In this document: piece after piece, positions 1-64,000 of the stretch
Layout: each line of letters opens with the position of its first letter
Position numbering within the stretch: the first letter of the stretch is position 1
DNA from: Streptomyces purpureus
Lineage (GTDB): Bacteria > Actinomycetota > Actinomycetes > Streptomycetales > Streptomycetaceae
Assembly (NCBI RefSeq): GCF_014648195.1
Contig: NZ_BMQQ01000003.1
Span: forward strand, 58,931-122,930
DNA: 64,000 nt
Reading direction: 5' to 3'
Program-made: the position numbers and the translations under genes
The notes under the pieces: model-generated
What the model was told of the DNA's origin: nothing
What the model saw: the letters and a program-made list of their open reading frames with translations, nothing else
Databases searched by the model: none

Positions 1-356
1 TGATCTGCACGCTCTCCGACCCGTCCGTCCCGGCGCTCGCCGCCGAGTTGGGGACCACCCGCAGCGCGGCCGCGCTGGAGCTGTGGCGCGACCGCCTCGA
101 AGGGTCCGTGGTCGCCATCGGCAACGCCCCCACCGCCCTCTTCCGGCTCCTGGAGATGATCGATCAGGGCGCGCCGCGCCCGGCCGCCGTCCTCGGCATA
201 CCGGTCGGCTTCATCGGCGCGGCCGAGTCCAAGGACGCGCTCGCCGCGCACGTCTCGGGCGTCGAGCACCTCGTCGTACGGGGACGGCGCGGCGGCAGCG
301 CGATGGCGGCGGCCGCGATCAACGCGATCGCCCACGAGGCGGAGATCCAGGCATGA
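1..356 (+). CDS. cobH: Precorrin-8X methylmutase, C-terminal part (cut by window edge)
   Basis: The reading frame is already open at base 3 and ends in TGA at 354-356, so only about the last 117 residues are present. The segment matches the C-terminal half of CobH/CbiC: a GNAPTALF stretch, then [13 protein letters not shown] and a final [13 protein letters not shown]. CobH moves the C-11 methyl group of precorrin-8X to C-12, giving hydrogenobyrinic acid in cobalamin synthesis in the cytoplasm. Its stop overlaps the next start (ATGA), which fits a translationally coupled cob operon. The true start lies left of the window. Confidence 0.9.
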
Positions 357-1894
357 GCGGAAACATGAGCGGAAAGCTGTACGGCGTCGGGCTCGGCCCC
401 GGCGACCCGAACCTGATGACGGTCGCGGCGGTGCGCGCCATCGAGTCGGCCGACGTCGTCGCCTACCACTCGGCACGCCACGGCCGGTCCATCGCCCGCT
501 CGATCGCCGGCGCGCACATCCGTGAGGACCACATCGAGGAGCGGCTGATGTATCCGCTCACGGTGGAGACGACGGACCACCCCGGTGGCTACCGCGGCGC
601 GCTCGACGACTTCTACGAGGAGGCCGCGGCGCGGCTGGCGAAGCACCTGGACGCCGGGCGCACGGTCGCCGTCCTCGCCGAGGGCGACCCGCTCTTCTAC
701 GGCTCGTACCAGCACATGCACAAGCGCCTGGCTCACCGTTACGACACGGAGGTCATCCCTGGCGTCACGTCGGTCAGCGCGGCAGCGGCCCGGCTCGGGA
801 AGCCGCTGTGCGAGGCCGAGGAGGTCCTGACGATCATCCCTGGCACGCTGCCGGAGGACGAGCTGACGGCCCGGCTGGCCGCCACCGACTCGGCGGTCGT
901 GATGAAGCTGGGGCGGACGTTCCCGACCGTGCGGCGCGCTCTGGAGCGGGCGGGGCGGCTGGAGGACGCGCGGTACGTGGAGCGCGCGTTCATGGCGGGC
1001 GAGCGTACGGAGCCGCTGGCCTCGGTCGACGCGGACAGCGTGCCGTACTTCTCGGTGGCGGTCCTGCCGTCCCGGATCGACGAGGTGGCGCCCGAGGAGC
1101 GGCCGCGCGGCGAGGTCGTGGTGGTCGGCACGGGCCCGGCCGGCGCGCCCTGGCTGACGCCCGAGTCGCGGGGTGCCCTCACCGGCGCCGACGACCTCGT
1201 CGGCTACACCACCTACCTGGACCGGGTGCCGGTCCGGCCCGGTCAGCGGCGCCACGGCTCCGACAACAAGGTCGAGTCCGAGCGGGCCGAGTTCGCCCTC
1301 GACCTGGCCCGCCGAGGGCGGCGGGTCGCGGTGGTCTCCGGCGGCGACCCCGGTGTCTTCGCGATGGCGACGGCGGTCCTCGAGGTGGCGTCGCAGCCGC
1401 CGTACACGGATGTGCCGGTACGGGTCCTGCCGGGGGTGACGGCCGCGAACGCGGCGGCGGCCAAGGCCGGGGCGCCGCTCGGCCACGACTACGCGACGAT
1501 CTCGCTCTCCGACCGGCTCAAGCCCTGGGACGTGATCGCCGGGCGGCTGCGCGCGGCGGCCGCGGCGGATCTGGTCCTCGCGCTGTACAACCCGGGCTCC
1601 CGCTCCCGTACGCACCAGGTCGCGGCCGCCCGCGAACTGCTCCTCGAACACCGCTCGCCGACGACGCCGGTGGTCGTGGCCAGGGACGTGGGCGGGCCGG
1701 AGGAGTCGGTACGGGTGGTGACCCTCGGCGAGCTCGATCCGGCCGAGGTCGACATGCGGACGCTGCTGCTGATCGGGTCCTCGCAGACCCGGATGGTGAC
1801 GCGCGGCGCGGGCGCTTCGGACGAGGCTGACGGGACTGTCGGGGCGGGCTCGACCATCGCCTGGACACCGCGGCGGTACCCCGAGACGCCGTAG
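353..1894 (+). CDS. cobIJ: Fused precorrin-2 C20-methyltransferase / precorrin-3B C17-methyltransferase
   Basis: A 513-residue fusion of two SAM-dependent corrin methyltransferases. Residues about 8-245 are CobI-like, beginning with GVGLGPGDP (11-19) and containing [11 protein letters not shown]. Residues about 254-500 are CobJ-like, with [30 protein letters not shown] and [10 protein letters not shown]. The protein methylates C-20 of precorrin-2 and C-17 of precorrin-3B in the precorrin-type cobalamin pathway. The ATG at 353 overlaps the cobH stop; an in-frame ATG at 365 is an alternative start. CobI-CobJ fusions are usual in actinobacteria. A 23-bp perfect hairpin follows the gene, so the operon probably ends here. 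Confidence 0.93.
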
Positions 1895-1929
1895 AGGCCT
1901 GGACGACGTCGTAGCGCTGTAGCGCGACT

Positions 1930-1985
1930 CACGCCCGTCGGCGGCGTGCTCCCTTGGAGGATGGAGCACGCCGCCGACGGGCGTG
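1930..1985. terminator. Perfect 23-bp inverted repeat, probable bidirectional terminator
   Basis: Bases 1930-1952 and 1963-1985 are exact reverse complements with a 10-base loop. The element lies 35 bases after cobIJ and 43 bases beyond the stop of the convergent gene at 2029-2559. There is no T-run, as is common for Streptomyces terminators. Confidence 0.75.
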
Positions 1986-2028
1986 TGCGTGTGCGCGTGG
2001 GCGCGTACGTGTGCGTCTGGTCAGCGCG

Positions 2029-2559
2029 TCACGTCAGGCTGGGAAGGTCGATGCCCAGGAGGTCCTCGATAAGGCTGAGGTCGAGGAGCCTGCCGAGGAG
2101 GTCACCGAGGTCGGGGAGAGCGATGTCCTCGTCCGTGGCGTCGTCGTCGGTGATCTCGTCGGTGATGTCGGCGAGGTCCTGCTCGATCTCGTCGGTGAGG
2201 TCCTCGTCGAGGTCGTCGAGTTCGGCGAGGTCGTCGCTGACGTCCGGCAGCACGTCGGCGGGCACCTCGCTCGGGGCGAGCTGGCGCATGTCCGCGACGA
2301 GTTTGTCGACGGCGGCCTGGATGCCGCTCATGTCGCCGGCGCCGCCGGTGGGGTTGGCGAGGATGGCGTCGACGTATTTGTCGATGCTCGCGTCCAGTGC
2401 GGCGAGATCGGCGTCGAGGTCGTCGTCGAGGTCTCTCGACGAGGTCGCGGGCCGCTCCGGCGCGGTGGCTGCGACGGCCGGCCCGGCGAGTCCGAGTACC
2501 AGCGCGCCCCCGCAGAGGGCGAGCGCCGCGGACGTGGTGACGGTGTGGAAGTTACGCAT
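2029..2559 (-). CDS. Small acidic secreted protein of unknown function
   Basis: A 176-residue protein read from ATG at 2559, which has AGGGAG a few bases upstream; the longer frame to 2628 lacks this. Residues 1-30 form a signal peptide (MRNF, hydrophobic ALALCGGALVLGLAGPAVA, then AAT). The mature part is extremely acidic, with repeated DLDDDL, DDLAELDDLDEDLTDEIEQDL and ITDDDATDED patches spaced like amphipathic helices, and a hydrophobic C-terminus (LGRLLDLSLIEDLLGIDLPSL). Cation binding or a surface role is possible, but no known domain is recognised. Confidence 0.72.
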   Translation of the reverse strand: MRNFHTVTTSAALALCGGALVLGLAGPAVAATAPERPATSSRDLDDDLDADLAALDASIDKYVDAILANPTGGAGDMSGIQAAVDKLVADMRQLAPSEVPADVLPDVSDDLAELDDLDEDLTDEIEQDLADITDEITDDDATDEDIALPDLGDLLGRLLDLSLIEDLLGIDLPSLT

Positions 2560-2893
2560 GCGCGCTCCCTTGGATCCCCCCTGGTGATCGCTTGCCTTCA
2601 CCGTCGGGCGCGCGCCGGTCCCCCGCAAACGACCTGGCCCCTCCCCGCGGCCGCGCCACTACCTCTGACCTGGGGTGTTGGCTCGCGGTGGCGCCGGTGT
2701 CCGTTACATCCGAACGGGTAGCGAACCGGATACGGAGAGGTGCCACGGCGGACCGCGGTCATTGAGCCGCGTCACAGATCGCCCGATAGGGGTTGCTCTT
2801 ATTACCGACGGGTAGCATCATCGTAGAAGTCTTAGCTACTTGCTGGTATGTGTACGAGGTCCCTGCCTCCCCGATCCTTACGGAGCCATCGCC
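2560..2893. other. 334-base divergent intergenic region
   Basis: No gene is seen. It lies between the divergent secreted-protein gene and the acyl-CoA dehydrogenase gene, so it should hold both promoters. The segment from about 2780 to 2850 is less GC-rich than its surroundings and contains an inverted repeat at 2803-2814. The element ACGGGTAGC occurs twice in the same orientation, at 2714-2722 and 2808-2816. I could not assign sigma-factor boxes with confidence. Confidence 0.6.
2803..2816. promoter_or_regulatory. Candidate operator upstream of acyl-CoA dehydrogenase
   Basis: TACCGACGGGTA has TACC/GGTA arms around a GACG centre and sits about 80 bases before the acyl-CoA dehydrogenase start in an AT-richer patch. 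A TetR-type fatty-acid-degradation repressor is a plausible binder, but that is inference; the half-site ACGGGTAGC recurs at 2714. Confidence 0.4.
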
Positions 2894-4720
2894 ATGGGGC
2901 ACTACAAGTCGAATCTCCGCGACATCGAGTTCAACCTCTTCGAGGTACTCGGGCGGGACAAGGTGTATGGCACCGGTCCGTTCGAGGAGATGGACGTCGA
3001 GACCGCCAAGAGCGTCCTCGAAGAGCTCACCCGCCTCGCCGAGAACGAGCTCGCCGAGTCCTTCGCCGACGCCGACCGGAACCCCCCGGTCTTCGACCCC
3101 GAGACGAACACCGCCCCCGTACCGGCCAGCTTCAAGAAGTCCTACAAGGCCTTCATGGACTCCGAGTACTGGCGCCTCGGCCTGCCCGAGGAGATCGGCG
3201 GCACCACCTCGCCGCGCTCCCTGATCTGGGCGTACGCGGAGCTGATCCTCGGCGCGAACCCGGCCGTCTGGATGTACTCCTCCGGCCCGGCCTTCGCCGG
3301 CATCCTCTTCAACGAGGGCAACGAGGCGCAGAAGAAAGTCGCGCAGATCGCCGTGGAGAAGCAGTGGGGCTCCACGATGGTCCTGACCGAGCCGGACGCC
3401 GGCTCGGACGTCGGCGCCGGCCGCACGAAGGCGATCCAGCAGGAGGACGGCTCCTGGCACATCGAGGGTGTGAAGCGCTTCATCACCTCCGGTGAGCACG
3501 ACATGGAGGAGAACATCCTCCACTACGTCCTCGCCCGCCCCGAGGGTGCCGGTCCGGGCACCAAGGGCCTGTCGCTCTTCCTCGTGCCGAAGTACAACTT
3601 CGACTGGGAGACCGGCGAGCTGGGCGAGCGCAACGGCGTCTACGCCACCAACGTCGAGCACAAGATGGGCCTCAAGGCCTCCAACACGTGCGAGATGACC
3701 TTCGGCGACAAGCACCCCGCCAAGGGCTGGCTGATCGGCGACAAGCACGACGGCATCCGCCAGATGTTCCTCATCATCGAGTTCGCCCGCATGATGGTCG
3801 GCACGAAGGCGATCTCCACCCTCTCGACGGGCTACCTCAACGCCCTCGAGTACGCCAAGGAGCGCGTCCAGGGCACCGACCTGGCGAACTTCATGGACAA
3901 GGCCGCGCCGAAGGTCACCATCACGCACCACCCCGACGTCCGCCGCTCGCTGATGACGCAGAAGGCGTACGCCGAGGGCATGCGCGCCCTGGTCCTCCAC
4001 ACGGCCGCCGTGCAGGACGAGATCCAGCTCAAGGAGGCCGCGGGCGAGGACGCGAAGGCGCTGCACGGCCTGAACGACCTGCTGCTCCCGATCGTGAAGG
4101 GCTACGGCTCCGAGAAGGGCTACGAGCAGCTCGCGCAGTCGCTCCAGACCTTCGGTGGCTCCGGCTTCCTGCAGGAGTACCCGATCGAGCAGTACATCCG
4201 GGACGCCAAGATCGACACCCTCTACGAGGGCACGACGGCCATCCAGGGCCAGGACTTCTTCTTCCGCAAGATCGTCCGCGACCAGGGCGCGTCCCTGAAC
4301 GCGCTGGCCGAGGAGATCAAGAAGTTCCTCGCGCTCGGCACCGGCGGCGAGGAGCTGGCCGGCGCCCGCGACACGCTCGCCAAGGCCGCCGTGGACCTGG
4401 AGGCGATCGTCGGCGCGATGCTGACCGACCTCACCGCCACCGGCGAGGACGTCAAGAACATCTACAAGGTCGGCCTCAACACCACCCGCCTGCTGATGGC
4501 CTCCGGCGACGTCGTCGTCGGCTACCTGCTGCTGCGCGGCGCCGCCGTGGCCGCCGAGAAGCTGCCGAACGCGTCCGCCAAGGACAAGGCCTTCTACACC
4601 GGCAAGATCGCGGCCGCGAAGTTCTTCGCCGCCAACGTCCTGCCCGGCGTCTCGACCGAGCGCGCGCTCGCCGAGGCCGTCGACGGTTCGCTGATGGACC
4701 TCGACGAGGCCGCGTTCTAA
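2894..4720 (+). CDS. Acyl-CoA dehydrogenase, large (608 aa) family with C-terminal extension
   Basis: An FAD-dependent acyl-CoA dehydrogenase that introduces the alpha-beta double bond into acyl-CoA in beta-oxidation. The start is ATG at 2894 ([20 protein letters not shown]), with the weak upstream element CGGAG; the frame upstream of it does not look coding. The flavin/substrate signature [13 protein letters not shown] lies near residue 165, and the [10 protein letters not shown] motif supplies the probable catalytic base Glu445. Residues beyond about 470 form the extra helical domain of the about-600-residue class. Substrate chain length cannot be read from sequence. It is a single-gene unit followed by a hairpin. 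Confidence 0.9.
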
Positions 4721-4746
4721 GACGCCCTCCGTCGCTGTCCTTCGGT

Positions 4747-4780
4747 ACGGCCCGCTCCCGGTACGCCGGGTGCGGGCCGT
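4747..4780. terminator. Hairpin after acyl-CoA dehydrogenase
   Basis: ACGGCCCGC (4747-4755) pairs with GCGGGCCGT (4772-4780). An inner CCCGG/CCGGG pair sits around a short loop. It begins 27 bases after the dehydrogenase stop. No T-run follows. Confidence 0.6.
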
Positions 4781-4800
4781 TCCCGTAGGACCCGGCGCAG

Positions 4801-4879
4801 GCCCGTGCCCGTACGTCACACGGGGCCGGGCCCGTACCCGTACGCCCGGCCCGTGCCCGTACCGGGACCCGTACGTCAC
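4801..4879. repeat. Degenerate CCCGTACG-rich repeats in convergent intergenic region
   Basis: GCCCGTGCCCGTAC occurs at 4801-4814 and again at 4849-4862. CCCGTACGTCAC occurs at 4808-4819 and 4868-4879. The block lies between two convergent genes and runs into the stop codon of the DUF6083 gene. It could form alternative hairpins; no function is known. Confidence 0.55.
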
Positions 4880-5295
4880 CGCGCCCGGCAGAGGAAGAAG
4901 TGGGTCACCCGGCAGGTGTCCGTCGGTGACGCGCCCCGGAGATTGACGGCCGTGCCGTCGCCCGCGATGTACCAGCGCTCACCTCGCGGCACCCCGGCGA
5001 CCGGCCGCTCGCCCGGTTCTATCGCCACCCAACGGCCGTTGACCGTCCGATGCCACAACGCCTGGGCTCCGCAGCGCCGGCACGTCATCGGGGAACCGGC
5101 CCGCTGCGAGGGCACCGAGACCCGCAGCGCCGCCGTGGTCACCGGCAGGATGTCCCCCAGTCGCACGGGATCGCGCTCCCGGCCGCCGGTGGCGGCCGTC
5201 GTGCACGACGAGCACAGGACCATCCCCAACTGCCCGTTCCACTCGGCGGCGGGAGCGTCGCAGGCGGCGCAGGCAGGGGCTGTCGCGGTCTTCAC
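4876..5295 (-). CDS. DUF6083-type zinc-ribbon protein
   Basis: A 139-residue cytoplasmic protein from GTG at 5295, which is preceded by GGAGG at good spacing; the longer frame upstream looks unnatural. It carries three CxxC pairs (C9/C12, C28/C31, C72/C75) and a final Cys near the C-terminus, suggesting one or two zinc ribbons. The conserved-looking middle, MTCRRCGAQALWHRT followed by GRWVAIEPGERP and the tail RVTHFFLC, matches what I recall of Streptomyces DUF6083 proteins. Function is unknown; nucleic-acid or protein binding is only a guess. Confidence 0.75.
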   Translation of the reverse strand: MKTATAPACAACDAPAAEWNGQLGMVLCSSCTTAATGGRERDPVRLGDILPVTTAALRVSVPSQRAGSPMTCRRCGAQALWHRTVNGRWVAIEPGERPVAGVPRGERWYIAGDGTAVNLRGASPTDTCRVTHFFLCRAR

Positions 5296-5473
5296 CAGGG
5301 CACCTCCGGTCACGATCGGTCGACTTCCCCGATACTGACAGGCACCACTGACAACGCCCCCGGCCAGCGCGAGCCCGGCCGCGCACGGGGCCCTCAACGC
5401 CCGCCCGCCCGGCGGTCCACGCAGTGACCGGAGTCATCCTCCGCCGTCGGTGGCCGCCCGTAAGGTGAACCCC

Positions 5474-6766
5474 ATGAGCAGCGAACCCGCCCGCTTCGAC
5501 CGCGGCCACACCGACGACCTGATGACCTTCCTCGCGGCCTCCCCGTCGCCGTACCACGCGGTGGCGAACGCCGGGGAGCGGCTGGAGAAGGCCGGCTTCC
5601 GGCAGGTCGAGGAGACCGCCGCCTGGGACGGGACCAGCGGCGGCAAGTACGTGATCCGCGGCGGCGCGATCATCGCCTGGTACGTGCCGGAGGGCGCGTC
5701 CGCGCACACCCCGTTCCGGATCGTCGGCGCCCACACCGACTCCCCCAACCTGCGCGTCAAGCCGCGGCCCGACATGGGCGCCCAGGGCTGGCGCCAGGTG
5801 GCCGTGGAGCTGTACGGCGGCACGCTGCTCAACACCTGGCTCGACCGCGACCTCGGGCTCGCCGGCCGGCTCACCCTGCGCGACGGCAGCCACCGGCTGG
5901 TGAACATCGACCGCCCCGTGCTGCGCGTACCGCAGCTCGCCGTCCACCTCGACCGTCAGGTCAACGAAGGTCTGAAGCTGGACCGTCAGCGCCACATGCA
6001 GCCCATCTGGGGCCTGGGCGACGTCCACGAGGGCGACCTGATCTCCTTCGTCGCCGACGAGGCCGGCGTGGACGCCGAGGACGTGGCCGGCTGGGACCTG
6101 ATGGTGCACGCCGTCGAGCCGCCGACCTACCTCGGCCGCGACCGCGAACTGGTCGCCGGGCCCCGGATGGACAACCTCATCTCGGTCCACGCGGGCGTGG
6201 CCGCGCTCACCGCGGTGTCCGCCCGCCCGGACCTGGAGTTCATCCCGGTCCTCGCCGCCTTCGACCACGAGGAGAACGGCTCCGAGTCGGACACCGGCGC
6301 CCATGGCCCGCTGCTCGGCACGGTCCTGGAACGGTCGGTCTTCGCGCGCGGCGGCGGCTACGAGGACAAGGCCCGCGCCTTCGCCGGCACGATCTGCCTC
6401 TCCTCCGACACCGGCCACGCCGTGCACCCCAACTACTCCGAGCGGCACGACCCGACGCACCACCCGCGCGCCAACGGCGGCCCGATCCTGAAGGTGAACG
6501 TCAACCAGCGGTACGCCACCGACGGCAGCGGCCGGGCCGTGTTCGCCGCGGCCTGCGAGAAGGCGGGCGTTCCGTGGCAGACGTTCGTCTCCAACAACGA
6601 CATGCCGTGCGGCACGACGATCGGCCCGATCACCGCGGCCCGGCACGGCATCGCGACGGTCGACATCGGCGTCGCGATCCTCTCCATGCACAGCGCCCGT
6701 GAACTGTGCGGCGCGGACGACCCGTTCCTGCTGGCGAACGCGCTGGTGGCGTTCCTGGAGGGGTGA
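5474..6766 (+). CDS. M18-family (aspartyl) aminopeptidase
   Basis: A 430-residue cytosolic, two-metal aminopeptidase that removes N-terminal residues, typically acidic ones. Recognisable metal and catalytic motifs are GAHTDSPNLRVKP (H87, D89), DHEENGSESDTGA (E266/E267) and MHSARE (H406). The TET-forming family is normally 420-480 residues, so the gene is full length. The start at 5474 (MSSEPARF) has an AAGGTG element upstream; the longer frame from 5450 is unlikely. It stands alone, divergent from the DUF6083 gene. Confidence 0.93.
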   Translation: MSSEPARFDRGHTDDLMTFLAASPSPYHAVANAGERLEKAGFRQVEETAAWDGTSGGKYVIRGGAIIAWYVPEGASAHTPFRIVGAHTDSPNLRVKPRPDMGAQGWRQVAVELYGGTLLNTWLDRDLGLAGRLTLRDGSHRLVNIDRPVLRVPQLAVHLDRQVNEGLKLDRQRHMQPIWGLGDVHEGDLISFVADEAGVDAEDVAGWDLMVHAVEPPTYLGRDRELVAGPRMDNLISVHAGVAALTAVSARPDLEFIPVLAAFDHEENGSESDTGAHGPLLGTVLERSVFARGGGYEDKARAFAGTICLSSDTGHAVHPNYSERHDPTHHPRANGGPILKVNVNQRYATDGSGRAVFAAACEKAGVPWQTFVSNNDMPCGTTIGPITAARHGIATVDIGVAILSMHSARELCGADDPFLLANALVAFLEG

Positions 6767-6849
6767 GGGCGGGGAGCCGAGGCGTGTAGCGGACGGCCGC
6801 CCGGGTAGCCGAGGGTTCTACCCAACCAGCCGACAAGGAGGCGGGTTTC

Positions 6850-7074
6850 ATGGGCCTGGGCGGCTGCATCATCCTCATCGCGGTGGGGGCCATCCTCACC
6901 TTTGCCACCGACTGGAAGATCGACAGTGTCAACCTCGACCTGGTGGGTCTGATCCTGATGGCGGTCGGTCTCATCGGGGTCGCGACGTTCACCAGCATCG
7001 CCCGGCGCCGGCGGGCGGTCGTCCCGCCGGTCGCGCCGACCGTCGTCGACCCGCACGAGGAACGGCGCTACTAG
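6850..7074 (+). CDS. Small two-helix membrane protein, DUF6458 type
   Basis: A 74-residue protein with an excellent ribosome site (AAGGAGG, 8 bases before the ATG). Two hydrophobic helices (residues about 3-20 and 30-48) flank a short loop with WKIDSVNLD. A basic stop-transfer cluster ARRRRAV follows, then a Pro-rich tail ending EERRY. The pattern MGLGGCIILIAVGAILTFA matches what I recall of actinobacterial DUF6458. Its function is unknown. Confidence 0.82.
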   Translation: MGLGGCIILIAVGAILTFATDWKIDSVNLDLVGLILMAVGLIGVATFTSIARRRRAVVPPVAPTVVDPHEERRY

Positions 7075-7143
7075 GACCGGGCCGGAGCGCGGTCGACGCG
7101 AGCGAAACATCTGCGAAAGCCGGCGCCTGAAACGCTGTCGGCC

Positions 7144-7515
7144 ATGGTTCTGTTGGGACAGCAGACGGCGCTCGTACGGCACTCCGGTCCGCCGCGGAAG
7201 GCGCTCTTCACCTGGATCGCCGTCGCCGCGGCCCTCTGCACGGCCGTCGGGGCCGCGATCGCCTGGCGGTACAACGACCGGCCCCCGTGGGGCAGCGAGA
7301 TCGCCTACGAGGCCGGGTACATCCACGCGACCCGGATCCGGCAGGCCGACGTCAAGGGCGACCGGGTGCCGGAACTGCTCGGCGGGGGCTGCGTACAGAT
7401 GGAGTTCTACGGGGTGGGCGGCCAGAAGGCCACCCACGACCCGGGGGCGTGGGTGGCCGGCTGCCTGGACGGGGCGGCCGGCCGGCCCTCCAGCCACCAG
7501 GGCCTCGCGTACTAG
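7144..7515 (+). CDS. Single-pass membrane-anchored protein of unknown function
   Basis: A 123-residue frame from ATG at 7144. One transmembrane helix (about residues 22-42, FTWIAVAAALCTAVGAAIAW) follows a short cytoplasmic N-terminus with basic residues. The outside part contains two cysteines (CVQMEF and AGCLDG) and no recognisable family. No strong ribosome site is visible, so the start is uncertain. It converges on the thioredoxin/NHL gene so tightly that the two stop codons share bases 7513-7514. Confidence 0.6.
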   Translation: MVLLGQQTALVRHSGPPRKALFTWIAVAAALCTAVGAAIAWRYNDRPPWGSEIAYEAGYIHATRIRQADVKGDRVPELLGGGCVQMEFYGVGGQKATHDPGAWVAGCLDGAAGRPSSHQGLAY

Positions 7516-9347
7516 ACCGCGGGCTGCTCCTGGGCCTCGGGGGCGTCGAGACCGGCCAGGATCAACGGGAGCCGGTCCGCGCCCTGTTCGGTGACCTTCA
7601 CCGGAACACCCCAGTCCTGCTGGTGGACATGGCAGGCGGGATACTCGTTGGCGGGGTCGTCGTCGCAGGACGCGGCCATCGCCGAGACGTGCAACACCCC
7701 TTCGGTGACCTCGGGGTTCAGCGTCAGCTCACGGAACAGGTCCGTTCCCGTGCCCTCGCCCGCCGCGAGCAGCTCGGGCGGCGTCGAGGAGACGAGGAGC
7801 CGGGTCGAGGGCCCGTACCGCTCGTCCAGCTTCTGCCCGGTCGGCGCCTGGAAGACGACGTCGAGCCGCAGCCGGCCGGGGGCGACCTCGGTCGCCTCGC
7901 GCCGGGTGCGGTGGGCGACGGCCTCCACGGTGACCGCCTCCTCGGGCAGCCGCAGCCGGGTCAGCCGGTGCCGGGCGGACTCGACGACGACGATGTCCTC
8001 GCCGACGAGGACCGCGTCGCTGGGCTCGCGCAGATCGGTGGCGAGGGTGGAGACCTCGCCGGTGGCCGGGTCGAAGCGGCGCAGGGCGTGGTTGTACGTG
8101 TCGCAGACGGCGACGGAACCGTCCGGCAGGGCGGTGACGCCGAGCGGGTGCTGGAGCAGGGCCTGGGCGGCGGGGCCGTCGCGGTGCCCGAAGTCGAACA
8201 GTCCGGTGCCGACGGCGGTGTGCACGGATCCGTCCGGCTCGATCCAGCGCAGCGCGCTCGTCTCCGAATCGGCGACCCACAGCCGGTCCTCGGTCGCGGC
8301 GAGCCCGGACGGCTGCGCGAACCAGGCCTCGGCGGCGGGCCCGTCGACGAGCCCTTCGTTGGTGGTTCCGGCGGCGACCTGGACGGAGCCGGCCTCGGGG
8401 TCGTACGTCCACAGCTGGTGCACACCCGCCATGGCGATCCACACCTTGCCCTGCCACCAGGCGACGTCCCACGGCGAGGACAGCGCCACCTCCAGGGCGG
8501 GCCCGGAGGTGGGCGAGCCCTGCCACCACTGCCGCCCGGTACCGGCGATCAGCTCGATCGCGCCGGTGGCGGGGTCGAAGGTGCGCAGCGCGTGGTGCAC
8601 GGTGTCGGCGACGACGACCTTCCCGTCGGGCAGCAGGGCCAGCCCCTGCGGCTCGCGGAACTCCCCCTCCCCGATGCGCCGCAGGACCGTCTCGCCGTCG
8701 GGGGCGAGCTCGACGAGCTGGTGCCGGGTGGTGTCGGAGACGAGGTAGTTCCCGCTGCCGAGGACGACGGCCTTGCCGGGGAACCGCAGATCGCTCGCGA
8801 CGGGCTCCGGCGGTACGTACGGCCCGTCCCCGCGCCGCAGCGTCCCCTTCGCCTCGTGCTCGGCCTCCAGCTCCTCGACCAGCGTGGCGATGGCCCCGGC
8901 GTGCCCTTCGCCGGCGTGCTGCGCGACGACGTACCCCTCGGGGTCGATGACGACCAGCGTGGGCCAGGCCCGCACGGCGTACTGCTTCCAGGTGGCCAGC
9001 TCGGGATCGTCGAGCACGGGGTGGTGCACCTCGTACCGCTCGACGGCGTCGACGACGGCGCTGTGCTCCGCCTCGTGCACGAACTTCGGCGAGTGCACCC
9101 CGATGACGACGAGGGTGTCGCGGTGCTTCTCCTCCAGCTCGCGCAGCTCGTCGAGGACGTGCAGGCAGTTGATGCAGCAGAAGGTCCAGAAATCAACAAC
9201 AACGCACTTACCTCGCAGGTCGGCGAGGGTCAGCTCTTTGCCTCCGGTGTTCAGCCAGCCACCCTTGCCGATCAGCTCGGGGGCGCGGACACGGGCACGC
9301 TTGCGGGGTGCGGGCGCGGGGGTGGGCGCCGGGGCAGCATCGTTCAT
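7512..9347 (-). CDS. Thioredoxin-fold protein with NHL repeat beta-propeller
   Basis: A 611-residue protein resembling NHLRC2-type proteins. Residues about 25-165 form a TlpA-like thioredoxin domain with the redox motif WTFCCINC (C58-x-x-C61). Residues about 195-500 form NHL-type blades, seen as repeated patterns such as GLALLPDGKVVVADTVHHALR, GLAATEDRLWVADSETSALR and GVTALPDGSVAVCDTYNHALR. A beta-rich C-terminal domain follows. There is no signal peptide, so it is probably cytosolic. A disulfide or oxidative-stress role fits the fold but no substrate is known. It is probably monocistronic. Confidence 0.9.
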   Translation of the reverse strand: MNDAAPAPTPAPAPRKRARVRAPELIGKGGWLNTGGKELTLADLRGKCVVVDFWTFCCINCLHVLDELRELEEKHRDTLVVIGVHSPKFVHEAEHSAVVDAVERYEVHHPVLDDPELATWKQYAVRAWPTLVVIDPEGYVVAQHAGEGHAGAIATLVEELEAEHEAKGTLRRGDGPYVPPEPVASDLRFPGKAVVLGSGNYLVSDTTRHQLVELAPDGETVLRRIGEGEFREPQGLALLPDGKVVVADTVHHALRTFDPATGAIELIAGTGRQWWQGSPTSGPALEVALSSPWDVAWWQGKVWIAMAGVHQLWTYDPEAGSVQVAAGTTNEGLVDGPAAEAWFAQPSGLAATEDRLWVADSETSALRWIEPDGSVHTAVGTGLFDFGHRDGPAAQALLQHPLGVTALPDGSVAVCDTYNHALRRFDPATGEVSTLATDLREPSDAVLVGEDIVVVESARHRLTRLRLPEEAVTVEAVAHRTRREATEVAPGRLRLDVVFQAPTGQKLDERYGPSTRLLVSSTPPELLAAGEGTGTDLFRELTLNPEVTEGVLHVSAMAASCDDDPANEYPACHVHQQDWGVPVKVTEQGADRLPLILAGLDAPEAQEQPAV

Positions 9348-9411
9348 GCTTCAAGCTTGCCATTGGCCCATGAACGGCCGGTCTCGGCCGTACGACGCGG
9401 GGCGCCCGCCC

Positions 9412-10683
9412 TCAGGCTGCCTTCAGGGCCTGGTCGAGGGCGGCCGCGAGGTCCTGCCAGAGGTCCTCGACATGTTCGATGCCGGTCGAGAGGCGGACCG
9501 TTCCCGGGCCGATGCCCGCCGCCGTCAGGGTGGCCTCGTCCATCTGGCGGTGGGAAGTGCTCGCGGGGTGCATCACGAAGGTCTTCACATCGCCGAGCGA
9601 CGGGCTGAGCGAGGCGAGCCGTACGGCCTCCACGAACGCGCGGCCCGCCGCACGGCCGCCCGCCAGGTCGAAGGAGATCACGCCGCCGCCCGCGCGCAGC
9701 AGGCGCCGCGCGGTGTCGTGGTCCGGGTGGCCGGCCAGGAAGGGGTGGCGGACGGCCGCGACGGCCGGGTGCGTGGCGAGGCGCTCGGCGAGGGTCAGGG
9801 CGTTGGCGCACTGGCGCTCGACGCGCAGCGCCAGGGTCTGCATGCCGCGCAGGGTCAGCCAGGCCGCGAACGGGTCCGTGGTGGCGCCCTGTTCGACGGC
9901 GTAGTGCCAGATCCGGCGGTGCAGTTCCGCGTCGCGGAAGACGGCGACGCCGCCGAGGACGTCGGCGTGGCCGGCGAGGTACTTGGTCGCCGAGTGGATC
10001 ACGACGTCGGCGCCGTGCTCCAGCGGCCGGCACAGCAGCGGCGAGGCGAAGGTGTTGTCGACGACGCTCGGCACGCCTGCGGCCCGGGCCTCGGCGATCA
10101 GCGCGGGCAGGTCCGCGACCCGGGTGGTGGGGTTGGCGACGGTCTCCAGGTAGAGCAGCGCCGTGGTGGGGCGCAGCGCCTGCCGTACCTCCTCGGGGTC
10201 GTCGCCGGAGACGTACGTGACCTCGACGCCCCAGCGGGCGGCCAGGTCGGTCAGGACGGCGTAGGTGCCGCCGTAGAGGCAGCGCTGGGCGACGACGTGG
10301 CCGCCGGTGGAGACCAGGCCGAGGAGTACGGCGTTGATGGCGCCCATGCCGGAGGCGAAGGAGACCCCGGCGGCGCCGCCCTCCAGGCGGGTGACGGCCT
10401 CTTCCAGGGCTCGTACGGTCGGGTTGCCGAGGCGGCTGTACAGGAACGCCCCGCCGCCCTCGAAGGCCTCGGCCATCGTGTCGGCCTCCTCGAAGGCGAA
10501 CACATGCCCCTGGTACAGGGGGACCCCGAGCGGCCGGCTTCCCTCGGGGATCCGCACCTGCGGCGGGTGGACGGCGAGGGTCTCGGTACGCGGGGACGGC
10601 AGAGGCGAGGGCGGAGACGACGGCAGAGGCGGCTTCGGCGGCTGGTTCGGCTGCGACGGCTGGTTCGGCTCGTGGAGGCTCAT
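9412..10683 (-). CDS. Trans-sulfuration-type PLP enzyme (cystathionine gamma-synthase/lyase family)
   Basis: A 423-residue Cys/Met metabolism PLP enzyme. The PLP lysine lies in HSATKYLAGHADVLGG (K234). Other family marks are SRLGNPTVRALEEAVTRLEGG, SFASGMGAINAVL, VVDNTFASPLLCRPL and SPSLGDVKTFVMHPAS. The start ATG at 10683 (MSLHEP) is followed by an unusual Pro/Gln-rich stretch of about 40 residues before the conserved core. The gene is divergent from a MocR regulator with only 64 bases between starts, the classic layout of a PLP-sensing regulator and its target. Synthase, lyase and methionine gamma-lyase activities cannot be told apart by eye. Confidence 0.88.
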   Translation of the reverse strand: MSLHEPNQPSQPNQPPKPPLPSSPPSPLPSPRTETLAVHPPQVRIPEGSRPLGVPLYQGHVFAFEEADTMAEAFEGGGAFLYSRLGNPTVRALEEAVTRLEGGAAGVSFASGMGAINAVLLGLVSTGGHVVAQRCLYGGTYAVLTDLAARWGVEVTYVSGDDPEEVRQALRPTTALLYLETVANPTTRVADLPALIAEARAAGVPSVVDNTFASPLLCRPLEHGADVVIHSATKYLAGHADVLGGVAVFRDAELHRRIWHYAVEQGATTDPFAAWLTLRGMQTLALRVERQCANALTLAERLATHPAVAAVRHPFLAGHPDHDTARRLLRAGGGVISFDLAGGRAAGRAFVEAVRLASLSPSLGDVKTFVMHPASTSHRQMDEATLTAAGIGPGTVRLSTGIEHVEDLWQDLAAALDQALKAA

Positions 10684-10721
10684 GGACGTAAGTCTGGGGA
10701 GAAAGGACTTGCCTCCACAGG

Positions 10722-10759
10722 CCCAATCCCAGCAGATTGGTCTGCCCATGGAACCAATC
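10722..10759. promoter_or_regulatory. Candidate MocR operator with three CCAATC half-sites
   Basis: CCAATC at 10723-10728, its inverse GATTGG at 10735-10740, and CCAATC again at 10754-10759. The two direct copies are 31 bp apart, about three helical turns. They lie in the 64-base gap between the divergent PLP enzyme and MocR genes, with the last copy overlapping the first MocR codons. Direct repeats plus an inverted copy are typical of MocR/GabR-type sites. Confidence 0.55.
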
Positions 10760-12220
10760 GACGATCTCGTCGGCCGTCTCGGCCGCTGGTCGGCGGGCCG
10801 CGGCCCGCTCTTCCTGTTGCTCGCCACCCGCCTGCGGCAGCTGATCGACGACGGCGTACTGCCGCCCGGCGCGCTCCTGCCGCCCGACCGGCGCCTGGCC
10901 GGCGCGCTCGCCGTGGGCCGTACGACGGTGGTCGCCGCCTACGACACCCTCCGCCAGGAGGGCCGGGTCGTACGCCGCCAAGGCAGCGGCACCCGGGTCG
11001 CGCCCGCCGTCCCCACCCCCGGGCCCCGGGTCGCCGAGACCTCCAACCCGCTCTTCCTGCACCTGCTCGACGCCCCGGACGACGTGATCCTGCTGAGCTG
11101 CGCCGCGCCCCTGGGGCCGCCGCCGGAACTCACGCGCGCGTACGCCACGATGACGCTGCCCGCCGACGACCTCGGCTACCACCCGGCGGGACTCGGCGCG
11201 CTGCGTACCGCTATCGCCGGGCGGTACCGCTCCCAGGGCGTCGCGACCGTGCCGGAGCAGATCCTCGTGACCACCGGTGCCCAGCAGGCGCTGTCGCTGC
11301 TGACCAGGCTGCTGGTCGCGCCGGGCGACGGGGTGCTCCTGGAGGCGCCCACGTACCCCGGCGCACTGGACCTCTTCCGCGAGGCGTCGGCCGGCCTCCT
11401 GCCCGTGGCCGTCGGCCCGGACGGCCTGGACGTGGACGCCGCGCTGCGGCTCATGGAACGGCACCGCCCGGTACTGGCGTACGTCGTCTCCTGCTACCAG
11501 AACCCCACCGGCGCGGTGCTCCCGCCGCTCAAGGGCCGCCGGCTCGTCGAACGGGCGGCCGCGCTGGGCGTACCGCTCGTCGACGACGAGGTCCTCGCCG
11601 ATCTCACCCTCCCCGGTGGGGACGGGCCCGCGCCGTCGCCGCTCGCCGCGTACGAGGGCGGCAGCGGGGAAGGCGGCGTGATCGGTGTCGGGTCGCTCAG
11701 CAAGGTCGTCTGGGGCGGGCTGCGCGTCGGCTGGATCCGCGGCCCGCAGCCGCTCATCGCCCGCCTGGCCCGGCTGAAGGCCGTCCACGACCTCGGCAGC
11801 GACGTCCCCGCGCAGCTGGCGGCGGTACGACTCCTCGCGGGCTTCGCGCCGGTCCAAGCCGCCCGGACCCGTGCGCTGCGCACCGGCCACGACCATCTGC
11901 GGGCCGAGCTCGGGCGTCTGCTGCCGTCATGGACGTGCCCGCCGGCCGCCGGGGGCCAGACCCTGTGGGTACGGCTCCCCTACGGCGACGGGGTCTCCTT
12001 CGCGCAGGTCGCGTTGCGGCACGGGGTGGCGGTCCTGCCGGGCCGCACCATGGACGCGCTCGGCGGCAGCGGCCCGTACCTGCGGCTGCACTTCCTGCTG
12101 GGCCCCGAGGCCCTGACGGAGGCGGTACGCCGGCTGGCCCGCGCGTGGGAGGAGTACGAGCCGCAACCGGCGGCCCCGCACGCGGTGGCGCCGGGGGCGG
12201 TACCGGCGATCGTGGTGTGA
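10748..12220 (+). CDS. MocR/GabR-type regulator: wHTH fused to aminotransferase domain
   Basis: A 490-residue protein. Residues 1-75 are a GntR winged helix (LRQLIDDGVLPPGALLPPDRRLAGALAVGRTTVVAAYDTLRQEG), and residues about 100-480 a fold-type I aminotransferase domain. The latter keeps the PLP-binding lysine in SLSKVVWGGLRVGW (K319), SCYQNPTG and DDEVLADL. The start is ATG at 10748, immediately after the putative operators. It probably senses PLP or an amino acid and controls the divergent trans-sulfuration-type gene and itself. Confidence 0.88.
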   Translation: MEPIDDLVGRLGRWSAGRGPLFLLLATRLRQLIDDGVLPPGALLPPDRRLAGALAVGRTTVVAAYDTLRQEGRVVRRQGSGTRVAPAVPTPGPRVAETSNPLFLHLLDAPDDVILLSCAAPLGPPPELTRAYATMTLPADDLGYHPAGLGALRTAIAGRYRSQGVATVPEQILVTTGAQQALSLLTRLLVAPGDGVLLEAPTYPGALDLFREASAGLLPVAVGPDGLDVDAALRLMERHRPVLAYVVSCYQNPTGAVLPPLKGRRLVERAAALGVPLVDDEVLADLTLPGGDGPAPSPLAAYEGGSGEGGVIGVGSLSKVVWGGLRVGWIRGPQPLIARLARLKAVHDLGSDVPAQLAAVRLLAGFAPVQAARTRALRTGHDHLRAELGRLLPSWTCPPAAGGQTLWVRLPYGDGVSFAQVALRHGVAVLPGRTMDALGGSGPYLRLHFLLGPEALTEAVRRLARAWEEYEPQPAAPHAVAPGAVPAIVV

Positions 12221-12249
12221 GGGGCGGGGTCCGGCCCGGGGCCGGGCCG

Positions 12250-12346
12250 CCGTTACCTGTCAGCTGTCATCGGCCGACCGTTATCTGTCAGCTGTCATCC
12301 GTCAGCCGCGACCGGTCACCCGTCAACTGTCAGCCGTCACCTGTCA
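12250..12346. repeat. Degenerate CTGTCA/CCGTCA tandem repeat between convergent genes
   Basis: A 22-base unit (CCGTTA[C/T]CTGTCAGCTGTCATC) occurs at 12250-12271 and 12278-12299, a period of 28. Shorter degenerate copies (CCGTCAGCC, CCGTCAACTGTCAGCC, CCTGTCAAC) continue to 12346. The block fills the gap between convergent MocR and nitrilase genes, and its end touches the nitrilase stop. Confidence 0.75.
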
Positions 12347-13144
12347 ACGGGGCGTACGCGGCGGGGCCAGCCCCAGCAGGCGGTCCTTGAGCGCCGGGAA
12401 CTGATCCCGGGTCACCGTCACCTTCTCCGGATCCAGTTCGACCCGCAGGGTCTCCTCGCCGGCGCCCGCCTCCGCCAGCACCTCGCCCCACGGGTCGACG
12501 ACGATGCTGTGGCCGGCCTGTTCGACGTCCGCGTGGGTGCCGGCCGTCCCGCAGGCCAGCATGTAGGCCTGGTTCTCGACGGCACGCGCGCGTGCCAGCA
12601 GCGTCCAGTGGGCGCGGCGGCGCTCGGGCCAGCCCGCGGGGACGACGAACGCCTGGGCGCCAGCGTCCACCAGGCCGCGGAAGAGCTCGGGGAAGCGCAG
12701 GTCGTAGCAGGTGCCGAGGCCGAGGGTGAGGGCCGGGAGGCGTACGGTCGCGAGCTCCTGGCCGGGGGCCATCATCACGGCCTCGCCCTTGTCGAAGCCG
12801 AAGCGGTGGATCTTGCGGTAGGCGCTGACGAGCTCACCGGCGGGGGAGAAGACGAGCGAGGTGTTGTAGAGCGGGCCGTCCGGGTCGCGTTCCACGATCG
12901 AGCCGGCGTGCAGCCAGACGCCCGCGTCGCGCGCGGCCTTGGACATCACCTCGTGGGTGGGGCCCTCCAGGGGTTCGGCCTCGTCGGCGAAGGACTCGTA
13001 CGCGAACGCCCCCACGGGCCACAGCTCCGGCAGGACGACCAGGTCGGCGTCCCGTTCCGCGCGTACGAGCTCGGCCACCCGCTCGCGGCGGTCGGCGACC
13101 GTTTCGTCAGGGTCTACAGCAATCTGGAGCAACGAGGCGCGCAC
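12344..13144 (-). CDS. Carbon-nitrogen hydrolase (nitrilase superfamily amidase)
   Basis: A 266-residue cytosolic amidase with the complete Glu-Lys-Cys triad: E40 in VVLPE, K111 in YRKIHRFGF and C146 in GLGTCYDLRFPE. The family hydrolyses C-N bonds in amides such as deaminated glutathione or omega-amides; the exact substrate is not readable. The start is GTG at 13144 with AGGACGG upstream. The end of the gene runs into a tandem repeat array. Confidence 0.9.
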   Translation of the reverse strand: MRASLLQIAVDPDETVADRRERVAELVRAERDADLVVLPELWPVGAFAYESFADEAEPLEGPTHEVMSKAARDAGVWLHAGSIVERDPDGPLYNTSLVFSPAGELVSAYRKIHRFGFDKGEAVMMAPGQELATVRLPALTLGLGTCYDLRFPELFRGLVDAGAQAFVVPAGWPERRRAHWTLLARARAVENQAYMLACGTAGTHADVEQAGHSIVVDPWGEVLAEAGAGEETLRVELDPEKVTVTRDQFPALKDRLLGLAPPRTPR

Positions 13145-13298
13145 ACTACCACCGTCCTGGCATTCGAGCCGTCAACACGGCCTACGATCGTCACACGAAA
13201 GCACTGCCGGGGTGCCTTCGGGCAGCGTAACTTAGCGTCCGAGCCTCCCACGCCGTCTTGTTTTCAGCCCGCGCACCGCAGAACCGCCGAGGGGTCCC

Positions 13299-14123
13299 GT
13301 GACCGTCCATCCCAGCCTTCAGACCTACGCCGATGCCTGGACCCACTCCATCGAAGCGATAGCCGAGCTGGTGCAGCCGCTCGTGGAGGGCGAGTGGAAC
13401 CGCCCCACGCCGTGCCCGGGCTGGTCGGTGCGGGACATCGTGTCGCACGTCATCGGCATGGAGTGCGAGATGCTGGGCGACCCGCGGCCGATCCACACCC
13501 TTCCCCGGGACCTCTACCACGTGCGCAGTGAGTTCGCTCGCTACATGGAGATGCAGGTCGATGTGCGGCGGCACCACACCGCTCCGGAGATGACCTCCGA
13601 GCTGGAGTACGTCCTCATCCGGCGGGCCCGGCAGCTGCGCAACGAGAACCGGCAGCCCGACCACATGGTCCGCGCGCCCCTCGGCTCCGAGCAGACCCTC
13701 GAAGTCGCCTACCGCATGCGGGCCTTCGACGTCTGGGTGCACGAGCAGGACCTGCGTACGACCCTTGGCAAGCCGGGCAACCTCGACTCCCCCGGCGCGC
13801 TGGTGACCCGGGACAACCTGCTCGCCGTGCTGCCCCGGGTGGTCGCCAAGGACGCGGGCGCGCCGGCGAATTCGGCGATCGTGTTCGATGTGCACGGGCC
13901 GGTGGAGTTCCTCCGTACGGTACGGGTCGACGCGGAGGGCCGGGGTTCGGTCGACGGGGCGCCGTCGCTGGGTCCGGCGGCGACGCTGGCCCTGGACTGG
14001 GAGACGTACGTGCGGCTGGCGTGCGGCCGGGTGAAGCCGGCGGCGGTGGCGGACCGGGTGAAGGTCGAGGGGGACGCCGACCTGGCGTGGGCGATCCTGG
14101 ACAACTTCGCGGTCACGCCGTGA
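13299..14123 (+). CDS. Maleylpyruvate isomerase family (mycothiol-dependent DinB-like) protein
   Basis: A 274-residue protein beginning at GTG 13299 with GAGGGG upstream. The N-terminal DinB-like bundle has the signature WNRPTPCPGWSVRDIVSHVIGME and, later, RMRAFDVWVHEQDLR. The His residues in SHVIG and WVHEQD are the likely metal ligands of this family. A C-terminal SCP2-like part (TLALDWETYVRLACGR and VEGDADLAWAILDNFAVTP) follows. Such enzymes use mycothiol, the actinobacterial thiol, in isomerase or transferase reactions. The substrate is unknown and no pathway neighbours are present. Confidence 0.85.
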   Translation: MTVHPSLQTYADAWTHSIEAIAELVQPLVEGEWNRPTPCPGWSVRDIVSHVIGMECEMLGDPRPIHTLPRDLYHVRSEFARYMEMQVDVRRHHTAPEMTSELEYVLIRRARQLRNENRQPDHMVRAPLGSEQTLEVAYRMRAFDVWVHEQDLRTTLGKPGNLDSPGALVTRDNLLAVLPRVVAKDAGAPANSAIVFDVHGPVEFLRTVRVDAEGRGSVDGAPSLGPAATLALDWETYVRLACGRVKPAAVADRVKVEGDADLAWAILDNFAVTP

Positions 14124-14178
14124 GGCATCACGCGGTCGTACGGCGTCCTGGCGCTGCGAGAGCCTGACGGGGCCCCCG

Positions 14179-15480
14179 CTACGCCGGGACGTGCACCGCC
14201 TCCACCCGGCTCGCCACGAGCCGTTCCCGTTCCAGGCGGACCGTGCGCGCCTTCAGCCGCAGGATCTGGGCGACGCCGAGGGCCTCCAGGACGAAGACGG
14301 AGGAGAAGGCGATGCGGTAGTTGTCGCCGGTCGCGTCGAGGAGGATGCCGACGGCGAGCAGGGTCGTCATCGAGGCGACGAAACCGCCCATGTTGACGAT
14401 TCCGGAGGCGGTGCCCTGACGCTGCGGCGGGTTGGCGGGACGGGCGAAGTCGAAGCCGATCATGGAGGCGGGTCCGCAGGCGCCGAGGACGGTGCACAGG
14501 GTGATGAGCAGCCACATCGGGGCGTGGGTTCCGGGGTAGACGATGGTGGTGGCCCACAGGGCGGCTGTGACGGCTATGGTGCCCAGCGCCAGGGGCGCCC
14601 GTGCGGTGTGGTGCCGGGCGATGATCTGGCCGTAGACGAGGCCGACGACCATGTTGGAGAGCACCACAAGGGTGAGCAGTTCTCCGGCGGTCTCCCGGGA
14701 CAGGCCTTGTGCCTCGACGAGGAACGGCAGTCCCCACAGCAGCAGGAACACCATGGCGGGGAACTGGGTGGTGAAGTGCACCCACATGCCGAGGCGGGTA
14801 CCGGGCTCGCGCCAGGATTCGGCGATCTGACGGCGGACGAAGGCGGCGCCGGCGTGCTCGGCGGGGGCGGGTTCGTGGCCCTTGGGGTGGTCCTTGAGGA
14901 AGAGCAGCAGCAGGACGAGGACGACCCCGCCGGCCGCGGCGCTGCCCGCGAAGGCGGCGGTCCAGCCGACGCCGTGCAGGAGCCGGGCGATGACGATCGT
15001 GGAGACGAGGTTGCCGGCCATGCCGACGAGTCCGGCGAGCTGGGCGATCAGCGGTCCGCGGCGGGCGGGGAACCAGCGGTTGCCCAGGCGCAGCACGCTG
15101 ATGAAGGTCATGGCGTCGCCGCAGCCGAGGAGGGCGCGGGCGGCGAGGGCCATGCCGTAGGAGGGGGAGAGGGCGAAGCCGAGCTGTCCGGCGGTGAAGA
15201 GGATCACGCCGAGGGTGAGGACCTTCTTGGTGCCGAGCCGGTCGACCATCAGGCCGACGGGTATCTGCATGCCCGCGTAGACGAGCAGTTGGAGGATGGA
15301 GAAGGTGGAGAGGGCGGAGGCGTTGACGTGGAAGCGGTCGGCCGCGTCGAGTCCGGCGACGCCGAGTGAGGTACGGAAGATGACGGCGACGAAGTAGACG
15401 GCGACGCCGACGCCCCAGACGAGGGCGGCCCGTCGGCCGCCGGGCGGATCTCCGGGCAGGGACACCGCCGCCGCACTCAT
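14179..15480 (-). CDS. MFS transporter
   Basis: A 433-residue protein with twelve predicted membrane helices. MFS signatures include MIPVGLMVDRLGTKKVL after helix 2 and ALLGCGDAMTFISVLRLGNRWFPARRGPL in the helix 4-5 region, the latter typical of organic-anion or sugar-acid porters. Its start overlaps the stop of the upstream GntR regulator (ATGA at 15477-15480), so the two are translationally coupled and the regulator probably controls it. The substrate is unknown. Confidence 0.9.
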   Translation of the reverse strand: MSAAAVSLPGDPPGGRRAALVWGVGVAVYFVAVIFRTSLGVAGLDAADRFHVNASALSTFSILQLLVYAGMQIPVGLMVDRLGTKKVLTLGVILFTAGQLGFALSPSYGMALAARALLGCGDAMTFISVLRLGNRWFPARRGPLIAQLAGLVGMAGNLVSTIVIARLLHGVGWTAAFAGSAAAGGVVLVLLLLFLKDHPKGHEPAPAEHAGAAFVRRQIAESWREPGTRLGMWVHFTTQFPAMVFLLLWGLPFLVEAQGLSRETAGELLTLVVLSNMVVGLVYGQIIARHHTARAPLALGTIAVTAALWATTIVYPGTHAPMWLLITLCTVLGACGPASMIGFDFARPANPPQRQGTASGIVNMGGFVASMTTLLAVGILLDATGDNYRIAFSSVFVLEALGVAQILRLKARTVRLERERLVASRVEAVHVPA

Positions 15481-16118
15481 CGTTCCTCACCCCTGACGAG
15501 GATCTTGACCCAGCTCAGGTGCCTGCGGACGCAGGTGGCGGCGCCTTCGACGTCGCCGGCCTTGATCCGCTCCAGGATCTCGGCGTGCTCGGTGATGTTC
15601 TTGGCGATGCGGTCGGGTTGGGACTGCATCACGGCGACGCCCATCCGCAGCTGGCGGTCGCGCAGCTGGTCGTAGAGGCGGGCGAGGATCTGGTTTCCGG
15701 CGTGGCGGACGATCTCGGCATGGAAGGAGCGGTCGGTGGCGGCGACTTCGGCGAGGTCGCCGGTGTCGGCGTGGTGCTGCTGCTCCTTCAGGAGTTCTTC
15801 GAGCCGGGTGATGAGGGAGGGTGGGGCGGGTACGGCTCGGCGGACGGCGAACTCCTCGACGAGGAGGCGGGTTTCGACGACGTCGGCGATCTCCTGCGCG
15901 GAGACGGCGAGCACGAGCGCGCCCTTCTTGGGGTAGAGCTTGAGCAGCCCTTCCATCTCCAGTTTGAGCAGCGCCTCCCGGACGGGCGTGCGGGAAACCC
16001 CTACGGCTTCGGCCAGTTCACCTTCGGTGAGGAGGGTTCCCCCCTCGTAGCGGCGGTCGAGGACGGCCTGCTTGACGTGCATGTAGACGCGGTCGGCGGC
16101 GGCAGGGGCGGAAGGCAT
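15477..16118 (-). CDS. GntR/FCD-family regulator of the adjacent MFS transporter
   Basis: A 213-residue repressor. Residues about 8-75 form a GntR winged helix (YEGGTLLTEGELAEAVGVSRTPVREALLKLEMEGLL), and residues about 85-205 an FCD ligand domain with the metal-binding pattern RSFHAEIV, RHAGNQ and EHAEIL. The start chosen is ATG at 16118 (MPSAPAAADRVY); the upstream in-frame ATGs would place the promoter inside the gene. It is the first gene of a two-gene operon with the MFS gene. FCD regulators often bind carboxylic acids. Confidence 0.88.
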   Translation of the reverse strand: MPSAPAAADRVYMHVKQAVLDRRYEGGTLLTEGELAEAVGVSRTPVREALLKLEMEGLLKLYPKKGALVLAVSAQEIADVVETRLLVEEFAVRRAVPAPPSLITRLEELLKEQQHHADTGDLAEVAATDRSFHAEIVRHAGNQILARLYDQLRDRQLRMGVAVMQSQPDRIAKNITEHAEILERIKAGDVEGAATCVRRHLSWVKILVRGEER

Positions 16119-16264
16119 GCGCACAGCATAGATACAAGTGAGGTACATGTCAGAGGCCCATCCACGATGTGGACGGCACACCCGCTCTGCTGCATCGAAG
16201 GATGTACGCCGCTTTCGTTCAGCCGCAGGACGAAGCGCCGCCCGCCCGCCGGGACGCTGGTGGC

Positions 16265-17467
16265 ATGGCGAACACCCTCGGCTTATCCGCTGCTCCGGCG
16301 CCCCTGGCCCGCCGGCTTCCGCTCCTCGACGTCCTGCGCGGCGCGGCCATCCTCGGCACCCTCATGACCAACGTCTGGATCTTCGCGTCGCCGGGGTCGG
16401 AGTGGTCGGTGCTGAACGGGCTCGTCGATGTCGACCCGCTGCACGACCCCTCCGTGGCCAGCGTCGCCGAGTCCCTCTTCCGCTTCCTCGCCGACGGTAA
16501 GTTCCTCGCGCTGCTCACGATCCTGTTCGGCGTCGGGCTGGCCATCCAGTACGACTCCGCCGCCCGCCGGGGCGAGCCGTGGCCCGGACGGTACTGGCGG
16601 CGGGCCGCCTTCCTCTTCCTCGAAGGGACCGTGCACTTCCTGCTGGTCTTCGCCTGGGACGTGCTCATGGGGTACGCGGTCACCGCGCTGCTGGTTTCGC
16701 GGCTGCTGGCCCGCTCCGAACGGGTCCGCAACCGGGTGATGTGGACGGCGGCCGTGGTGCACCTGTCGCTGGTCTCGCTCGCGACGCTGGCCCTGGTGGC
16801 CGCCGGAGACGGCGGCGAGGGCGGGAACGGCGGGGAATCGGCGCTGTCCGGCGAGGTCGTGGACCTGTACGCGCACGGCAGCTACGCCGAGCAGATCGCC
16901 TTCCGGTTCTCCAACGCCATCGTCCTGCGCCTCGAACCCATCGTCTCCTTCGGTCTCCTGGTCTTCCTGTTCCTGCTCGGCATACGGCTGTACCGGGCCG
17001 GCGCCTTCACGGACACCGGCGCCGGGCGGCGCATCCGGGCCCGGATGGCTGCCTGGGGCCTGGGGCTCGGGCTGCCGCTGAACGCCGTCGTCACCCTCGC
17101 CGGGCCCGACTTCTTCGCGCTGGGCCGCTACGGCGCCGCCCCGCTGGTCGCGATCGGCTACATCGGGCTGATCGGCTGGGCCCTGGACCGGCTGCCCGTG
17201 CCCTCCGTCGTGACCGGGGGCCTGTCGGCGGTGGGCAGGACCGCCCTGTCCTGCTACGTCCTGCAGAACGTGCTCTCCACGCTCGTCTGCTACGGCATCG
17301 GGCTCGGCCTCACCGAGCACTTCGCCGGACAGGGGCCGTGGTGGGTGATGACCCTGTGGGCCACGATCTCGCTCACCCTGATCGCGGGCTCCTGGCTCTG
17401 GCTGCGCCGCTTCTCGCACGGCCCGCTGGAGTCCGTACAGCGCTGGGCCCTCACGCCGCGGCGGTGA
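16265..17467 (+). CDS. DUF418 (YeiB-type) membrane protein with early TTA codon
   Basis: A 400-residue polytopic membrane protein. It shows the family's N-terminal LDVLRGAAILGTLMTNVWIF motif and FGVGLAIQYDSAARR, and the C-terminal DUF418 block with PLSA-like VGRTALSCYVLQNVLSTLVCYGIGLGL. The start is ATG at 16265. Codon 7 (16283-16285) is TTA, read only by the bldA tRNA in Streptomyces, and I found no other in-frame TTA in this window. Expression may therefore depend on developmental stage. It is divergent from the GntR gene. DUF418 proteins are thought to be transporters, but no substrate is established. Confidence 0.9.
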   Translation: MANTLGLSAAPAPLARRLPLLDVLRGAAILGTLMTNVWIFASPGSEWSVLNGLVDVDPLHDPSVASVAESLFRFLADGKFLALLTILFGVGLAIQYDSAARRGEPWPGRYWRRAAFLFLEGTVHFLLVFAWDVLMGYAVTALLVSRLLARSERVRNRVMWTAAVVHLSLVSLATLALVAAGDGGEGGNGGESALSGEVVDLYAHGSYAEQIAFRFSNAIVLRLEPIVSFGLLVFLFLLGIRLYRAGAFTDTGAGRRIRARMAAWGLGLGLPLNAVVTLAGPDFFALGRYGAAPLVAIGYIGLIGWALDRLPVPSVVTGGLSAVGRTALSCYVLQNVLSTLVCYGIGLGLTEHFAGQGPWWVMTLWATISLTLIAGSWLWLRRFSHGPLESVQRWALTPRR

Positions 17468-17482
17468 CACCCGCCCAGCACG

Positions 17483-17524
17483 ACACCGACGGCCGTCCCC
17501 CCGCTGGGGGACGGCCGTCGGTGT
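17483..17524. terminator. Perfect 19-bp hairpin after the DUF418 gene
   Basis: Bases 17483-17501 pair exactly with 17506-17524 around a CGCT loop. The element ends in GTGTTT and runs directly into the parS palindrome. It sits between convergent genes (DUF418 and bkdH) and could end transcription from both. Confidence 0.85.
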
Positions 17525-17537
17525 TTCACGTGAAACA
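17522..17537. other. parS site 1 (ParB-binding centromere-like site)
   Basis: TGTTTCACGTGAAACA is a perfect 16-bp palindrome containing the 14-base Streptomyces parS consensus GTTTCACGTGAAAC. It lies in the convergent intergenic gap, overlapping the right arm of the terminator by three bases. In Streptomyces such sites cluster around oriC, nucleate ParB and help segregate chromosomes during sporulation. Confidence 0.93.
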
Positions 17538-17560
17538 GCCTGCCGGGAGCGTCAGGTTCG

Positions 17561-18973
17561 TCAGCTCCAGGTCATCAGACGCTTCGGCTGCTCCAGGATC
17601 GCGGCGACGTCCGCCAGGAACTTGGAGCCGAGCTCGCCGTCGACCAGGCGGTGGTCGAAGGAGAGAGCCAGCGTGGTGACCTGCCGCGGCTTCACCTTGC
17701 CCTTGTGGACCCACGGCTGGAGCTTGATCGCGCCGACCGCGAGGATCGCGGACTCGCCCGGGTTCAGGATCGGCGTACCGGTGTCGACGCCGAAGACGCC
17801 GACGTTGGTGATGGTGAGCGTGCCGCCCTGCATGGCCGCCGGGGTCGTCTTGCCCTCACGCGCGGTGGAGACGAGCTCGCTGAGGGACCGGGACAGCTCC
17901 GGCAGGGTCTGGGCGTGCGCGTCCTTGATGTTCGGCACGATCAGACCGCGCGGGGTGGCGGCGGCGATGCCCAGGTTGACGTAGTGCTTGAGCACGATCT
18001 CCTGGTTGGCCTCGTCCCAGGCGGCGTTGATCTCCGGGTTGCGCCGGACGGCGACCAGGACGGCCTTGGCGATGAGCAGGAGCGGGTTGATCCGCAGCCC
18101 CGCCATGTCCTTGTCGGCCTTGAGTTCGTCGACCAGCTTCATCGTGCGCGTGATGTCGAAGGTGATGAACTCGGTGACGTGCGGCGCGGTGAAGGCCGAG
18201 CCGACCATGGCGGCGGCGGTGGCCTTCCGTACGCCCTTGATGGGGGTACGGGTCTCCCGCTCGCCGCCCGCGAGGACGGGGGCGGGCGCGGTCGGCGCCG
18301 GGGCGGCCGCGGGGACGGCGGCCGGTGCGGGGGCCGGGGCCTCGGCCGGGGCGGCCGCGGCGTGGACGTCCTCGCGGGTGATGATGCCGTCCGGGCCGGT
18401 CGGGGTGACCGTGGCCAGGTCGACGCCGAGGTCCTTGGCGAGCTTGCGAACCGGCGGCTTGGCCAGCGGGCGGGTGCCGGTGGCGGCGCCGGTGTGGCCG
18501 TTGAGCTCGCCCTGGATCGCCGCCGCTGCCTGCTCCGGGACGGAGACGGCGGCGCCCTTGCGGGGGCGGCGCTTGGTGGAGGTGGCGGCCACGCCGTAGC
18601 CGACGAGGACGGGCTGGCGACCCTGGGGCTCGGCCTCCTCGGCGGGCGCCGGGGCCGCCGGGGCCGGCTCAGAGGCCGGGGCCTCTGCGGCGGGCTGTAC
18701 GGGCGTGGGGACGTCACCGCCGCCCACGTTCACCGAAATGATCACCTCGCCGACGTCGACGGTGGTGCCCTCGGGGAAGCGCAGCTCGTGCACGATGCCG
18801 TCGTAGGGGATGGGCAGCTCCACGGCGGCCTTGGCCGTCTCGACCTCGCACACCACCTGTCCGTCGGTGACGGTGTCACCGGGCTGGACGTACCACTTGA
18901 GGATTTCGGCCTCGGTGAGTCCCTCGCCCACGTCGGGCATCTTGAACTCGCGTACGGAAGACGCAGTCGTCAT
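17561..18973 (-). CDS. bkdH: Branched-chain keto-acid dehydrogenase E2 (dihydrolipoyl acyltransferase)
   Basis: A 470-residue E2 core. Residues 7-82 form one lipoyl domain with lipoyl-lysine K48 in VETAKAAVEL. Two Ala/Pro linkers flank a peripheral subunit-binding domain (residues about 165-205, PPVRKLAKDLGVDLATVTPTGPDGIITREDV). The catalytic acyltransferase domain ends with SFDHRLVDGE, giving H441 and D445. It transfers branched acyl groups to CoA, supplying isobutyryl-, isovaleryl- and 2-methylbutyryl-CoA. It is the last gene of an E1alpha-E1beta-E2 operon. A GTG at 18982 is an alternative start. No E3 gene is nearby. Confidence 0.93.
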   Translation of the reverse strand: MTTASSVREFKMPDVGEGLTEAEILKWYVQPGDTVTDGQVVCEVETAKAAVELPIPYDGIVHELRFPEGTTVDVGEVIISVNVGGGDVPTPVQPAAEAPASEPAPAAPAPAEEAEPQGRQPVLVGYGVAATSTKRRPRKGAAVSVPEQAAAAIQGELNGHTGAATGTRPLAKPPVRKLAKDLGVDLATVTPTGPDGIITREDVHAAAAPAEAPAPAPAAVPAAAPAPTAPAPVLAGGERETRTPIKGVRKATAAAMVGSAFTAPHVTEFITFDITRTMKLVDELKADKDMAGLRINPLLLIAKAVLVAVRRNPEINAAWDEANQEIVLKHYVNLGIAAATPRGLIVPNIKDAHAQTLPELSRSLSELVSTAREGKTTPAAMQGGTLTITNVGVFGVDTGTPILNPGESAILAVGAIKLQPWVHKGKVKPRQVTTLALSFDHRLVDGELGSKFLADVAAILEQPKRLMTWS

Positions 18974-18993
18974 GATCGTCACGTCCTCTTCCC

Positions 18994-19974
18994 TCAGTAC
19001 GCCAGCGAGCGGTCGACGGCGTCGAGCACCCGGTCCAGGCCCGGCAGGTACTCCTCCTCCAGGCGCGCCGGCGGGTACGGCGCGTGGTAGCCGCCGACCC
19101 GCAGGACGGGGGCCTCCAGGTGGTAGAAGCAGCGCTCGGTGATCCGGGCGGCGATCTCCGCGCCGGAGCCGAAGAAGACGGGGGCCTCGTGGACGACGAC
19201 CAGGCGGCGGGTCTTCTCGACCGACTTCTGGATGGCGTCGAAGTCGACGGGGGAGACCGAGCGGAGGTCGAGGACCTCGACGGACTTGCCCTCTTCCTGG
19301 GCGGCCGCGGCGGCCTCCAGGCAGACCTTCACCATGGGGCCGTAGGCGGCCAGGGTCAGGTCGGTGCCGTCGCGGACGACGCGGGCCTTGTGGAGCTCGC
19401 CGGGGATCGCCTCGGTGTCGACCTCGCTCTTGTCCCAGTAGCGGCGCTTGGGCTCGAAGAAGATCACCGGGTCGTCGCTCTGGATGGCCTGCTGGAGCAT
19501 CCAGTAGGCGTCGCTGGAGTTCGACGGCGAGACGACCTTGAGGCCGGCGACGTGGGCGAAGAGCGCCTCGGGGGACTCGGAGTGGTGCTCGACCGCGCCG
19601 ATGCCGCCGCCGTAGGGGATGCGGACGACGACCGGCAGCTTGATCTTGCCGAGGGCGCGGGCGTGCATCTTGGCGAGCTGGGTGACGATCTGGTCGTACG
19701 CGGGGAAGACGAAGCCGTCGAACTGGATCTCGACGACCGGGCGGTAGCCGCGCAGGGCCAGGCCGATCGCGGTGCCGACGATGCCGGACTCGGCGAGCGG
19801 GGTGTCGATGACCCGGTCCTCGCCGAAGTCCTTCTGCAGGCCGTCGGTGACGCGGAAGACACCGCCGAGCTTGCCGACATCCTCGCCCATGATCAGGACC
19901 TTGGGGTCGGTCTCCAGGGCCTTGCGCAGCGACTCGTTCAGCGCCTTGGCGAGGGGGAGCTTCTGTACAGCCAT
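18994..19974 (-). CDS. bkdG: Branched-chain keto-acid dehydrogenase E1 beta subunit
   Basis: A 326-residue E1-beta subunit. The N-terminal motif MGEDVGKLGGVFRVTDGLQKDFGEDRVIDTPLAE and the central VVVRIPYGGGIGAVEHHSES are family marks; these residues help bind thiamine diphosphate at the alpha/beta interface. The start ATG at 19974 lies two bases from the E1-alpha stop, and the E2 start follows 20 bases after its own stop, so all three are cotranscribed. With E1-alpha it decarboxylates the keto acids of valine, leucine and isoleucine. Confidence 0.93.
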   Translation of the reverse strand: MAVQKLPLAKALNESLRKALETDPKVLIMGEDVGKLGGVFRVTDGLQKDFGEDRVIDTPLAESGIVGTAIGLALRGYRPVVEIQFDGFVFPAYDQIVTQLAKMHARALGKIKLPVVVRIPYGGGIGAVEHHSESPEALFAHVAGLKVVSPSNSSDAYWMLQQAIQSDDPVIFFEPKRRYWDKSEVDTEAIPGELHKARVVRDGTDLTLAAYGPMVKVCLEAAAAAQEEGKSVEVLDLRSVSPVDFDAIQKSVEKTRRLVVVHEAPVFFGSGAEIAARITERCFYHLEAPVLRVGGYHAPYPPARLEEEYLPGLDRVLDAVDRSLAY

Positions 19975-19976
19975 GG

Positions 19977-21149
19977 TTACTTGGCCTCCTCGGGCGCGGA
20001 GTCGGCGAACGACGCCTGGTAGGCGGCGAACTGCGCGCGCTCCTCGTCGACGAGCGCGTGTCCGTCGGCGTAGACGTTCTCGAAGATCGCCATGTGGTCG
20101 GGGTCGGGCATGGCGCGGACGGCTTCGCGGACGCGCTTGCCGAGGGCCTCGCTCTCGGCCTCCAGCTCCTCGAAGAAGGCGGCGTCGGCGTGGCCCTCGT
20201 TCTCGAGGTAGGCCTTCAGGCGCAGGATCGGGTCCTTGGCCTCCCACGCGGCGCGCTCCTCGTCGGCCCGGTACTTGGTCGGGTCGTCGGAGGTGGTGTG
20301 GGCGCCCATGCGGTAGGTGAAGGCCTCGACGAGGGTGGGGCCCTCGCCGCGGCGGGCGCGCTCCAGCGCGGAGCGGGTGACGGCCAGGCAGGCGAGGACG
20401 TCGTTGCCGTCGACGCGGACGCCGGGGAAGCCGAAGCCCTGGGCGCGCTGGTAGAGCGGGACGCGGGTCTGCTTCTCGGTGGGCTCGGAGATGGCCCACT
20501 GGTTGTTCTGGCAGAAGAAGACGACCGGGGCGTTGTAGACCGCGGAGAAGGTGAACGACTCGGCGACGTCGCCCTGGCTGGACGCGCCGTCGCCGAAGTA
20601 GGCGATGACGGCGGAGTCGGCGCCGTCCTTGGCGACGCCCATGGCGTAGCCGGTGGCGTGCAGCGTCTGCGAGCCGATCACGATCGTGTACAGGTGGAAA
20701 TTGTTGCTGTTGGGGTCCCAGCCGCCGTGGTTCACGCCACGGAACATGCCCAGGAGGTTGGTCGGGTCGACCCCGCGGCACCAGGCGACGCCGTGCTCGC
20801 GGTAGGTGGGGAAGACGTAGTCGTCGTCCCGCAGGGCCCGGCCGGAGCCGATCTGGGCGGCTTCCTGGCCGAGCAGCGATGCCCACAGTCCGAGCTCGCC
20901 CTGGCGCTGCAGGGCGGTGGCCTCGGCGTCGAAGCGACGGGTGAGGACCATGTCGCGGTAGAGCCCGCGCAGTTCCTCGGCCGTCAGGTCGATGTCGTAC
21001 TCAGGGTGCTGGACGCGCTCCCCCTCGGGCGTCAGCAGCTGTACGAGCTGGGGCTCGGAACTCTGTGGCTTCTTCGCGCCCGCGCTGGCGGTGCGCTTGG
21101 TGCCGCTGCTGCGTCGCGGCTTGCGCGCGGCAGTGCTCTCCACGGTCAC
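19977..21149 (-). CDS. bkdF: Branched-chain keto-acid dehydrogenase E1 alpha subunit
   Basis: A 390-residue E1-alpha subunit. The thiamine diphosphate motif starts at FGDGASSQGDVAES and closes with CQNNQWAIS. The phosphorylation-loop-like region YRMGAHTTSDDPTKYR is also present. An Ala/Lys/Ser-rich N-terminal tail of about 35 residues precedes the fold. The start is GTG at 21149 with GGAGGAG upstream. It heads the bkdFGH operon and is divergent from a LuxR-type response regulator. A second, diverged copy of the whole set lies at 38-41.5 kb. Confidence 0.93.
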   Translation of the reverse strand: MTVESTAARKPRRSSGTKRTASAGAKKPQSSEPQLVQLLTPEGERVQHPEYDIDLTAEELRGLYRDMVLTRRFDAEATALQRQGELGLWASLLGQEAAQIGSGRALRDDDYVFPTYREHGVAWCRGVDPTNLLGMFRGVNHGGWDPNSNNFHLYTIVIGSQTLHATGYAMGVAKDGADSAVIAYFGDGASSQGDVAESFTFSAVYNAPVVFFCQNNQWAISEPTEKQTRVPLYQRAQGFGFPGVRVDGNDVLACLAVTRSALERARRGEGPTLVEAFTYRMGAHTTSDDPTKYRADEERAAWEAKDPILRLKAYLENEGHADAAFFEELEAESEALGKRVREAVRAMPDPDHMAIFENVYADGHALVDEERAQFAAYQASFADSAPEEAK

Positions 21150-21487
21150 GTGCGTGCTCCTCCGTCTGTCCGGCCCCCGGGGTCCGCCGGGAACCAGTGC
21201 GGCTCGCCTGTATCCGTACCCGTGGCACGGGGTGGGTGCGACTCGGCCGGGAACAGGCGTGACAGGTGCCCCGGCGAGTGCCCTGTCACAGGCACGTTAC
21301 CCAGTGCTTCGCATTACTGCGAAACCCCATTTGACCTGCGATTTTGCTTGGATTTCCAAGTAAATCGAGGAATGCGGGAACAGCAGCTGGTCAGAGCGCT
21401 GGTTACAGCCTTGCAGGCCGCCGGAACACCGGCACGTTATCCCGGTCACCCCGGGCACGGGAAGAGTGAATATGTGAGACTGACTCC
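21150..21487. other. 338-base divergent intergenic region, bkdF / response regulator
   Basis: No gene is seen. It must carry the bkdF and response-regulator promoters. Most is GC-rich, but about 21310-21375 is markedly AT-richer and contains an extended palindrome (21343-21364). Sigma boxes are not clear enough to call. Confidence 0.6.
21343..21364. promoter_or_regulatory. Candidate operator palindrome upstream of bkdF
   Basis: CTTGG (21347-21351) and CCAAG (21356-21360) are exact inverted arms around ATTT. The symmetry extends outwards through one G-T mismatch to TTT/AAA, giving a near-perfect 22-base palindrome. It lies in the AT-richer patch about 195 bases before bkdF and 125 before the response-regulator gene. 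An Lrp/AsnC protein such as the BkdR encoded at 41.7 kb, or the neighbouring response regulator, could bind here. Confidence 0.5.
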
Positions 21488-22147
21488 GTGCGCGAAGAAG
21501 GAAAAATCACCGTATTTCTACTGGATGACCACGAGGTCGTCCGGCGTGGCGTTCATGAACTTCTCTCCGTCGAGGACGACATCGAGGTCGTCGGTGAGGC
21601 CGGCACGGCGGCGGATGCCCTGGTCAGGATCCCTGCGACGCGCCCTGACGTGGCTGTGCTCGACGTCCGGCTGCCCGATGGCAGCGGTGTGGAGGTGTGC
21701 CGCGAAATCCGGTCGTTGGACGATGGCATCAAATGTCTGATGCTGACCTCCTTCGCGGACGACGAGGCCCTCTTCGACGCGATCATGGCGGGGGCCTCGG
21801 GTTATGTCCTGAAGGCGATCCGAGGCAATGAGCTGCTGCAGGCCGTACGGGACGTGGCGGCGGGCAAGTCGCTGCTGGATCCGGTGGCGACCGCGCGGGT
21901 GCTGGAGCGCCTGCGGGACGGAAACAGCCCCAAGGGGGACGACCGGCTGGCGAACCTGACCGAGCAGGAGCGCAAGATCCTGGATCTGATCGGGGAGGGG
22001 CTGACCAACCGGGCGATCGGCGAGCGGCTGCATCTCGCCGAGAAGACGATCAAGAACTACGTGTCCAGCCTGCTGTCCAAGCTGGGCATGGAGCGGCGGT
22101 CCCAGGCCGCCGCGTATGTGGCGCGAATGCAGGCCGAGCGCCGCTGA
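21488..22147 (+). CDS. NarL/LuxR-family response regulator (DevR/DosR-like)
   Basis: A 219-residue regulator. The receiver domain (residues 6-125) keeps acidic D13/D14 and the phospho-acceptor D59 in VAVLDVRLPDG, and ends with SGYVLKAIRG. The LuxR helix-turn-helix (about 155-210) reads LTEQERKILDLIGEGLTNRAIGERLHLAEKTIKNYVSSLL, much like DosR/DevR of hypoxia and dormancy control. The start is GTG at 21488. No sensor kinase is adjacent, so it is an orphan here. Its divergent position makes bkdFGH a possible target. Confidence 0.9.
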   Translation: MREEGKITVFLLDDHEVVRRGVHELLSVEDDIEVVGEAGTAADALVRIPATRPDVAVLDVRLPDGSGVEVCREIRSLDDGIKCLMLTSFADDEALFDAIMAGASGYVLKAIRGNELLQAVRDVAAGKSLLDPVATARVLERLRDGNSPKGDDRLANLTEQERKILDLIGEGLTNRAIGERLHLAEKTIKNYVSSLLSKLGMERRSQAAAYVARMQAERR

Positions 22148-22200
22148 CCCAAGATCGCACGAAAGGGTGCGGGCGCCGCGGCGGGTGGACCGAGAAGCTT

Positions 22201-22255
22201 TCGATCTTATCTCCATGAGAATCGAACCCCAGTTCGTCACTGTACGTAAGATCGA
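22201..22255. other. Branched inverted-repeat element (possible structured RNA or protein site)
   Basis: TCGATCTTA (22201-22209) and TAAGATCGA (22247-22255) are exact inverted arms 37 bases apart. Two small perfect hairpins sit inside: TCTC-CAT-GAGA (22210-22220) and CGAAC-CCCA-GTTCG (22223-22236). The fold would be a three-way junction. It lies in the 160-base gap between the response regulator and the phosphotransferase, and is AT-richer than its surroundings. It could be a leader structure or a dimer-binding site. Confidence 0.5.
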
Positions 22256-22307
22256 GCACTTCGGGGAGCGACAATCGGACCACGTTCCGTGATCTAACAT
22301 CTGGCGA

Positions 22308-23309
22308 GTGCCGCGCTCATATGCACCCTCCCCGCCCGTCCCCGCTCTGCTCCGCCGCTACGCCGACGCCGGCGAACCGCTCTCGTGCGAACCCGTCACC
22401 CTCGGCCTGCTGAACCGCGGCTACCGCCTCGCCACCACCCGTGGCGCCTATTTCCTCAAGCACCATCTCGACGGCGATCACGAGGCCATCGCCCGCCAGC
22501 ACCGCGCCACCCAGCGGCTCCAGTCGCTCGGGGTGCCGGTCGCCCCGCCCCTGGAGGACACCGACGGCGGCACGGTCACGGTGATCGGCGGACGCTGCTA
22601 CGCCCTGCATCCCTGGGTCGACGGCCGCCACCGCGACGGCGCGCAGCTGACGACCGTGGAGTCGCGGCGCCTCGGCTCACTCCTGGGGCTCGTCCACACC
22701 TGCCTGGAGCGGGTGATGGAGCCGGGCCCGCGCCGGCGCTACGAGAGCGCCGACCCCGCCGACACCTACGGCGTCATCGACGAACTCCTCGGCCAGGTGC
22801 GCGCCCGGGTGCCCCGCGACAACTTCGACGAACTCGCCGAACACCGCCTGCTGGAGCGGCGGATCCTGCTGCGGGAGCACGCCCACCGGCGTCCGCCGCC
22901 CGCGGACGCCGGCGGCTGGGTGCACGGCGACTTCCATCCGCTGAACCTGCTCTACCGGGGAGCGGAGCCCGCCGCCATCGTCGACTGGGACCGGCTCGGC
23001 GTACAGCCCCGCGCGGAGGAGGCGGTACGGGCCGCTGCCATCTTCTTCGTACGGCCCGCGGGTGAACTGGAGTTGCCGAAGGTACGGGCGTATGCGCGCG
23101 CCTACCGGCGGGCCGCCAGTGCGGACGCGGCCGAACTGGCCGCGGCGGTGCACCGGGTGTGGTGGGAGCGGCTCAACGACTTCTGGATACTGCGCTGGCG
23201 GTACCAGCTGCACGACCGCAGGGCCGACCCGCAGTTTCCTGCGGTGTCGGCCCTGGCGGTGTGGTGGACCCGTGAGTACGCGGCCGTGTGCGAGGCGTTC
23301 ACCGGGTGA
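22308..23309 (+). CDS. Aminoglycoside-phosphotransferase-fold kinase
   Basis: A 333-residue protein with the APH/ChoK kinase-like fold. The catalytic loop is WVHGDFHPLNLL (HxDxxxxN) and the metal motif is IVDWDRLG. An N-terminal lobe contains AYFLKHHLDGDHEAI, where the Lys could contact ATP. The start is GTG at 22308, close to a TAACAT element, so translation may be leaderless or nearly so. Family members phosphorylate small molecules such as homoserine, choline or sugars. Resistance is not implied and the substrate is unknown. Confidence 0.82.
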   Translation: MPRSYAPSPPVPALLRRYADAGEPLSCEPVTLGLLNRGYRLATTRGAYFLKHHLDGDHEAIARQHRATQRLQSLGVPVAPPLEDTDGGTVTVIGGRCYALHPWVDGRHRDGAQLTTVESRRLGSLLGLVHTCLERVMEPGPRRRYESADPADTYGVIDELLGQVRARVPRDNFDELAEHRLLERRILLREHAHRRPPPADAGGWVHGDFHPLNLLYRGAEPAAIVDWDRLGVQPRAEEAVRAAAIFFVRPAGELELPKVRAYARAYRRAASADAAELAAAVHRVWWERLNDFWILRWRYQLHDRRADPQFPAVSALAVWWTREYAAVCEAFTG

Positions 23310-23333
23310 CGCACGGGGTGGGGCACCCGGTGA
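23299..23333. terminator. Candidate hairpin between convergent phosphotransferase and kinase genes
   Basis: TCACCGGGTG (23299-23308) pairs exactly with CACCCGGTGA (23324-23333) across a 15-base loop. It overlaps the end of the phosphotransferase gene and lies 26 bases beyond the kinase stop. Confidence 0.45.
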
Positions 23334-23358
23334 GAGGCGTGGCGCCGCCGGCGTCGGG

Positions 23359-25017
23359 TCAGCCGCTGCCCGTGCCGGCGGTGGTGCCCTTGGTGTCGGC
23401 GCCGGCGACCGTGCCGGTGCTGGTGCCCGTGCCGCTGCTGGTCCCGGTGTTGGTGTTGCTGCCGTTGCCGCCCTCGGAGGTTCCCTCGGTCGTCCCCTCC
23501 GTGGTCCCTTCCGTGGTGCCCTCGGTGGTGCCTTCCGTGGTCCCCTCGGTCGTCCCCTCGGTGGTGCCTTCCGTGGTCCCCTCCGAGGTGCCCGTACCGC
23601 CCTCGGTCGTTCCGGGCGACGAGGAGCTGCTGCCGGACGGCGTCGGGGGCTCGGTCTTGGGGTCGGACGGCCTCACCGGCGGCGGGTTGTGGTTCCAGTC
23701 GTCGTCGCCCGTGGAGGGGTCCTCCGGCTCGTCCGACGGCTCCTCCGACTTCTCCGAGGGGCTCGGCGAAGTCTGCGGCGTGCTCGGGCTGGTGGAGATG
23801 GTCGGCTTGTTCGTCGTCCCGCCCGAGGGCTGCTGCGCCTTGTTGACGGCGTAGACGACACCGGCGGTGATCGCGATCAGGGCGAGGGCGACGAGCAGCA
23901 GCAGCTTGCCCCGGCCGTCCTTCCCGCCCTGGCGGGCGTAACCGCCGTCGTAGCCGCCGTCGTCCGGGTTCATCGGCGGCAGGATCGCGCCCTGCGAGGT
24001 GTCGCCGTGGACCGGGTGCCCCATGACGGCGGTGGCCGCGGCCGTACCGCCGACGGGGGTGCCAGCGGCGTCGTGCATGTCCACCGGGCCGGTGTTCCAC
24101 ATGCCCGTGTGGCTGCCCTGCTGCTGGAGTCTGTCCAGCCCGTACTGGACCAGTCCGCGCATCTCCTCGGCGCTCTGGAACCGGTCGTCCGGGTCCTTGG
24201 CGAGGGAGCGCATGACCAGGCCGTCGAGCTCCGGCGGGCAGCCGCCGGCCACCTTCGACGGCGGCACGGGCGCGTCCTGGACGTGCTGGTAGACCACCGA
24301 CAGCGGGGTCTCGCCGGTGAACGGCGGCCGCAGGGCCAGCAGTTCGTAGAGGAGACAGCCCGTGGCGTACAGGTCGGAGCGGTGGTCGACGGCCTTGCCC
24401 AGCGCCTGCTCGGGCGAGAGGTACTGCGGGGTGCCCATGACCATGCCGGTCTGGGTCATCGTCGACTGCGCGCCGTGCAGGGCGCGCGCGATGCCGAAGT
24501 CCATCACCTTCACCGCGCCGCTGTTGGTGATGATGACGTTGGCGGGCTTGATGTCACGGTGCACGATGCCGTGCTGGTGCGAGTAGGCCAGCGCCTCCAG
24601 CACCCCGGAGACGATGATGAGCGCCTGCTCGGGGCCCGGTGCCTCCGCGCTGATCAGCAGATCGCGGATGGTGCGTCCCTCGACCAGCTCCATCACGATG
24701 TACGGCACCGGGTGGCCGCTCACGATGTCCTCGCCGGAGTCGTACACCGCCACGATCGCGTGGTGGTTGAGCCCCGCGACGGACTGCGCCTCACGGGTGA
24801 AGCGGGCCTTGGAGACCGGGTCCTCGGCGAGGTCCGCGCGCAGCAGCTTCACGGCGACCGTGCGGCCGAGCCGTACGTCCTCCGCGGCGAAGACCTCCGC
24901 CATGCCGCCGCGTCCGAGACGGTGCGTCAGCCGGTAGCGGCCGTCGCCGACCAGCCCGCCGACGCCCCATGACTCCGCATCCGACACGCCGCCGCCTGCT
25001 TCGGGTTCGGGTGCCAT
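23359..25017 (-). CDS. Transmembrane Ser/Thr protein kinase with TTEG-repeat outer region
   Basis: A 552-residue PknB-type kinase. The kinase domain spans residues about 27-290, with the G-loop GRGGMAEV, ATP lysine K57, HRDIKPANV, DFGIA and the activation segment TMTQTGMVMGTPQYLSPEQ. A juxtamembrane linker leads to one membrane helix near residues 385-405 (LLLLVALALIAITAGVVYAV). The outer part has no PASTA domain. It is a low-complexity Ser/Thr/Pro/Glu region with ten 4-residue repeats (TSEG, eight TTEG, TSEG), then Gly/Thr/Asn stretches. It is divergent from a second kinase. Confidence 0.92.
   Translation of the reverse strand: MAPEPEAGGGVSDAESWGVGGLVGDGRYRLTHRLGRGGMAEVFAAEDVRLGRTVAVKLLRADLAEDPVSKARFTREAQSVAGLNHHAIVAVYDSGEDIVSGHPVPYIVMELVEGRTIRDLLISAEAPGPEQALIIVSGVLEALAYSHQHGIVHRDIKPANVIITNSGAVKVMDFGIARALHGAQSTMTQTGMVMGTPQYLSPEQALGKAVDHRSDLYATGCLLYELLALRPPFTGETPLSVVYQHVQDAPVPPSKVAGGCPPELDGLVMRSLAKDPDDRFQSAEEMRGLVQYGLDRLQQQGSHTGMWNTGPVDMHDAAGTPVGGTAAATAVMGHPVHGDTSQGAILPPMNPDDGGYDGGYARQGGKDGRGKLLLLVALALIAITAGVVYAVNKAQQPSGGTTNKPTISTSPSTPQTSPSPSEKSEEPSDEPEDPSTGDDDWNHNPPPVRPSDPKTEPPTPSGSSSSSPGTTEGGTGTSEGTTEGTTEGTTEGTTEGTTEGTTEGTTEGTTEGTSEGGNGSNTNTGTSSGTGTSTGTVAGADTKGTTAGTGSG
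23472..23591 (-). repeat. Ten 12-base tandem repeats encoding TTEG/TSEG
   Basis: About 120 bases of in-frame 12-base units in the 3' part of the kinase gene encode TSEG, eight TTEG, then TSEG. Third-position differences among units show that they are not freshly slipped, but copy number could still vary between strains. Confidence 0.88.
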
Positions 25018-25310
25018 CAGTCCTCGCCGTCGTTTCTGTCCGCGTGCTGTGTTCGCCTGCGCGGTTTCGAGTGCTACGCCATGTCACGCTACAGGCTTCC
25101 TACGACACCCCGGTCCGAGATGGGCGGGCCATCCAACCGGTTCCCCGTACACCGGTGCAAATTCGGTCCGGTTCCGGTAACGCTTCCGAGACGCTTCTTG
25201 TGCGTACGGTCACGGAACGGGCACCCGGCTTGACGTGTCGGTGCCCTGGGGCAGACTTGGCCCGTAAATTAAGGATCATCGCCGCCACGCGCGCGTAGGG
25301 GGAAGCAAGA

Positions 25311-26939
25311 ATGAGCCAGGACGGCGCACAGGGCCGCTACGCAGGCGGTTCCGTCGCGGGCGGCCGGTACCAGCTTCGCGACCTGCTCGGCGAAGGCGGC
25401 ATGGCGTCGGTCTATCTGGCCTACGACAGCGCGCTGGACCGGCAGGTCGCCATCAAGACGCTCCATACGGAGCTCGGGCGTGAGCAGTCGTTCCGGGAGC
25501 GCTTCCGCCGTGAGGCGCAGGCCGTCGCGAAGCTGTCACACACCAACATCGTGTCGGTCTTCGACACGGGCGAGGACGAGCTCGACGGCTCGCTGATGCC
25601 GTACATCGTCATGGAGTACGTCGAGGGGCAGCCCCTCGGGTCGGTGCTCCAGGCGGACATCCAGTCCTACGGCGCGATGCCGGCCGACAAGGCGCTGAAG
25701 GTGACGGCCGACGTGCTGGCCGCGCTGGAGACCAGCCACGAGATGGGCCTGGTCCACCGCGACATCAAGCCGGGCAACGTGATGATGACCAAGCGCGGCG
25801 TCGTCAAGGTGATGGACTTCGGTATCGCGCGCGCCATGCAGTCGGGTGTCACCTCGATGACGCAGACCGGCATGGTCGTCGGCACTCCGCAGTACCTCTC
25901 GCCCGAGCAGGCCCTCGGGCGGGGCGTGGACGCCCGGTCCGACCTGTACTCGGTCGGCATCATGCTCTTCCAGCTGCTGACGGGCCGTCTGCCGTTCGAC
26001 GCGGACTCGCCGCTCGCCATCGCGTACGCACACGTCCAGGAGGAGCCGGTCGCGCCGTCCTCCATCAACCGCTCGGTGTCCCCGGCGATGGACGCACTCG
26101 TCGCCCGGGCCCTGAAGAAGAACCCGAACGAGCGCTTCCCGAGCGCGGCCGCCATGCGCGACGAGTGCCTGCGGGTGATGTCGGCCGGGCAGACGGGCGC
26201 GCCGGTCATCGTGGCGGGCGGTCCGGTCAGCAGCGGCTCGGGCGTGGGCTCGGCGGTGTTCCCGCCGGTCGGCCAGGGCACCCCCGCGCCGGGCCCGCAC
26301 AGCGTGCAGACGCCGTACCAGGCGCCGCAGACGCAGCCCCCCGGCCCGTACGGTCCGCCGACCCCGGCTCCGACGCCGAGCTACGGCTACCCGCAGGCCG
26401 CCCCGACCCCGGCGCCCGGCCCGGCGTACCAGACCCCGGCTCCGTACAGCACGATGCCGCAGCAGCCCGTCGCGCGGTCGGGCGGCGGCGCGGGCGGCGG
26501 GAAGCGGAACATGCCGGTCGTCGTGGGCGCGATCGTGGTGGCGCTGATCGCCGTCGGCGGTGTGATCACGGCGATCTCGATGAAGGGCGACAACACGGAG
26601 GCGGGCTCCGGCGGGAACACCGGCGGGACGTCGGCGGCGCCCGGTCACAAGGGCCCCGACCTGACGAAGACGATCGACAAGAAGGAGTGCACCGAGCCGA
26701 CCGAGTCCAGTGAGGACCCGGAGAAGTTCGAGCTGCCCGACTTCCGCTACAAGAACATCCAGTCGGTGAAGGAGTGCGTCCAGGCCGCCGGCTGGAAGAT
26801 CATGAAGCAGACGCCGGTCGACGAGGCCACCTACGGCGAGGGGACGGTCCTCAACCAGTTCCCGCCGGCGGACTCGGACGTGAAGAAGGAAGAAATCGAG
26901 CTGACGCTGGAGATCTCCACGGGCAACCCGCCGCAGTAG
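25311..26939 (+). CDS. Transmembrane Ser/Thr protein kinase with one PASTA domain
   Basis: A 542-residue PknB-type kinase. The kinase domain spans residues about 19-285, with GEGGMASV, ATP lysine K49, HRDIKPGNV, DFGIA and SMTQTGMVVGTPQYLSPEQ. A Pro/Gln/Tyr-rich linker of about 90 residues, likely disordered, precedes the membrane helix near 404-424 (MPVVVGAIVVALIAVGGVITAI). The outer C-terminus is a single PASTA-like unit (LPDFRYKNIQSVKECVQAAGWK to VLNQFPPADSDV) with two cysteines. It is divergent from the other kinase across 293 bases and is followed by a strong terminator. Confidence 0.92.
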   Translation: MSQDGAQGRYAGGSVAGGRYQLRDLLGEGGMASVYLAYDSALDRQVAIKTLHTELGREQSFRERFRREAQAVAKLSHTNIVSVFDTGEDELDGSLMPYIVMEYVEGQPLGSVLQADIQSYGAMPADKALKVTADVLAALETSHEMGLVHRDIKPGNVMMTKRGVVKVMDFGIARAMQSGVTSMTQTGMVVGTPQYLSPEQALGRGVDARSDLYSVGIMLFQLLTGRLPFDADSPLAIAYAHVQEEPVAPSSINRSVSPAMDALVARALKKNPNERFPSAAAMRDECLRVMSAGQTGAPVIVAGGPVSSGSGVGSAVFPPVGQGTPAPGPHSVQTPYQAPQTQPPGPYGPPTPAPTPSYGYPQAAPTPAPGPAYQTPAPYSTMPQQPVARSGGGAGGGKRNMPVVVGAIVVALIAVGGVITAISMKGDNTEAGSGGNTGGTSAAPGHKGPDLTKTIDKKECTEPTESSEDPEKFELPDFRYKNIQSVKECVQAAGWKIMKQTPVDEATYGEGTVLNQFPPADSDVKKEEIELTLEISTGNPPQ

Positions 26940-26997
26940 CGGACCCCGGGGCGCCGTCGGCACGGCAGGCCCGGAGAGCCCGAAAGACAACCTGGTC

Positions 26998-27032
26998 GAA
27001 GGCCCGGCGCGGATGAGGCGCGCCGGGCCTTC
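26998..27032 (+). terminator. Intrinsic terminator after the PASTA kinase
   Basis: Bases 26998-27011 pair exactly with 27019-27032 (14 bp, 7-base loop). A GTTTTG tract follows a few bases later. It begins 58 bases after the kinase stop. Confidence 0.85.
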
Positions 27033-27148
27033 GCTGCGTTTTGCCTCATTTGGCCCTGTATCGGGCGCTCTTCACGAGATGCCGGAAGTGTTCCGGCGTG
27101 TGACGCTGAGCGGGAACCTCGGCGGCTCGGCAGGGAGGGGGTCACCCG

Positions 27149-27982
27149 GTGACTCCAGGACTCCGCAGGCGCGCGACGGCACGGTGGGCGCGCTGGTCGC
27201 TCGCTCCGGCGGTCGCGGCGCTGCTGCTGTCCGCTCCCCCCGTCGCGTACGGGGCGGAGAGCGGGCCGCCACCGAACGGGCCGCATACAGCACAGGGCGG
27301 ACAGGCGACCGGGCGCGGGCCGGGGGCTGGGCAAGGGTGGGGGGCCGGGACGCGGGTGCCGGGGGGCGCGTCACCGACGGGGGCCGTGTGGGGCCCGGGG
27401 GCGGGATCAGGCGCTGGGGCCGGGGCCGCTTGGCCTTCCGTACCGGCGTCGGCATCCGCGACGACCTCCACCTCGGCATCGGCATCGGCGCCGGCATCGG
27501 AACCGGCCGGTGGCGTCACCGGCCCGCCGGCCGGGGCCGCCACGCCGCCGGGGGCCCGGCCCGCAGCCGGTCCGGCGGCCGTGTCCAGGAAGCCGAGCCC
27601 GCCCGCCGAGCCGTCCGTCTCCGCGTCGCTCGCGGGGCGTCCGGCCGGGGAGGGGCGCGTACGGCCGGGGCGCAAGCCGGCGTCTCTCCAGAGCGCGGTG
27701 CCGGTGCGCCCGTCCGCCCCCGAGGACCCGGTTGGTACCAGAACCGCAACAGAGGAGGACCGCGAGGAGCAGCCGGACGCGACCGCGGAAGCGGTACCGG
27801 AGAGGGAGGAGACGCCTGCCGTCTCACCGCCGGCGACGGCTCCCGCGGCGGCCCGGGCGCATCTTCCGCGCACCGTCGCCACCCCTTCCGACCGGCAGGT
27901 TCCTGTGCTGACACTGGGCGCGGGGCTCACGATGGTCGGTCTCGGCATCGGTTTCCTCGGGGTGCGGCTCAGGCGCCGCTGA
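27149..27982 (+). CDS. Secreted or cell-wall-exposed Ala/Pro/Gly-rich protein with C-terminal anchor
   Basis: A 277-residue protein from GTG at 27149, preceded by AGGGAGGGGG. It has a signal peptide (residues about 1-36, ending LLLSAPPVAYGAES). A long low-complexity Ala/Pro/Gly/Ser region follows, then a C-terminal membrane helix (VPVLTLGAGLTMVGLGIGFLGV) capped by RLRRR. This layout suits an anchored, extended surface protein, but there is no LPxTG motif. The opposite strand also has a long open frame; this strand is preferred for its signal peptide, ribosome site and terminal anchor. Confidence 0.7.
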   Translation: MTPGLRRRATARWARWSLAPAVAALLLSAPPVAYGAESGPPPNGPHTAQGGQATGRGPGAGQGWGAGTRVPGGASPTGAVWGPGAGSGAGAGAAWPSVPASASATTSTSASASAPASEPAGGVTGPPAGAATPPGARPAAGPAAVSRKPSPPAEPSVSASLAGRPAGEGRVRPGRKPASLQSAVPVRPSAPEDPVGTRTATEEDREEQPDATAEAVPEREETPAVSPPATAPAAARAHLPRTVATPSDRQVPVLTLGAGLTMVGLGIGFLGVRLRRR

Positions 27983-28055
27983 GCGCTCGCGGCGCCCCGC
28001 GTCCTCCTTGCGACGGACCTCCGCGTTCCCTCTCAGGTCGGTTGTCCACGAGGAC

Positions 28056-28079
28056 ATACTCGGTATACATACTGAGTAT
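28056..28079. promoter_or_regulatory. PadR autoregulatory operator overlapping the start codon
   Basis: ATACTCGGTAT (28056-28066) and ATACTGAGTAT (28069-28079) form an inverted repeat matching at 10 of 11 positions with a two-base spacer. The right arm contains the first two bases of the PadR start codon at 28078. ATAC/GTAT palindromes are typical of PadR sites. Placement suggests a leaderless or very short leader transcript directly blocked by the repressor. Confidence 0.72.
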
Positions 28080-28791
28080 GTCGATCCGCCACGGCCTTCT
28101 GGCCCTCCTCGAACGCGGCCCGCGTTACGGCTCTCAGCTCCGTACGGAGTTCGAGTCCCGGACCGGCGCGACCTGGCCGCTCAACGTGGGCCAGGTCTAC
28201 ACGACACTCGGCCGCCTGGAGCGCGACGGCATGGTCGCCCAGAGCGGCGAGGACGACGCCGGCCACGCCCTCTACACGATCACCGAAGCGGGCCGGGAGG
28301 AGCTCAGGACCTGGTTCGAGCGCCCCGTGGACCGCACCAGTCCGGCCCGCGACGAGCTGGCCATCAAGCTGGCCATGGCGGTCGGCGCCTCGGGCGTCGA
28401 CATCCGGGCCGTGATCCAGTCCCAGCGCCGGCACACCGTGAAGGCGATGCAGGACTACACCCGGCTCAAGTTCCAGGCGATCAGCGCCCTGGAAGGCGGC
28501 GGTCGGCAGGAACGCGACGACGTGGCATGGCTGCTCGTCCTGGAACAGCTGATCTTCCAGACCGAGGCCGAGGCCCGCTGGCTCGACCACTGCGAGGCCC
28601 GGCTGATCCGGCTCTCCCTGGCCGCCGCGCGGTCCGGCCCGACCGCCGCGGCAACACCGGCTGCCTCGACCGCCGTGACTGCCTCGACCACTTCCACAAC
28701 CTCGGCCCCGGCAACCGCACACGACGCTGTGGCCACACCGACAGCCACGCCCGAACCCACCGCCGAGGTGGGCCGGACCCCACGGCGCTGA
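28078..28791 (+). CDS. PadR-family transcriptional regulator
   Basis: A 237-residue regulator from ATG at 28078. The N-terminal winged helix is typical: MSIRHGLLALLERGPRYGSQL, then LNVGQVYTTLGRLERDGMV and YTITEAGREELRTWF. A helical dimerisation part with QRRHTVKAMQDYTRLK follows. The last about 50 residues are an Ala/Thr-rich low-complexity tail, unusual for PadR. It precedes an ABC transporter gene pair on the same strand by 98 bases and probably represses it and itself through the palindrome over its start. Confidence 0.9.
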   Translation: MSIRHGLLALLERGPRYGSQLRTEFESRTGATWPLNVGQVYTTLGRLERDGMVAQSGEDDAGHALYTITEAGREELRTWFERPVDRTSPARDELAIKLAMAVGASGVDIRAVIQSQRRHTVKAMQDYTRLKFQAISALEGGGRQERDDVAWLLVLEQLIFQTEAEARWLDHCEARLIRLSLAAARSGPTAAATPAASTAVTASTTSTTSAPATAHDAVATPTATPEPTAEVGRTPRR

Positions 28792-28834
28792 CGCCGCCCG
28801 CGTCACCACCCGTCAATCCGCTCCGTAAACCGCT

Positions 28835-28872
28835 CCGTACGTCCCGTACGTCCCGTACGTCGGCGTACGTCC
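28835..28872. repeat. Short CCGTACGTC tandem repeat before the ABC ATPase gene
   Basis: Three exact 9-base copies of CCGTACGTC (28835-28861) are followed by a variant GGCGTACGTCC. The repeat ends 17 bases before the ATPase start, adjoining its AAGGGGGA ribosome site. Each unit holds the palindrome GTAC, so it could act as a binding array or merely as slippage-prone DNA. Confidence 0.7.
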
Positions 28873-28889
28873 AAGGGGGACCCCTCTCC

Positions 28890-29639
28890 ATGTCCGAACG
28901 ATCGCAGCAGGCACAGCAGCCCGTGCTGCAGCTGCAGCAGCTGACCCGCGTCCACGGCTCCGGCGCCACCGAGGTGCACGCCCTGCGCGGCATCGACCTC
29001 GACGTCTTCCCCGGTGAACTCGTCGCCGTCATGGGCCCGTCCGGGTCCGGCAAGTCCACCCTGCTCACCATCGCGGGCGGGCTCGACTCCCCCACCTCGG
29101 GGCGGGTGATCGTCGAGAACACCGACATCACCTCCGGCGACCGCAAGGTCCTCTCGGCGCTGCGCCGCCGCAGCATCGGCTACGTCTTCCAGGACTACAA
29201 CCTCATCCCGGCGCTCACCGCCGCCGAGAACGTGGCCCTGCCGCGCGAGCTCGACGGCGTCTCCGCCCGCAAGGCCCGCGTCGAAGCCCTCGCGGCGCTG
29301 GAGGAGATGGAGCTCGGCCACCTCGCCGACCGCTTCCCCGACGAGATGTCCGGCGGCCAGCAGCAGCGCATCGCCATCGCCCGCGCCCTCGTGGGCGACC
29401 GGCGCCTGGTCCTCGCGGACGAGCCGACCGGCGCCCTCGACTCCGAGACCGGCGAATCGGTCCTCGCCCTGCTGCGCGCCCGCTGCGACGCCGGAGCCGC
29501 CGGTGTCCTGGTCACCCACGAGCCCCGGTTCGCCGCCTGGGCCGACCGTGTGGTCTTCCTGCGCGACGGCGCCGTCGTCGACCAGACCGTCCGCAGCGAC
29601 GCCGACTCGCTCCTGACCGGCCAGGCGGGCCAGCGGTGA
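28890..29639 (+). CDS. ABC transporter ATP-binding protein (MacB/LolD type)
   Basis: A 249-residue ATPase with Walker A GPSGSGKST, Q-loop VFQDYNLIP, signature SGGQQQRIAIARAL, Walker B LVLADEPTGALD and the switch His in LVTHEP. The start is ATG at 28890 with AAGGGGGA upstream. Its stop overlaps the start of the large FtsX-like permease gene (GTGA at 29636-29639). LolD/MacB-type pairs act by mechanotransmission in export of lipoproteins, peptides or antibiotics. The PadR gene upstream suggests an inducible efflux or stress system. Confidence 0.92.
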   Translation: MSERSQQAQQPVLQLQQLTRVHGSGATEVHALRGIDLDVFPGELVAVMGPSGSGKSTLLTIAGGLDSPTSGRVIVENTDITSGDRKVLSALRRRSIGYVFQDYNLIPALTAAENVALPRELDGVSARKARVEALAALEEMELGHLADRFPDEMSGGQQQRIAIARALVGDRRLVLADEPTGALDSETGESVLALLRARCDAGAAGVLVTHEPRFAAWADRVVFLRDGAVVDQTVRSDADSLLTGQAGQR

Positions 29640-32494
29640 CGAACTGGTTCCACTCCTGGCGCGCCGCGGTGCGTATCGCCCGCCGTGACGCCTGGCGCTT
29701 CAAGGGACGCAGCTTCCTCGTCCTCGCGATGATCGCCCTGCCCATCCTCGGTGTGAGCGCCGCCGACCTCACCCTGCGCAGCTCCGAACTCTCCACGCAG
29801 GAAAAGCTGGAGCGCTCCCTGGGCGCCGCCGACGCCCGCCTCTCCGACCCCGAACTCGGCGGCGCTGCGATCCTGCAGAGCCCGGACGCCGAGAACTACG
29901 CCCCCGCCAAGGACTACGAGAACGCGCCCTGGCCCAGTGGCGGCACCGATGTCAGCAAGGCCGTCCCGGCCGGTGGCACCACCCTGGTGGACAGCTCGGG
30001 CGGCGCCAAGCTGCGTACGGCGCACGGTCTGCTGCAGACCGAGATACGTGAGCTGAAGGCCGCCGACCCGATGGCCCGGGGCATCATGACCCTCCAGCAG
30101 GGCCACTTCCCCAAGAAGTCCGACGAGGTCGCCGCGACCACCGCGTTCCTGGAGGCCAGCGGCCTGAAGGTGGGTCAGACCCTGACGGCCCGTGGCTTCG
30201 ACCGTACGTACCGCATCGTCGGCGCCTACGAACTGCCCAGCGACCTGAAGAACAGCCAGGTCAACGCGCTTCCCGGCGCCTTCCTCGCGCCGTACGGGAA
30301 GGCCCTCGAGGCGGCCGGGCTGCAGTCGCAGGGGGTCTCCACCACGTATCTGCTCAAGATCGACGGTGGTTTCACGTGGAACATGGTCGTGGAGACCAAC
30401 AAGAAGGGCGTGCTGGTCGCGTCCGCGGCCGTTCAGCTCAACCCGCCCGCCGACGCCGATGTGCCGCTCTTCCAGAAGGAGGGGTGGAACAACTACGAGC
30501 TGAGCGCGGGAGCGCAGGCCGCCGCGCTCGCCGCCATCGGCACGGTCGTCGGTCTCGCCATGCTGGAGATCTGCCTGCTCGCCGGTCCCGCGTTCGCCGT
30601 GGGCGCCCGCCGCTCGCGCCGCCAGCTCGGGCTCGTCGGCGCCAACGGCGGTGACCGCCGCCACATCCGCGCCATCGTGCTGGCCGGCGGACTGGTCATC
30701 GGTGTCGCCGCGGCCGTCATCGGCACGGTCCTCGGCATCGTCCTCACCTTCGCCCTCCAGCCGGTCCTCGAGGACTCCATGGGCAAGCGGTTCGGCAGCT
30801 TCGACGTCCGGCCGCTGGAACTGCTCGGCATCGCCCTGCTGGCCGTCCTCACCGGTCTGCTCGCCGCGATCGTCCCGGCGATCACCGCCTCCCGGCAGAC
30901 CGTCCTCGCCTCGCTGACCGGCCGCCGTGGCGTACGCCGCAGCAGCCGCGTCCTGCCCGTCGTCGGACTCGTCGCGGTCGCGACCGGTGCCGCCATCGCG
31001 CTGTACGGCTCCGTCGTCAGCGACCAGTTCGTCATCGTCGCGGCCGGCAGCGCCCTCGCGGAGCTGGGCGTCGTCGCTCTCACCCCCGCCCTGGTCGGCC
31101 TCTTCGGCCGGCTCGGCCGCTGGATGCCGCTGTCGCCGCGGCTCGCCCTGCGGGACGCGGTCCGCAACCGGGGCCGTACGGCTCCCGCCGTCGCCGCCGT
31201 CCTGGCCGCCGTCGCGGGCACCGTCGCCGTCGCCACGTACGCGGCGAGCAGGGACGCCCAGGACCGGGCCACGTACCGGGCCGAACTGCCCTACGGCGCG
31301 GTCTCCGTGATGATCGACGAGGACGGCGGCCGGGACGTCCCGGCCGTACGCGAGGCGGTGCAGCGGCACTTCCCCGTCGACCTGCGCGCCGATGTCGACC
31401 GGATCGCGGTCGGCAAGGCGAACTGCTCCTCGATGTACTCCGGCGAAAAGGGCTGCGGGCGCTACGAGATCGTCGTCCCGAAGGCCAACGTGTGCCCGCT
31501 GTGGGCTTCGACCACCGACGGTTCGGACCCCTCGGAGCGGTTCACCAAGGAGCAGCGGCGTGACCTCGCCAAGGACTGGCGCTGCGCGTCGAGCAACGAA
31601 GGCGGCGCCTACATCGAGGGCGGGCTGCTGATCGCCGACGCCAAGCTGCTGAAGATCCTCGGCATCAACGACAGCGCGGCCGAGAAGGCCCTCGCCGACG
31701 GCAAGATCGTCTCGTTCGACAAGCGCCAGCTCGACAAGGCCGGGAAGATCGGCATCAAGCTGATCACCGACACCGAGGCGGCCGACCGGGCCAGTGAGAA
31801 GGGCCTGGAGGCACCCGGCGAGACCAAGACGTTCGGTACGTACCTGATGCCCGACGGCACCAAGAGCTACGGCCTCTCCGGCGTCATCAGCCCGGCCACG
31901 GCCAAGGAGGCCGGTCTGCGTGCCGTCCCGTACGGTGCGTTCTACTCCACCGATCAGATGCCCAGCAGCGAGCAGCGGCAGAAGCTCGACGCGGAGATCG
32001 CCCGGATCGGCAGCGCCGCCAACCTCCACCTGGAGGAAGGATTCGTCAGCAAGAACAGCATCGTGCTGCTCGCCCTGACGGTCTTCGCCGGTCTCATCAC
32101 CATCGGCGCCGCCGGTATCGCCACCGGCCTCGCACAGGCCGACGCCGAGGCCGATCTGAAGACGCTCGCCGCCGTCGGCGCGCCGCCGCGGGTCCGCCGT
32201 ACGCTCAGCGGATTCCAATGCGGGGTGGTGGCCGCGATGGGTGTGGTGCTCGGGTCGGCGGCCGGTGTCCTGCCGGCGGTCGGGCTGCGCCTCACCGAGG
32301 AGCGCCAGGAGCTGAAGTTCTACCAGCAGGCCCTGGACGGGGGCTGGGGCGGCGTCAACCCGCCGCATGTGCCCATCGTCGTCCCGTGGGAGACGCTGGC
32401 GGCCCTGCTGGTGGCGGTCCCGCTGGGGGCCGCGCTGCTGGCCGCGCTGGTCACCCGCTCCCGTGGCGCGCTGGCCCGCCGCGCGGCGACCTGA
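29636..32494 (+). CDS. FtsX-type ABC transporter permease with large outer domains
   Basis: A 952-residue permease. A first membrane helix (FLVLAMIALPILGVSAADL) is followed by an outer domain of about 230 residues. A FtsX core of three helices comes next (residues about 295-425, with RRSRRQLGLVGANGGDRRHIR). Further helices follow, then a second outer domain (about 540-800) and a second FtsX core (about 805-950). The second outer domain has several cysteines (NCSSMYSGEKGCGR and NVCPLWAST), suggesting disulfides. GTG start at 29636 overlaps the ATPase stop. A near-match to parS lies at 30369-30382 within the gene. Confidence 0.9.
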   Translation: MTNWFHSWRAAVRIARRDAWRFKGRSFLVLAMIALPILGVSAADLTLRSSELSTQEKLERSLGAADARLSDPELGGAAILQSPDAENYAPAKDYENAPWPSGGTDVSKAVPAGGTTLVDSSGGAKLRTAHGLLQTEIRELKAADPMARGIMTLQQGHFPKKSDEVAATTAFLEASGLKVGQTLTARGFDRTYRIVGAYELPSDLKNSQVNALPGAFLAPYGKALEAAGLQSQGVSTTYLLKIDGGFTWNMVVETNKKGVLVASAAVQLNPPADADVPLFQKEGWNNYELSAGAQAAALAAIGTVVGLAMLEICLLAGPAFAVGARRSRRQLGLVGANGGDRRHIRAIVLAGGLVIGVAAAVIGTVLGIVLTFALQPVLEDSMGKRFGSFDVRPLELLGIALLAVLTGLLAAIVPAITASRQTVLASLTGRRGVRRSSRVLPVVGLVAVATGAAIALYGSVVSDQFVIVAAGSALAELGVVALTPALVGLFGRLGRWMPLSPRLALRDAVRNRGRTAPAVAAVLAAVAGTVAVATYAASRDAQDRATYRAELPYGAVSVMIDEDGGRDVPAVREAVQRHFPVDLRADVDRIAVGKANCSSMYSGEKGCGRYEIVVPKANVCPLWASTTDGSDPSERFTKEQRRDLAKDWRCASSNEGGAYIEGGLLIADAKLLKILGINDSAAEKALADGKIVSFDKRQLDKAGKIGIKLITDTEAADRASEKGLEAPGETKTFGTYLMPDGTKSYGLSGVISPATAKEAGLRAVPYGAFYSTDQMPSSEQRQKLDAEIARIGSAANLHLEEGFVSKNSIVLLALTVFAGLITIGAAGIATGLAQADAEADLKTLAAVGAPPRVRRTLSGFQCGVVAAMGVVLGSAAGVLPAVGLRLTEERQELKFYQQALDGGWGGVNPPHVPIVVPWETLAALLVAVPLGAALLAALVTRSRGALARRAAT

Positions 32495-32525
32495 CGGGCC
32501 CGGGCGGCCGTAGGCCCCGGTAGTC

Positions 32526-32566
32526 GTGCCCCCGTGGGAGGGTGGATCACCGTCCCACGGGGGCAC
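32526..32566. terminator. 14-bp hairpin after the ABC permease
   Basis: Bases 32526-32539 pair exactly with 32553-32566 around a 13-base loop. It lies 31 bases after the permease stop and 38 before the bpa start. Confidence 0.8.
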
Positions 32567-32603
32567 ACCGTGTCTGACAGCATGTGTGCGAGAGAATGGC
32601 GGC

Positions 32604-33140
32604 ATGGAGATGCCGAGGAGTGAACGGTCGCAGGAGAGCCCCCAGGTCCTGGTGGTCGGACAGGACGGGATGGCGATCGGCGGCGCCGACGACGAGTCGC
32701 GCGAGGTTCCCGTGACGGACATGGTCGAACAGCCGGCGAAGGTCATGCGCATCGGCAGCATGATCAAGCAGCTCCTGGAGGAAGTCCGCGCGGCTCCTCT
32801 GGACGAGGCGAGCCGGGTCAGACTCAAGGACATCCACGCGAGCTCCGTGAAGGAGCTCGAGGACGGGCTGGCGCCGGAGCTGGTCGAGGAACTGGAGCGG
32901 CTGTCCCTGCCGTTCACCGACGAGGCCATCCCCTCGGAGGCGGAACTGCGCATCGCGCAGGCCCAGCTGGTGGGTTGGCTGGAGGGCCTCTTCCACGGCA
33001 TCCAGACGGCCCTGTTCGCCCAGCAGATGGCGGCCCGCGCCCAGCTGGAGCAGATGCGCCGGGCGCTGCCGCCGGGCGGCTCCCACGAGGACAGCGACGA
33101 ACCGGGCCACGCCGGGGTGCGGTCGGGGCCGTACCTGTAG
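32604..33140 (+). CDS. bpa: Bacterial proteasome activator (Bpa, DUF2587)
   Basis: A 178-residue protein matching the Bpa/PafE family. The helical core contains QPAKVMRIGSMIKQLLEEVRAAPLDEASR and LPFTDEAIPSEAELRIAQAQLVGWLEGLFHGIQTALFAQQMAAR. Bpa forms a dodecameric ring that opens the 20S proteasome gate without ATP. Its C-terminal peptide docks into the alpha ring. Here that tail is GPYL, against the GQYL I recall for the mycobacterial protein. A flexible acidic linker precedes it. The start is ATG at 32604, with an in-frame ATG at 32610. Confidence 0.9.
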   Translation: MEMPRSERSQESPQVLVVGQDGMAIGGADDESREVPVTDMVEQPAKVMRIGSMIKQLLEEVRAAPLDEASRVRLKDIHASSVKELEDGLAPELVEELERLSLPFTDEAIPSEAELRIAQAQLVGWLEGLFHGIQTALFAQQMAARAQLEQMRRALPPGGSHEDSDEPGHAGVRSGPYL

Positions 33141-33162
33141 CCGTATCCGCCGGACGTGCGGG

Positions 33163-33196
33163 TCAGGGCCCTGGAGCATCGGCTCCGGGGCCCTGA
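33163..33196. terminator. Hairpin between convergent bpa and quinone oxidoreductase genes
   Basis: TCAGGGCCC (33163-33171) pairs with GGGCCCTGA (33188-33196), and the stem continues through a T-G wobble and GGAG/CTCC to a tight loop. It lies 22 bases after bpa and 27 bases beyond the stop of the convergent gene, so it could serve both. Confidence 0.75.
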
Positions 33197-33223
33197 TCCC
33201 TTGTTGGGCTGGTTGGCGTTCGC

Positions 33224-34222
33224 TCAGGCCGGCGCGGGACCCTGCGGGGCCACCAGCAGGACCTTGCCCACGTGGGCGCTCGTCTCCACGGCGCGGTGGC
33301 CCTCCGCGGCGTCCTGGAGCGGCAGCGTGCGGTCGACGACAGGCCGGACCGCGCCCGCGCCGATCAGCGGCCAGACATGCTCCCGTACGGCCGCGACGAT
33401 CGCCGCCTTTTCGTGCAGCGGGCGGCTTCGCAGCGTCGTCGCCGTGATCGCGGCGCGCTTCGCCATCAGGGCGCCGATGTTCAACTCGCCCTTCACACCG
33501 CCCTGGAGACCGATGACGGCCAGGCGTCCGCTGACCGCGAGGGCGCGTACGTTCCGGTCCAGGTACTTCGCGCCGACGATGTCGAGGATGACATCCGCGC
33601 CCGCCCCGTCGGTCGCCTTGCGCAGCTCCTCCACGAAGTCCTGCTCGCGGTAGTCGATCAGGATGTCCGCGCCCAGCTCGGCGCAGCGGGCCAGCTTCGC
33701 CGGGCTGCCCGCGGTGACCGCGACCCGGGCGCCGACGGCCTTGGCGAGCTGGATCGCCATGGTGCCGATACCGCTCGCCCCGCCGTGCACCAGCAGCGTC
33801 TCGCCCGGCCGCAGGTGGGCGATCATGAAGATGTTGGACCAGACGGTCGCGGTCGCCTCCGGCAGCGCGGCCGCCGCGACCAGGTCGACGCCCTCGGGCA
33901 CGGGCAGCAGCTGGCCGACGGGGACGACAACCCTCTGCGCGTACCCGCCGCCCACCAGCAGGGCGCACACCTCGTCGCCGACGGACCAGCCGGAGACCCC
34001 GGGACCGAGCTCGGCGATGCGGCCGGAGCATTCGAGGCCGGGGTACGGGGAAGAGCCGGGCGGGGGATCGTAGAAGCCCTGCCGTTGCAGCAGATCGGCG
34101 CGGTTGACGGCGGTGGCCGCCACCTCGACGAGCACCTCGCCCTCGCCGGGCACGGGATCGGGCACCTCGGACCAGACGAGCGCCTCGGGGCCACCGGGTT
34201 CCGGAATCGTGATCGCATGCAT
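33224..34222 (-). CDS. NAD(P)H-quinone oxidoreductase (zinc-independent MDR, PIG3-like)
   Basis: A 332-residue medium-chain dehydrogenase/reductase. It has a GroES-like N-terminus (NRADLLQRQGFYDPPPG and YPGLECSGRIAELGPGV), the motif ALPEATATVWSNIF, and the Rossmann loop VHGGASGIGTMAIQLAKAVGA. The zinc-ligand pattern of alcohol dehydrogenases is absent. The closest class I recall is the PIG3/QOR family, which reduces quinones one electron at a time. It starts at ATG 34222, ten bases after the K+ channel stop, so it may be the distal gene of the mobA-moeA-channel operon. Confidence 0.88.
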   Translation of the reverse strand: MHAITIPEPGGPEALVWSEVPDPVPGEGEVLVEVAATAVNRADLLQRQGFYDPPPGSSPYPGLECSGRIAELGPGVSGWSVGDEVCALLVGGGYAQRVVVPVGQLLPVPEGVDLVAAAALPEATATVWSNIFMIAHLRPGETLLVHGGASGIGTMAIQLAKAVGARVAVTAGSPAKLARCAELGADILIDYREQDFVEELRKATDGAGADVILDIVGAKYLDRNVRALAVSGRLAVIGLQGGVKGELNIGALMAKRAAITATTLRSRPLHEKAAIVAAVREHVWPLIGAGAVRPVVDRTLPLQDAAEGHRAVETSAHVGKVLLVAPQGPAPA

Positions 34223-34232
34223 GGCGGCGAGG

Positions 34233-35324
34233 CTACTCGGGCGGGGTGGAGAGCGACGGGACCGGTCGCGCGCGCACGATCGTGATCAGCCGGTCGGTGA
34301 GCTGGAGCGGGTTGGCGGCCGGGTCGTCGTAGCCGAGCAGCCGGTGTCCGCGCAGCACGCTCACCACCAGGTCGTCGGTCTCCCGGGGGCTCTTGCCGAC
34401 CTCGCTCTTTATCACCGGCCGCTCGACCAGATCGAGGCCCGATCCCTGCTGGATCAGGTCCTCCATCACCGTGCCGGCGCTGGGGCTGAGGACCGACAGG
34501 CCGAGCAGGCGGCCGGCGGCGCTCGCGCTGGTGATGACGGCGTCCGCACCGGACTGGCGCAGCAGCGGCGCGTTCTCCTCCTCACGGACCGCGGCGACGA
34601 TCTTCGCGCCGCGGTTGAGCTGGCGGGCGGTGAGCGCCACCAGTACGGCCGTGTCGTCGCGCTGGGTGGCAATGACGATCTGGCGGGCCTTCTGGAGCTC
34701 CGCGCGCAGCAGGACGTCGCTGCGGGTGGCGTCGCCGATCACGCCGACGAAACCGTCTGCGTTGGCGGCCTCGATCACCTTGCTGCTGGGATCGACGATG
34801 ACGATCTGGTCCTTCCGGAGACCGGTCGCGCAGAGCGTCTGGATGGCGGAGCGGCCCTTCGTGCCGAATCCGACGATGACGGTGTGGTCGCGCAAGGTGG
34901 CCCTCCAGCGGTTCAGCCGCCACTCCTCCCGGGTCCGTTCCGTGAGGACCTCGAGTGTCGTGCCGACCAGGATGATCAGGAATAGCACCCGCAGCGGGGT
35001 CACCAGCAGCACGTTCACCAGCCGTGCGCTGTCGCTGTGGGGAACGATGTCGCCGTAGCCCGTGGTGGAGAGGGTGACGGTCGCGTAGTAGACGGCGTCG
35101 AGCAGGTCGACGCTGCCGTCGGCGTTGTCGTGGTAGCCGGCGCGGTCGAGATAGACGATGACGACGGTCAGTACGAGTACCCCGAGGGCCATCAGCAGCC
35201 GCTTGCCGACCTGCCGCAGCGGGCGTTCGACGAGTTTGCGGGGGATTTTGACCCGCGCGGTGTCGATGTGCTCGTCGGCGGTGCGCGCGATGGCGTCGTG
35301 GCCGTGAAGTTTCACGTGAAACAC
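34233..35324 (-). CDS. Potassium channel with RCK/TrkA-N regulatory domain
   Basis: A 363-residue channel subunit. Two membrane helices (residues about 43-59 and 101-125) flank the selectivity filter TTGYGD (87-92). A cytosolic RCK domain follows, with the Rossmann start VIVGFGTKGRSAI, the acidic end of strand 2 (IVIVDPS) and a TrkA-C-like tail. The start is GTG at 35324. The first codons are spelled by the parS palindrome and overlap the last 13 bases of moeA. Tetramers of such proteins conduct K+ gated by nucleotides or Ca2+. Confidence 0.92.
   Translation of the reverse strand: MFHVKLHGHDAIARTADEHIDTARVKIPRKLVERPLRQVGKRLLMALGVLVLTVVIVYLDRAGYHDNADGSVDLLDAVYYATVTLSTTGYGDIVPHSDSARLVNVLLVTPLRVLFLIILVGTTLEVLTERTREEWRLNRWRATLRDHTVIVGFGTKGRSAIQTLCATGLRKDQIVIVDPSSKVIEAANADGFVGVIGDATRSDVLLRAELQKARQIVIATQRDDTAVLVALTARQLNRGAKIVAAVREEENAPLLRQSGADAVITSASAAGRLLGLSVLSPSAGTVMEDLIQQGSGLDLVERPVIKSEVGKSPRETDDLVVSVLRGHRLLGYDDPAANPLQLTDRLITIVRARPVPSLSTPPE
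35309..35322. other. parS site 2, inside the moeA / K+ channel overlap
   Basis: GTTTCACGTGAAAC is an exact match to the 14-base parS consensus. It encodes the last codons and stop of moeA (TTC ACG TGA) in one frame and the first codons after the start of the channel gene (TTT CAC GTG AAA) in another. It lies 17.8 kb from parS site 1. Confidence 0.93.
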
Positions 35325-37042
35325 ACCCCTTCGGCCGGCCCCGTCGACGTCGCCGACCCCGCCGACCAGGGTAGGTCGAGGATCTCCAGTTCGTCCCCTG
35401 GCCGGGCGCCTCCGGGCGGTACGACGGCCAGACCGTCGGCGGCGGCGATGCCGCGCAGCATGGCGGGCCCGTTGTAGTGCAGCGGCAGGACCCCGCCCCG
35501 GCGGTGGGAGACCGGCACAAGCCGGGTGTCGTACGGGTGCCCCTGGACCTCTTCGTGCACGGGCACCCGGTACGGCTCCGGCTCCGGCCGGGCGGCCAGG
35601 GCGCGCAGCAGCGGTGCGGCGAGGGTGAGCAGGCCGGAGACGGCGGCGAGCGGGTTGCCGGGCAGTCCGACCAGATGCCTGCCGTCGGTGAGACGGGCGA
35701 GCAGCATGGGATGACCGGGGCGCACCTTCACGCCGTCGACGAGCAGTTCGGCGCCGGCCTTGCGCAGCACCGGGTGGACGTGGTCGACGGGTCCGGCCGC
35801 CGTGCCGCCGGTGGTGACGACGAGGTCCGCACCGGAGCCGGTGACGGCCTCGTGGAGGGCGTCGGCGGTGTCACCGACGCGCCGGACCGCGATGACGTCG
35901 GCACCGAGCGCCCCCAGCCAGGGGCCGAGCATCGGACCGAGTGCGTCGCGGATGAGCCCGTCGTGGGGGAGGCCTTCGGTGAGCAGTTCGTCGCCGAGGA
36001 CCAGTACCTCCACGCGGGGGCGGCCGGCGGTGAGCAGCTCGTCGTACCCGGCGGCCGCGGCCAGGCCGAGTACGGCGGGACTGACCACGGAGCCCGCGGG
36101 CAGCAGCGGATCGCCGGTGCGGCACTCCTGGGCGCGCGGCCGGATGTCCTGGCCGGGGACGACGTCCCGCAGGGCGTGGAGCCGGCCGGCGGCGTCGATG
36201 CGGGAGTGCTCCCTGCGGATCACGGCGGTGGCGTCCTGGGGGATCCGGGCGCCGGTCGCGATCCGTACGGCGGTGCCGTCGGCGAGGGGCTCGGTGGGCG
36301 CGTGTCCGGCCAGGACGGAGTCGTCCTGGCGCGGCTCCCAGGGCCCGGGTCCGGCGACGACCCAGCCGTCCATCGCGGAGGTGTCGAACGACGGCAGGTC
36401 GGTGAGCGCGACCAGCGGCCCGGCCAGCACGCGCCCGAGCGCCTCCGCCAGGGGTACGGCAACCGCCTCCCGCGCGCTCCCGCGCCCGGCCCGCGCGGCG
36501 ACGGCCCGGGCCTCGGGCCAGGTCGTGGAGCGGTGCGGCGCGACCGCGGAGGGCGAGGCGGGGGACGGGGCGGCCGCGGGGGCGGGGCCGGCGCCGGCCG
36601 GTGTGCTCTCCGGGTCTCCTGCGGGGGCGGCGGGCTGGGACGTCTCGTTCCTCGGGCCGGTGGGGCGGCCAGGGTCGGACGCGTCCGCGTACGGGCGCCG
36701 ATCCGCCGCTGCCGGGGCGGGCCCGAGCAGGGCGAGGGCGTCGTGCATGCCGTCGGAGTCGTGCGGGGCGAGGGGGTCGGTCAGGGAGACGTGGGGGGCG
36801 GGCAGGGACGCCTGGGAGCCGGGCAGGGACGGGTTGGGGCCGGGCTGGTGGGCATGGGGGCCGGGCTGGTGGGCGTCCAGGCCGTGGGCGGCGTGGGCGG
36901 CGCGAGGGTCGGTCAAGGCGTGGTCCGAGCCGTGCGCGGCCTGGGCGGCGTGGGCGGCGCGAGGGTCGGTCAAGGCGTGGTCCGAGCCGTGCGCGGCCTG
37001 GGCGGCGAGCCCGTTCTGGGGGGCGTGCTCCTGGGACGTCAT
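35312..37042 (-). CDS. moeA: Molybdopterin molybdenumtransferase MoeA with long repeat-containing N-terminus
   Basis: A 576-residue protein. The MoeA core (about residues 172-570) has LPSFDTSAMDGWVV, the MoCF-fold motif VVTTGGTAAGPVDHV, and GLPGNPLAAV. It inserts molybdate into adenylated molybdopterin to make molybdenum cofactor. About 170 residues of Ala/His/Pro-rich low complexity precede the core, including two perfect 19-residue repeats. The start is supported by an ATGA overlap with mobA upstream, so the extension seems genuinely translated; an internal start is possible. The stop lies inside parS site 2 and overlaps the channel gene. Confidence 0.88.
   Translation of the reverse strand: MTSQEHAPQNGLAAQAAHGSDHALTDPRAAHAAQAAHGSDHALTDPRAAHAAHGLDAHQPGPHAHQPGPNPSLPGSQASLPAPHVSLTDPLAPHDSDGMHDALALLGPAPAAADRRPYADASDPGRPTGPRNETSQPAAPAGDPESTPAGAGPAPAAAPSPASPSAVAPHRSTTWPEARAVAARAGRGSAREAVAVPLAEALGRVLAGPLVALTDLPSFDTSAMDGWVVAGPGPWEPRQDDSVLAGHAPTEPLADGTAVRIATGARIPQDATAVIRREHSRIDAAGRLHALRDVVPGQDIRPRAQECRTGDPLLPAGSVVSPAVLGLAAAAGYDELLTAGRPRVEVLVLGDELLTEGLPHDGLIRDALGPMLGPWLGALGADVIAVRRVGDTADALHEAVTGSGADLVVTTGGTAAGPVDHVHPVLRKAGAELLVDGVKVRPGHPMLLARLTDGRHLVGLPGNPLAAVSGLLTLAAPLLRALAARPEPEPYRVPVHEEVQGHPYDTRLVPVSHRRGGVLPLHYNGPAMLRGIAAADGLAVVPPGGARPGDELEILDLPWSAGSATSTGPAEGVCFT
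36891..37007 (-). repeat. 57-base tandem repeat in the moeA 5' region
   Basis: Two head-to-tail copies of a 57-base unit (36891-36947 and 36948-37004, matching on to 37007) encode the 19-residue unit QAAHGSDHALTDPRAAHAA twice. The copies look identical over their length, which suggests recent duplication, and the period is a multiple of three so the frame is kept. Confidence 0.88.
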
Positions 37043-37911
37043 CCGGCCTCGGTGCCCTTGGTGTCGCCCGGCTGTGACTCGGCCGCCCAGCGGTTGGCGA
37101 GCGCGGCGGCCTTGCGCGCCGCGTCGGCGACGGCTTCGGGGCCACCGCCCGCCCCGGCCAGCCCGGCCGCGTAACCGACCAGGAAGGTCGTCAGCGGCGC
37201 GGCGGGCCGCGCCACGCCGTGGGCGGCGTCACGGGCCAGATCGAGCAGCACGCCGGTGTCGACGTCGATCTCGATGCCCAGTTCGTCCTTGACTGCGGTG
37301 ATCCATTCGTCCAGCACGTTCCCATGCTCCCTGATGCGGGCGCGGGCCGCGGCAATGTCCCCCCAGGTGTCGCAGTCGAAGGAGGCCAGGGGCCGGGCGG
37401 CGACCCGGACGATTCGGAGTTCCTGGGTCAGAAGCCGCAGCGGCAGCCCCGAGAGGCTGCCGTGTTCGGTGGCGGCGAGGGCCAGCTCCCGCCGGAGCGG
37501 CTCCGTCCGGTACGCCGCGACGAGCGGCTGGTCCCGGCCGTCCGGGTCCACGCAGAGCGCCGCTTCCGCGCCGGCCTCCCGCCGCAGGGCGTGGAGCAGG
37601 TCCGCCACCGTCTCCTCGCCCAGGAAGGGCAGGTCGGCGGAGAGTACGAGGACGGTGTCGGCCCGGGCCTGCCGGACCCCGGCGTCGAGGGCGGCGAGCG
37701 GTCCGCCGCCGGGCGGGTCCTCGCGGGCCCAGACGACGGGCCGGGCGGTAGGCCTTCGCCCGCCGACGACGACGGTGCGCCCGGCGGTCCGGCACGCGGT
37801 CAGGACGCGGTCGAGCAGGGCGCGGCCGCCCACGCTCAGCGCGGGCTTGTCCGCCCCGCCGAGCCGCTTCGCGGCGCCCCCGGCGAGCACAATGGCGTCA
37901 TACGCGGTCAC
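37039..37911 (-). CDS. mobA: Molybdenum cofactor guanylyltransferase-like protein with DUF6457 domain
   Basis: A 290-residue two-domain protein. Residues 1-195 are a MobA-like nucleotidyltransferase: VLAGGAAKRLGGADKPALSVGG, then VLVLSADLPFL and GRDQPLVAAYR. It transfers GMP (or CMP) to molybdopterin. Residues about 200-275 match what I recall of DUF6457 (LDEWITAVKDELGIEIDVDTGVLLDLARDAAHGV and TTFLVGYAAGLAG), often found fused to MobA in actinobacteria. Its stop overlaps the moeA start (ATGA). It heads the mobA-moeA-K+ channel operon. Confidence 0.88.
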   Translation of the reverse strand: MTAYDAIVLAGGAAKRLGGADKPALSVGGRALLDRVLTACRTAGRTVVVGGRRPTARPVVWAREDPPGGGPLAALDAGVRQARADTVLVLSADLPFLGEETVADLLHALRREAGAEAALCVDPDGRDQPLVAAYRTEPLRRELALAATEHGSLSGLPLRLLTQELRIVRVAARPLASFDCDTWGDIAAARARIREHGNVLDEWITAVKDELGIEIDVDTGVLLDLARDAAHGVARPAAPLTTFLVGYAAGLAGAGGGPEAVADAARKAAALANRWAAESQPGDTKGTEAG

Positions 37912-37957
37912 CCCAGCAGTATGGTCCGCGCCCCGCCCGCCGGGGGAGCCGGTGCGG

Positions 37958-39334
37958 CTAAAGCGTCCTCAGCAGCACCACCGGCTGTTCCACGCAGTCC
38001 GCGACGTACCGCAGGAAGCCGCCCGCCGTACCGCCGTCGCAGACGCGGTGGTCGAAGGTGAGCGACAGCTGGACCACCTGGCGGACCGCCAGTTCGCCCT
38101 GGTGGACCCAGGGCTTGGGGATGATCCGGCCGACCCCGAGCATCGCCGCCTCCGGGTGGTTGATGATCGGTGTGGAGCCGTCGACCCCGAACACGCCGTA
38201 GTTGTTCAGCGTGAACGTCCCACCGGTCAGATCCGCCGGCGTCAGCGTGCCCTGCCGGGCCACCTCGGTCAGCCGGGCGAACTCGTCGGTGAGCGATTCG
38301 GCCGAGCGGGCCTGCGCGTCGCGGACCACCGGCACGACCAGGCCGCGGTCGGTCTGCGCCGCGAACCCGAGGTGCACGGCGGGCAGCCGGACGATCTCCC
38401 GCGTGGCCATGTCGACCGTGGAGTTGAGCTCCGGGTGGCGGGCGAGCGCGGCCGTGCAGATACGGGCGAGCAGCGCCAGCAGCGAGACCTTCGGCCCGCC
38501 CGCCGCGTTCATCGCGGCGCGGGCCGCCATGAGTTCGGTGGCGTCGGCGTCCACCCAGCAGGTCGCGTCCGGGATCTCCGTACGGCTGCGGGAGAGCTTG
38601 TCCGCGACGGCGCCGCGTACGCCGCGCAGCGGGATCCGCTCGCCGGTGAGCCCGGCGCCGGCCGCCGGGGCGGTGGCTGCGGGCGGCGCGGTGACGGGTG
38701 CCTCGGCGGCGCGGATCGCCTGCTCGACGTCCGCCCGCAGGATCAGCCCGTCGGGCCCGGAGCCCTGCAAGGACCGCAGGTCGAGGCCCTTCTCCCGGGC
38801 GAGCTTGCGAACGAGCGGCGAGATCACCGGGACGGGCCCGGACGCCTCGCGCACCGCCGCTACGGAGGGCGCGGGGGCCGTGGAGGCTACGGGGGCTGCC
38901 GGAGCGACGGGAGCTGCGGACGTGGCGGGCCCGGTGAGGCTGGTGGGGCGTACCCGGCGGCGGCGGGCGGCAGGAGCGCCGGTGCCGTAGCCGACGAGCA
39001 CATTGCCGGAGCCTTCGCCGGACGAGCCGGCAGCCGTCGGCGGGGCGGAGGCACCCTGGGGCGCCGCGCCGGGCGTTGCTCCGTCGACGGGTCCGACCGC
39101 CACGGTCAGCAGGGGCGCACCGACAGGCAGTTCGGTGCCCTCCTCGCCGAAGCGGGCGGTGACCACGCCCCCGTAGGGGCAGGGGACCTCCACCATCGCC
39201 TTGGCGGTCTCGACCTCGACGACGGGCTGGTCGATGGCGACGACGTCGCCGACGGCTACGAGCCAGCGCACGATCTCCGCCTCGGTGAGTCCCTCACCGA
39301 GGTCGGGCAGCTTGAACTCCAGGACCTGGGCCAT
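37958..39334 (-). CDS. bkdC: Second branched-chain keto-acid dehydrogenase E2
   Basis: A 458-residue E2 with one lipoyl domain (lipoyl-lysine K45 in VETAKAMVEV). A subunit-binding domain follows (SPLVRKLAREKGLDLRSLQGSGPDGLILRADVEQAI). The catalytic domain ends with TFDHRVCDGG (H429, D433). Start at ATG 39334 (MAQVLEFKLPDLGEG) shares one base with the E1-beta stop (TGATG), with GGGAG upstream. It is the third gene of a bkdABC operon and diverged from the bkdH copy 17 kb away. Two acyltransferase sets may prefer different keto acids or be expressed at different times. Confidence 0.92.
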   Translation of the reverse strand: MAQVLEFKLPDLGEGLTEAEIVRWLVAVGDVVAIDQPVVEVETAKAMVEVPCPYGGVVTARFGEEGTELPVGAPLLTVAVGPVDGATPGAAPQGASAPPTAAGSSGEGSGNVLVGYGTGAPAARRRRVRPTSLTGPATSAAPVAPAAPVASTAPAPSVAAVREASGPVPVISPLVRKLAREKGLDLRSLQGSGPDGLILRADVEQAIRAAEAPVTAPPAATAPAAGAGLTGERIPLRGVRGAVADKLSRSRTEIPDATCWVDADATELMAARAAMNAAGGPKVSLLALLARICTAALARHPELNSTVDMATREIVRLPAVHLGFAAQTDRGLVVPVVRDAQARSAESLTDEFARLTEVARQGTLTPADLTGGTFTLNNYGVFGVDGSTPIINHPEAAMLGVGRIIPKPWVHQGELAVRQVVQLSLTFDHRVCDGGTAGGFLRYVADCVEQPVVLLRTL

Positions 39335-40344
39335 CAGCTCCCCGCCTCCCACTGCAGGCGCGCAACCGCGTCCAGGACCCGGTCCACGCCAGGCAGGTGG
39401 TGCCGCTCCAGCATGGGCGGCGGATAGGGGATGTCGAAGCCGGCCACCCGCAGCACCGGGGCCTCCAGGTGGTGGAAGCAGCGCTCGGTGATCCGTGCGG
39501 CGATCTCGCCGCCGGGTCCGCCGAAGCCGGTCGACTCATGGACGACGACGGCCCGGCCGGTGCGCCGTACGGAGGCGCAGACGGTCTCGTCGTCGAACGG
39601 CACCAGCGAACGCAGGTCGACGACCTCCAGGTCCCAGCCCTCGGCCTGGGCGGCCTCGGCGGCCTCCAGGCAGACCGGCACGGACGGACCGTAGGTCACG
39701 AGGGTCGCGCTGCGGCCGGTGCGGCGCACGACCGCCTTGCCGATCGGCTCGACGGCGGTGGGCGCCTCGGGCGACCAGGCCGCCTTGGACCAGTAGAGCC
39801 GCTTGGGCTCCAGGAAGACCACAGGGTCGTCGGAGGCGATGGCCGCCCGCAGCAGCCCGTAGGCGTCCTCGACGGTGGCGGGGGTGACGACATGGAGCCC
39901 CGGAGTCGCCATGTAGTACGCCTCGGAGGAGTCGCTGTGGTGCTCGACGCCGCCGATCCCGCCGCCGTACGGCACCCGGATGACCATCGGCATCGGCATC
40001 GCGCCGCGCGTGCGGTTGCGCATCCGGGAGACGTGGCTGATCAGCTGCTCGAAGGCGGGGTAGGCGAAGGCGTCGAACTGCATCTCGACCACGGGCCGCA
40101 GCCCGTACATGGCCATGCCGACGGCCGTCCCCAGGATGCCCGCCTCGGCGAGCGGTGTGTCGGTGCAGCGGTCCTCACCGAACTCCTTGGCGAGGCCGTC
40201 CGTGACCCGGAAGACGCCGCCGAGCGTGCCGACGTCCTCACCCATCACATGGACGGTCGGGTCCTCGGCCATCGCGTCGCGCATGGCGCGCTGCAGCGCC
40301 TGCGCCATCGTGGCGGGCTTGGCCGCTGCCAGCGTCGTCGTCAT
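39334..40344 (-). CDS. bkdB: Second branched-chain keto-acid dehydrogenase E1 beta subunit
   Basis: A 336-residue E1-beta subunit with VMGEDVGTLGGVFRVTDGLAKEFGEDRCTDTPLAEAG and IRVPYGGGIGGVEHHSDSSEA. The start at ATG 40344 overlaps the E1-alpha stop (ATGA) and its stop overlaps the E2 start, so translation is coupled throughout the operon. It differs from BkdG at many positions outside the motifs, so the two clusters are old paralogues rather than a recent duplication. Confidence 0.92.
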   Translation of the reverse strand: MTTTLAAAKPATMAQALQRAMRDAMAEDPTVHVMGEDVGTLGGVFRVTDGLAKEFGEDRCTDTPLAEAGILGTAVGMAMYGLRPVVEMQFDAFAYPAFEQLISHVSRMRNRTRGAMPMPMVIRVPYGGGIGGVEHHSDSSEAYYMATPGLHVVTPATVEDAYGLLRAAIASDDPVVFLEPKRLYWSKAAWSPEAPTAVEPIGKAVVRRTGRSATLVTYGPSVPVCLEAAEAAQAEGWDLEVVDLRSLVPFDDETVCASVRRTGRAVVVHESTGFGGPGGEIAARITERCFHHLEAPVLRVAGFDIPYPPPMLERHHLPGVDRVLDAVARLQWEAGS

Positions 40345-41531
40345 CGCACATCACCTTCGGTGCCTGCCGAGGCGTCGTCGCCCGCGGCGTCCAGCTCGGC
40401 GCGCAGCTGCGCGGCCTGCTCACGCAGCTGGGCGGTCTGCTCGGCGTAGACATGGGCGAACAGGTCCATCGGGTCGAGGACCGGCTCGGCGTTCATCCGC
40501 TCGCGCAGCGCCGCGGCCATCGTCTCGGCGGCCTCGGCGGCCTGCCGCTTGCCTTCCTCGTCGAGCATCCCGCGCTCCGTCAACTCCCGCTCGAGGAGCA
40601 GGATCGGGTCATGGGCCCGCCAGGCCTCGACCTCGCTGTCCCCGCGGTAGCGGGTGGCGTCGTCGGCGTTGGTGTGGGCGTCGATCCGGTACGTCACCGC
40701 CTCCACCAGCGTCGGTCCGCCGCCGCGCCGGGCGCGGGCGACCGCCTCGGAGAGCACCTGGTGGACCGCGACGGCGTCGTTGCCGTCGACGAGCCGGCCA
40801 GGCATGCCGTATCCGACGGCCTTGTGGGCCAGGGAGGGGGCGGCGGTCTGCTTGGCGAGCGGTACGGAGATCGCGAAGCCGTTGTTCTGTACGAGGAAGA
40901 CCACGGGGGCCTGCCAGACGGCGGCGAAGTTCAGTGCCTCGTGGAAGTCGCCCTCGCTGGTGCCGCCGTCGCCGACCATGGCGAGGGCGACGACGTCGTC
41001 GCCCTTGAGGCGGGCCGCGTGCGCCAGACCGACGGCGTGCGGCAGCTGGGTGGCCAGCGGCGTGCACAGCGGTGCGACGCGGTGCTCGTGCGGGTCGTAG
41101 CCGGTGTGCCAGTCGCCGCGCAGCAGGGTGAGCGCCTGGACGGGGTCGAGGCCGCGCGCGACGGCCGCGAGCGTGTCGCGGTAGGAGGGAAACAGCCAGT
41201 CGCGGTCCTCGAGGGCCAGCGCGGCCGCGACCTCGCAGGCCTCCTGGCCGGTGCTCGACGGGTAGACCGCGAGCCGCCCCTGCTTGGTGAGGGCGGTCGC
41301 CTGCGCGTTGTAGCGGCGGCCGCGCACCAGCTCGGCGTAGAGCCGCCGCAGCAGCTCGGGGTCGGCCGTGGCGACGGCGTCCGTGCCGAGCACCCGGTGG
41401 GGCTCGGCCTCGGGGAGCAGCGGCGCGGGGTCCGTGCGCGGCTTCCACGCCGGGGGCGGGGTGGGCCGGTAGGCACTGGCGGCACCGGGCAGCTCTTGGA
41501 CTGTCGAACTGCTCTGTTTCAACGAGTCCAC
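40341..41531 (-). CDS. bkdA: Second branched-chain keto-acid dehydrogenase E1 alpha subunit
   Basis: A 396-residue E1-alpha subunit with VGDGGTSEGDFHEALNF and VQNNGFAIS (thiamine diphosphate motif), and VTYRIDAHTNADDATRYR. It pairs with BkdB to decarboxylate branched-chain keto acids. The start is uncertain. GTG at 41531 is given, but AGGAGG lies directly before it and is better spaced for the in-frame TTG at 41522, a rare start codon. The gene heads bkdABC and is divergent from bkdR. A PaaR-like operator lies about 60-75 bases upstream. Confidence 0.88.
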   Translation of the reverse strand: MDSLKQSSSTVQELPGAASAYRPTPPPAWKPRTDPAPLLPEAEPHRVLGTDAVATADPELLRRLYAELVRGRRYNAQATALTKQGRLAVYPSSTGQEACEVAAALALEDRDWLFPSYRDTLAAVARGLDPVQALTLLRGDWHTGYDPHEHRVAPLCTPLATQLPHAVGLAHAARLKGDDVVALAMVGDGGTSEGDFHEALNFAAVWQAPVVFLVQNNGFAISVPLAKQTAAPSLAHKAVGYGMPGRLVDGNDAVAVHQVLSEAVARARRGGGPTLVEAVTYRIDAHTNADDATRYRGDSEVEAWRAHDPILLLERELTERGMLDEEGKRQAAEAAETMAAALRERMNAEPVLDPMDLFAHVYAEQTAQLREQAAQLRAELDAAGDDASAGTEGDVR

Positions 41532-41591
41532 CTCCTCATGGGAGCGGGCATAAGACCCGAAGGCGGTGGGCGCGAGTGTGGCGCGCCTCAC

Positions 41592-41605
41592 CTACCGATT
41601 GTTCG
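41592..41605. promoter_or_regulatory. PaaR-like operator in the bkdA/bkdR intergenic region
   Basis: ACCGATTGTTCGGT matches the pattern ACCGNNCGNNCGGT of the two sites at the paa genes, except for one base in the centre. It lies about 61 bases upstream of the bkdA GTG and about 100 before bkdR. Confidence 0.6.
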
Positions 41606-41641
41606 GTCGTGGACGCATTTTGGCTACAGGCGCCTCCAGCC

Positions 41642-41664
41642 TGTGGACAAACGGTTCTCCACAG
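41642..41664. promoter_or_regulatory. DnaA-box-containing inverted repeat upstream of bkdR
   Basis: TGTGGACAA (41642-41650) is the exact complement of the Streptomyces DnaA box TTGTCCACA. TTCTCCACA follows at 41655-41663 in the other orientation. CTGTGGA and TCCACAG form a 7-bp inverted repeat around ten bases. It lies 45 bases before the bkdR start, within its likely promoter or leader. Confidence 0.6.
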
Positions 41665-41708
41665 CCTGGGATAGAGACAGGTCGTCCATGGCGGAGAGGT
41701 GGGGGGAC

Positions 41709-42203
41709 ATGGTGGATGAACAAATGGCCGACGGCTGGGAGGGGAGGCCTTCGGCGCGCCCGCTGGACGCGATCGACAAGGACATCCTCCGCATCCTGCA
41801 GACGGACGGCCGCGCGTCGATACGCTCGGTGGCCGAGCGGGTCCATGTGTCGCGGGCGAACGCCTACGCCCGGATCAACCGACTGATCGACGACGGGGTG
41901 ATCCGGGGCTTCAGCGCCCGGGTGAACCACGAAAGGGCGGGGCAGGGCGCGTCGGCGTACATCACGCTGAAGATCGTCCAGAATTCCTGGCGCACGGTGC
42001 GCGAGCAGCTCCAGGCGCTGCCGGGGGCCGCCCACATCGCCCTGGTCAGCGGAGATTTCGACGTCCTGCTGCTGGTGCACACACCGGACAACCGCACCCT
42101 GCGGGAACTGGTCCTGACCAGGATCCAGTCGATTCCCGAGGTGCTCTCGACCCGCACCCTGCTGGTGTTCGAGGAGACGGACCTGGACCCCGAGCGGGAC
42201 TAG
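41709..42203 (+). CDS. bkdR: Lrp/AsnC-family regulator BkdR
   Basis: A 164-residue Lrp-type regulator. The N-terminal helix-turn-helix reads LDAIDKDILRILQTDGRASIRSVAERVHVSRANAYARINRLIDDGVI, and the RAM ligand domain includes GAAHIALVSGDFDVLLLVHT. The start is ATG at 41709, after a strong purine tract; ATG at 41688 is an alternative. It is divergent from bkdABC. By family knowledge, Streptomyces BkdR controls these genes and affects development and antibiotic production, probably sensing branched-chain amino acids. Confidence 0.88.
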   Translation: MVDEQMADGWEGRPSARPLDAIDKDILRILQTDGRASIRSVAERVHVSRANAYARINRLIDDGVIRGFSARVNHERAGQGASAYITLKIVQNSWRTVREQLQALPGAAHIALVSGDFDVLLLVHTPDNRTLRELVLTRIQSIPEVLSTRTLLVFEETDLDPERD

Positions 42204-42247
42204 ACCCCGAGCGGGATCAGGCGCTCGGCAGTCCCGCCCGGGCCGGC

Positions 42248-42841
42248 TCAGAGGGCCGTACGCAGCCCGTCGAAGGCCAGGTGGACGACGGTGTCGGCCA
42301 CCTGGGCGCGCTCGGCGTCCCCGTCCGGGTGCGGCCGGTACCACTCGACCAGCGAGTTGACCATGCCGAAGAGCAGCCGGGTGGCGAGCCGGATGTCGAC
42401 ATCAGCCCGCAGGTCGCCGTCGGCGACGGCCGCCTTGAGGAGTTCGGCCACCCGGTGGTCGAACTCGCGGCGGCGCTCCATGGCCCAGCGTTCGGTGGTG
42501 GTGTTGCCGCGGACGCGCAGCAGCAGCGTGACGTAGGGCAGCTCCGCGATCAGCACCTCGACGGTCCTGCGGGTGACGTACTCGACGCGCTCGACGGCCC
42601 GCCCCCGCACCGCACCCGGTTCGTCGAGGATGCCGAACAGGCCGTCGAGGGCGCGGCTGACGGCGCGCCGGAGCAGCTCCTCCTTGCCCGCCACGTGGTG
42701 GTAGATCGACGACTTCGAGATCCCCGCCGCCTTGGACAGGTGCTCCATGGAGGTGCCGTCGTAGCCGCGCTCGTTGAAGACCCGGACGGCGACGGAGAGC
42801 AGCGTCTCGGGGGTGTACGTGTCGCGCTTGGCGGTTGTCAT
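42248..42841 (-). CDS. paaR: TetR-family repressor, probable PaaR
   Basis: A 197-residue TetR regulator. The N-terminal helix-turn-helix is ETLLSVAVRVFNERGYDGTSMEHLSKAAGISKSSIYHHVAGKEELLRRAV, followed by an all-helical ligand domain. It starts at ATG 42841, only four bases after the paaH stop, so it is cotranscribed with paaH. Inverted repeats fitting an actinobacterial PaaR motif lie before paaH/paaN and before paaA. The likely inducer is phenylacetyl-CoA. The name is inferred from context and family. Confidence 0.82.
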   Translation of the reverse strand: MTTAKRDTYTPETLLSVAVRVFNERGYDGTSMEHLSKAAGISKSSIYHHVAGKEELLRRAVSRALDGLFGILDEPGAVRGRAVERVEYVTRRTVEVLIAELPYVTLLLRVRGNTTTERWAMERRREFDHRVAELLKAAVADGDLRADVDIRLATRLLFGMVNSLVEWYRPHPDGDAERAQVADTVVHLAFDGLRTAL

Positions 42842-42845
42842 GGAC

Positions 42846-44351
42846 CTACTCGCTCTTCATCTCGACGTACGTCTGGCGGTAGAGCGCCAGGGAGGGGGCG
42901 TAACGGCCGGTGGGCACGCGCGCGTGGAGCTCGTCGAGCAGCTCGTGGGCCCAGCCGTGACCGAGCCTGCGGCCCCACTCGACCGGGCCGAGGGGGTAGT
43001 TGACGCCGAGCCGCATCGCCGTGTCGATGTCCTGCTCGGAGGCGACACCCTTGGCGACGGCGTCCGCGGCGAGGTCCACGAGCATCGCGACCGTCCGGGC
43101 GACGATCATGCCGGGTACGTCGCCGATGACGCTGACGTTCTTGCCGAGGGCCTGGAACAGGCCGATCGACTCACGCAGCGTCTCCCAGGCCGTGACTTCG
43201 GAGGCGGAGAGCGCGACCCGGGTGGCCTTGCGGTAGTCGAGCGCCAGGTCGAAGTAGACGACGTCCCGGAACTCGGCGGAGGTCTGGCCGTCGGCGAGCA
43301 CGAGCTGCCCGCCGCCGGGCAGCAGGATGCGGGTGCCGCGGTCCTCGTCCTGCTCGTGCACCGTGATGCCGGCCTCGCGGCACAGGGCGACCAGCTCACC
43401 GGCCGGGCCGAGATCGCCCTCCACGGTGATGTGGGCGGGCGGCTCGGTCGCCGGAGCGGTGTGCGGCTCGGGAACCTCGGCTCCCTCGGCGTACGAGAAC
43501 CAGCCCTGGCCCGACTTGCGGCCCAGGCGGCCCGACTCGACCAGCCGCCGCTGGGCGAGGGAGGGGGTGAACTTGGGGTCCTGGTAGAAGGACTCCCACA
43601 CCGACCGGGTCACGGCCTCGTTCACGTCCTGGCCGATCAGGTCGGTCAGCTCGAAGGGGCCCATCCTGAAGCCGCCGCACTCGCGCAGGACGGCGTCGAT
43701 GGTGGCGGGGTCGGCGCCGCGCTCCTCGTGGACCCGCAGGGCCTCGGCGTAGAAGGGCCGGGCCAGCCGGTTGACGATGAACCCGGGGGTGTCGGCGCAG
43801 CGCACCGGCGTCTTGCCCCAGGCCTTCGCCGTCTCGTACGCGCGCGTGGCGGCCGGCTGGGCCGTGGCGTGGCCGCTGACCACCTCGACGAGCGGGAGCA
43901 GCGGGGCCGGGTTGAAGAAGTGCAGGCCCACGAAGCGGTCGGGGACCCGCAGGGGGCCCGCGATGGCGGTCACGGAGAGGGAGGAGGTGTTGGTGGCGAG
44001 GAGGCAGTCGTCGGCGACGATCTCCTCCAGGGCCGTGAAGAGCTCCTGCTTGACCTCGAGCCGCTCCACGATCGCCTCGACGACGAGTGCGGCGTCGGCG
44101 AGGTCGGTGAGCGCGGCGGCCGGGTGGAGCCGGGCGAGGGCGGCGGACCGGGCGTCCGCGTCCAGCCCGCCCTTCTCGACGAGCCGGTCCAGGCGGCCGG
44201 CGATGGCCTCGGCAGCCTGCCGCGCCCGCTCGGGGAGGGCGTCGTAGAGCCGTACGGGATGGCCGGCGACCAGGGCGACCTGGGCGATGCCCTGCCCCAT
44301 GGTGCCGGTACCGACGACGGCGACGGTACGGCTCTGCTCGATGGCGGTCAT
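42846..44351 (-). CDS. paaH: 3-hydroxyacyl-CoA dehydrogenase PaaH (PaaC-type)
   Basis: A 501-residue NAD-dependent dehydrogenase. The Rossmann start is VAVVGTGTMGQGIAQVAL (about residues 9-26), followed by NTSSLSVTAIA and the catalytic HFFNPAPLLPLVEVV. The C-terminal dehydrogenase domain includes DTPGFIVNRLARPFYAEALR, and a second such domain near the end contains DVPGMIVARTVAMLVDLAADAV and LGVNYPLGPVEWG, as in PaaH proteins of about 500 residues. It oxidises 3-hydroxyadipyl-CoA in phenylacetate breakdown. It is divergent from paaN and cotranscribed with the TetR gene. Confidence 0.9.
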   Translation of the reverse strand: MTAIEQSRTVAVVGTGTMGQGIAQVALVAGHPVRLYDALPERARQAAEAIAGRLDRLVEKGGLDADARSAALARLHPAAALTDLADAALVVEAIVERLEVKQELFTALEEIVADDCLLATNTSSLSVTAIAGPLRVPDRFVGLHFFNPAPLLPLVEVVSGHATAQPAATRAYETAKAWGKTPVRCADTPGFIVNRLARPFYAEALRVHEERGADPATIDAVLRECGGFRMGPFELTDLIGQDVNEAVTRSVWESFYQDPKFTPSLAQRRLVESGRLGRKSGQGWFSYAEGAEVPEPHTAPATEPPAHITVEGDLGPAGELVALCREAGITVHEQDEDRGTRILLPGGGQLVLADGQTSAEFRDVVYFDLALDYRKATRVALSASEVTAWETLRESIGLFQALGKNVSVIGDVPGMIVARTVAMLVDLAADAVAKGVASEQDIDTAMRLGVNYPLGPVEWGRRLGHGWAHELLDELHARVPTGRYAPSLALYRQTYVEMKSE

Positions 44352-44373
44352 ATGGATGATCCTCCCCTACCAG

Positions 44374-44382
44374 TTATCCACA
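44374..44382. promoter_or_regulatory. DnaA box TTATCCACA upstream of paaH
   Basis: TTATCCACA is a perfect classical DnaA box, 23 bases before the paaH start in the paaH/paaN divergent promoter region. Confidence 0.5.
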
Positions 44383-44406
44383 GCTTCTGCGGACCCCCTT
44401 GTCCCG

Positions 44407-44420
44407 ACCGATCGTTCGGT
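44407..44420. promoter_or_regulatory. PaaR operator between paaH and paaN
   Basis: ACCGATCGTTCGGT is an inverted repeat (ACCGA/TCGGT). It fits ACCGNNCGNNCGGT, the core I recall for actinobacterial PaaR. It is placed 56 bases before paaH and 110 before paaN, so one site can control both directions and also paaR through the paaH transcript. Confidence 0.75.
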
Positions 44421-44529
44421 TACTCTAGCTCTGACCACCTTTGACTGCCCACCCGTCACACATCACCACCCATTCGTTGGGGAGCGCTTCGCGCGCGACT
44501 GATTTGGCTCACCGAGGAGTTGGTCCGTA

Positions 44530-46224
44530 ATGGCCGCCGCTCAGCTGACCACCGACCGCCTGGCCGAGACCCACCGGCCCACGCTGGACCAGGCTCTCGA
44601 AACGATCCGTACGCGCGCGTACTGGTCGCCCCATCCGGAGCATCCGAAGGCCTACGGCGAGAACGGCTCGCTGAGCGCCGCCGACGGTCTCGCCGCCTAT
44701 GAATCGCTGCTGAACAGCCGCTTCGAGCTGGACCAGCCGGGCACGGACGGCTGGACGGGCGGCGAGGTCTCCCCGTACGGCCCGGCGCTGGGCATCGAGT
44801 ACCCGCACGCGGACATCGAGGTGCTGCTGCCGGCGATGCGCGCGGGCATGGCTGCCTGGCGGGACGCGGGGCCGGAGACACGGGCCCTGGTCTGCGTGGA
44901 GATCCTGGCCCGGATCAGTGCCCGCACCCATGAGTTCGCGCACGCGGTCATGCACACCAGCGGCCAGGCGTTCATGATGGCGTTCCAGGCGGGCGGCCCG
45001 CACGCCCAGGACCGCGGCCTGGAGGCCGTGGCGTACGCCTACGCCGAGCAGGTCCGCACCCCGCAGGACGCCGGCTGGTCCAAGCCGCAGGGCAAGCGGG
45101 ACCCCCTGGAGCTGCAGAAGGCGTTCACGCCCGTCGCGCGTGGCATCGCGCTGATGATCGGCTGCAACACCTTCCCGACCTGGAACGGCTACCCGGGCCT
45201 GTTCGCCTCCCTCGCCACCGGCAACGCCGTGCTGGTCAAGCCGCACCCGCGGGCGGTGCTTCCGCTGGCGCTGACCGTGCGCGTGGCCCGTGAGGTGCTC
45301 GCCGAGGCCGGTTTCGACCCGAACCTGGTCGCGCTGGCCGTCGAGCGGCCCGGTGAGGGCATCGCCAAGACCCTGGCCGTCCGCCCCGAGATCCGGATCA
45401 TCGACTACACCGGCTCCACCGCCTTCGGCGACTGGCTGGAGGCCAACGCACGCCAGGCGCAGGTCTACACCGAGAAGGCCGGTGTGAACACCGTCGTCGT
45501 CGACTCCACCGACGACTACAAGGGGATGCTGTCCAACCTGGCCTTCTCGCTGTCCCTGTACAGCGGCCAGATGTGCACCACCCCGCAGAACCTCCTGATC
45601 CCCCGCGAGGGCATCACCACCGAGCAGGGCCCGAAGTCGTACGACGAGGTGGTGGCCGACCTCTCCGCCTCGGTCGCCGGTCTGCTGGGCGACGACGCCC
45701 GGGCGAACGCGCTGCTGGGCGCGCTGGTCAACCCGGACGTGAAGACCCGGCTGGAGGCCGCCGCAGCGCTCGGCGAGGTGGCCCTGCCCTCCCGCGAGGT
45801 CGCGAACCCCGAGTTCCCGGACGCCGTGGTCCGTACGCCGGTGATCGTCAAGCTGGACGGCGCCAAGCCGGACGACGAGGCGGCGTACATGTCCGAGTGC
45901 TTCGGGCCGGTGTCCTTCGCCGTCGCCGTCGACTCGACGGCCGACGCCCTGGAGCTGCTGCGGCGCACGGTGCGCGAGAAGGGGGCGATGACGGTCGGCG
46001 CGTACACCACCTCGGCCGACACCGAGCGCGCCGTCGAGGAGGTCTGCCTGGAGGAGTCCGCGCAGCTCTCCCTCAACCTGACGGGCGGGGTCTATGTGAA
46101 CCAGACGGCCGCGTTCTCCGACTTCCACGGCTCGGGCGGCAACCCGGCCGCCAACGCCGCCCTGTGCGACGGCGCGTTCGTCGCCAACCGCTTCCGAGTG
46201 GTGGAGATCCGCCGCCAGGCCTGA
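44530..46224 (+). CDS. paaN: Phenylacetic acid degradation protein PaaN (aldehyde dehydrogenase family)
   Basis: A 564-residue aldehyde-dehydrogenase-fold protein of the PaaN type. Motifs include MIGCNTFPTWNGYPGLFASLATGNAVLVKPHP, IDYTGSTAFGDWLE and the nucleophile region LYSGQMCTTPQNLLIP (C349). A C-terminal motif NLTGGVYVNQTAAFSDFHGSGGNP is also present. Unlike bifunctional PaaZ it has no hydratase domain. It likely oxidises the ring-opened semialdehyde of the pathway. Start ATG at 44530 has GAGGAG upstream. Divergent from paaH and under the shared PaaR operator. Confidence 0.92.
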   Translation: MAAAQLTTDRLAETHRPTLDQALETIRTRAYWSPHPEHPKAYGENGSLSAADGLAAYESLLNSRFELDQPGTDGWTGGEVSPYGPALGIEYPHADIEVLLPAMRAGMAAWRDAGPETRALVCVEILARISARTHEFAHAVMHTSGQAFMMAFQAGGPHAQDRGLEAVAYAYAEQVRTPQDAGWSKPQGKRDPLELQKAFTPVARGIALMIGCNTFPTWNGYPGLFASLATGNAVLVKPHPRAVLPLALTVRVAREVLAEAGFDPNLVALAVERPGEGIAKTLAVRPEIRIIDYTGSTAFGDWLEANARQAQVYTEKAGVNTVVVDSTDDYKGMLSNLAFSLSLYSGQMCTTPQNLLIPREGITTEQGPKSYDEVVADLSASVAGLLGDDARANALLGALVNPDVKTRLEAAAALGEVALPSREVANPEFPDAVVRTPVIVKLDGAKPDDEAAYMSECFGPVSFAVAVDSTADALELLRRTVREKGAMTVGAYTTSADTERAVEEVCLEESAQLSLNLTGGVYVNQTAAFSDFHGSGGNPAANAALCDGAFVANRFRVVEIRRQA

Positions 46225-46237
46225 CGTGCGCCCCCGT

Positions 46238-46265
46238 GCCCGGGCCGGTTCCTACCGGCCCGGGT
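46238..46265. terminator. Bidirectional hairpin between paaN and trmH-like gene
   Basis: A 12-bp stem (46238-46249 with 46254-46265, one G-T pair, four-base loop TCCT) begins 13 bases after paaN. It overlaps the last codons and stop of the convergent methyltransferase gene. Confidence 0.75.
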
Positions 46266-46935
46266 CCGGGATGTCGGCGTAGCGCTGCACCCACGCGTGC
46301 ATGGCGATCGCGGCCGCGGCGCCCGCGTTGATCGACCGGGTGGAGCCGAACTGCGCGATCGAGCAGACCATCGACGCGTGCTTACGGGCCTCCTCGGTGA
46401 GGCCCGGCCCCTCCTGGCCGAACAGCAGCACACAGCGGCGCGGCAGCTCGGTCCGCTCCAGCGGCACAGCGCCGGGCAGGTTGTCGATGCCGATGATCGG
46501 CAGCCCCTCGGCCGCCGCCCACGCCGTCAGCGACTCGGTGTCGGGGTGGTGGCGCACATGCTGGTAGCGGTCGGTGACCATGGCCCCGCGGCGGTTCCAG
46601 CGCCGCCGGCCGACGATGTGGATCTCCTTCGCCAGGAAGGCATTGGCGGTGCGCACGACCGAACCGATGTTGAAGTCGTGGCCCCAGTTCTCCACCGCCA
46701 CATGGAAATCGTGGCGCCGGGTGTCGAGGTCGGCGACGATCGCCTCCCGCGTCCAGTACCGGTAGCGGTCGACGACATTGCGCCGGTCGCCTCCCGCCAG
46801 CAGCTCTGGGTCGTACGGCTCACCGCTCGGCCAGGGCTCAGGATGCGGGCCGACACCGATCTCGATGCCGTAGCCCTCGTCGTACTGGACCGGCTCCTGG
46901 CCGATGGACGGGTCCGTGGGGGTCTCGCTGCTCAC
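46252..46935 (-). CDS. TrmH/SpoU-family RNA methyltransferase
   Basis: A 227-residue SPOUT methyltransferase. The family marks are NWGHDFNIGSVVRTANAF (motif 1 Asn/Arg), CVLLFGQEGPGL (motif 2) and SIAQFGSTRSINAGAAAAIAMHAW (motif 3, knot and SAM site). It should 2'-O-methylate a ribose in tRNA or rRNA; the target is not clear. GTG start at 46935 overlaps the stop of the HTTM gene (GTGA). It is the last gene of a three-gene operon otherwise made of membrane proteins. Confidence 0.88.
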   Translation of the reverse strand: MSSETPTDPSIGQEPVQYDEGYGIEIGVGPHPEPWPSGEPYDPELLAGGDRRNVVDRYRYWTREAIVADLDTRRHDFHVAVENWGHDFNIGSVVRTANAFLAKEIHIVGRRRWNRRGAMVTDRYQHVRHHPDTESLTAWAAAEGLPIIGIDNLPGAVPLERTELPRRCVLLFGQEGPGLTEEARKHASMVCSIAQFGSTRSINAGAAAAIAMHAWVQRYADIPDPGR

Positions 46936-48167
46936 CTGACGAGGGTAGGGCTACCGCCGTCGCCGTGTGCGGGGGCCTGCTCCTCCCACGGCGCGGGGCG
47001 CTCCTCGGGCAGCCGCCTGCCGCGTACGCGCGCGATCAGGCGCTCCCTGCCCTGGCCGGCCCGGGCACCCAGCCAGACCAGGAAGGCGGTCGGCAGGAAC
47101 ACGGCGTCGGCGGAGATCATCGCGAGCGAGAAGAAGGGCAGTCCGAGCAGGAGGGCGATGCCCGCGTGCTCCAGGATCATCGCGACGAGCAGGGCGTTCT
47201 TCACCCGCCGGTTGAACAGGGTGAAGGGGAAGGCGACCTGCACGAGCACGGTGCCGTAGGTCAGCAGCATCACGATCAGGCCGCTGGAGGCGAGCACGTC
47301 GGACAGGGCGGGCCAGGGGGTGAAGTAGTCGAGCTTGAGCGGGTAGTACAGCGCGGTGCCGTCCTGCCAGCGCGTGCCCTGGATCTTGTACCAGCCGGCC
47401 GTCGCGTAGATCAGGCAGACCTCGGCCATGATCACGGCCAGGGTGGCGTTGTGAAGGAGGTTGGCGAGGACGTCGAGCAGCACCCGCGGCTGACCGGGCG
47501 CGAAGCGGCACGCCACCCACCACAGCCCCTGAGCCACCCACAGGCCCCACAGCAGCACCAGCAGCCACGTCTCGCCGGTCCGGTCGATGTGGAGCGTCGC
47601 GGGCGCCAGGAAGCCGCCGAGGACCACCCAGAGCAGCGGGCCGACCCGGTCCGGCCGGCCCTCGCCCCGGGCGGCACGGCGGGCGTCCAGCGACCAGACC
47701 TGCGAGCAGCGGGTCAGCAGCAGGTAGAGGGCGACGAGGTGGACGACGTTGTCGCCGCCGTCGCCCATGAAGATGGACCGATTCTGCAGCGACAGGACAC
47801 CGGCCATGAAGACGGCGGACGTGGCTCTGGTGCGCCAGCCGAGCATCAGCAGCAGGCTGGAGAGCACGGCGGCGGCGTAGACGATCTCGAACCAGACGGG
47901 GCTGTCCGACCACATCAGGACGGTGAACGAGTCGTTGGTGCCGATCAGCTCCCGGGCCATGTCCCAGCCCCAGGGGCTGTCGGGGCCGTAGAGCTCGCTG
48001 CGGTGGGGCAGCTCGCGCAGCAGGAAGATCAGCCAGGTCGCGGAGAAGCCGATCCGGACGACGGCGCTCTGGTACGGGCCGAGCGCGGTGGCCGTCACGC
48101 GCTGGATGGCGCCGGCGAGCCGCCGGCCGCGCGTCTGCGGCCGGGCGGGCCGGGGGTACGTGCTCAC
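46932..48167 (-). CDS. HTTM-domain membrane protein (vitamin-K-carboxylase-like)
   Basis: A 411-residue polytopic protein of the HTTM family, the horizontally transferred membrane domain found in vitamin-K-dependent gamma-carboxylases. About eight membrane helices are visible. Conserved-looking elements include ALGPYQSAVVRIGFSATWLIFLLRELPHR, QNRSIFMGDGGDNVVHLVALYLLLTRCS and YATAGWYKIQGTRWQDGTALYYPL. The start is GTG at 48167, overlapping the DUF5819 stop. The C-terminal tail is Arg/Glu-rich and cytosolic. No carboxylase substrate or propeptide is seen; the activity of bacterial stand-alone HTTM proteins is largely unknown. Confidence 0.86.
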   Translation of the reverse strand: MSTYPRPARPQTRGRRLAGAIQRVTATALGPYQSAVVRIGFSATWLIFLLRELPHRSELYGPDSPWGWDMARELIGTNDSFTVLMWSDSPVWFEIVYAAAVLSSLLLMLGWRTRATSAVFMAGVLSLQNRSIFMGDGGDNVVHLVALYLLLTRCSQVWSLDARRAARGEGRPDRVGPLLWVVLGGFLAPATLHIDRTGETWLLVLLWGLWVAQGLWWVACRFAPGQPRVLLDVLANLLHNATLAVIMAEVCLIYATAGWYKIQGTRWQDGTALYYPLKLDYFTPWPALSDVLASSGLIVMLLTYGTVLVQVAFPFTLFNRRVKNALLVAMILEHAGIALLLGLPFFSLAMISADAVFLPTAFLVWLGARAGQGRERLIARVRGRRLPEERPAPWEEQAPAHGDGGSPTLVR

Positions 48168-48901
48168 TGGCCGGCCTCCTTGCCGTCGCGTACGCCCGCG
48201 GGCAGATCCGCGGCGGTCACCGTCCACCAGGGGACGACCCGCAGGAAGGGGCGGGTGTCGATCTTCTCCTGGCTCCACGGGGGTGCGCTGACCGCGCTGG
48301 TCGAGGACCGCAGCTGGATCCGCTCGACCTTGCCGCCGAGGGCGTGCGCGTCCAGGCGCTGCATCACGATACGGCGCAGGTAGCGCTCGGAGAGCCGGCC
48401 GCGTAGTCCGTTGGGTTCGTTCTTGTCGTTGTGGCTGTTGACGTAGAAGTCCCAGCCGCGGCGGAGCTCGTTCTGCTCGGTGTGGCTGGGCAGCAGGCTG
48501 CCCCGGATCGCCGCGCCGTCCTCGGCGGACAGATCGATCCAGTCGGTGGTCCTGCGGGTGCCGCCGGCTCCGACGACCTCGGCGCGGACCTGGACCGAGA
48601 TGTTCTGCTGGAGGGGGTTGGGGGCGAACAGCTTCCAGTTCTGCTCGAACTCCGGGTAGACCCAGCCGTCGATCGCCTCGCCGTTCTGCTTGGTCAGCGT
48701 GTTCGAGGGCGCGACGTGCAGAAACACCATCGAGACGTGGAAGCAGGCCAGGACCGCGACGACGGCCAGGGCGACGGCCGCGGTGACCTGGTAGGGGAGG
48801 GACAGGGCGGCTATCCCGGCCGGTGGGCCGTCGGCCGTTTCCGGCGAGCCGGCAGCTTCACCGCGCTCGCCGCGCCCGCCCTCGTCGTCGTACGCGTCCA
48901 T
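48164..48901 (-). CDS. DUF5819-type membrane-anchored protein
   Basis: A 245-residue protein with a short acidic cytoplasmic head, one membrane helix (about residues 38-58, VTAAVALAVVAVLACFHVSMVFL) and a large outer domain. The outer domain has EFEQNWKLFAPNPLQQNISVQVRAEV and WDFYVNSHN, typical in my recollection of actinobacterial DUF5819. It starts at ATG 48901 and overlaps the HTTM gene by four bases, implying stoichiometric partners. Its function is unknown; the WKLFAPNP motif also occurs near HTTM proteins in other bacteria. Confidence 0.82.
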   Translation of the reverse strand: MDAYDDEGGRGERGEAAGSPETADGPPAGIAALSLPYQVTAAVALAVVAVLACFHVSMVFLHVAPSNTLTKQNGEAIDGWVYPEFEQNWKLFAPNPLQQNISVQVRAEVVGAGGTRRTTDWIDLSAEDGAAIRGSLLPSHTEQNELRRGWDFYVNSHNDKNEPNGLRGRLSERYLRRIVMQRLDAHALGGKVERIQLRSSTSAVSAPPWSQEKIDTRPFLRVVPWWTVTAADLPAGVRDGKEAGQ

Positions 48902-48931
48902 CCCGCCCCGATCCCCATCGGCCCACAGCAG

Positions 48932-48940
48932 TTATCCACA
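48932..48940. promoter_or_regulatory. DnaA box TTATCCACA upstream of the DUF5819-HTTM operon
   Basis: A perfect TTATCCACA lies 31 bases before the DUF5819 start, in the gap divergent from paaA. TTGACA follows at 48944-48949. Confidence 0.5.
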
Positions 48941-48985
48941 GGGTTGACACCTTACGGGCCGCCGACCCACCATTGAAGTCATTCA

Positions 48986-48999
48986 ACCGAACGATCGGT
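48986..48999. promoter_or_regulatory. PaaR operator upstream of paaA
   Basis: ACCGAACGATCGGT fits ACCGNNCGNNCGGT exactly. Read on the other strand it is ACCGATCGTTCGGT, identical to the paaH/paaN site. It ends 24 bases before the paaA GTG, a position suited to repression. Confidence 0.78.
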
Positions 49000-49022
49000 C
49001 GGTAGGGGTCTGCGATGAGGCG

Positions 49023-50000
49023 GTGGCGGCGGTGACAGCAGTGACGACGGACACGCAGGAAGCCGAGGCACAGGCAGCACACGAAGCGGCGTTCGACGCC
49101 GCCGTGGCAGCCGAGGAGCGCATCGAGCCACGCGACTGGATGCCGGACGCCTACCGCGCCTCCCTGGTGCGCCAGATCGCACAGCACGCCCACTCCGAAA
49201 TCATCGGCATGCAGCCCGAGGCCAACTGGATCACCCGCGCGCCCACCCTGCGCCGCAAGGCGATCCTCATGGCCAAGGTCCAGGACGAGGCCGGACACGG
49301 CCTGTACCTGTACAGCGCGGCCGAAACGCTCGGCACCAGCCGCGACGAACTCCTCGACAAGCTGCACGCCGGCCGCCAGAAGTACTCCTCGATCTTCAAC
49401 TACCCCACGCTGACCTGGGCCGACGTAGGCGCCATCGGCTGGCTCGTGGACGGCGCGGCGATCACCAACCAGGTCCCGCTCTGCCGCTGCTCCTACGGCC
49501 CGTACGCCCGCGCGATGGTCCGGATCTGCAAGGAGGAGTCCTTCCACCAGCGGCAGGGCTACGAATCACTGCTCGCCCTGTCCAAGGGGACACCGGAGCA
49601 GCACGCGATGGCCCAGGACGCGGTCGACCGCTGGTGGTGGCCCTCGCTGATGATGTTCGGCCCGCCGGACGGCGAATCCGCGCACTCGGCCCAGTCGATG
49701 GCCTGGAAGATCAAGCGCCACTCCAACGACGAACTGCGCCAGCGCTTCGTGGACATCTGCGTCCCGCAGGCCCAGGCGCTCGGACTCACCCTCCCCGACC
49801 CCGACCTGCGGTGGAACGAGGAGCGGGGGCACTACGACTTCGGCCCGATCGACTGGACCGAATTCTGGGACGTCCTCAAGGGCAACGGGCCCTGTAACGA
49901 GCAGCGGCTCGACAGGCGCCGCCAGGCACACGAAGAAGGCGCCTGGGTCAGAGAAGCAGCGGCGGCGTACGCCGCCAAGCACGGGGAGGCACGGGCATGA
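49023..50000 (+). CDS. paaA: 1,2-phenylacetyl-CoA epoxidase subunit PaaA
   Basis: A 325-residue catalytic subunit of the multicomponent epoxidase. Two diiron-ligand motifs are visible: [17 protein letters not shown] and [17 protein letters not shown]. It epoxidises the ring of phenylacetyl-CoA using electrons from PaaE. The start is GTG at 49023, with GTG codons at 49032 and 49038 as alternatives; a GATGAGG element precedes. It heads the paaABCDE operon, in which neighbouring genes overlap or abut. Confidence 0.93.
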
Positions 50001-50284
50001 CGACCGACGGTTGGCCGCTGTGGGAGGTCTTCGTACGCTCCCGCCGAGGGCTGTCCCACACCCACGCGGGCAGCCTGCACGCGCCGGACGCGGAGATGGC
50101 CCTGCGCAACGCCCGCGACCTCTACACCCGGCGCAACGAAGGCGTCTCCATCTGGGTGGTGCCCTCCACGGCGATCACCGCCTCCTCCCCCGACGAGAAG
50201 GACCCCTTCTTCGAGCCGTCGGCGGACAAGCCCTACCGCCACCCGACGTTCTACGAGATCCCGGAGGGGGTGAAGCACCTGTGA
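49997..50284 (+). CDS. paaB: 1,2-phenylacetyl-CoA epoxidase subunit PaaB
   Basis: A 95-residue structural subunit that bridges PaaAC units. The family pattern [52 protein letters not shown] is clear. The start ATG at 49997 overlaps the paaA stop (ATGA). Confidence 0.93.
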
Positions 50285-51003
50285 CCACCGCCCCCACCAC
50301 CCACGCGGCAGCCCTCGCCCTCGGCGACGACGCCCTCGTGCTCTCCCACCGCCTCGGCGAGTGGGCGGGCAACGCCCCCGTGCTGGAAGAAGAGGTCGCC
50401 CTCGCCAACATCGCCCTCGACCTGCTCGGCCAGGCCCGGGTGCTGCTCTCCCTCGTCGGGGACGAGGACGAGCTCGCCTACCTCCGCGAGGAGCGGTCCT
50501 TCCGCAACCTCCAGCTGGTCGAACAGCCCAACGGCGACTTCGCCCACACCCTCGCCCGCCAGCTCTACTTCTCCACCTACCAGCGCCTGCTGTACAGAGA
50601 GCTCGCCACCGGCGACACCCCGCTGACCGGTCTGGCCGCGAAAGCGGTCAAGGAAGTCGCCTACCACCAGGACCACGCCGAACACTGGACGCTCCGCCTC
50701 GGCGACGGCACCCCCGAAAGCCACCGGCGGATGCAGCAGGCCTGCGAGGCCCTGTGGCGCTACACCGGCGAGATGTTCCAGCCCCTCGACGGCCTCGACA
50801 TCGACTGGCCCCAGCTGGAGGCGGACTGGCTCACCTCCGTCACCGGCGTACTGGAGCGGGCCACGCTGACCGTGCCCGAAGGACCCCGGACGGGCGCCTG
50901 GGCGGCCGGCGCGGGACGCCAGGGCCTGCACACCGAACCGTTCGGACGGATGCTCGCCGAAATGCAGCACCTGCACCGCAGCCACCCGGGGGCGACATGG
51001 TGA
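50281..51003 (+). CDS. paaC: 1,2-phenylacetyl-CoA epoxidase subunit PaaC
   Basis: A 240-residue ferritin-fold structural subunit paired with PaaA. It has LGEWAGNAPVLEEEVALANIALDLLGQARVLL and AVKEVAYHQDHAEHWTLRLGDGTPES. The start GTG at 50281 overlaps the paaB stop (GTGA). Confidence 0.93.
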   Translation: MTTAPTTHAAALALGDDALVLSHRLGEWAGNAPVLEEEVALANIALDLLGQARVLLSLVGDEDELAYLREERSFRNLQLVEQPNGDFAHTLARQLYFSTYQRLLYRELATGDTPLTGLAAKAVKEVAYHQDHAEHWTLRLGDGTPESHRRMQQACEALWRYTGEMFQPLDGLDIDWPQLEADWLTSVTGVLERATLTVPEGPRTGAWAAGAGRQGLHTEPFGRMLAEMQHLHRSHPGATW

Positions 51004-51491
51004 CCATGACGCCGCTCGAGGAGGAACTGAGCCGCCTCGCCGGCTCCGTCCCCGACCCCGAGCTGCCCGTCCTCACCCTGGAAGAGCTCGGAGTCCTCCG
51101 GGGCGTACAGGTCCTCGGCCCCGGCAAGGTCGAGGTCGCCCTCACCCCCACCTACACCGGCTGCCCCGCCATCGAGGCGATGTCCTCCGACATCGAACAG
51201 GTCCTGCACGAACACGGCATCCCCGAGGTGTCCGTGGTCACCGTCCTGTCCCCCGCCTGGTCCACCGACGACATCAGCGACGAAGGCCGCCGCAAGCTCT
51301 CCGAGTTCGGCATCGCCCCACCACGCCACCAGAGCGCCGGCGCCCCCGTAGCCCTCACCCTCGCCATCCGCTGCCCCCACTGCGGCTCCACCGACACCGA
51401 GCTGCTCAGCAGGTTCTCCTCCACGGCCTGCAAGGCGCTGCGCCGCTGCGCCTCGTGCCTCGAACCGTTCGACCACTTCAAGGAGTTGTAG
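50997..51491 (+). CDS. paaD: Phenylacetate pathway protein PaaD (MIP18/zinc-ribbon, FeS assembly type)
   Basis: A 164-residue protein. The N-terminal MIP18/DUF59 domain has VPDPELPVLTLEELGVLRGV and PTYTGCPAIEAMSSDI. The C-terminal zinc ribbon has CPHCGS, then a Cys in SSTACKALRRC, then ASCLEPFDHFK. PaaD is thought to help mature the iron centres of PaaA or PaaE. ATG at 50997 overlaps paaC by seven bases; GTG at 51000 (GTGA overlap) is an equally good start. Confidence 0.9.
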   Translation: MVTMTPLEEELSRLAGSVPDPELPVLTLEELGVLRGVQVLGPGKVEVALTPTYTGCPAIEAMSSDIEQVLHEHGIPEVSVVTVLSPAWSTDDISDEGRRKLSEFGIAPPRHQSAGAPVALTLAIRCPHCGSTDTELLSRFSSTACKALRRCASCLEPFDHFKEL

Positions 51492-52547
51492 ATGTTCCAT
51501 TCGCTCCGCGTGAGTGAGGTCGAGCGGCTCACCGACGACTCGGTCGCCGTCACCTTCGAGGTGCCGTCCGAGCTGCGCGACACCTTCCGCCACATCCCCG
51601 GCCAGCACCTCGCCCTGCGCCGCGTCGTCGACGGCGAGGAGATCCGGCGCACGTACTCGATCTGCACCCCCGCCGCCCCGGCCGGCGAGGACCCGGCGCT
51701 GCGCGTCGGCATCCGGCTCGTGGACGGCGGCGAGTTCTCGACGTTCGCGCTCAAGGAGCTCGCCGTCGGGCACACCGTCGAGGTCATGGAGCCGATGGGA
51801 CGCTTCGTCCTGGAACCCCGGCCCGGACACTTCGCGGCCGTCGTCGGCGGCAGCGGGATCACGCCCGTGCTGTCGATCGCCGCGACCCTGCTGGCCCGCG
51901 AACCGGAGGCCCGGTTCTGTCTCATCCGCAGCGACCGCACCGCCGCGTCGACGATGTTCCTGGACGAGGTCGCCGACCTCAAGGACCGCTTCCCCGACCG
52001 GTTCCAGCTGGTCACCGTCCTCTCCCGGGAGGAACAGCAGGCCGGCCTGCCCTCCGGCCGGCTCGACCAGGAACGGCTGACCGCGCTCCTCCCCACGCTG
52101 CTGCCGGTCGCCGAGATCGACGGCTGGTTCCTCTGCGGACCCTTCGGACTGGTGCAGGGTGCCGAACGCGCGCTGCGCGGGCTCGGCGTGGCGCGCAGCC
52201 GGATCCACCAGGAGATCTTCCACGTGGACGACGGCTCGGCACCCGCCGCGGTGGCGACCATGGCCCCTGAGCACGCCACGGTCACCGCGACCCTGCACGG
52301 CCGGTCGGGCACCTGGCCCGTGCCCGAAGGCGACTCGCTCCTGGAGGCGGTGCTGCGGGCCCGTTCGGACGCGCCGTACGCCTGCAAGGGCGGCGTCTGC
52401 GGGACCTGCCGGGCGTTCCTCGTGCGCGGCGAGGTCCGGATGGACCGCAACTTCGCCCTGGAGGACGAGGAGACCGACGCCGGATACGTCCTGGCCTGCC
52501 AGTCCCATCCGGTCACCCCGGAGGTGGAGTTGGACTTCGACCGCTGA
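51492..52547 (+). CDS. paaE: 1,2-phenylacetyl-CoA epoxidase reductase PaaE
   Basis: A 351-residue class I flavodoxin-reductase-like oxidoreductase. It has an FAD domain (RRTYSICTPA), an NAD(P)H domain (VGGSGITPVLSIAATLL and FLCGPFGLVQGA) and a plant-type 2Fe-2S ferredoxin at the C-terminus, with C298, C303, C306 and C336. It passes electrons from NADPH to PaaA. ATG at 51492 follows the paaD stop directly, with AAGGAG inside the paaD end. It is the last paa gene here; no paaG, paaJ, paaK or paaI gene is in the window. Confidence 0.93.
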   Translation: MFHSLRVSEVERLTDDSVAVTFEVPSELRDTFRHIPGQHLALRRVVDGEEIRRTYSICTPAAPAGEDPALRVGIRLVDGGEFSTFALKELAVGHTVEVMEPMGRFVLEPRPGHFAAVVGGSGITPVLSIAATLLAREPEARFCLIRSDRTAASTMFLDEVADLKDRFPDRFQLVTVLSREEQQAGLPSGRLDQERLTALLPTLLPVAEIDGWFLCGPFGLVQGAERALRGLGVARSRIHQEIFHVDDGSAPAAVATMAPEHATVTATLHGRSGTWPVPEGDSLLEAVLRARSDAPYACKGGVCGTCRAFLVRGEVRMDRNFALEDEETDAGYVLACQSHPVTPEVELDFDR

Positions 52548-52569
52548 CCCCCGGCCCATTCCCTTCCCC

Positions 52570-52599
52570 TAGAACCTGTTCTATCTTGACGGTCCGTCA
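52570..52599. promoter_or_regulatory. Two palindromes upstream of acyl-CoA dehydrogenase, first KstR-like
   Basis: TAGAACCTGTTCTA (52570-52583) is a perfect palindrome fitting the KstR-type pattern TNNAACNNGTTNNA that I recall from mycobacteria. TGACGGTCCGTCA (52587-52599) is a second perfect odd-length palindrome. They lie 23 bases after paaE and 35-64 bases before the next start, marking a separate promoter. Confidence 0.6.
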
Positions 52600-52633
52600 G
52601 GCACCGGTGGTTCGTGGGAGGAAGGACAGGGCT

Positions 52634-53776
52634 GTGGACTTCACCTTCACCGAGGAGCAGCAGGCGGCCGTCGAGGCGGCGAAGGCGGTCTTCTCGGGCG
52701 TCGCGCCCGACTCCGTACCGAGCCCCGCGCTCACTCCGGGCGCGGTCGCCGAGGAGCACGACCGGCCGCTGTGGGCCCGGCTCGCCGCGGCCGACCTGCT
52801 CGGCTTGGTCATCACCCCCGCCCACGGCGGCGCCGGACTCGACCCCATCGCGCTCTGCCTCGTCCTGCGCGAAGCCGCCAAAGCCCTGGCCCGCGTACCG
52901 CTCCTGGAACACAGCACCGTCGCCATGACCGTCGAGCGGCACGGCAGCGCCACGCTCAAGGACACCGTCCTCGGCCCCGCCGGCCGCGGCGAACTCGTCC
53001 TCACCGCCGCCGCGAACGGCCGCACCGGCCACGACCCCGCCGAACTTGCCGTCACCGCCCGCCAAGACGACCAAGACGGCCACGACTGGGTCCTCGACGG
53101 TGTCCAGACCGGCGTCCCCTGGGCCCACAGCGCCGACCTCATCGCCGTGCCCGCCCACACCGCCGACGGCCGCACCGTCCTCGCCCTCGTCCCCCGGGCC
53201 GCGCCCGGCCTCACCCTCGCCGACCAGTTCTCCACCAGCGGAGAGCTGCTCGCCGAGGCCCGCCTCGACTCGGTCCGCCTCCAAGGCCACGACGTGATCG
53301 ACACCGTCGGCGCCTGGGAATGGCTCCGCGAACTGCTCGCCACCGGCACCTGCGCGCTGGCACTCGGCCTCGGCGAAGCGGTCCTCGGCCTGACGAGCCG
53401 GTACACCGGAACCCGCGAACAGTTCGGCCACCCCATCGCGACCTTCCAGGCCGTCGCCGTCCAGGCCGCGGACCGCTACATCGACCTGCGCGCCATGGAA
53501 GTCACCCTCTGGCAGGCCGCCTGGCGCATCAGCACGGACGCCCCCGGCGCCCTGCCCACCGCCGGCGACATCGCCGTGGCCAAGATCTGGGCATCCGAAG
53601 GCGTACGCCGAGTCGTCCAGACCGCGCAGCACCTGCACGGCGGCTTCGGCGCGGACACCGACTACGTCCTGCACCGCTACCACGCCTGGGCCAAGCAGCT
53701 GGAACTCTCCCTCGGCCCCGCGGCCGCCCACGAAGAGGCCCTCGGCGACCTGCTGGCCGCCCACCCCCTCGGCTGA
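52634..53776 (+). CDS. Acyl-CoA dehydrogenase, short (380 aa) FadE type
   Basis: A 380-residue acyl-CoA dehydrogenase. An N-terminal helical domain starts VDFTFTEEQQAAVEAAKAVF. A degenerate middle beta domain lacks the usual TEP-GSD motif. The C-terminal helices include LGLTSRYTGTREQFGHPIATFQAVAVQAAD and TAQHLHGGFGADTDYVLHRYHAWAKQLELSLG. Divergent FadE subunits of this kind often form alpha2beta2 complexes on steroid or cyclic acyl-CoAs. The start is GTG at 52634 with GGAGGAAGG upstream. It has its own palindromic promoter region, so it is probably not part of the paa transcript. Confidence 0.85.
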   Translation: MDFTFTEEQQAAVEAAKAVFSGVAPDSVPSPALTPGAVAEEHDRPLWARLAAADLLGLVITPAHGGAGLDPIALCLVLREAAKALARVPLLEHSTVAMTVERHGSATLKDTVLGPAGRGELVLTAAANGRTGHDPAELAVTARQDDQDGHDWVLDGVQTGVPWAHSADLIAVPAHTADGRTVLALVPRAAPGLTLADQFSTSGELLAEARLDSVRLQGHDVIDTVGAWEWLRELLATGTCALALGLGEAVLGLTSRYTGTREQFGHPIATFQAVAVQAADRYIDLRAMEVTLWQAAWRISTDAPGALPTAGDIAVAKIWASEGVRRVVQTAQHLHGGFGADTDYVLHRYHAWAKQLELSLGPAAAHEEALGDLLAAHPLG

Positions 53777-53790
53777 GACGCCCGCGGCGC

Positions 53791-54135
53791 CTACAGGACG
53801 TAGGCCTGCTTGCCGTCGGCGGCGACCATCGGGCGCCCGGCGCCCTCCCAGGCCAGCATGCCGCCGTCGATGTTCACGGCGTCGATGCCCTGCTGCACCA
53901 GATACTGCGTGACCTGCGCCGAACGGCCGCCCACCCGGCACATCACATGCGCCCGGCGCCCGTCCGCGACAGCCTCGGTCACCTCACCGAAGCGGGCCAC
54001 GAAGTCGCTCATCGGCACATGCAGGGCCCCCTCGACATGACCGGCCGCCCACTCGTCGTCCTCCCGGACGTCCAGCACCAGCCCGTCGGCCGGCACCGAC
54101 GCGGCGTCCACGGAGGGCAGGGACGCGAAATTCAT
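53791..54135 (-). CDS. Single-domain rhodanese-like protein
   Basis: A 114-residue cytosolic rhodanese domain: VLDVREDDEWAAGHVEGALHVPM, then the active loop CRVGGRS with C66, then INIDGG-like AVNIDGGMLAWE. It probably transfers sulfane sulfur or detoxifies thiols or cyanide. It starts at ATG 54135 and follows the J-domain gene by 39 bases, so the two may be cotranscribed. Confidence 0.9.
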   Translation of the reverse strand: MNFASLPSVDAASVPADGLVLDVREDDEWAAGHVEGALHVPMSDFVARFGEVTEAVADGRRAHVMCRVGGRSAQVTQYLVQQGIDAVNIDGGMLAWEGAGRPMVAADGKQAYVL

Positions 54136-54174
54136 GGGATCAGGCCTTCTTCCGTCGTTACGAACCCAGAAAAA

Positions 54175-55005
54175 CTACTGCACCAGCCCGGCCAGCTCGG
54201 CCTCCCGCTCGGAGACCTGGGCGAGAAGCTGCTCGGCGATCTCGTCGAGCAGCCGGTCCGGATCGTCCGGCGCCATGCGCAGCATCGCGCCGATGGCGCT
54301 CTCCTCCAGCTCACGGGCGACCACCGACAGCAGTTCCTTGCGCTGCGCCAGCCACTCCAGCCGGGCGTACAGCTCCTCGCTCTCGCTGAGCCGCGCCGCC
54401 TCGGGCGCTGGCCCGGCCGCCCACTCCTCGGTCAGCTCGCGCAGCAGCTCGGCGTCGCCGCGGCCGTAGGCGGCGTTCACCCGCGTCAGGAACTCCTCAC
54501 GCCGGGCCTGCTCCTTCTCGTCCCTGGCCAGGTCCGGATGGGCCTTGCGGACCAGGTCGCGGTAGAGCTTGCGGGCCTCCTCGCCGGGCCGCACCCGCTT
54601 CGGCGGCCGTACCGGCTGCTCCGTGAGCATCGCCGCGGCCTCCGGCGAGAGCCCGTCGGCGTCCATCCACTCGTGGAAGAGCTCGTCCACGCCGGGCATC
54701 GGCAGCACCATCGCCCGCGCCTCCTGCGCCTTGCGCAGGTCCTCCGGGTCCCCGGTGCGGGCCGCCCGGGCCTCCGCGATCAGCGCGTCCAGCTCGTCGA
54801 GGCGGGTGTACATCGGGCCGAGCTTCTGGTGGTGCAGCCGGGAGAAGTTCTCCACCTCGACCCGGAAGGTCTCCACCGCGATCTCGAACTCGATCAAGGC
54901 CTGCTCCGCCACGCGCACAGCCTTCTCCAGGCGCGCCTCGGGCCGCTCATCCGCCTGGCCGCTGTCGATCACGGGTTCGTTCACGTCATCGCTCCGGGTC
55001 GTCAC
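54175..55005 (-). CDS. J-domain protein with coiled-coil N-terminus
   Basis: A 276-residue protein. Residues about 20-90 form a long helical, coiled-coil-like region. A degenerate J domain follows, with the HPD tripeptide in YRDLVRKAHPDLARDEKEQARREEFLTRVNAAYGRGD (about residues 145-182). The C-terminus is helical and acidic. The HPD motif implies that it stimulates an Hsp70 (DnaK). It lacks the zinc finger and Gly/Phe region of DnaJ. The start is GTG at 55005, with another GTG at 54984. Confidence 0.85.
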   Translation of the reverse strand: MTTRSDDVNEPVIDSGQADERPEARLEKAVRVAEQALIEFEIAVETFRVEVENFSRLHHQKLGPMYTRLDELDALIAEARAARTGDPEDLRKAQEARAMVLPMPGVDELFHEWMDADGLSPEAAAMLTEQPVRPPKRVRPGEEARKLYRDLVRKAHPDLARDEKEQARREEFLTRVNAAYGRGDAELLRELTEEWAAGPAPEAARLSESEELYARLEWLAQRKELLSVVARELEESAIGAMLRMAPDDPDRLLDEIAEQLLAQVSEREAELAGLVQ

Positions 55006-55020
55006 CGAACCAGCGTACGG

Positions 55021-55112
55021 GCCTCCCCGGGGGACGGGGGCCCGCCCCCGCCCCCCTCCCTCCCCCTCCCCCTTTTTTCGTCCCCCTCCCCCTGCTCCCC
55101 CCAGGCCTCGTT
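55021..55112. repeat. Strand-biased polypyrimidine / G-tract block
   Basis: The plus strand here is almost entirely C with short T runs; the minus strand carries a chain of G5-G6 runs separated by single bases and AGCA, with one A6 run. The minus strand is the coding-sense strand for both neighbours, so a transcript reading through would carry a run of potential G-quadruplexes between the DUF2252 and J-domain genes. Confidence 0.8.
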
Positions 55113-55119
55113 TTCGGCG

Positions 55120-56568
55120 TCAGACGCCCAGTTCCGCGGCGATGCGGCCGGTTCTGACCGCGGTGACGAGGTGCGTGTGGTCGGATTCGGTGCGGTCGGC
55201 GTAGGCGACGGCGAAGGTGGCGATCGCCTCGTCGAGCTCGTCGTTCTTGCCGCAGTAGCCGGCGATGAGGCGCGGGTCTGCGCTGTGGGCGTGTGCGCGG
55301 GCCAGCAGGGCGCCGGTCATGCGGCCGTAGTCGTCGACCTGGTCGGCTGCGAGGGCGGCGGGATCCACGCTGCCCTTGCGGTTGCGGAACTGGCGGACCT
55401 GGAAGGGTCTGCCTTGGACGGTCGTCCAGCCGAGCAGGATGTCGCTGACGACCTGCATCCGCTTCTGGCCGTGCACGACGCGCCGTCCCTCGTGGCCGGC
55501 GTCGGGTATCGGGAACCCGGCGGCCGCCAGGTGGGGCAGCAGGGCGGTGGGGCGGGCCTCTTTGACCTGGAGGACCAGTGGTTCTCCGCGGTGGTCGAGG
55601 AGGAGCACCACGTAGGACCTGGTGCCGACGCTTCCGGTGCCGACGACGCGGAAGGCGATGTCGTGGATCGTGTAGCGGGCGAGCAGCGGCAGTCGGTCTT
55701 CCGGCAGGGTCGTCAGGTATTCGCCGAGGGACGCGGCGACGGCGGCGGCTTCGGCGTCCGGTACGCGCCGCAGGACGGGCGGGGCGTCGACGAAGCGTCG
55801 GCCGGTGGCGCCGTCGGGGCCGGTGACGGCCTCGGTGGATCGTGCGGCGAACCGGGCGCTGGTGTTCTGCCGGGCTTTCTGCGAGACCCGTTCGAGGGTG
55901 CCGAGGAGGTCCCGGGCGTCGGTGTGGGAGACGAGTTCCTCGTCGGCGATGGCGTTCCAGGCGTCGACCACGGGCAGTCTGGCGAGCAGCCGCATGGTGC
56001 GCCGGTAGGCGCCCGCCACGTCGAAGGCGGCGGCCCGGCAGGTGTCCTCGTCGGCGCCCGCTTCCCGGCCGGCGAGGACGAGGGAGGTGGCGAGCCGCTT
56101 GAGGTCCCATTCCCAGGGGCCGAAGACGGTTTCGTCGAAGTCGTTGAGGTCGATGACGAGCCGGCCGCGGGCGTCTCCGTAGAGGCCGAAGTTGGCCGCG
56201 TGGGCGTCGCCGCATATCTGGGCGCCTATGCCGGTGACGGGGGAGCCTGTGAGGTCGTGGGCCATGAGTCCGGCGGAGCCGCGCAGGAACGCGAAGGGGG
56301 TGGCGGCCATTCGGCCGACCCTGATCGGGGCGAGTTCCGGGACGCGGTCCCGGCTGGATTCCTCGACGGCCCGGACGGCGTCCGGCCGGTCTGCGGGGAG
56401 GACGAGTTCGGCGTGTGAGGTGCGGGTGATCCGGTCCCGGAGGGCCTTGCCGCGTTCCTTGGGGGAGTCCGACGCTCCTGGCGGGGTGCGCCGTGCGAAT
56501 CCGGCCACTGCCGGGATGCGCTCGGTGTCCGTTCGCTGTGCCGGTACCGCTGCCAGTGCCTCGCCCAT
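55120..56568 (-). CDS. DUF2252 family protein (kinase-like motifs)
   Basis: A 482-residue cytosolic protein of the DUF2252/COG4320 family. Clear blocks are GRMAATPFAFLRGSAGLMAHDL, GDAHAANFGLYGDARGRLVIDLNDFDET and GTGSVGTRSYVVLL. The GDxHxxNFG and DFDE elements resemble the catalytic and metal loops of APH-fold kinases. No activity is established. The start is given as ATG 56568, with GGGGGG five bases upstream; ATG at 56595 is an alternative. G-rich repeats follow its stop. Confidence 0.85.
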   Translation of the reverse strand: MGEALAAVPAQRTDTERIPAVAGFARRTPPGASDSPKERGKALRDRITRTSHAELVLPADRPDAVRAVEESSRDRVPELAPIRVGRMAATPFAFLRGSAGLMAHDLTGSPVTGIGAQICGDAHAANFGLYGDARGRLVIDLNDFDETVFGPWEWDLKRLATSLVLAGREAGADEDTCRAAAFDVAGAYRRTMRLLARLPVVDAWNAIADEELVSHTDARDLLGTLERVSQKARQNTSARFAARSTEAVTGPDGATGRRFVDAPPVLRRVPDAEAAAVAASLGEYLTTLPEDRLPLLARYTIHDIAFRVVGTGSVGTRSYVVLLLDHRGEPLVLQVKEARPTALLPHLAAAGFPIPDAGHEGRRVVHGQKRMQVVSDILLGWTTVQGRPFQVRQFRNRKGSVDPAALAADQVDDYGRMTGALLARAHAHSADPRLIAGYCGKNDELDEAIATFAVAYADRTESDHTHLVTAVRTGRIAAELGV

Positions 56569-56640
56569 GGGACCCCCCGTGACCTCGATCAACATCGACT
56601 GCCCTGACGGTACAGCCGGGGGGCCGAGGCCGTCTGCCCC

Positions 56641-56692
56641 TGTGGACAACGGGAGGATCCGGTCGGAAAATCGGGGCGCGCCTTGTGGAAAA
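56641..56692. promoter_or_regulatory. DnaA boxes between response regulator and DUF2252 genes
   Basis: TGTGGACAA (56641-56649) is the exact complement of TTGTCCACA. TGTGGAAAA (56684-56692) is a one-mismatch copy in the same orientation. Both lie upstream of the DUF2252 gene. Confidence 0.5.
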
Positions 56693-56775
56693 CTCGGCCG
56701 TTTTCCTGGTTGACCTGGGTCTTGCGCTCACCGGAGACCACCCTCACGGCCCGGTGCGCCGCCTCTCTACCGGCT

Positions 56776-57453
56776 CTACCGGCCTTCGTCGCGTACGACC
56801 CCGGCGTCCCGCGCCAGCAGCGCGGCCTGGACCCGGTTCTCGCAGCCCAGCTTCGCGAGGATCCGGCTCACATACGTCTTCACCGTGGCCTCGCTCATGT
56901 GGAGCCGTTTTCCGGCGTCCGCGTTCGACAGCCCTTCGCCGAGCACGGCGAGCACGTCCCGTTCGCGCTCGCTCAGCCCCGCCACCCGGGACCGGGCCTC
57001 CTCGCTGCGGGCGGCGGCGCGGCCGGAGGCCAGCTGCTCGACCACGTGCCGGGTCGCGGCGGGCGAGAGGTACGCGTCGCCCGCGGCCGTGGCCCGGACC
57101 GCGCCGATCAGCTCGGCCGGCGCCGTGTCCTTCAGCAGGAACCCGGCTCCGCCGTGCTCCAGCGCCCGCAGGACGTTCTCCCGCTCACCGAAGGTGGTCA
57201 GCACGATGACCCGGGCGTCCGGGACCGCCCTGCGCAGCTCCGGCAGGGCGGACAGCCCGTCGAGGACCGGCATCTGGATGTCGAGCAGCACCACGTCCGC
57301 CGCGTGGGCGCGGGCCTGTTCGACGGCCTCCCGGCCGTTCGCCGCCTCCGCGACCACCTCGATCTGCGGATCCGAGGTGAGGATCATCCGGATCCCGGCC
57401 CTGATCAGGGGCTCGTCGTCGGCGATCACGACTCTGATGCGCGGCCCTGCCAC
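56776..57453 (-). CDS. NarL/LuxR-family response regulator
   Basis: A 225-residue regulator. The receiver has D12/D13 and phospho-acceptor D58 in VVLLDIQMPVLDG, then GAGFLLKDTAPAELI. The LuxR helix-turn-helix is LSERERDVLAVLGEGLSNADAGKRLHMSEATVKTYVSRILAKLGCENRVQAALLAR. GTG at 57453 is chosen, after a GGGGG element; GTG at 57468 is an alternative. It lies 74 bases after the histidine kinase gene on the same strand and forms a two-component pair with it. Confidence 0.9.
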   Translation of the reverse strand: MAGPRIRVVIADDEPLIRAGIRMILTSDPQIEVVAEAANGREAVEQARAHAADVVLLDIQMPVLDGLSALPELRRAVPDARVIVLTTFGERENVLRALEHGGAGFLLKDTAPAELIGAVRATAAGDAYLSPAATRHVVEQLASGRAAARSEEARSRVAGLSERERDVLAVLGEGLSNADAGKRLHMSEATVKTYVSRILAKLGCENRVQAALLARDAGVVRDEGR

Positions 57454-57527
57454 ACCTACCCCCAACACCTACCGGTAACGGCGGGCCGGAGGCAGCGGCG
57501 GCCCCCCGGCCGCCGCTGCTTCCGACC

Positions 57528-59321
57528 TCAGCGCCTGACGTCGTACGACTTCTTCTCGATCAGCTTGCCGTCCTTGAAGCAGAACCGGAAAACCGGCTCC
57601 GTCTCGAAGGTGTCCGTGGTGGCCGAGGACATCAGCACCAGGCACTGCGACCCCTCCGGCTCCTTGGGTCCCTTGGAGCTCAGCCCGCTGGTCCAGATGG
57701 TGTCCCCGCTGGGCAGCCGGTCGCGCGCCTCGCTCTCGGCCGTGCCGACCGATATCGCCTCGTACTCCTTGGGATCGATCATGCCCTTGTTCATCGAACC
57801 CATCAGGAAGTAGATGCCGAACCCGCCGGCCACCATCAGCAGCACCAGCGCCGCGAACGCGATTCCGCATCCGATCGCCACGCCCTCGCCCCGGGTCCTT
57901 CCCCCGCGAATCGCCATCGCCAACTCCCGCTCCGTGATCGTCCAGTCCAAGCCAGGACCGCCCGCGCCCGGGCTCCAGTCCATGACGGGACCGGCCGCGC
58001 CGGGGCCGCCGCCCTTGGCACGACCACGGTCGCGGAGCGGGCGGGTCCGTGACTGCTGCCGGAAGTCGTCGGCCGCATCGACCAAAGGCGCGGCCTCGGC
58101 CCGGGACGCGGCCTCCACGACCCCGTACGGCAGGACGCCGGCGACCCGGAAGCCGCCGCCCGGCACAGGTCCGGCGTGGACCATGCCGCCGACGAGCCGG
58201 GCCCGCTCGTGCAGCCCGGTCAGGCCCTGGCCGCCGCTGACGACGTCTCCTGGGCTGCCCGAGGGGGCCGCGTTGACGACCTCGACGACGAAGGAGTCCG
58301 GTTCGTAGCGCAGCTCGACGCTGATCCGCGCCCCCGGAGCGTGTTTGTAGGCGTTGGTCAGCGCCTCCTGGGCGATCCGGTACGCGGCGTGGTCGGCGGC
58401 GGCGGCGAGCGGCCGGGGTTCACCGCTGCGGCGCAGCTCCACCCCGTGCCCGGCGACCCGGGCGGCGTGGGCGAGGCCGTCTATGCCGGCGATCCCGCGG
58501 GCGGCCCTGGCCGCCTCGTCGGCGGCGCCGGCCCCGGCGGGGTGGGGGGCCTCGACGCCGTCGCGGAGGATGCCGACGACCTCGCGCAGTTCGTGCATGG
58601 CGGTCACCGAGGCGTTGCGGAGCACGCCGACCGCGGTGCGCTGGCGCTCGGTCAGTTCTGGGTCGACCTCCAGGGCGCCGGTGTGGACGGAGATGAGGGC
58701 GAGTTGGTGGCCGAGGCTGTCGTGCATGTCCTGGGCGATCCGCTGCCGTTCGCGGAGCCGTACCTGCCCCTCCACCATCGCGCGTTCGCGCAGGAGTTGG
58801 GCGTTGCGCTCCTGGAGGGTGTGCAGGAGGGTCCGGCGCTGGGTCCAGTAGCGGCTCGCCAGGCCGGGTACGACGGTCGTCGCCAGGAAGTACAGGGCGT
58901 TGAGGAAGGCCAGGGTGAGGGCTTGGTTACGGTCCCAGGAGTGGACGAGGCTCACGCTGAGGAAGAGGGCGAACGAGGCGGTGAACGCGCCGAGTGCGCG
59001 TCCCGCGCCCGCGATGAACCGCCCGGACGACCAGCCGACGAGGATCAGCAGCATCGAGAAGCCGCCCAGGGGCGGCGTGAGCGCCCCGGTGATCACCAGT
59101 ACGGTCGCGGGCAGTCGGCGTCGTAGCAGGGAGAGCACGGCGGCGGCCAGGGCGACGGCGGCCGGGCGCCATCCCTCGCCGCCGCTGATGTCTTCGATCC
59201 CGGCCGCGAGCAGCCCGATGAGGACGGCGAGTACCGCCTCCCCCGCGGTCTGCCGCCGCGACCACAGTTCGGGCGCCGCGAGCCACTGCCATGCGGCCCT
59301 GATCTTCGATGACACGTCCAC
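57528..59321 (-). CDS. NarL-type sensor histidine kinase with extra C-terminal membrane domain
   Basis: A 597-residue protein. Residues 25-160 hold five or six membrane helices. The HisKA_3 segment RERQRIAQDMHDSLGHQLALISVHTG carries H200. The ATPase domain has YRIAQEALTNAYKHAPGA and GGQGLTGLHERARLVGG, ending near residue 390. About 200 extra residues follow: a Gly/Pro linker, a membrane helix near 480-505 and a terminal domain with two cysteines (SQCLVLM and FRFCFKDGKL). That domain contains YEAISVGTAESEARDRL, like SmpA/BLIP-fold repeats. It is unusual for this family and could sense envelope state. The start is GTG at 59321. Confidence 0.88.
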   Translation of the reverse strand: MDVSSKIRAAWQWLAAPELWSRRQTAGEAVLAVLIGLLAAGIEDISGGEGWRPAAVALAAAVLSLLRRRLPATVLVITGALTPPLGGFSMLLILVGWSSGRFIAGAGRALGAFTASFALFLSVSLVHSWDRNQALTLAFLNALYFLATTVVPGLASRYWTQRRTLLHTLQERNAQLLRERAMVEGQVRLRERQRIAQDMHDSLGHQLALISVHTGALEVDPELTERQRTAVGVLRNASVTAMHELREVVGILRDGVEAPHPAGAGAADEAARAARGIAGIDGLAHAARVAGHGVELRRSGEPRPLAAAADHAAYRIAQEALTNAYKHAPGARISVELRYEPDSFVVEVVNAAPSGSPGDVVSGGQGLTGLHERARLVGGMVHAGPVPGGGFRVAGVLPYGVVEAASRAEAAPLVDAADDFRQQSRTRPLRDRGRAKGGGPGAAGPVMDWSPGAGGPGLDWTITERELAMAIRGGRTRGEGVAIGCGIAFAALVLLMVAGGFGIYFLMGSMNKGMIDPKEYEAISVGTAESEARDRLPSGDTIWTSGLSSKGPKEPEGSQCLVLMSSATTDTFETEPVFRFCFKDGKLIEKKSYDVRR

Positions 59322-59463
59322 GCTCGCACCCTAGGCAGCCGGCCGCCCGGGCTGCGGTCCTCTTTCGTCTCGTCCCGGTGCGACGAAGGTCGCGACCGGC
59401 GCACCGATCCGCGAAGTGAAGCAAGCCGCCCCGATGGCCCCCGATGGTCGCGGTGCACAACGC

Positions 59464-59498
59464 GGAAGCCCCGTAGGTCGATGACCTACGGGGCTTCC
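59464..59498 (-). terminator. 16-bp hairpin after tRNA-Leu
   Basis: Bases 59464-59479 and 59483-59498 are exact inverted copies with a three-base loop. It starts four bases beyond the CCA end of the tRNA gene on the minus strand. Confidence 0.85.
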
Positions 59499-59501
59499 GT
59501 C

Positions 59502-59588
59502 TGGTGCGCGAGGGGGGAGTTGAACCCCCACGCCCTTGCGGGCACTGGAACCTGAATCCAGCGCGTCTGCCTATTCCGCCACCCGCGC
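59502..59588 (-). tRNA. tRNA-Leu (anticodon CAG), CCA encoded
   Basis: On the minus strand the 87-base sequence folds as a class II tRNA. The acceptor arm pairs GCGCGGG with CTCGCGC. The D-arm is TGGCGGAATAGGCAGACGC. The anticodon arm CTGGA-TTCAGGT-TCCAG gives CAG. A variable arm TGCCCGCAAGGGCGT is followed by a T-arm GGGGGTTCAACTCCCCC. Discriminator A and CCA are encoded. It reads CUG, the main leucine codon of this genome type. No integrase or duplicated tRNA end is nearby. Confidence 0.96.
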
Positions 59589-59591
59589 ATT

Positions 59592-59983
59592 GGGTGTGTC
59601 GTGTGGTTCCCGCATCTTTTCGCTGCGTTCGCCTGGCGACATCAGAAGATTAGCACGCTGCCGAGGGTGGATTCACATCCGTTGTTTCGGGCCCCCTCCC
59701 GGGGTGCAGCAGAACAGAGGAGAGTCGAGATCCCGGGAGGCACCGAAGGAACACCGCGGAAGTGAGTGAATGGGGAGGGGAAGGGGAGGGCCCGAGGAGA
59801 GCCGACGCCCCCGCTCCTCCAGACCTGACCCCGGGTGCGGGACACTGTCAGGAGGCCGCCTCTACGATCCGTGTGAGAGGTGACACTCGTCCACAGGGCA
59901 GAGAAGGGGAACCAGCCGATTTCCCGACGCGTGGATACGATCAGTAAGCAGTACCAGGACGGCAACGACGGAGGAGGTGCCCC
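59592..59983. other. 392-base divergent region between tRNA-Leu and fhaA
   Basis: No gene is seen. It should hold the promoters of tRNA-Leu (minus) and the fhaA operon (plus). A TACGAT element at 59863-59868 could be a -10 box for fhaA, about 115 bases before its start, but a matching -35 is weak. A one-mismatch DnaA box, TCGTCCACA, lies near 59887. Confidence 0.5.
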
Positions 59984-60832
59984 ATGGGAGTCATGAAGCG
60001 TTTCGAGCAGCGTCTCGAAGGTCTGGTCAACGGCACCTTCGCCAAGGTCTTCAAGTCCGAGGTCCAGCCGGTCGAGATCGCGGGCGCCCTCCAGCGTGAG
60101 TGCGACAACAACGCCACGATCTGGAACCGTGAGCGGACCGTTGTCCCCAACGACTTCATCGTGGAGCTGAGCGCTCCTGACTACGAGCGCCTGAGCCCGT
60201 ACTCGGGCCAGCTCGGCGACGAGCTGTCGGGCCTGGTCCGCGACTACGCGAAGCAGCAGCGCTACACCTTCATGGGCCCGATCAAGGTCCATCTGGAGAA
60301 GGCCGACGACCTCGACACCGGTCTGTACCGGGTGCGCAGCCGTACGCTCGCGTCGAGTACGTCACAGCCGCAGGCGCCCGACCGCGCTCCGGCCGGTCCG
60401 GCGGCGCCGCACGGCCCGCAGCCGGGCCGTCCGGGCGGCTACGGCTATCCGCCGGCCGCGGCTCCGCCGATGCCTTCCGCGCCGCCTCCGGGCGCGCACC
60501 GTCCCGGCCAGGCGCCCGGCGCCGGCCGTCCTGGTGCGGTCTCCGGCGGGCAGGTGCGTCGCTGGATCGAGATCAATGGCACACGCCACCAGATCTCCCG
60601 CCCGACGCTGGTGCTGGGTCGCAGCACCGACGCCGATGTGCGGATCGACGACCCCGGCGTCTCGCGCCGGCACTGTGAGATCCGGACCGGAACGCCCTCG
60701 ACGATCCAGGATCTCGGGTCCACCAACGGCATCGTGGTGGACGGGCAGCACACCACCCGCGCTACGCTCCGCGACGGCTCGCGGATCGTCGTGGGCAGCA
60801 CCACCATCGTTTACCGGCAAGCCGAAGGGTGA
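59984..60832 (+). CDS. fhaA: FHA-domain protein FhaA (DUF3662-FHA)
   Basis: A 282-residue protein. Residues 1-115 are the DUF3662 domain (MGVMKRFEQRLEGLVNGTFAKVFKSEVQPVEIAGALQRECDNN). A Pro/Gly/Ala linker follows, then an FHA domain (about 190-280) with LVLGRSTDADVRIDDPGVSRRHCEI and DLGSTNG. FHA domains bind phosphothreonine; FhaA homologues act with PknB-type kinases in cell-wall synthesis. Start ATG at 59984 has GGAGGAGG upstream. First gene of the conserved fhaA-fhaB-PP2C-rodA operon. Confidence 0.94.
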   Translation: MGVMKRFEQRLEGLVNGTFAKVFKSEVQPVEIAGALQRECDNNATIWNRERTVVPNDFIVELSAPDYERLSPYSGQLGDELSGLVRDYAKQQRYTFMGPIKVHLEKADDLDTGLYRVRSRTLASSTSQPQAPDRAPAGPAAPHGPQPGRPGGYGYPPAAAPPMPSAPPPGAHRPGQAPGAGRPGAVSGGQVRRWIEINGTRHQISRPTLVLGRSTDADVRIDDPGVSRRHCEIRTGTPSTIQDLGSTNGIVVDGQHTTRATLRDGSRIVVGSTTIVYRQAEG

Positions 60833-60842
60833 AGCGGGGGCA

Positions 60843-61364
60843 ATGTCAGAGCTGACCCTGACGGTCATGCGGTTGGGTTTCCTGGCCGTTCTGTGGCTGT
60901 TCGTTATTGTGGCCGTCCAGGTCATTCGCAGCGACCTGTTCGGCACACGTGTCACGCAGCGCGGTTCGCGCCGCCAGGACACGCGGCCGCAGCAGAACGC
61001 GCGCCAGGCGGCGCCCGCCACACCCCCGCAGCAGCGGGGGCAGCAGGGCGGTGGGCGGCAGCGCCGTGGTGCGCCGACCAAGCTGGTCGTGTCGGAGGGG
61101 ACCCTCACGGGTACGACGGTGGCGCTGCAGGGGCAGACCATCACCCTGGGCCGGGCGCACGACTCCACGATCGTGCTGGACGACGACTACGCCTCCAGCC
61201 GGCATGCCAGGATCTACCCGGACCGTGACGGCCAGTGGATCGTCGAGGATCTCGGGTCCACCAACGGCACGTATCTCGACCGGACCCGGCTCACCACCCC
61301 GACCCCGATTCCGCTGGGCGCGCCGATCCGCATCGGCAAGACCGTCATCGAGCTGCGGAAGTAG
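60843..61364 (+). CDS. fhaB: Membrane-anchored FHA-domain protein FhaB (FipA type)
   Basis: A 173-residue protein with an N-terminal membrane helix (residues about 8-28, VMRLGFLAVLWLFVIVAVQVI). A Gln/Arg/Pro-rich linker leads to a C-terminal FHA domain with ITLGRAHDSTIVLDDDYASSRHARI and DLGSTNGTYLD. It starts ten bases after fhaA. By homology it recruits phosphorylated partners at the membrane during septation or apical growth. Confidence 0.93.
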   Translation: MSELTLTVMRLGFLAVLWLFVIVAVQVIRSDLFGTRVTQRGSRRQDTRPQQNARQAAPATPPQQRGQQGGGRQRRGAPTKLVVSEGTLTGTTVALQGQTITLGRAHDSTIVLDDDYASSRHARIYPDRDGQWIVEDLGSTNGTYLDRTRLTTPTPIPLGAPIRIGKTVIELRK

Positions 61365-61543
61365 TGCTACGTCATGAATGAGTGCGAGCGGAGCGAGCGA
61401 GCCGCGGCGGTCCCCACAGCGGACCGACCGGCCCTGGCGGCGGGCCTGCGGGTGCCGGCGGCGGGCCTGAGCGGGCTCCCGACCGGAGGGTGGGCAGTGT
61501 GGCTCGAGACCGGTTGTACCCGGACCCGACTGGCGAGGTGCGC

Positions 61544-63031
61544 ATGAGTCTGTCCCTGCGCTTCGCCGCCGGTTCGCACAAGGGCATGATCCGTGAGGGC
61601 AATGAGGACTCGGGTTACGCGGGTCCGCGTCTGCTGGCCATCGCCGACGGCATGGGCGGCCAGGCCGCCGGTGAGGTGGCCTCGTCCGAGGTGATCTCGA
61701 CGCTGGTCACGTTGGACGACGACGTGCCCGGCTCGGACATCCTCACGTCGCTCGGTTCGGCTGTGCAGCGCGCCAACGACCAGCTGCGGATGATGGTCGA
61801 GGAGGACCGTCAGCTGGAGGGCATGGGCACGACGCTCACGGCGCTCCTGTGGACGGGCCAGCGGCTGGGTCTGGTGCATGTCGGCGACTCGCGTGCGTAT
61901 CTGCTGCGGGACGGTGTCCTGACGCAGATCACGCAGGACCACACCTGGGTGCAGCGGCTTGTCGACGAGGGCCGGATCACCGAGGAGGAGGCCACCACGC
62001 ATCCGCAGCGTTCGCTGCTGATGCGCGCGCTGGGCAGTGGTGATCATGTCGAGCCGGATCTGTCGATCCGTGAGGTCCGTGCCGGTGACCGGTACTTGAT
62101 CTGTTCGGACGGTCTGTCGGGGGTGGTGTCCCATCAGACGATGGAGGACACCCTGGCCAGCTACCAGGGCCCGCAGGAGACCGTCCAGGATCTGATCCAG
62201 CTGGCGTTGCGCGGCGGCGGCCCCGACAACATCACGGTGATCGTGGCCGATGTCCTCGACGTCGACGGCGGTGACACGCTCGCCGGGCAGCTGAACGACA
62301 CCCCGGTCATCGTGGGCGCGGTCGCCGAGAACCAGGCGCAGCTGAACGACGGCGGGGCGATGCAGACTCCGGCGGGCCGGGCGTCCGGCCTTGGCCGGCA
62401 GGCGCCGCAGCCGCCGGCGGGCGGGTTCGGTCCGCCCGGCAGCGGGGACGACGTGGGCTACGGCGGGATGCCGCCGCAGGGCGCGTTCGGCGCGTACGCG
62501 GACGACGACTTCGTGAAGCCGCGTACCGGCCGCAAGTGGCTGAAGCGGTCCTTCTTCACGGTGCTGGCGCTGGCTGTGGTCGGCGGCGGTCTGTACGGCG
62601 GCTACCGCTGGACGCAGACGCAGTACTACGTCGGCGCGAATGACGATCATGTCGCGCTGTACCGGGGCATCAGCCAGGATCTCGCGTGGGTCTCGCTCTC
62701 GAAGGTCGAGAAGGATCATCCCGAGATCGAACTCAAGTACCTGCCGCCCTACCAGAAGAAGCAGGTCGAGGACACGATCACGGGCGGCAGCCTCTCCAGG
62801 GCGCAGGCCAAGATCGATGAGCTGGCCTCGCAGGCGACGGCCTGCAAGAAGGACGAGCAGCGCCGGGCGGCCGCCGACAAGGCGACCCCGCCGCCGCCGA
62901 CGGACGGCGACGCCGCCCCGGCGAACGGCACGAAGCCGACCGACCCCAAGCCCACCGCAGCCGCTCCCTCTCCGGGCCCCACCCTCTCGGAGGAGGAGCA
63001 GAAGCTGGCCTCGAACTGCGGCAAGCAGTAA
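61544..63031 (+). CDS. pstP: PP2C-family Ser/Thr protein phosphatase (PstP type)
   Basis: A 495-residue membrane phosphatase. The PP2C domain (residues about 3-240) keeps the metal residues: GMIREGNEDSGY, LLAIADGMGGQAAGE, HVGDSRAYLL, ICSDGLSG and GGPDNITVIV. A Gly/Pro/Gln-rich linker, one membrane helix (about 335-355, SFFTVLALAVVGGGLYGGY) and an outer domain with a Pro/Ala-rich tail follow. It reverses the action of PknB-type kinases. ATG at 61544 has GCGAGG upstream; 180 bases separate it from fhaB, and the frame continues upstream, so an earlier start cannot be excluded. Confidence 0.92.
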   Translation: MSLSLRFAAGSHKGMIREGNEDSGYAGPRLLAIADGMGGQAAGEVASSEVISTLVTLDDDVPGSDILTSLGSAVQRANDQLRMMVEEDRQLEGMGTTLTALLWTGQRLGLVHVGDSRAYLLRDGVLTQITQDHTWVQRLVDEGRITEEEATTHPQRSLLMRALGSGDHVEPDLSIREVRAGDRYLICSDGLSGVVSHQTMEDTLASYQGPQETVQDLIQLALRGGGPDNITVIVADVLDVDGGDTLAGQLNDTPVIVGAVAENQAQLNDGGAMQTPAGRASGLGRQAPQPPAGGFGPPGSGDDVGYGGMPPQGAFGAYADDDFVKPRTGRKWLKRSFFTVLALAVVGGGLYGGYRWTQTQYYVGANDDHVALYRGISQDLAWVSLSKVEKDHPEIELKYLPPYQKKQVEDTITGGSLSRAQAKIDELASQATACKKDEQRRAAADKATPPPPTDGDAAPANGTKPTDPKPTAAAPSPGPTLSEEEQKLASNCGKQ

Positions 63032-63058
63032 GGACCCGTAGGGGGGCCTTTCACCACC

Positions 63059-64000
63059 ATGAGCGTTGTCACCAATACGACCACCATCGGCGCGATCGAG
63101 TTGCCGAGCCGGCGCAACACGGAGTTGCTGCTGCTCGGTTTCGCGGTCGTCATCCCGGTGTTCGCGTACCTGAACGTGGGCCTGGCCATCGACGGCAAGG
63201 TCCCGCCGGGCATGCTCGGTTACGGGCTGGGTCTGGGGCTGCTGGCGGGCGTGGCGCATCTGGTGGTGCGCAAGTTCGCGAAGTACGCGGATCCGCTGCT
63301 GCTGCCGCTGGCGACGCTGCTGAACGGCCTGGGGCTGGTGCTGATCTGGCGGCTGGACCAGTCGCCGCGGATCATCGCGCGGTACAAGACGTTCAGTCCG
63401 GACGCGCCGAACCAGCTGATGTATTCGGCGATCGGTGTGGCGCTGTTCCTGCTGGTGCTGATGTTCCTCAAGGACCATCGGGTGCTGCAGCGCTTCACGT
63501 ACATCTCCATGATGGTGGCCATCGTCCTGCTGCTGCTGCCGCTGGTGCCGGGGCTGGGCGCGGATGTGTTCGGCGCCAAGATCTGGATCCGGATCGGGCC
63601 GTTCTCGATCCAGCCGGGAGAGTTCGCGAAGATTGTGATCGCGGTCTTCTTCTCCGGCTATCTGATGGTGAAGCGCGACGCGCTCGCGCTGGCCAGCCGC
63701 CGTTTCCTGGGGCTGTATCTGCCGCGTGGCCGTGACCTGGGCCCGATCCTCACGATCTGGGCGGTCAGCCTGCTCATCCTGGTCTTCGAGAACGACCTCG
63801 GTACGTCGCTGCTGTTCTTCGGCATGTTCGTGATCATGCTGTACGTGGCGACGGAGCGGACCAGCTGGATCGTGATGGGTCTGCTGATGGCGGTGGGCGG
63901 CGCGGTCGTCGTCGGCTCGTTCGCCACGCACGTGCAGTCCCGTGTCGCCGCGTGGCTCGACCCGTTCGAGTGCCTGAAGACGGCCCCCGAGAGGTCGAAC
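63059..64000 (+). CDS. rodA: FtsW/RodA-family peptidoglycan polymerase, N-terminal part (cut by window edge)
   Basis: ATG at 63059 opens a frame that stays open to the window end (314 codons). It shows eight or more hydrophobic helices and SEDS-family motifs: RIGPFSIQPGEFAKIVIAVFFSGYL, ENDLGTSLLFFGMFVIMLYVA, and WLDPF, whose Asp is the catalytic-site residue of the family. QPGE replaces the more usual QPSE. RodA/FtsW proteins polymerise lipid II. It begins 28 bases after the phosphatase gene; a partner transpeptidase and a PknB kinase usually follow. Confidence 0.93.
   Translation, partial: MSVVTNTTTIGAIELPSRRNTELLLLGFAVVIPVFAYLNVGLAIDGKVPPGMLGYGLGLGLLAGVAHLVVRKFAKYADPLLLPLATLLNGLGLVLIWRLDQSPRIIARYKTFSPDAPNQLMYSAIGVALFLLVLMFLKDHRVLQRFTYISMMVAIVLLLLPLVPGLGADVFGAKIWIRIGPFSIQPGEFAKIVIAVFFSGYLMVKRDALALASRRFLGLYLPRGRDLGPILTIWAVSLLILVFENDLGTSLLFFGMFVIMLYVATERTSWIVMGLLMAVGGAVVVGSFATHVQSRVAAWLDPFECLKTAPERSN

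Follow-up and report, generated by a model that had tools for sequence, protein, structure and literature searches.

A perfect 14-bp parS palindrome lies across the junction of moeA and a potassium channel gene in the window analysed here (a stretch of 64,000 nucleotides from Streptomyces purpureus). It contributes the stop codon of one gene and most likely the start codon of the other, and the question it raises is whether selection at this junction acts on the centromere site as DNA or on the genes that run through it, and how such a site could have come to be built there.

The moeA-channel junction and the start of the channel gene

The site, GTTTCACGTGAAAC, occupies 35309..35322 (palindromic and thus without assigned strand) and agrees with the parS consensus in 14/14 bases, as originally predicted; its identification rests on this exact match and on the conservation described below. 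The genes around it are all encoded on the minus strand: a mobA-like gene (37039..37911), upstream in what appears to be an operon; moeA, for a molybdopterin molybdotransferase (35312..37042, a mechanical open reading frame whose start is provisional); the channel gene (34233..35315); and downstream of the channel, a PIG3-type NAD(P)H quinone oxidoreductase (33224..34222). The identities first given to the channel, moeA and mobA are borne out by profile domains, namely Ion_trans_2 and TrkA_N for the channel (an RCK-type K+ channel), MoeA_N, MoCF_biosynth and MoeA_C for moeA, and a MobA-like NTP transferase for mobA. Ahead of MoeA_N, which begins at residue 177, the moeA frame carries a repetitive, Ala/His/Pro-rich N-terminus of about 170 residues (36515-37042); its product scores nearly equally against the NCBIfam models for the divisome protein Glp (gephyrin-like) and for MoeA_actino, in both cases under the cut-off.

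The moeA frame ends TTC ACG TGA inside the site, as can be read directly, with the TGA at 35312..35314 on the minus strand. The channel frame does open at 35324 with GTG TTT CAC GTG AAA, as the original prediction had it, but the internal GTG (35313..35315, minus strand) is better supported as the start than the upstream in-frame GTG (35322..35324, minus strand). The Shine-Dalgarno-like motif GAAGGGG (35326..35332, minus strand) lies 10 nt ahead of the internal GTG versus 1 nt ahead of the upstream one. Such a motif is found in 167 of 179 parS-bearing channel loci, its end lying 8-10 nt ahead of the internal GTG in 160 of them (the remaining distances being 7 nt in two loci, 11 in one, 13 in three and 18 in one). 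At the upstream position 139 of the 179 loci have GTG and 28 have ATG; the other 12 have ACG, AGG, CGG or GCG, so that translation cannot initiate there. None of the eight loci in the set that lack parS and align as GTGAAG has an upstream start codon, and seven of them have a 4-bp GTGA overlap with moeA (the eighth, L129, has no readable moeA). A simple, custom-written gene caller based on codon usage also picks the internal GTG, although it scores the Shine-Dalgarno distance itself. On this comparison the channel most likely starts at the internal GTG, 35315-35313, inside parS; its overlap with the moeA stop is thus probably 4 bp (GTGA), and the 13-base overlap proposed earlier, which rested on the GTG at 35324 as start, probably does not exist.

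A stop and a start codon within one palindrome, at a near-constant distance from the Shine-Dalgarno motif, could also point to conservation at the RNA level, of a hairpin or an element for translation initiation that couples stop to start, the match to parS being secondary. The predicted hairpin is weak (-2.3 kcal/mol), however, and the 61-nt region around it folds no better than shuffled sequences (z +0.86); the RNA-structure reading was dropped on these grounds, and with the evidence from other loci given below it is scarcely plausible.

The parS array and a second probable start-codon site

Within the window, a search allowing up to three mismatches returns three matches: the junction site, a second perfect parS between convergent genes (17523..17536, no strand) and a site with a single mismatch (GTTTCACGTGGAAC; 30369..30382, no strand) inside an FtsX-family gene, 4.9 kb from the junction site. 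Shuffled windows give 0.67 matches on average, and three or more in 3 of 100 shuffles. The genome-wide count is the better test of the site: the host genome (7.54 Mb in 94 contigs) holds 14 perfect copies and 16 with at most one mismatch, while a reversed-pattern control finds none in either search. Thirteen of the 14 perfect copies are confined to 141 kb of contig C3 (76.4-217.3 kb), which also carries parA and parB motifs at 162.5 and 163.7 kb; the junction site (C3:94239) lies about 68 kb from parA. The ParB encoded there (L315:4418-5518) matches TIGR00180 parB_part with 200.6 bits against a cut-off of 58.45, and its ParA neighbour scores under the NCBIfam cut-offs (ParA_partition, 112.4 against 180). 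DnaA-box counts did not place oriC, and the genome stretches examined showed no DnaA motif. All 150 genus genomes searched contain perfect copies, 5-40 each, with a reversed control of 0 in every one. The junction site thus combines the 14-bp consensus, clustering with parAB and rarity elsewhere, an encoded ParB and, in one clade only, conservation in excess of coding constraint; on these four grounds it is classed as a chromosomal parS.

Of the 13 perfect sites on C3, all of which were classified with the gene caller, seven lie between convergent genes. This distribution, with the same 14-mer at 13 other places in the genome, is hard to reconcile with an element of stop-start coupling. Several sites have features of their own. 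Four intergenic ones (C3:167506, 176722, 176766 and 209361) sit within longer perfect palindromes, with 9-11 extra bases per side; three of these lie between convergent genes and might double as transcription terminators. The lone perfect copy on contig C26 (C26:12166, L319) lies inside a longer inverted repeat resembling a terminator hairpin. At C3:162080 (L315:3180) a mechanical open reading frame running into parA opens at a parS with GTG TTT CAC GTG AAA (MFHVKRR...). More generally, start codons that annotation places a little upstream of a start-codon parS merit checking.

A second site of the array (C3:217328) coincides with the beginning of cydCD (CydD, TIGR02857) in the same register as the junction site, GTG at site position 8 being the likely start in both; it differs in that the upstream gene, which we take to be cydB from the gene order, stops 10 bp before the site, leaving no stop codon inside. 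In a search of 40 genomes, the site is perfect at the gene start in 29 of the 30 loci taken from the best 30 matches. In three of these 29 the upstream codon is CTG, and the internal GTG must therefore serve as start there; six of the 29 have further perfect copies just upstream, and in the thirtieth locus (L369) the copy at the start has decayed and a perfect one lies 36 bp upstream of it. In the three genomes surveyed with the gene caller, a sample too small for judging enrichment, sites at start codons number 2 of 13 in the host stretch, 3 of 14 in G093 and 1 of 21 in G013, while seven sites in each lie between convergent genes. In G093 a third gene has a likely start codon inside parS, again in the same register (C1:4100478, L379). 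One might take this to mean that parS has repeatedly been put to use as a translation start in Streptomyces (at moeA-channel, at cydCD and, in one other genome, at this third gene), and that ParB loading on the initiation regions of membrane and respiratory genes could couple to their expression in sporulation, when parAB is induced; we regard this extension as unlikely.

Conservation, and persistence without the channel

The junction was compared across the genus in two sets. The first, of named genomes, consists of the best 80 of 543 candidate loci, and 79 of these 80 are perfect at the internal GTG, with one mismatch there in the last (L046); this set is biased, being ranked by similarity and collected in part with a seed peptide that spans the N-terminus. 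The second, broader set came from searches with a channel query lacking residues 1-15, run on 392 genomes of the genus (80 of them a second time) and on 121 of the family; stretches were extracted for 140 of the places listed. The 304 loci entered into the comparison gave 249 channel alignments and, after removal of non-aligning N-termini and identical junctions, 194 non-redundant loci: 175 with a perfect site, 4 with one or two mismatches and 15 without a site at that place, though in one of the 15 (L123) a perfect site does lie slightly upstream, at the moeA stop. Thus 175 of 179 site-bearing loci are identical over all 14 columns, and this conservation of the exact sequence speaks against an RNA element. 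By a strict walk of the moeA frame, 160 of the 179 have the moeA stop within the site's GTGA (168 by a looser test, 152 in an earlier version); among the loci that do not match are L008 and L028, in which the frame breaks upstream. Site, stop and start are accordingly conserved jointly in most of the Streptomyces examined.

Common descent and protein-level constraint might by themselves preserve such a sequence, given that gene order is conserved and that overlapping frames limit the freedom of the codons. By parsimony on a moeA tree of 124 loci, however, the 14 columns of the site have undergone 5 changes, against at least 76 (mean 184) in each of 127 14-column windows over channel positions +9 to +149, where third codon positions average 23.3 changes; the 14 columns immediately upstream of the site have 203. 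This count uses only loci with a site at two or fewer mismatches and is to that extent biased towards conservation. The second codon of the channel points the same way, being AAA rather than AAG: it is AAA in 178 of 179 parS loci but AAG in all eight GTGAAG loci without parS, and AAA makes up 74 of 916 lysine codons in the channel body of the 124 loci. Together with extra copies of the exact site and its retention outside coding sequence, already contradictory in the channel-less genomes described below, these figures make coincidence a very improbable account.

The conservation is not universal. Among 234 loci binned by MoeA identity to the window's protein (near-identical loci included, no clade chosen), 91 of 95 are perfect at 70% identity or more and 156 of 169 at 66% or more, whereas below 66% 18 of 65 are perfect and 47 have no site. 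The moeA tree (FastTree, last 25 residues excluded) contains 224 non-redundant loci, one of the 235 supplied having been skipped and the remainder being identical. On it 167 rows were scored perfect, requiring 7 state changes, and the best-fitting clade holds 166 of them in 172 rows. Two rows scored as misses owing to a broken moeA frame (L008, L093) have perfect sites, so that after correction the clade has 168 perfect rows of 172, three with one mismatch (L145, L151, L421) and one with none (L323); as this clade was selected by score, its 98% is flattering and the identity bins are the fairer measure. At least two perfect copies occur in 16 of the 172 rows. Outside the clade 51 rows have no site, and one on a long branch (L135) has two perfect copies. 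In other genera of the family the site is found in 0 of 38 stretches at the channel, although all 16 genomes searched have 2-15 perfect parS elsewhere; the bare GTGA overlap occurs in some basal lineages and in L168, from another genus. The expectation that the junction would be conserved across Streptomyces therefore holds for one large clade and fails for basal Streptomyces and other genera. The simplest history, and the most likely one from these sequences, would be a single gain on an existing GTGA junction with strong retention thereafter, with a few extra events possible given the many weak forks of the FastTree tree. A group of divergent channel copies (L238-L279), with the site in 0 of 42, had been considered as a case of many losses, and this was rejected: the stretches span the 5' end of the channel copy, and in several genomes that copy is oriented away from moeA; a moeA-based search splits such loci into two kinds, those in the main clade, whose moeA end carries the site, and basal ones, which have none.

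Genomes without the channel separate the site from the gene. In 16 of the 392 genus genomes there is no channel match better than 1e-11, and these were searched again by moeA. Ten yielded the end of moeA but, with 1.5 kb of flank included, nothing in the locus resembling the channel, and nine of the ten retain a perfect site, either at the moeA stop (G326, G117, G026) or 15-46 bp past it (G144, G234, G169, G286, G240, G244); in the tenth (G275, the lineage of L323) channel and site are both lost. The six with the shifted stop form exactly one clade and count as one event, while the other three site-keepers are scattered over a clade of 36 rows. Of the remaining six of the 16, five (G001, G050, G120, G168, G313) have no moeA match at threshold and G374 belongs to the lineages without parS. 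Where only fragments of the channel are left, the site is still perfect at the moeA stop in five loci (L321, L322, L329, L330, L339), and in a sixth (L420) it lies 43 bp past the stop. There are also 24 loci whose best channel similarity falls on the opposite strand: 14 of these are perfect (12 at the moeA stop; L343 and L441 33-39 bp past it), one (L421) has one mismatch, and the nine without a site all fall outside the site-bearing clade. In some loci, finally, stop and start have come apart and the exact site has multiplied, so that both the moeA stop and the channel start have copies; the highest number is that of L398 (G062), with five perfect parS in about 115 bp at the moeA end, a local expansion of centromere repeats.

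The original prediction held that both reading frames are fixed by the site. This does not stand, for nine of ten channel-less genomes keep the site, six of the nine with the stop 15-46 bp upstream of it; these genomes also speak against an RNA element of the channel start. Since the site is kept in nine of ten genomes without the channel, the unit of selection would appear to be the DNA site, and the pattern suggests that selection preserves this site rather than the genes, with the frames accommodating it.

The same loci bear on a regulatory account of the conservation, in which ParB bound at the site would control the mobA-moeA-channel operon, perhaps as a transcription roadblock at the channel start. 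In Pseudomonas aeruginosa, ParB represses promoters adjoining parS3 and parS4 (PMC7022226); in Streptomyces venezuelae it spreads up to 2.5-3 kb (PMC12511625), a range within which all three genes could sit; and the start-codon arrangement is seen again at cydCD. Yet the site lies at a start codon within an apparent operon, it persists in nine of ten genomes with no linked channel to control, and it is perfect in 14 and one mismatch short of it in one of the 24 loci where a diverged channel copy lies on the opposite strand. The channel-less and opposite-strand loci argue against control of the channel, and less strongly against control of moeA; as the reason for conservation, operon regulation is quite improbable. 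Effects of ParB on expression of the operon are possible all the same, because of the repression beside two parS in P. aeruginosa.

Origin of the junction site and comparison with known parS

The reading we favor, and hold with high confidence, is that the junction carries a genuine parS of the outer array, most likely gained once on a GTGA junction and kept for ParB loading, not for channel control. It starts from what was observed directly, namely the sequence and position of the site, its conservation, its persistence without the channel, the tandem copies and the cydCD instance. The gain would have occurred in the ancestor of the main Streptomyces clade, on an older moeA-channel junction with a 4-bp GTGA overlap. 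The parS core, TCACGTGA, has GTGA on both strands, so that a site could be built around such a stop/start junction at little cost to either gene: moeA would come to end in Phe-Thr-stop, the channel would open with (M)K, its lysine encoded by the rare AAA, and the spacer between the Shine-Dalgarno motif and the start would consist of the left half of parS. By extension from published work on S. venezuelae, ParB-CTP dimers would load at the site and slide for a few kb, and the loaded ParB would assist, by way of ParA and SMC, in the organisation and segregation of the origin region. On this view the junction site would count among the loading points in the outer part of the array, and selection for this function, not for control of the channel, would keep its sequence. 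These considerations suggest that a centromere array could gain and keep sites in gene-dense DNA by building on gene junctions. They also make the junction a natural experiment, in which the channel has been lost, fragmented or replaced while the site was kept, so that selection on a DNA site can be told apart from selection on the genes.

The behavior assumed for ParB is documented for related arrays. S. venezuelae has 16-17 parS and S. coelicolor 24, near oriC (PMC4852455, PMC12511625); the motif printed in PMC4852455 is GTTTCACCTGAAAC, which is taken here as a misprint. ChIP-seq shows ParB bound at S. venezuelae parS, from which it spreads up to 2.5-3 kb, and far less without SMC (PMC12511625, PMC4852455), and ParB is needed there for SMC binding and for arm alignment (PMC8410768).

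Searches of openly licensed PMC papers, in 16 of which the 14-mer itself occurs, gave no title or abstract opening on parS at moeA or cydCD, or on parS start codons; none of the papers combines parS, Streptomyces and moeA, and the four with cydCD are by their titles unrelated. These searches turned up no parS that provides one gene's stop and another gene's start codon across a large clade and that outlasts one of the two genes. Coding DNA as such is already known to contain parS. The Bacillus subtilis parS inside spo0J (parB) is a coding site, internal to one gene and, unlike the junction site, not known to overlap the start of a neighbor. In Corynebacterium glutamicum, parS1, the site furthest from oriC, lies in the coding sequence of trpCF (PMC7083940); it is coding like the junction site, but falls within one gene, no stop or start codon being described for it in the accessible passages of that paper. 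The closest relatives are the chromosomal parS of Streptomyces themselves (PMC4852455, PMC12511625): gene context and coordinates are absent from the accessible parts of those reports, whereas here one site is placed at a stop/start junction and its conservation measured, and the published sites are likewise palindromic, present in many copies and clustered centrally near oriC.
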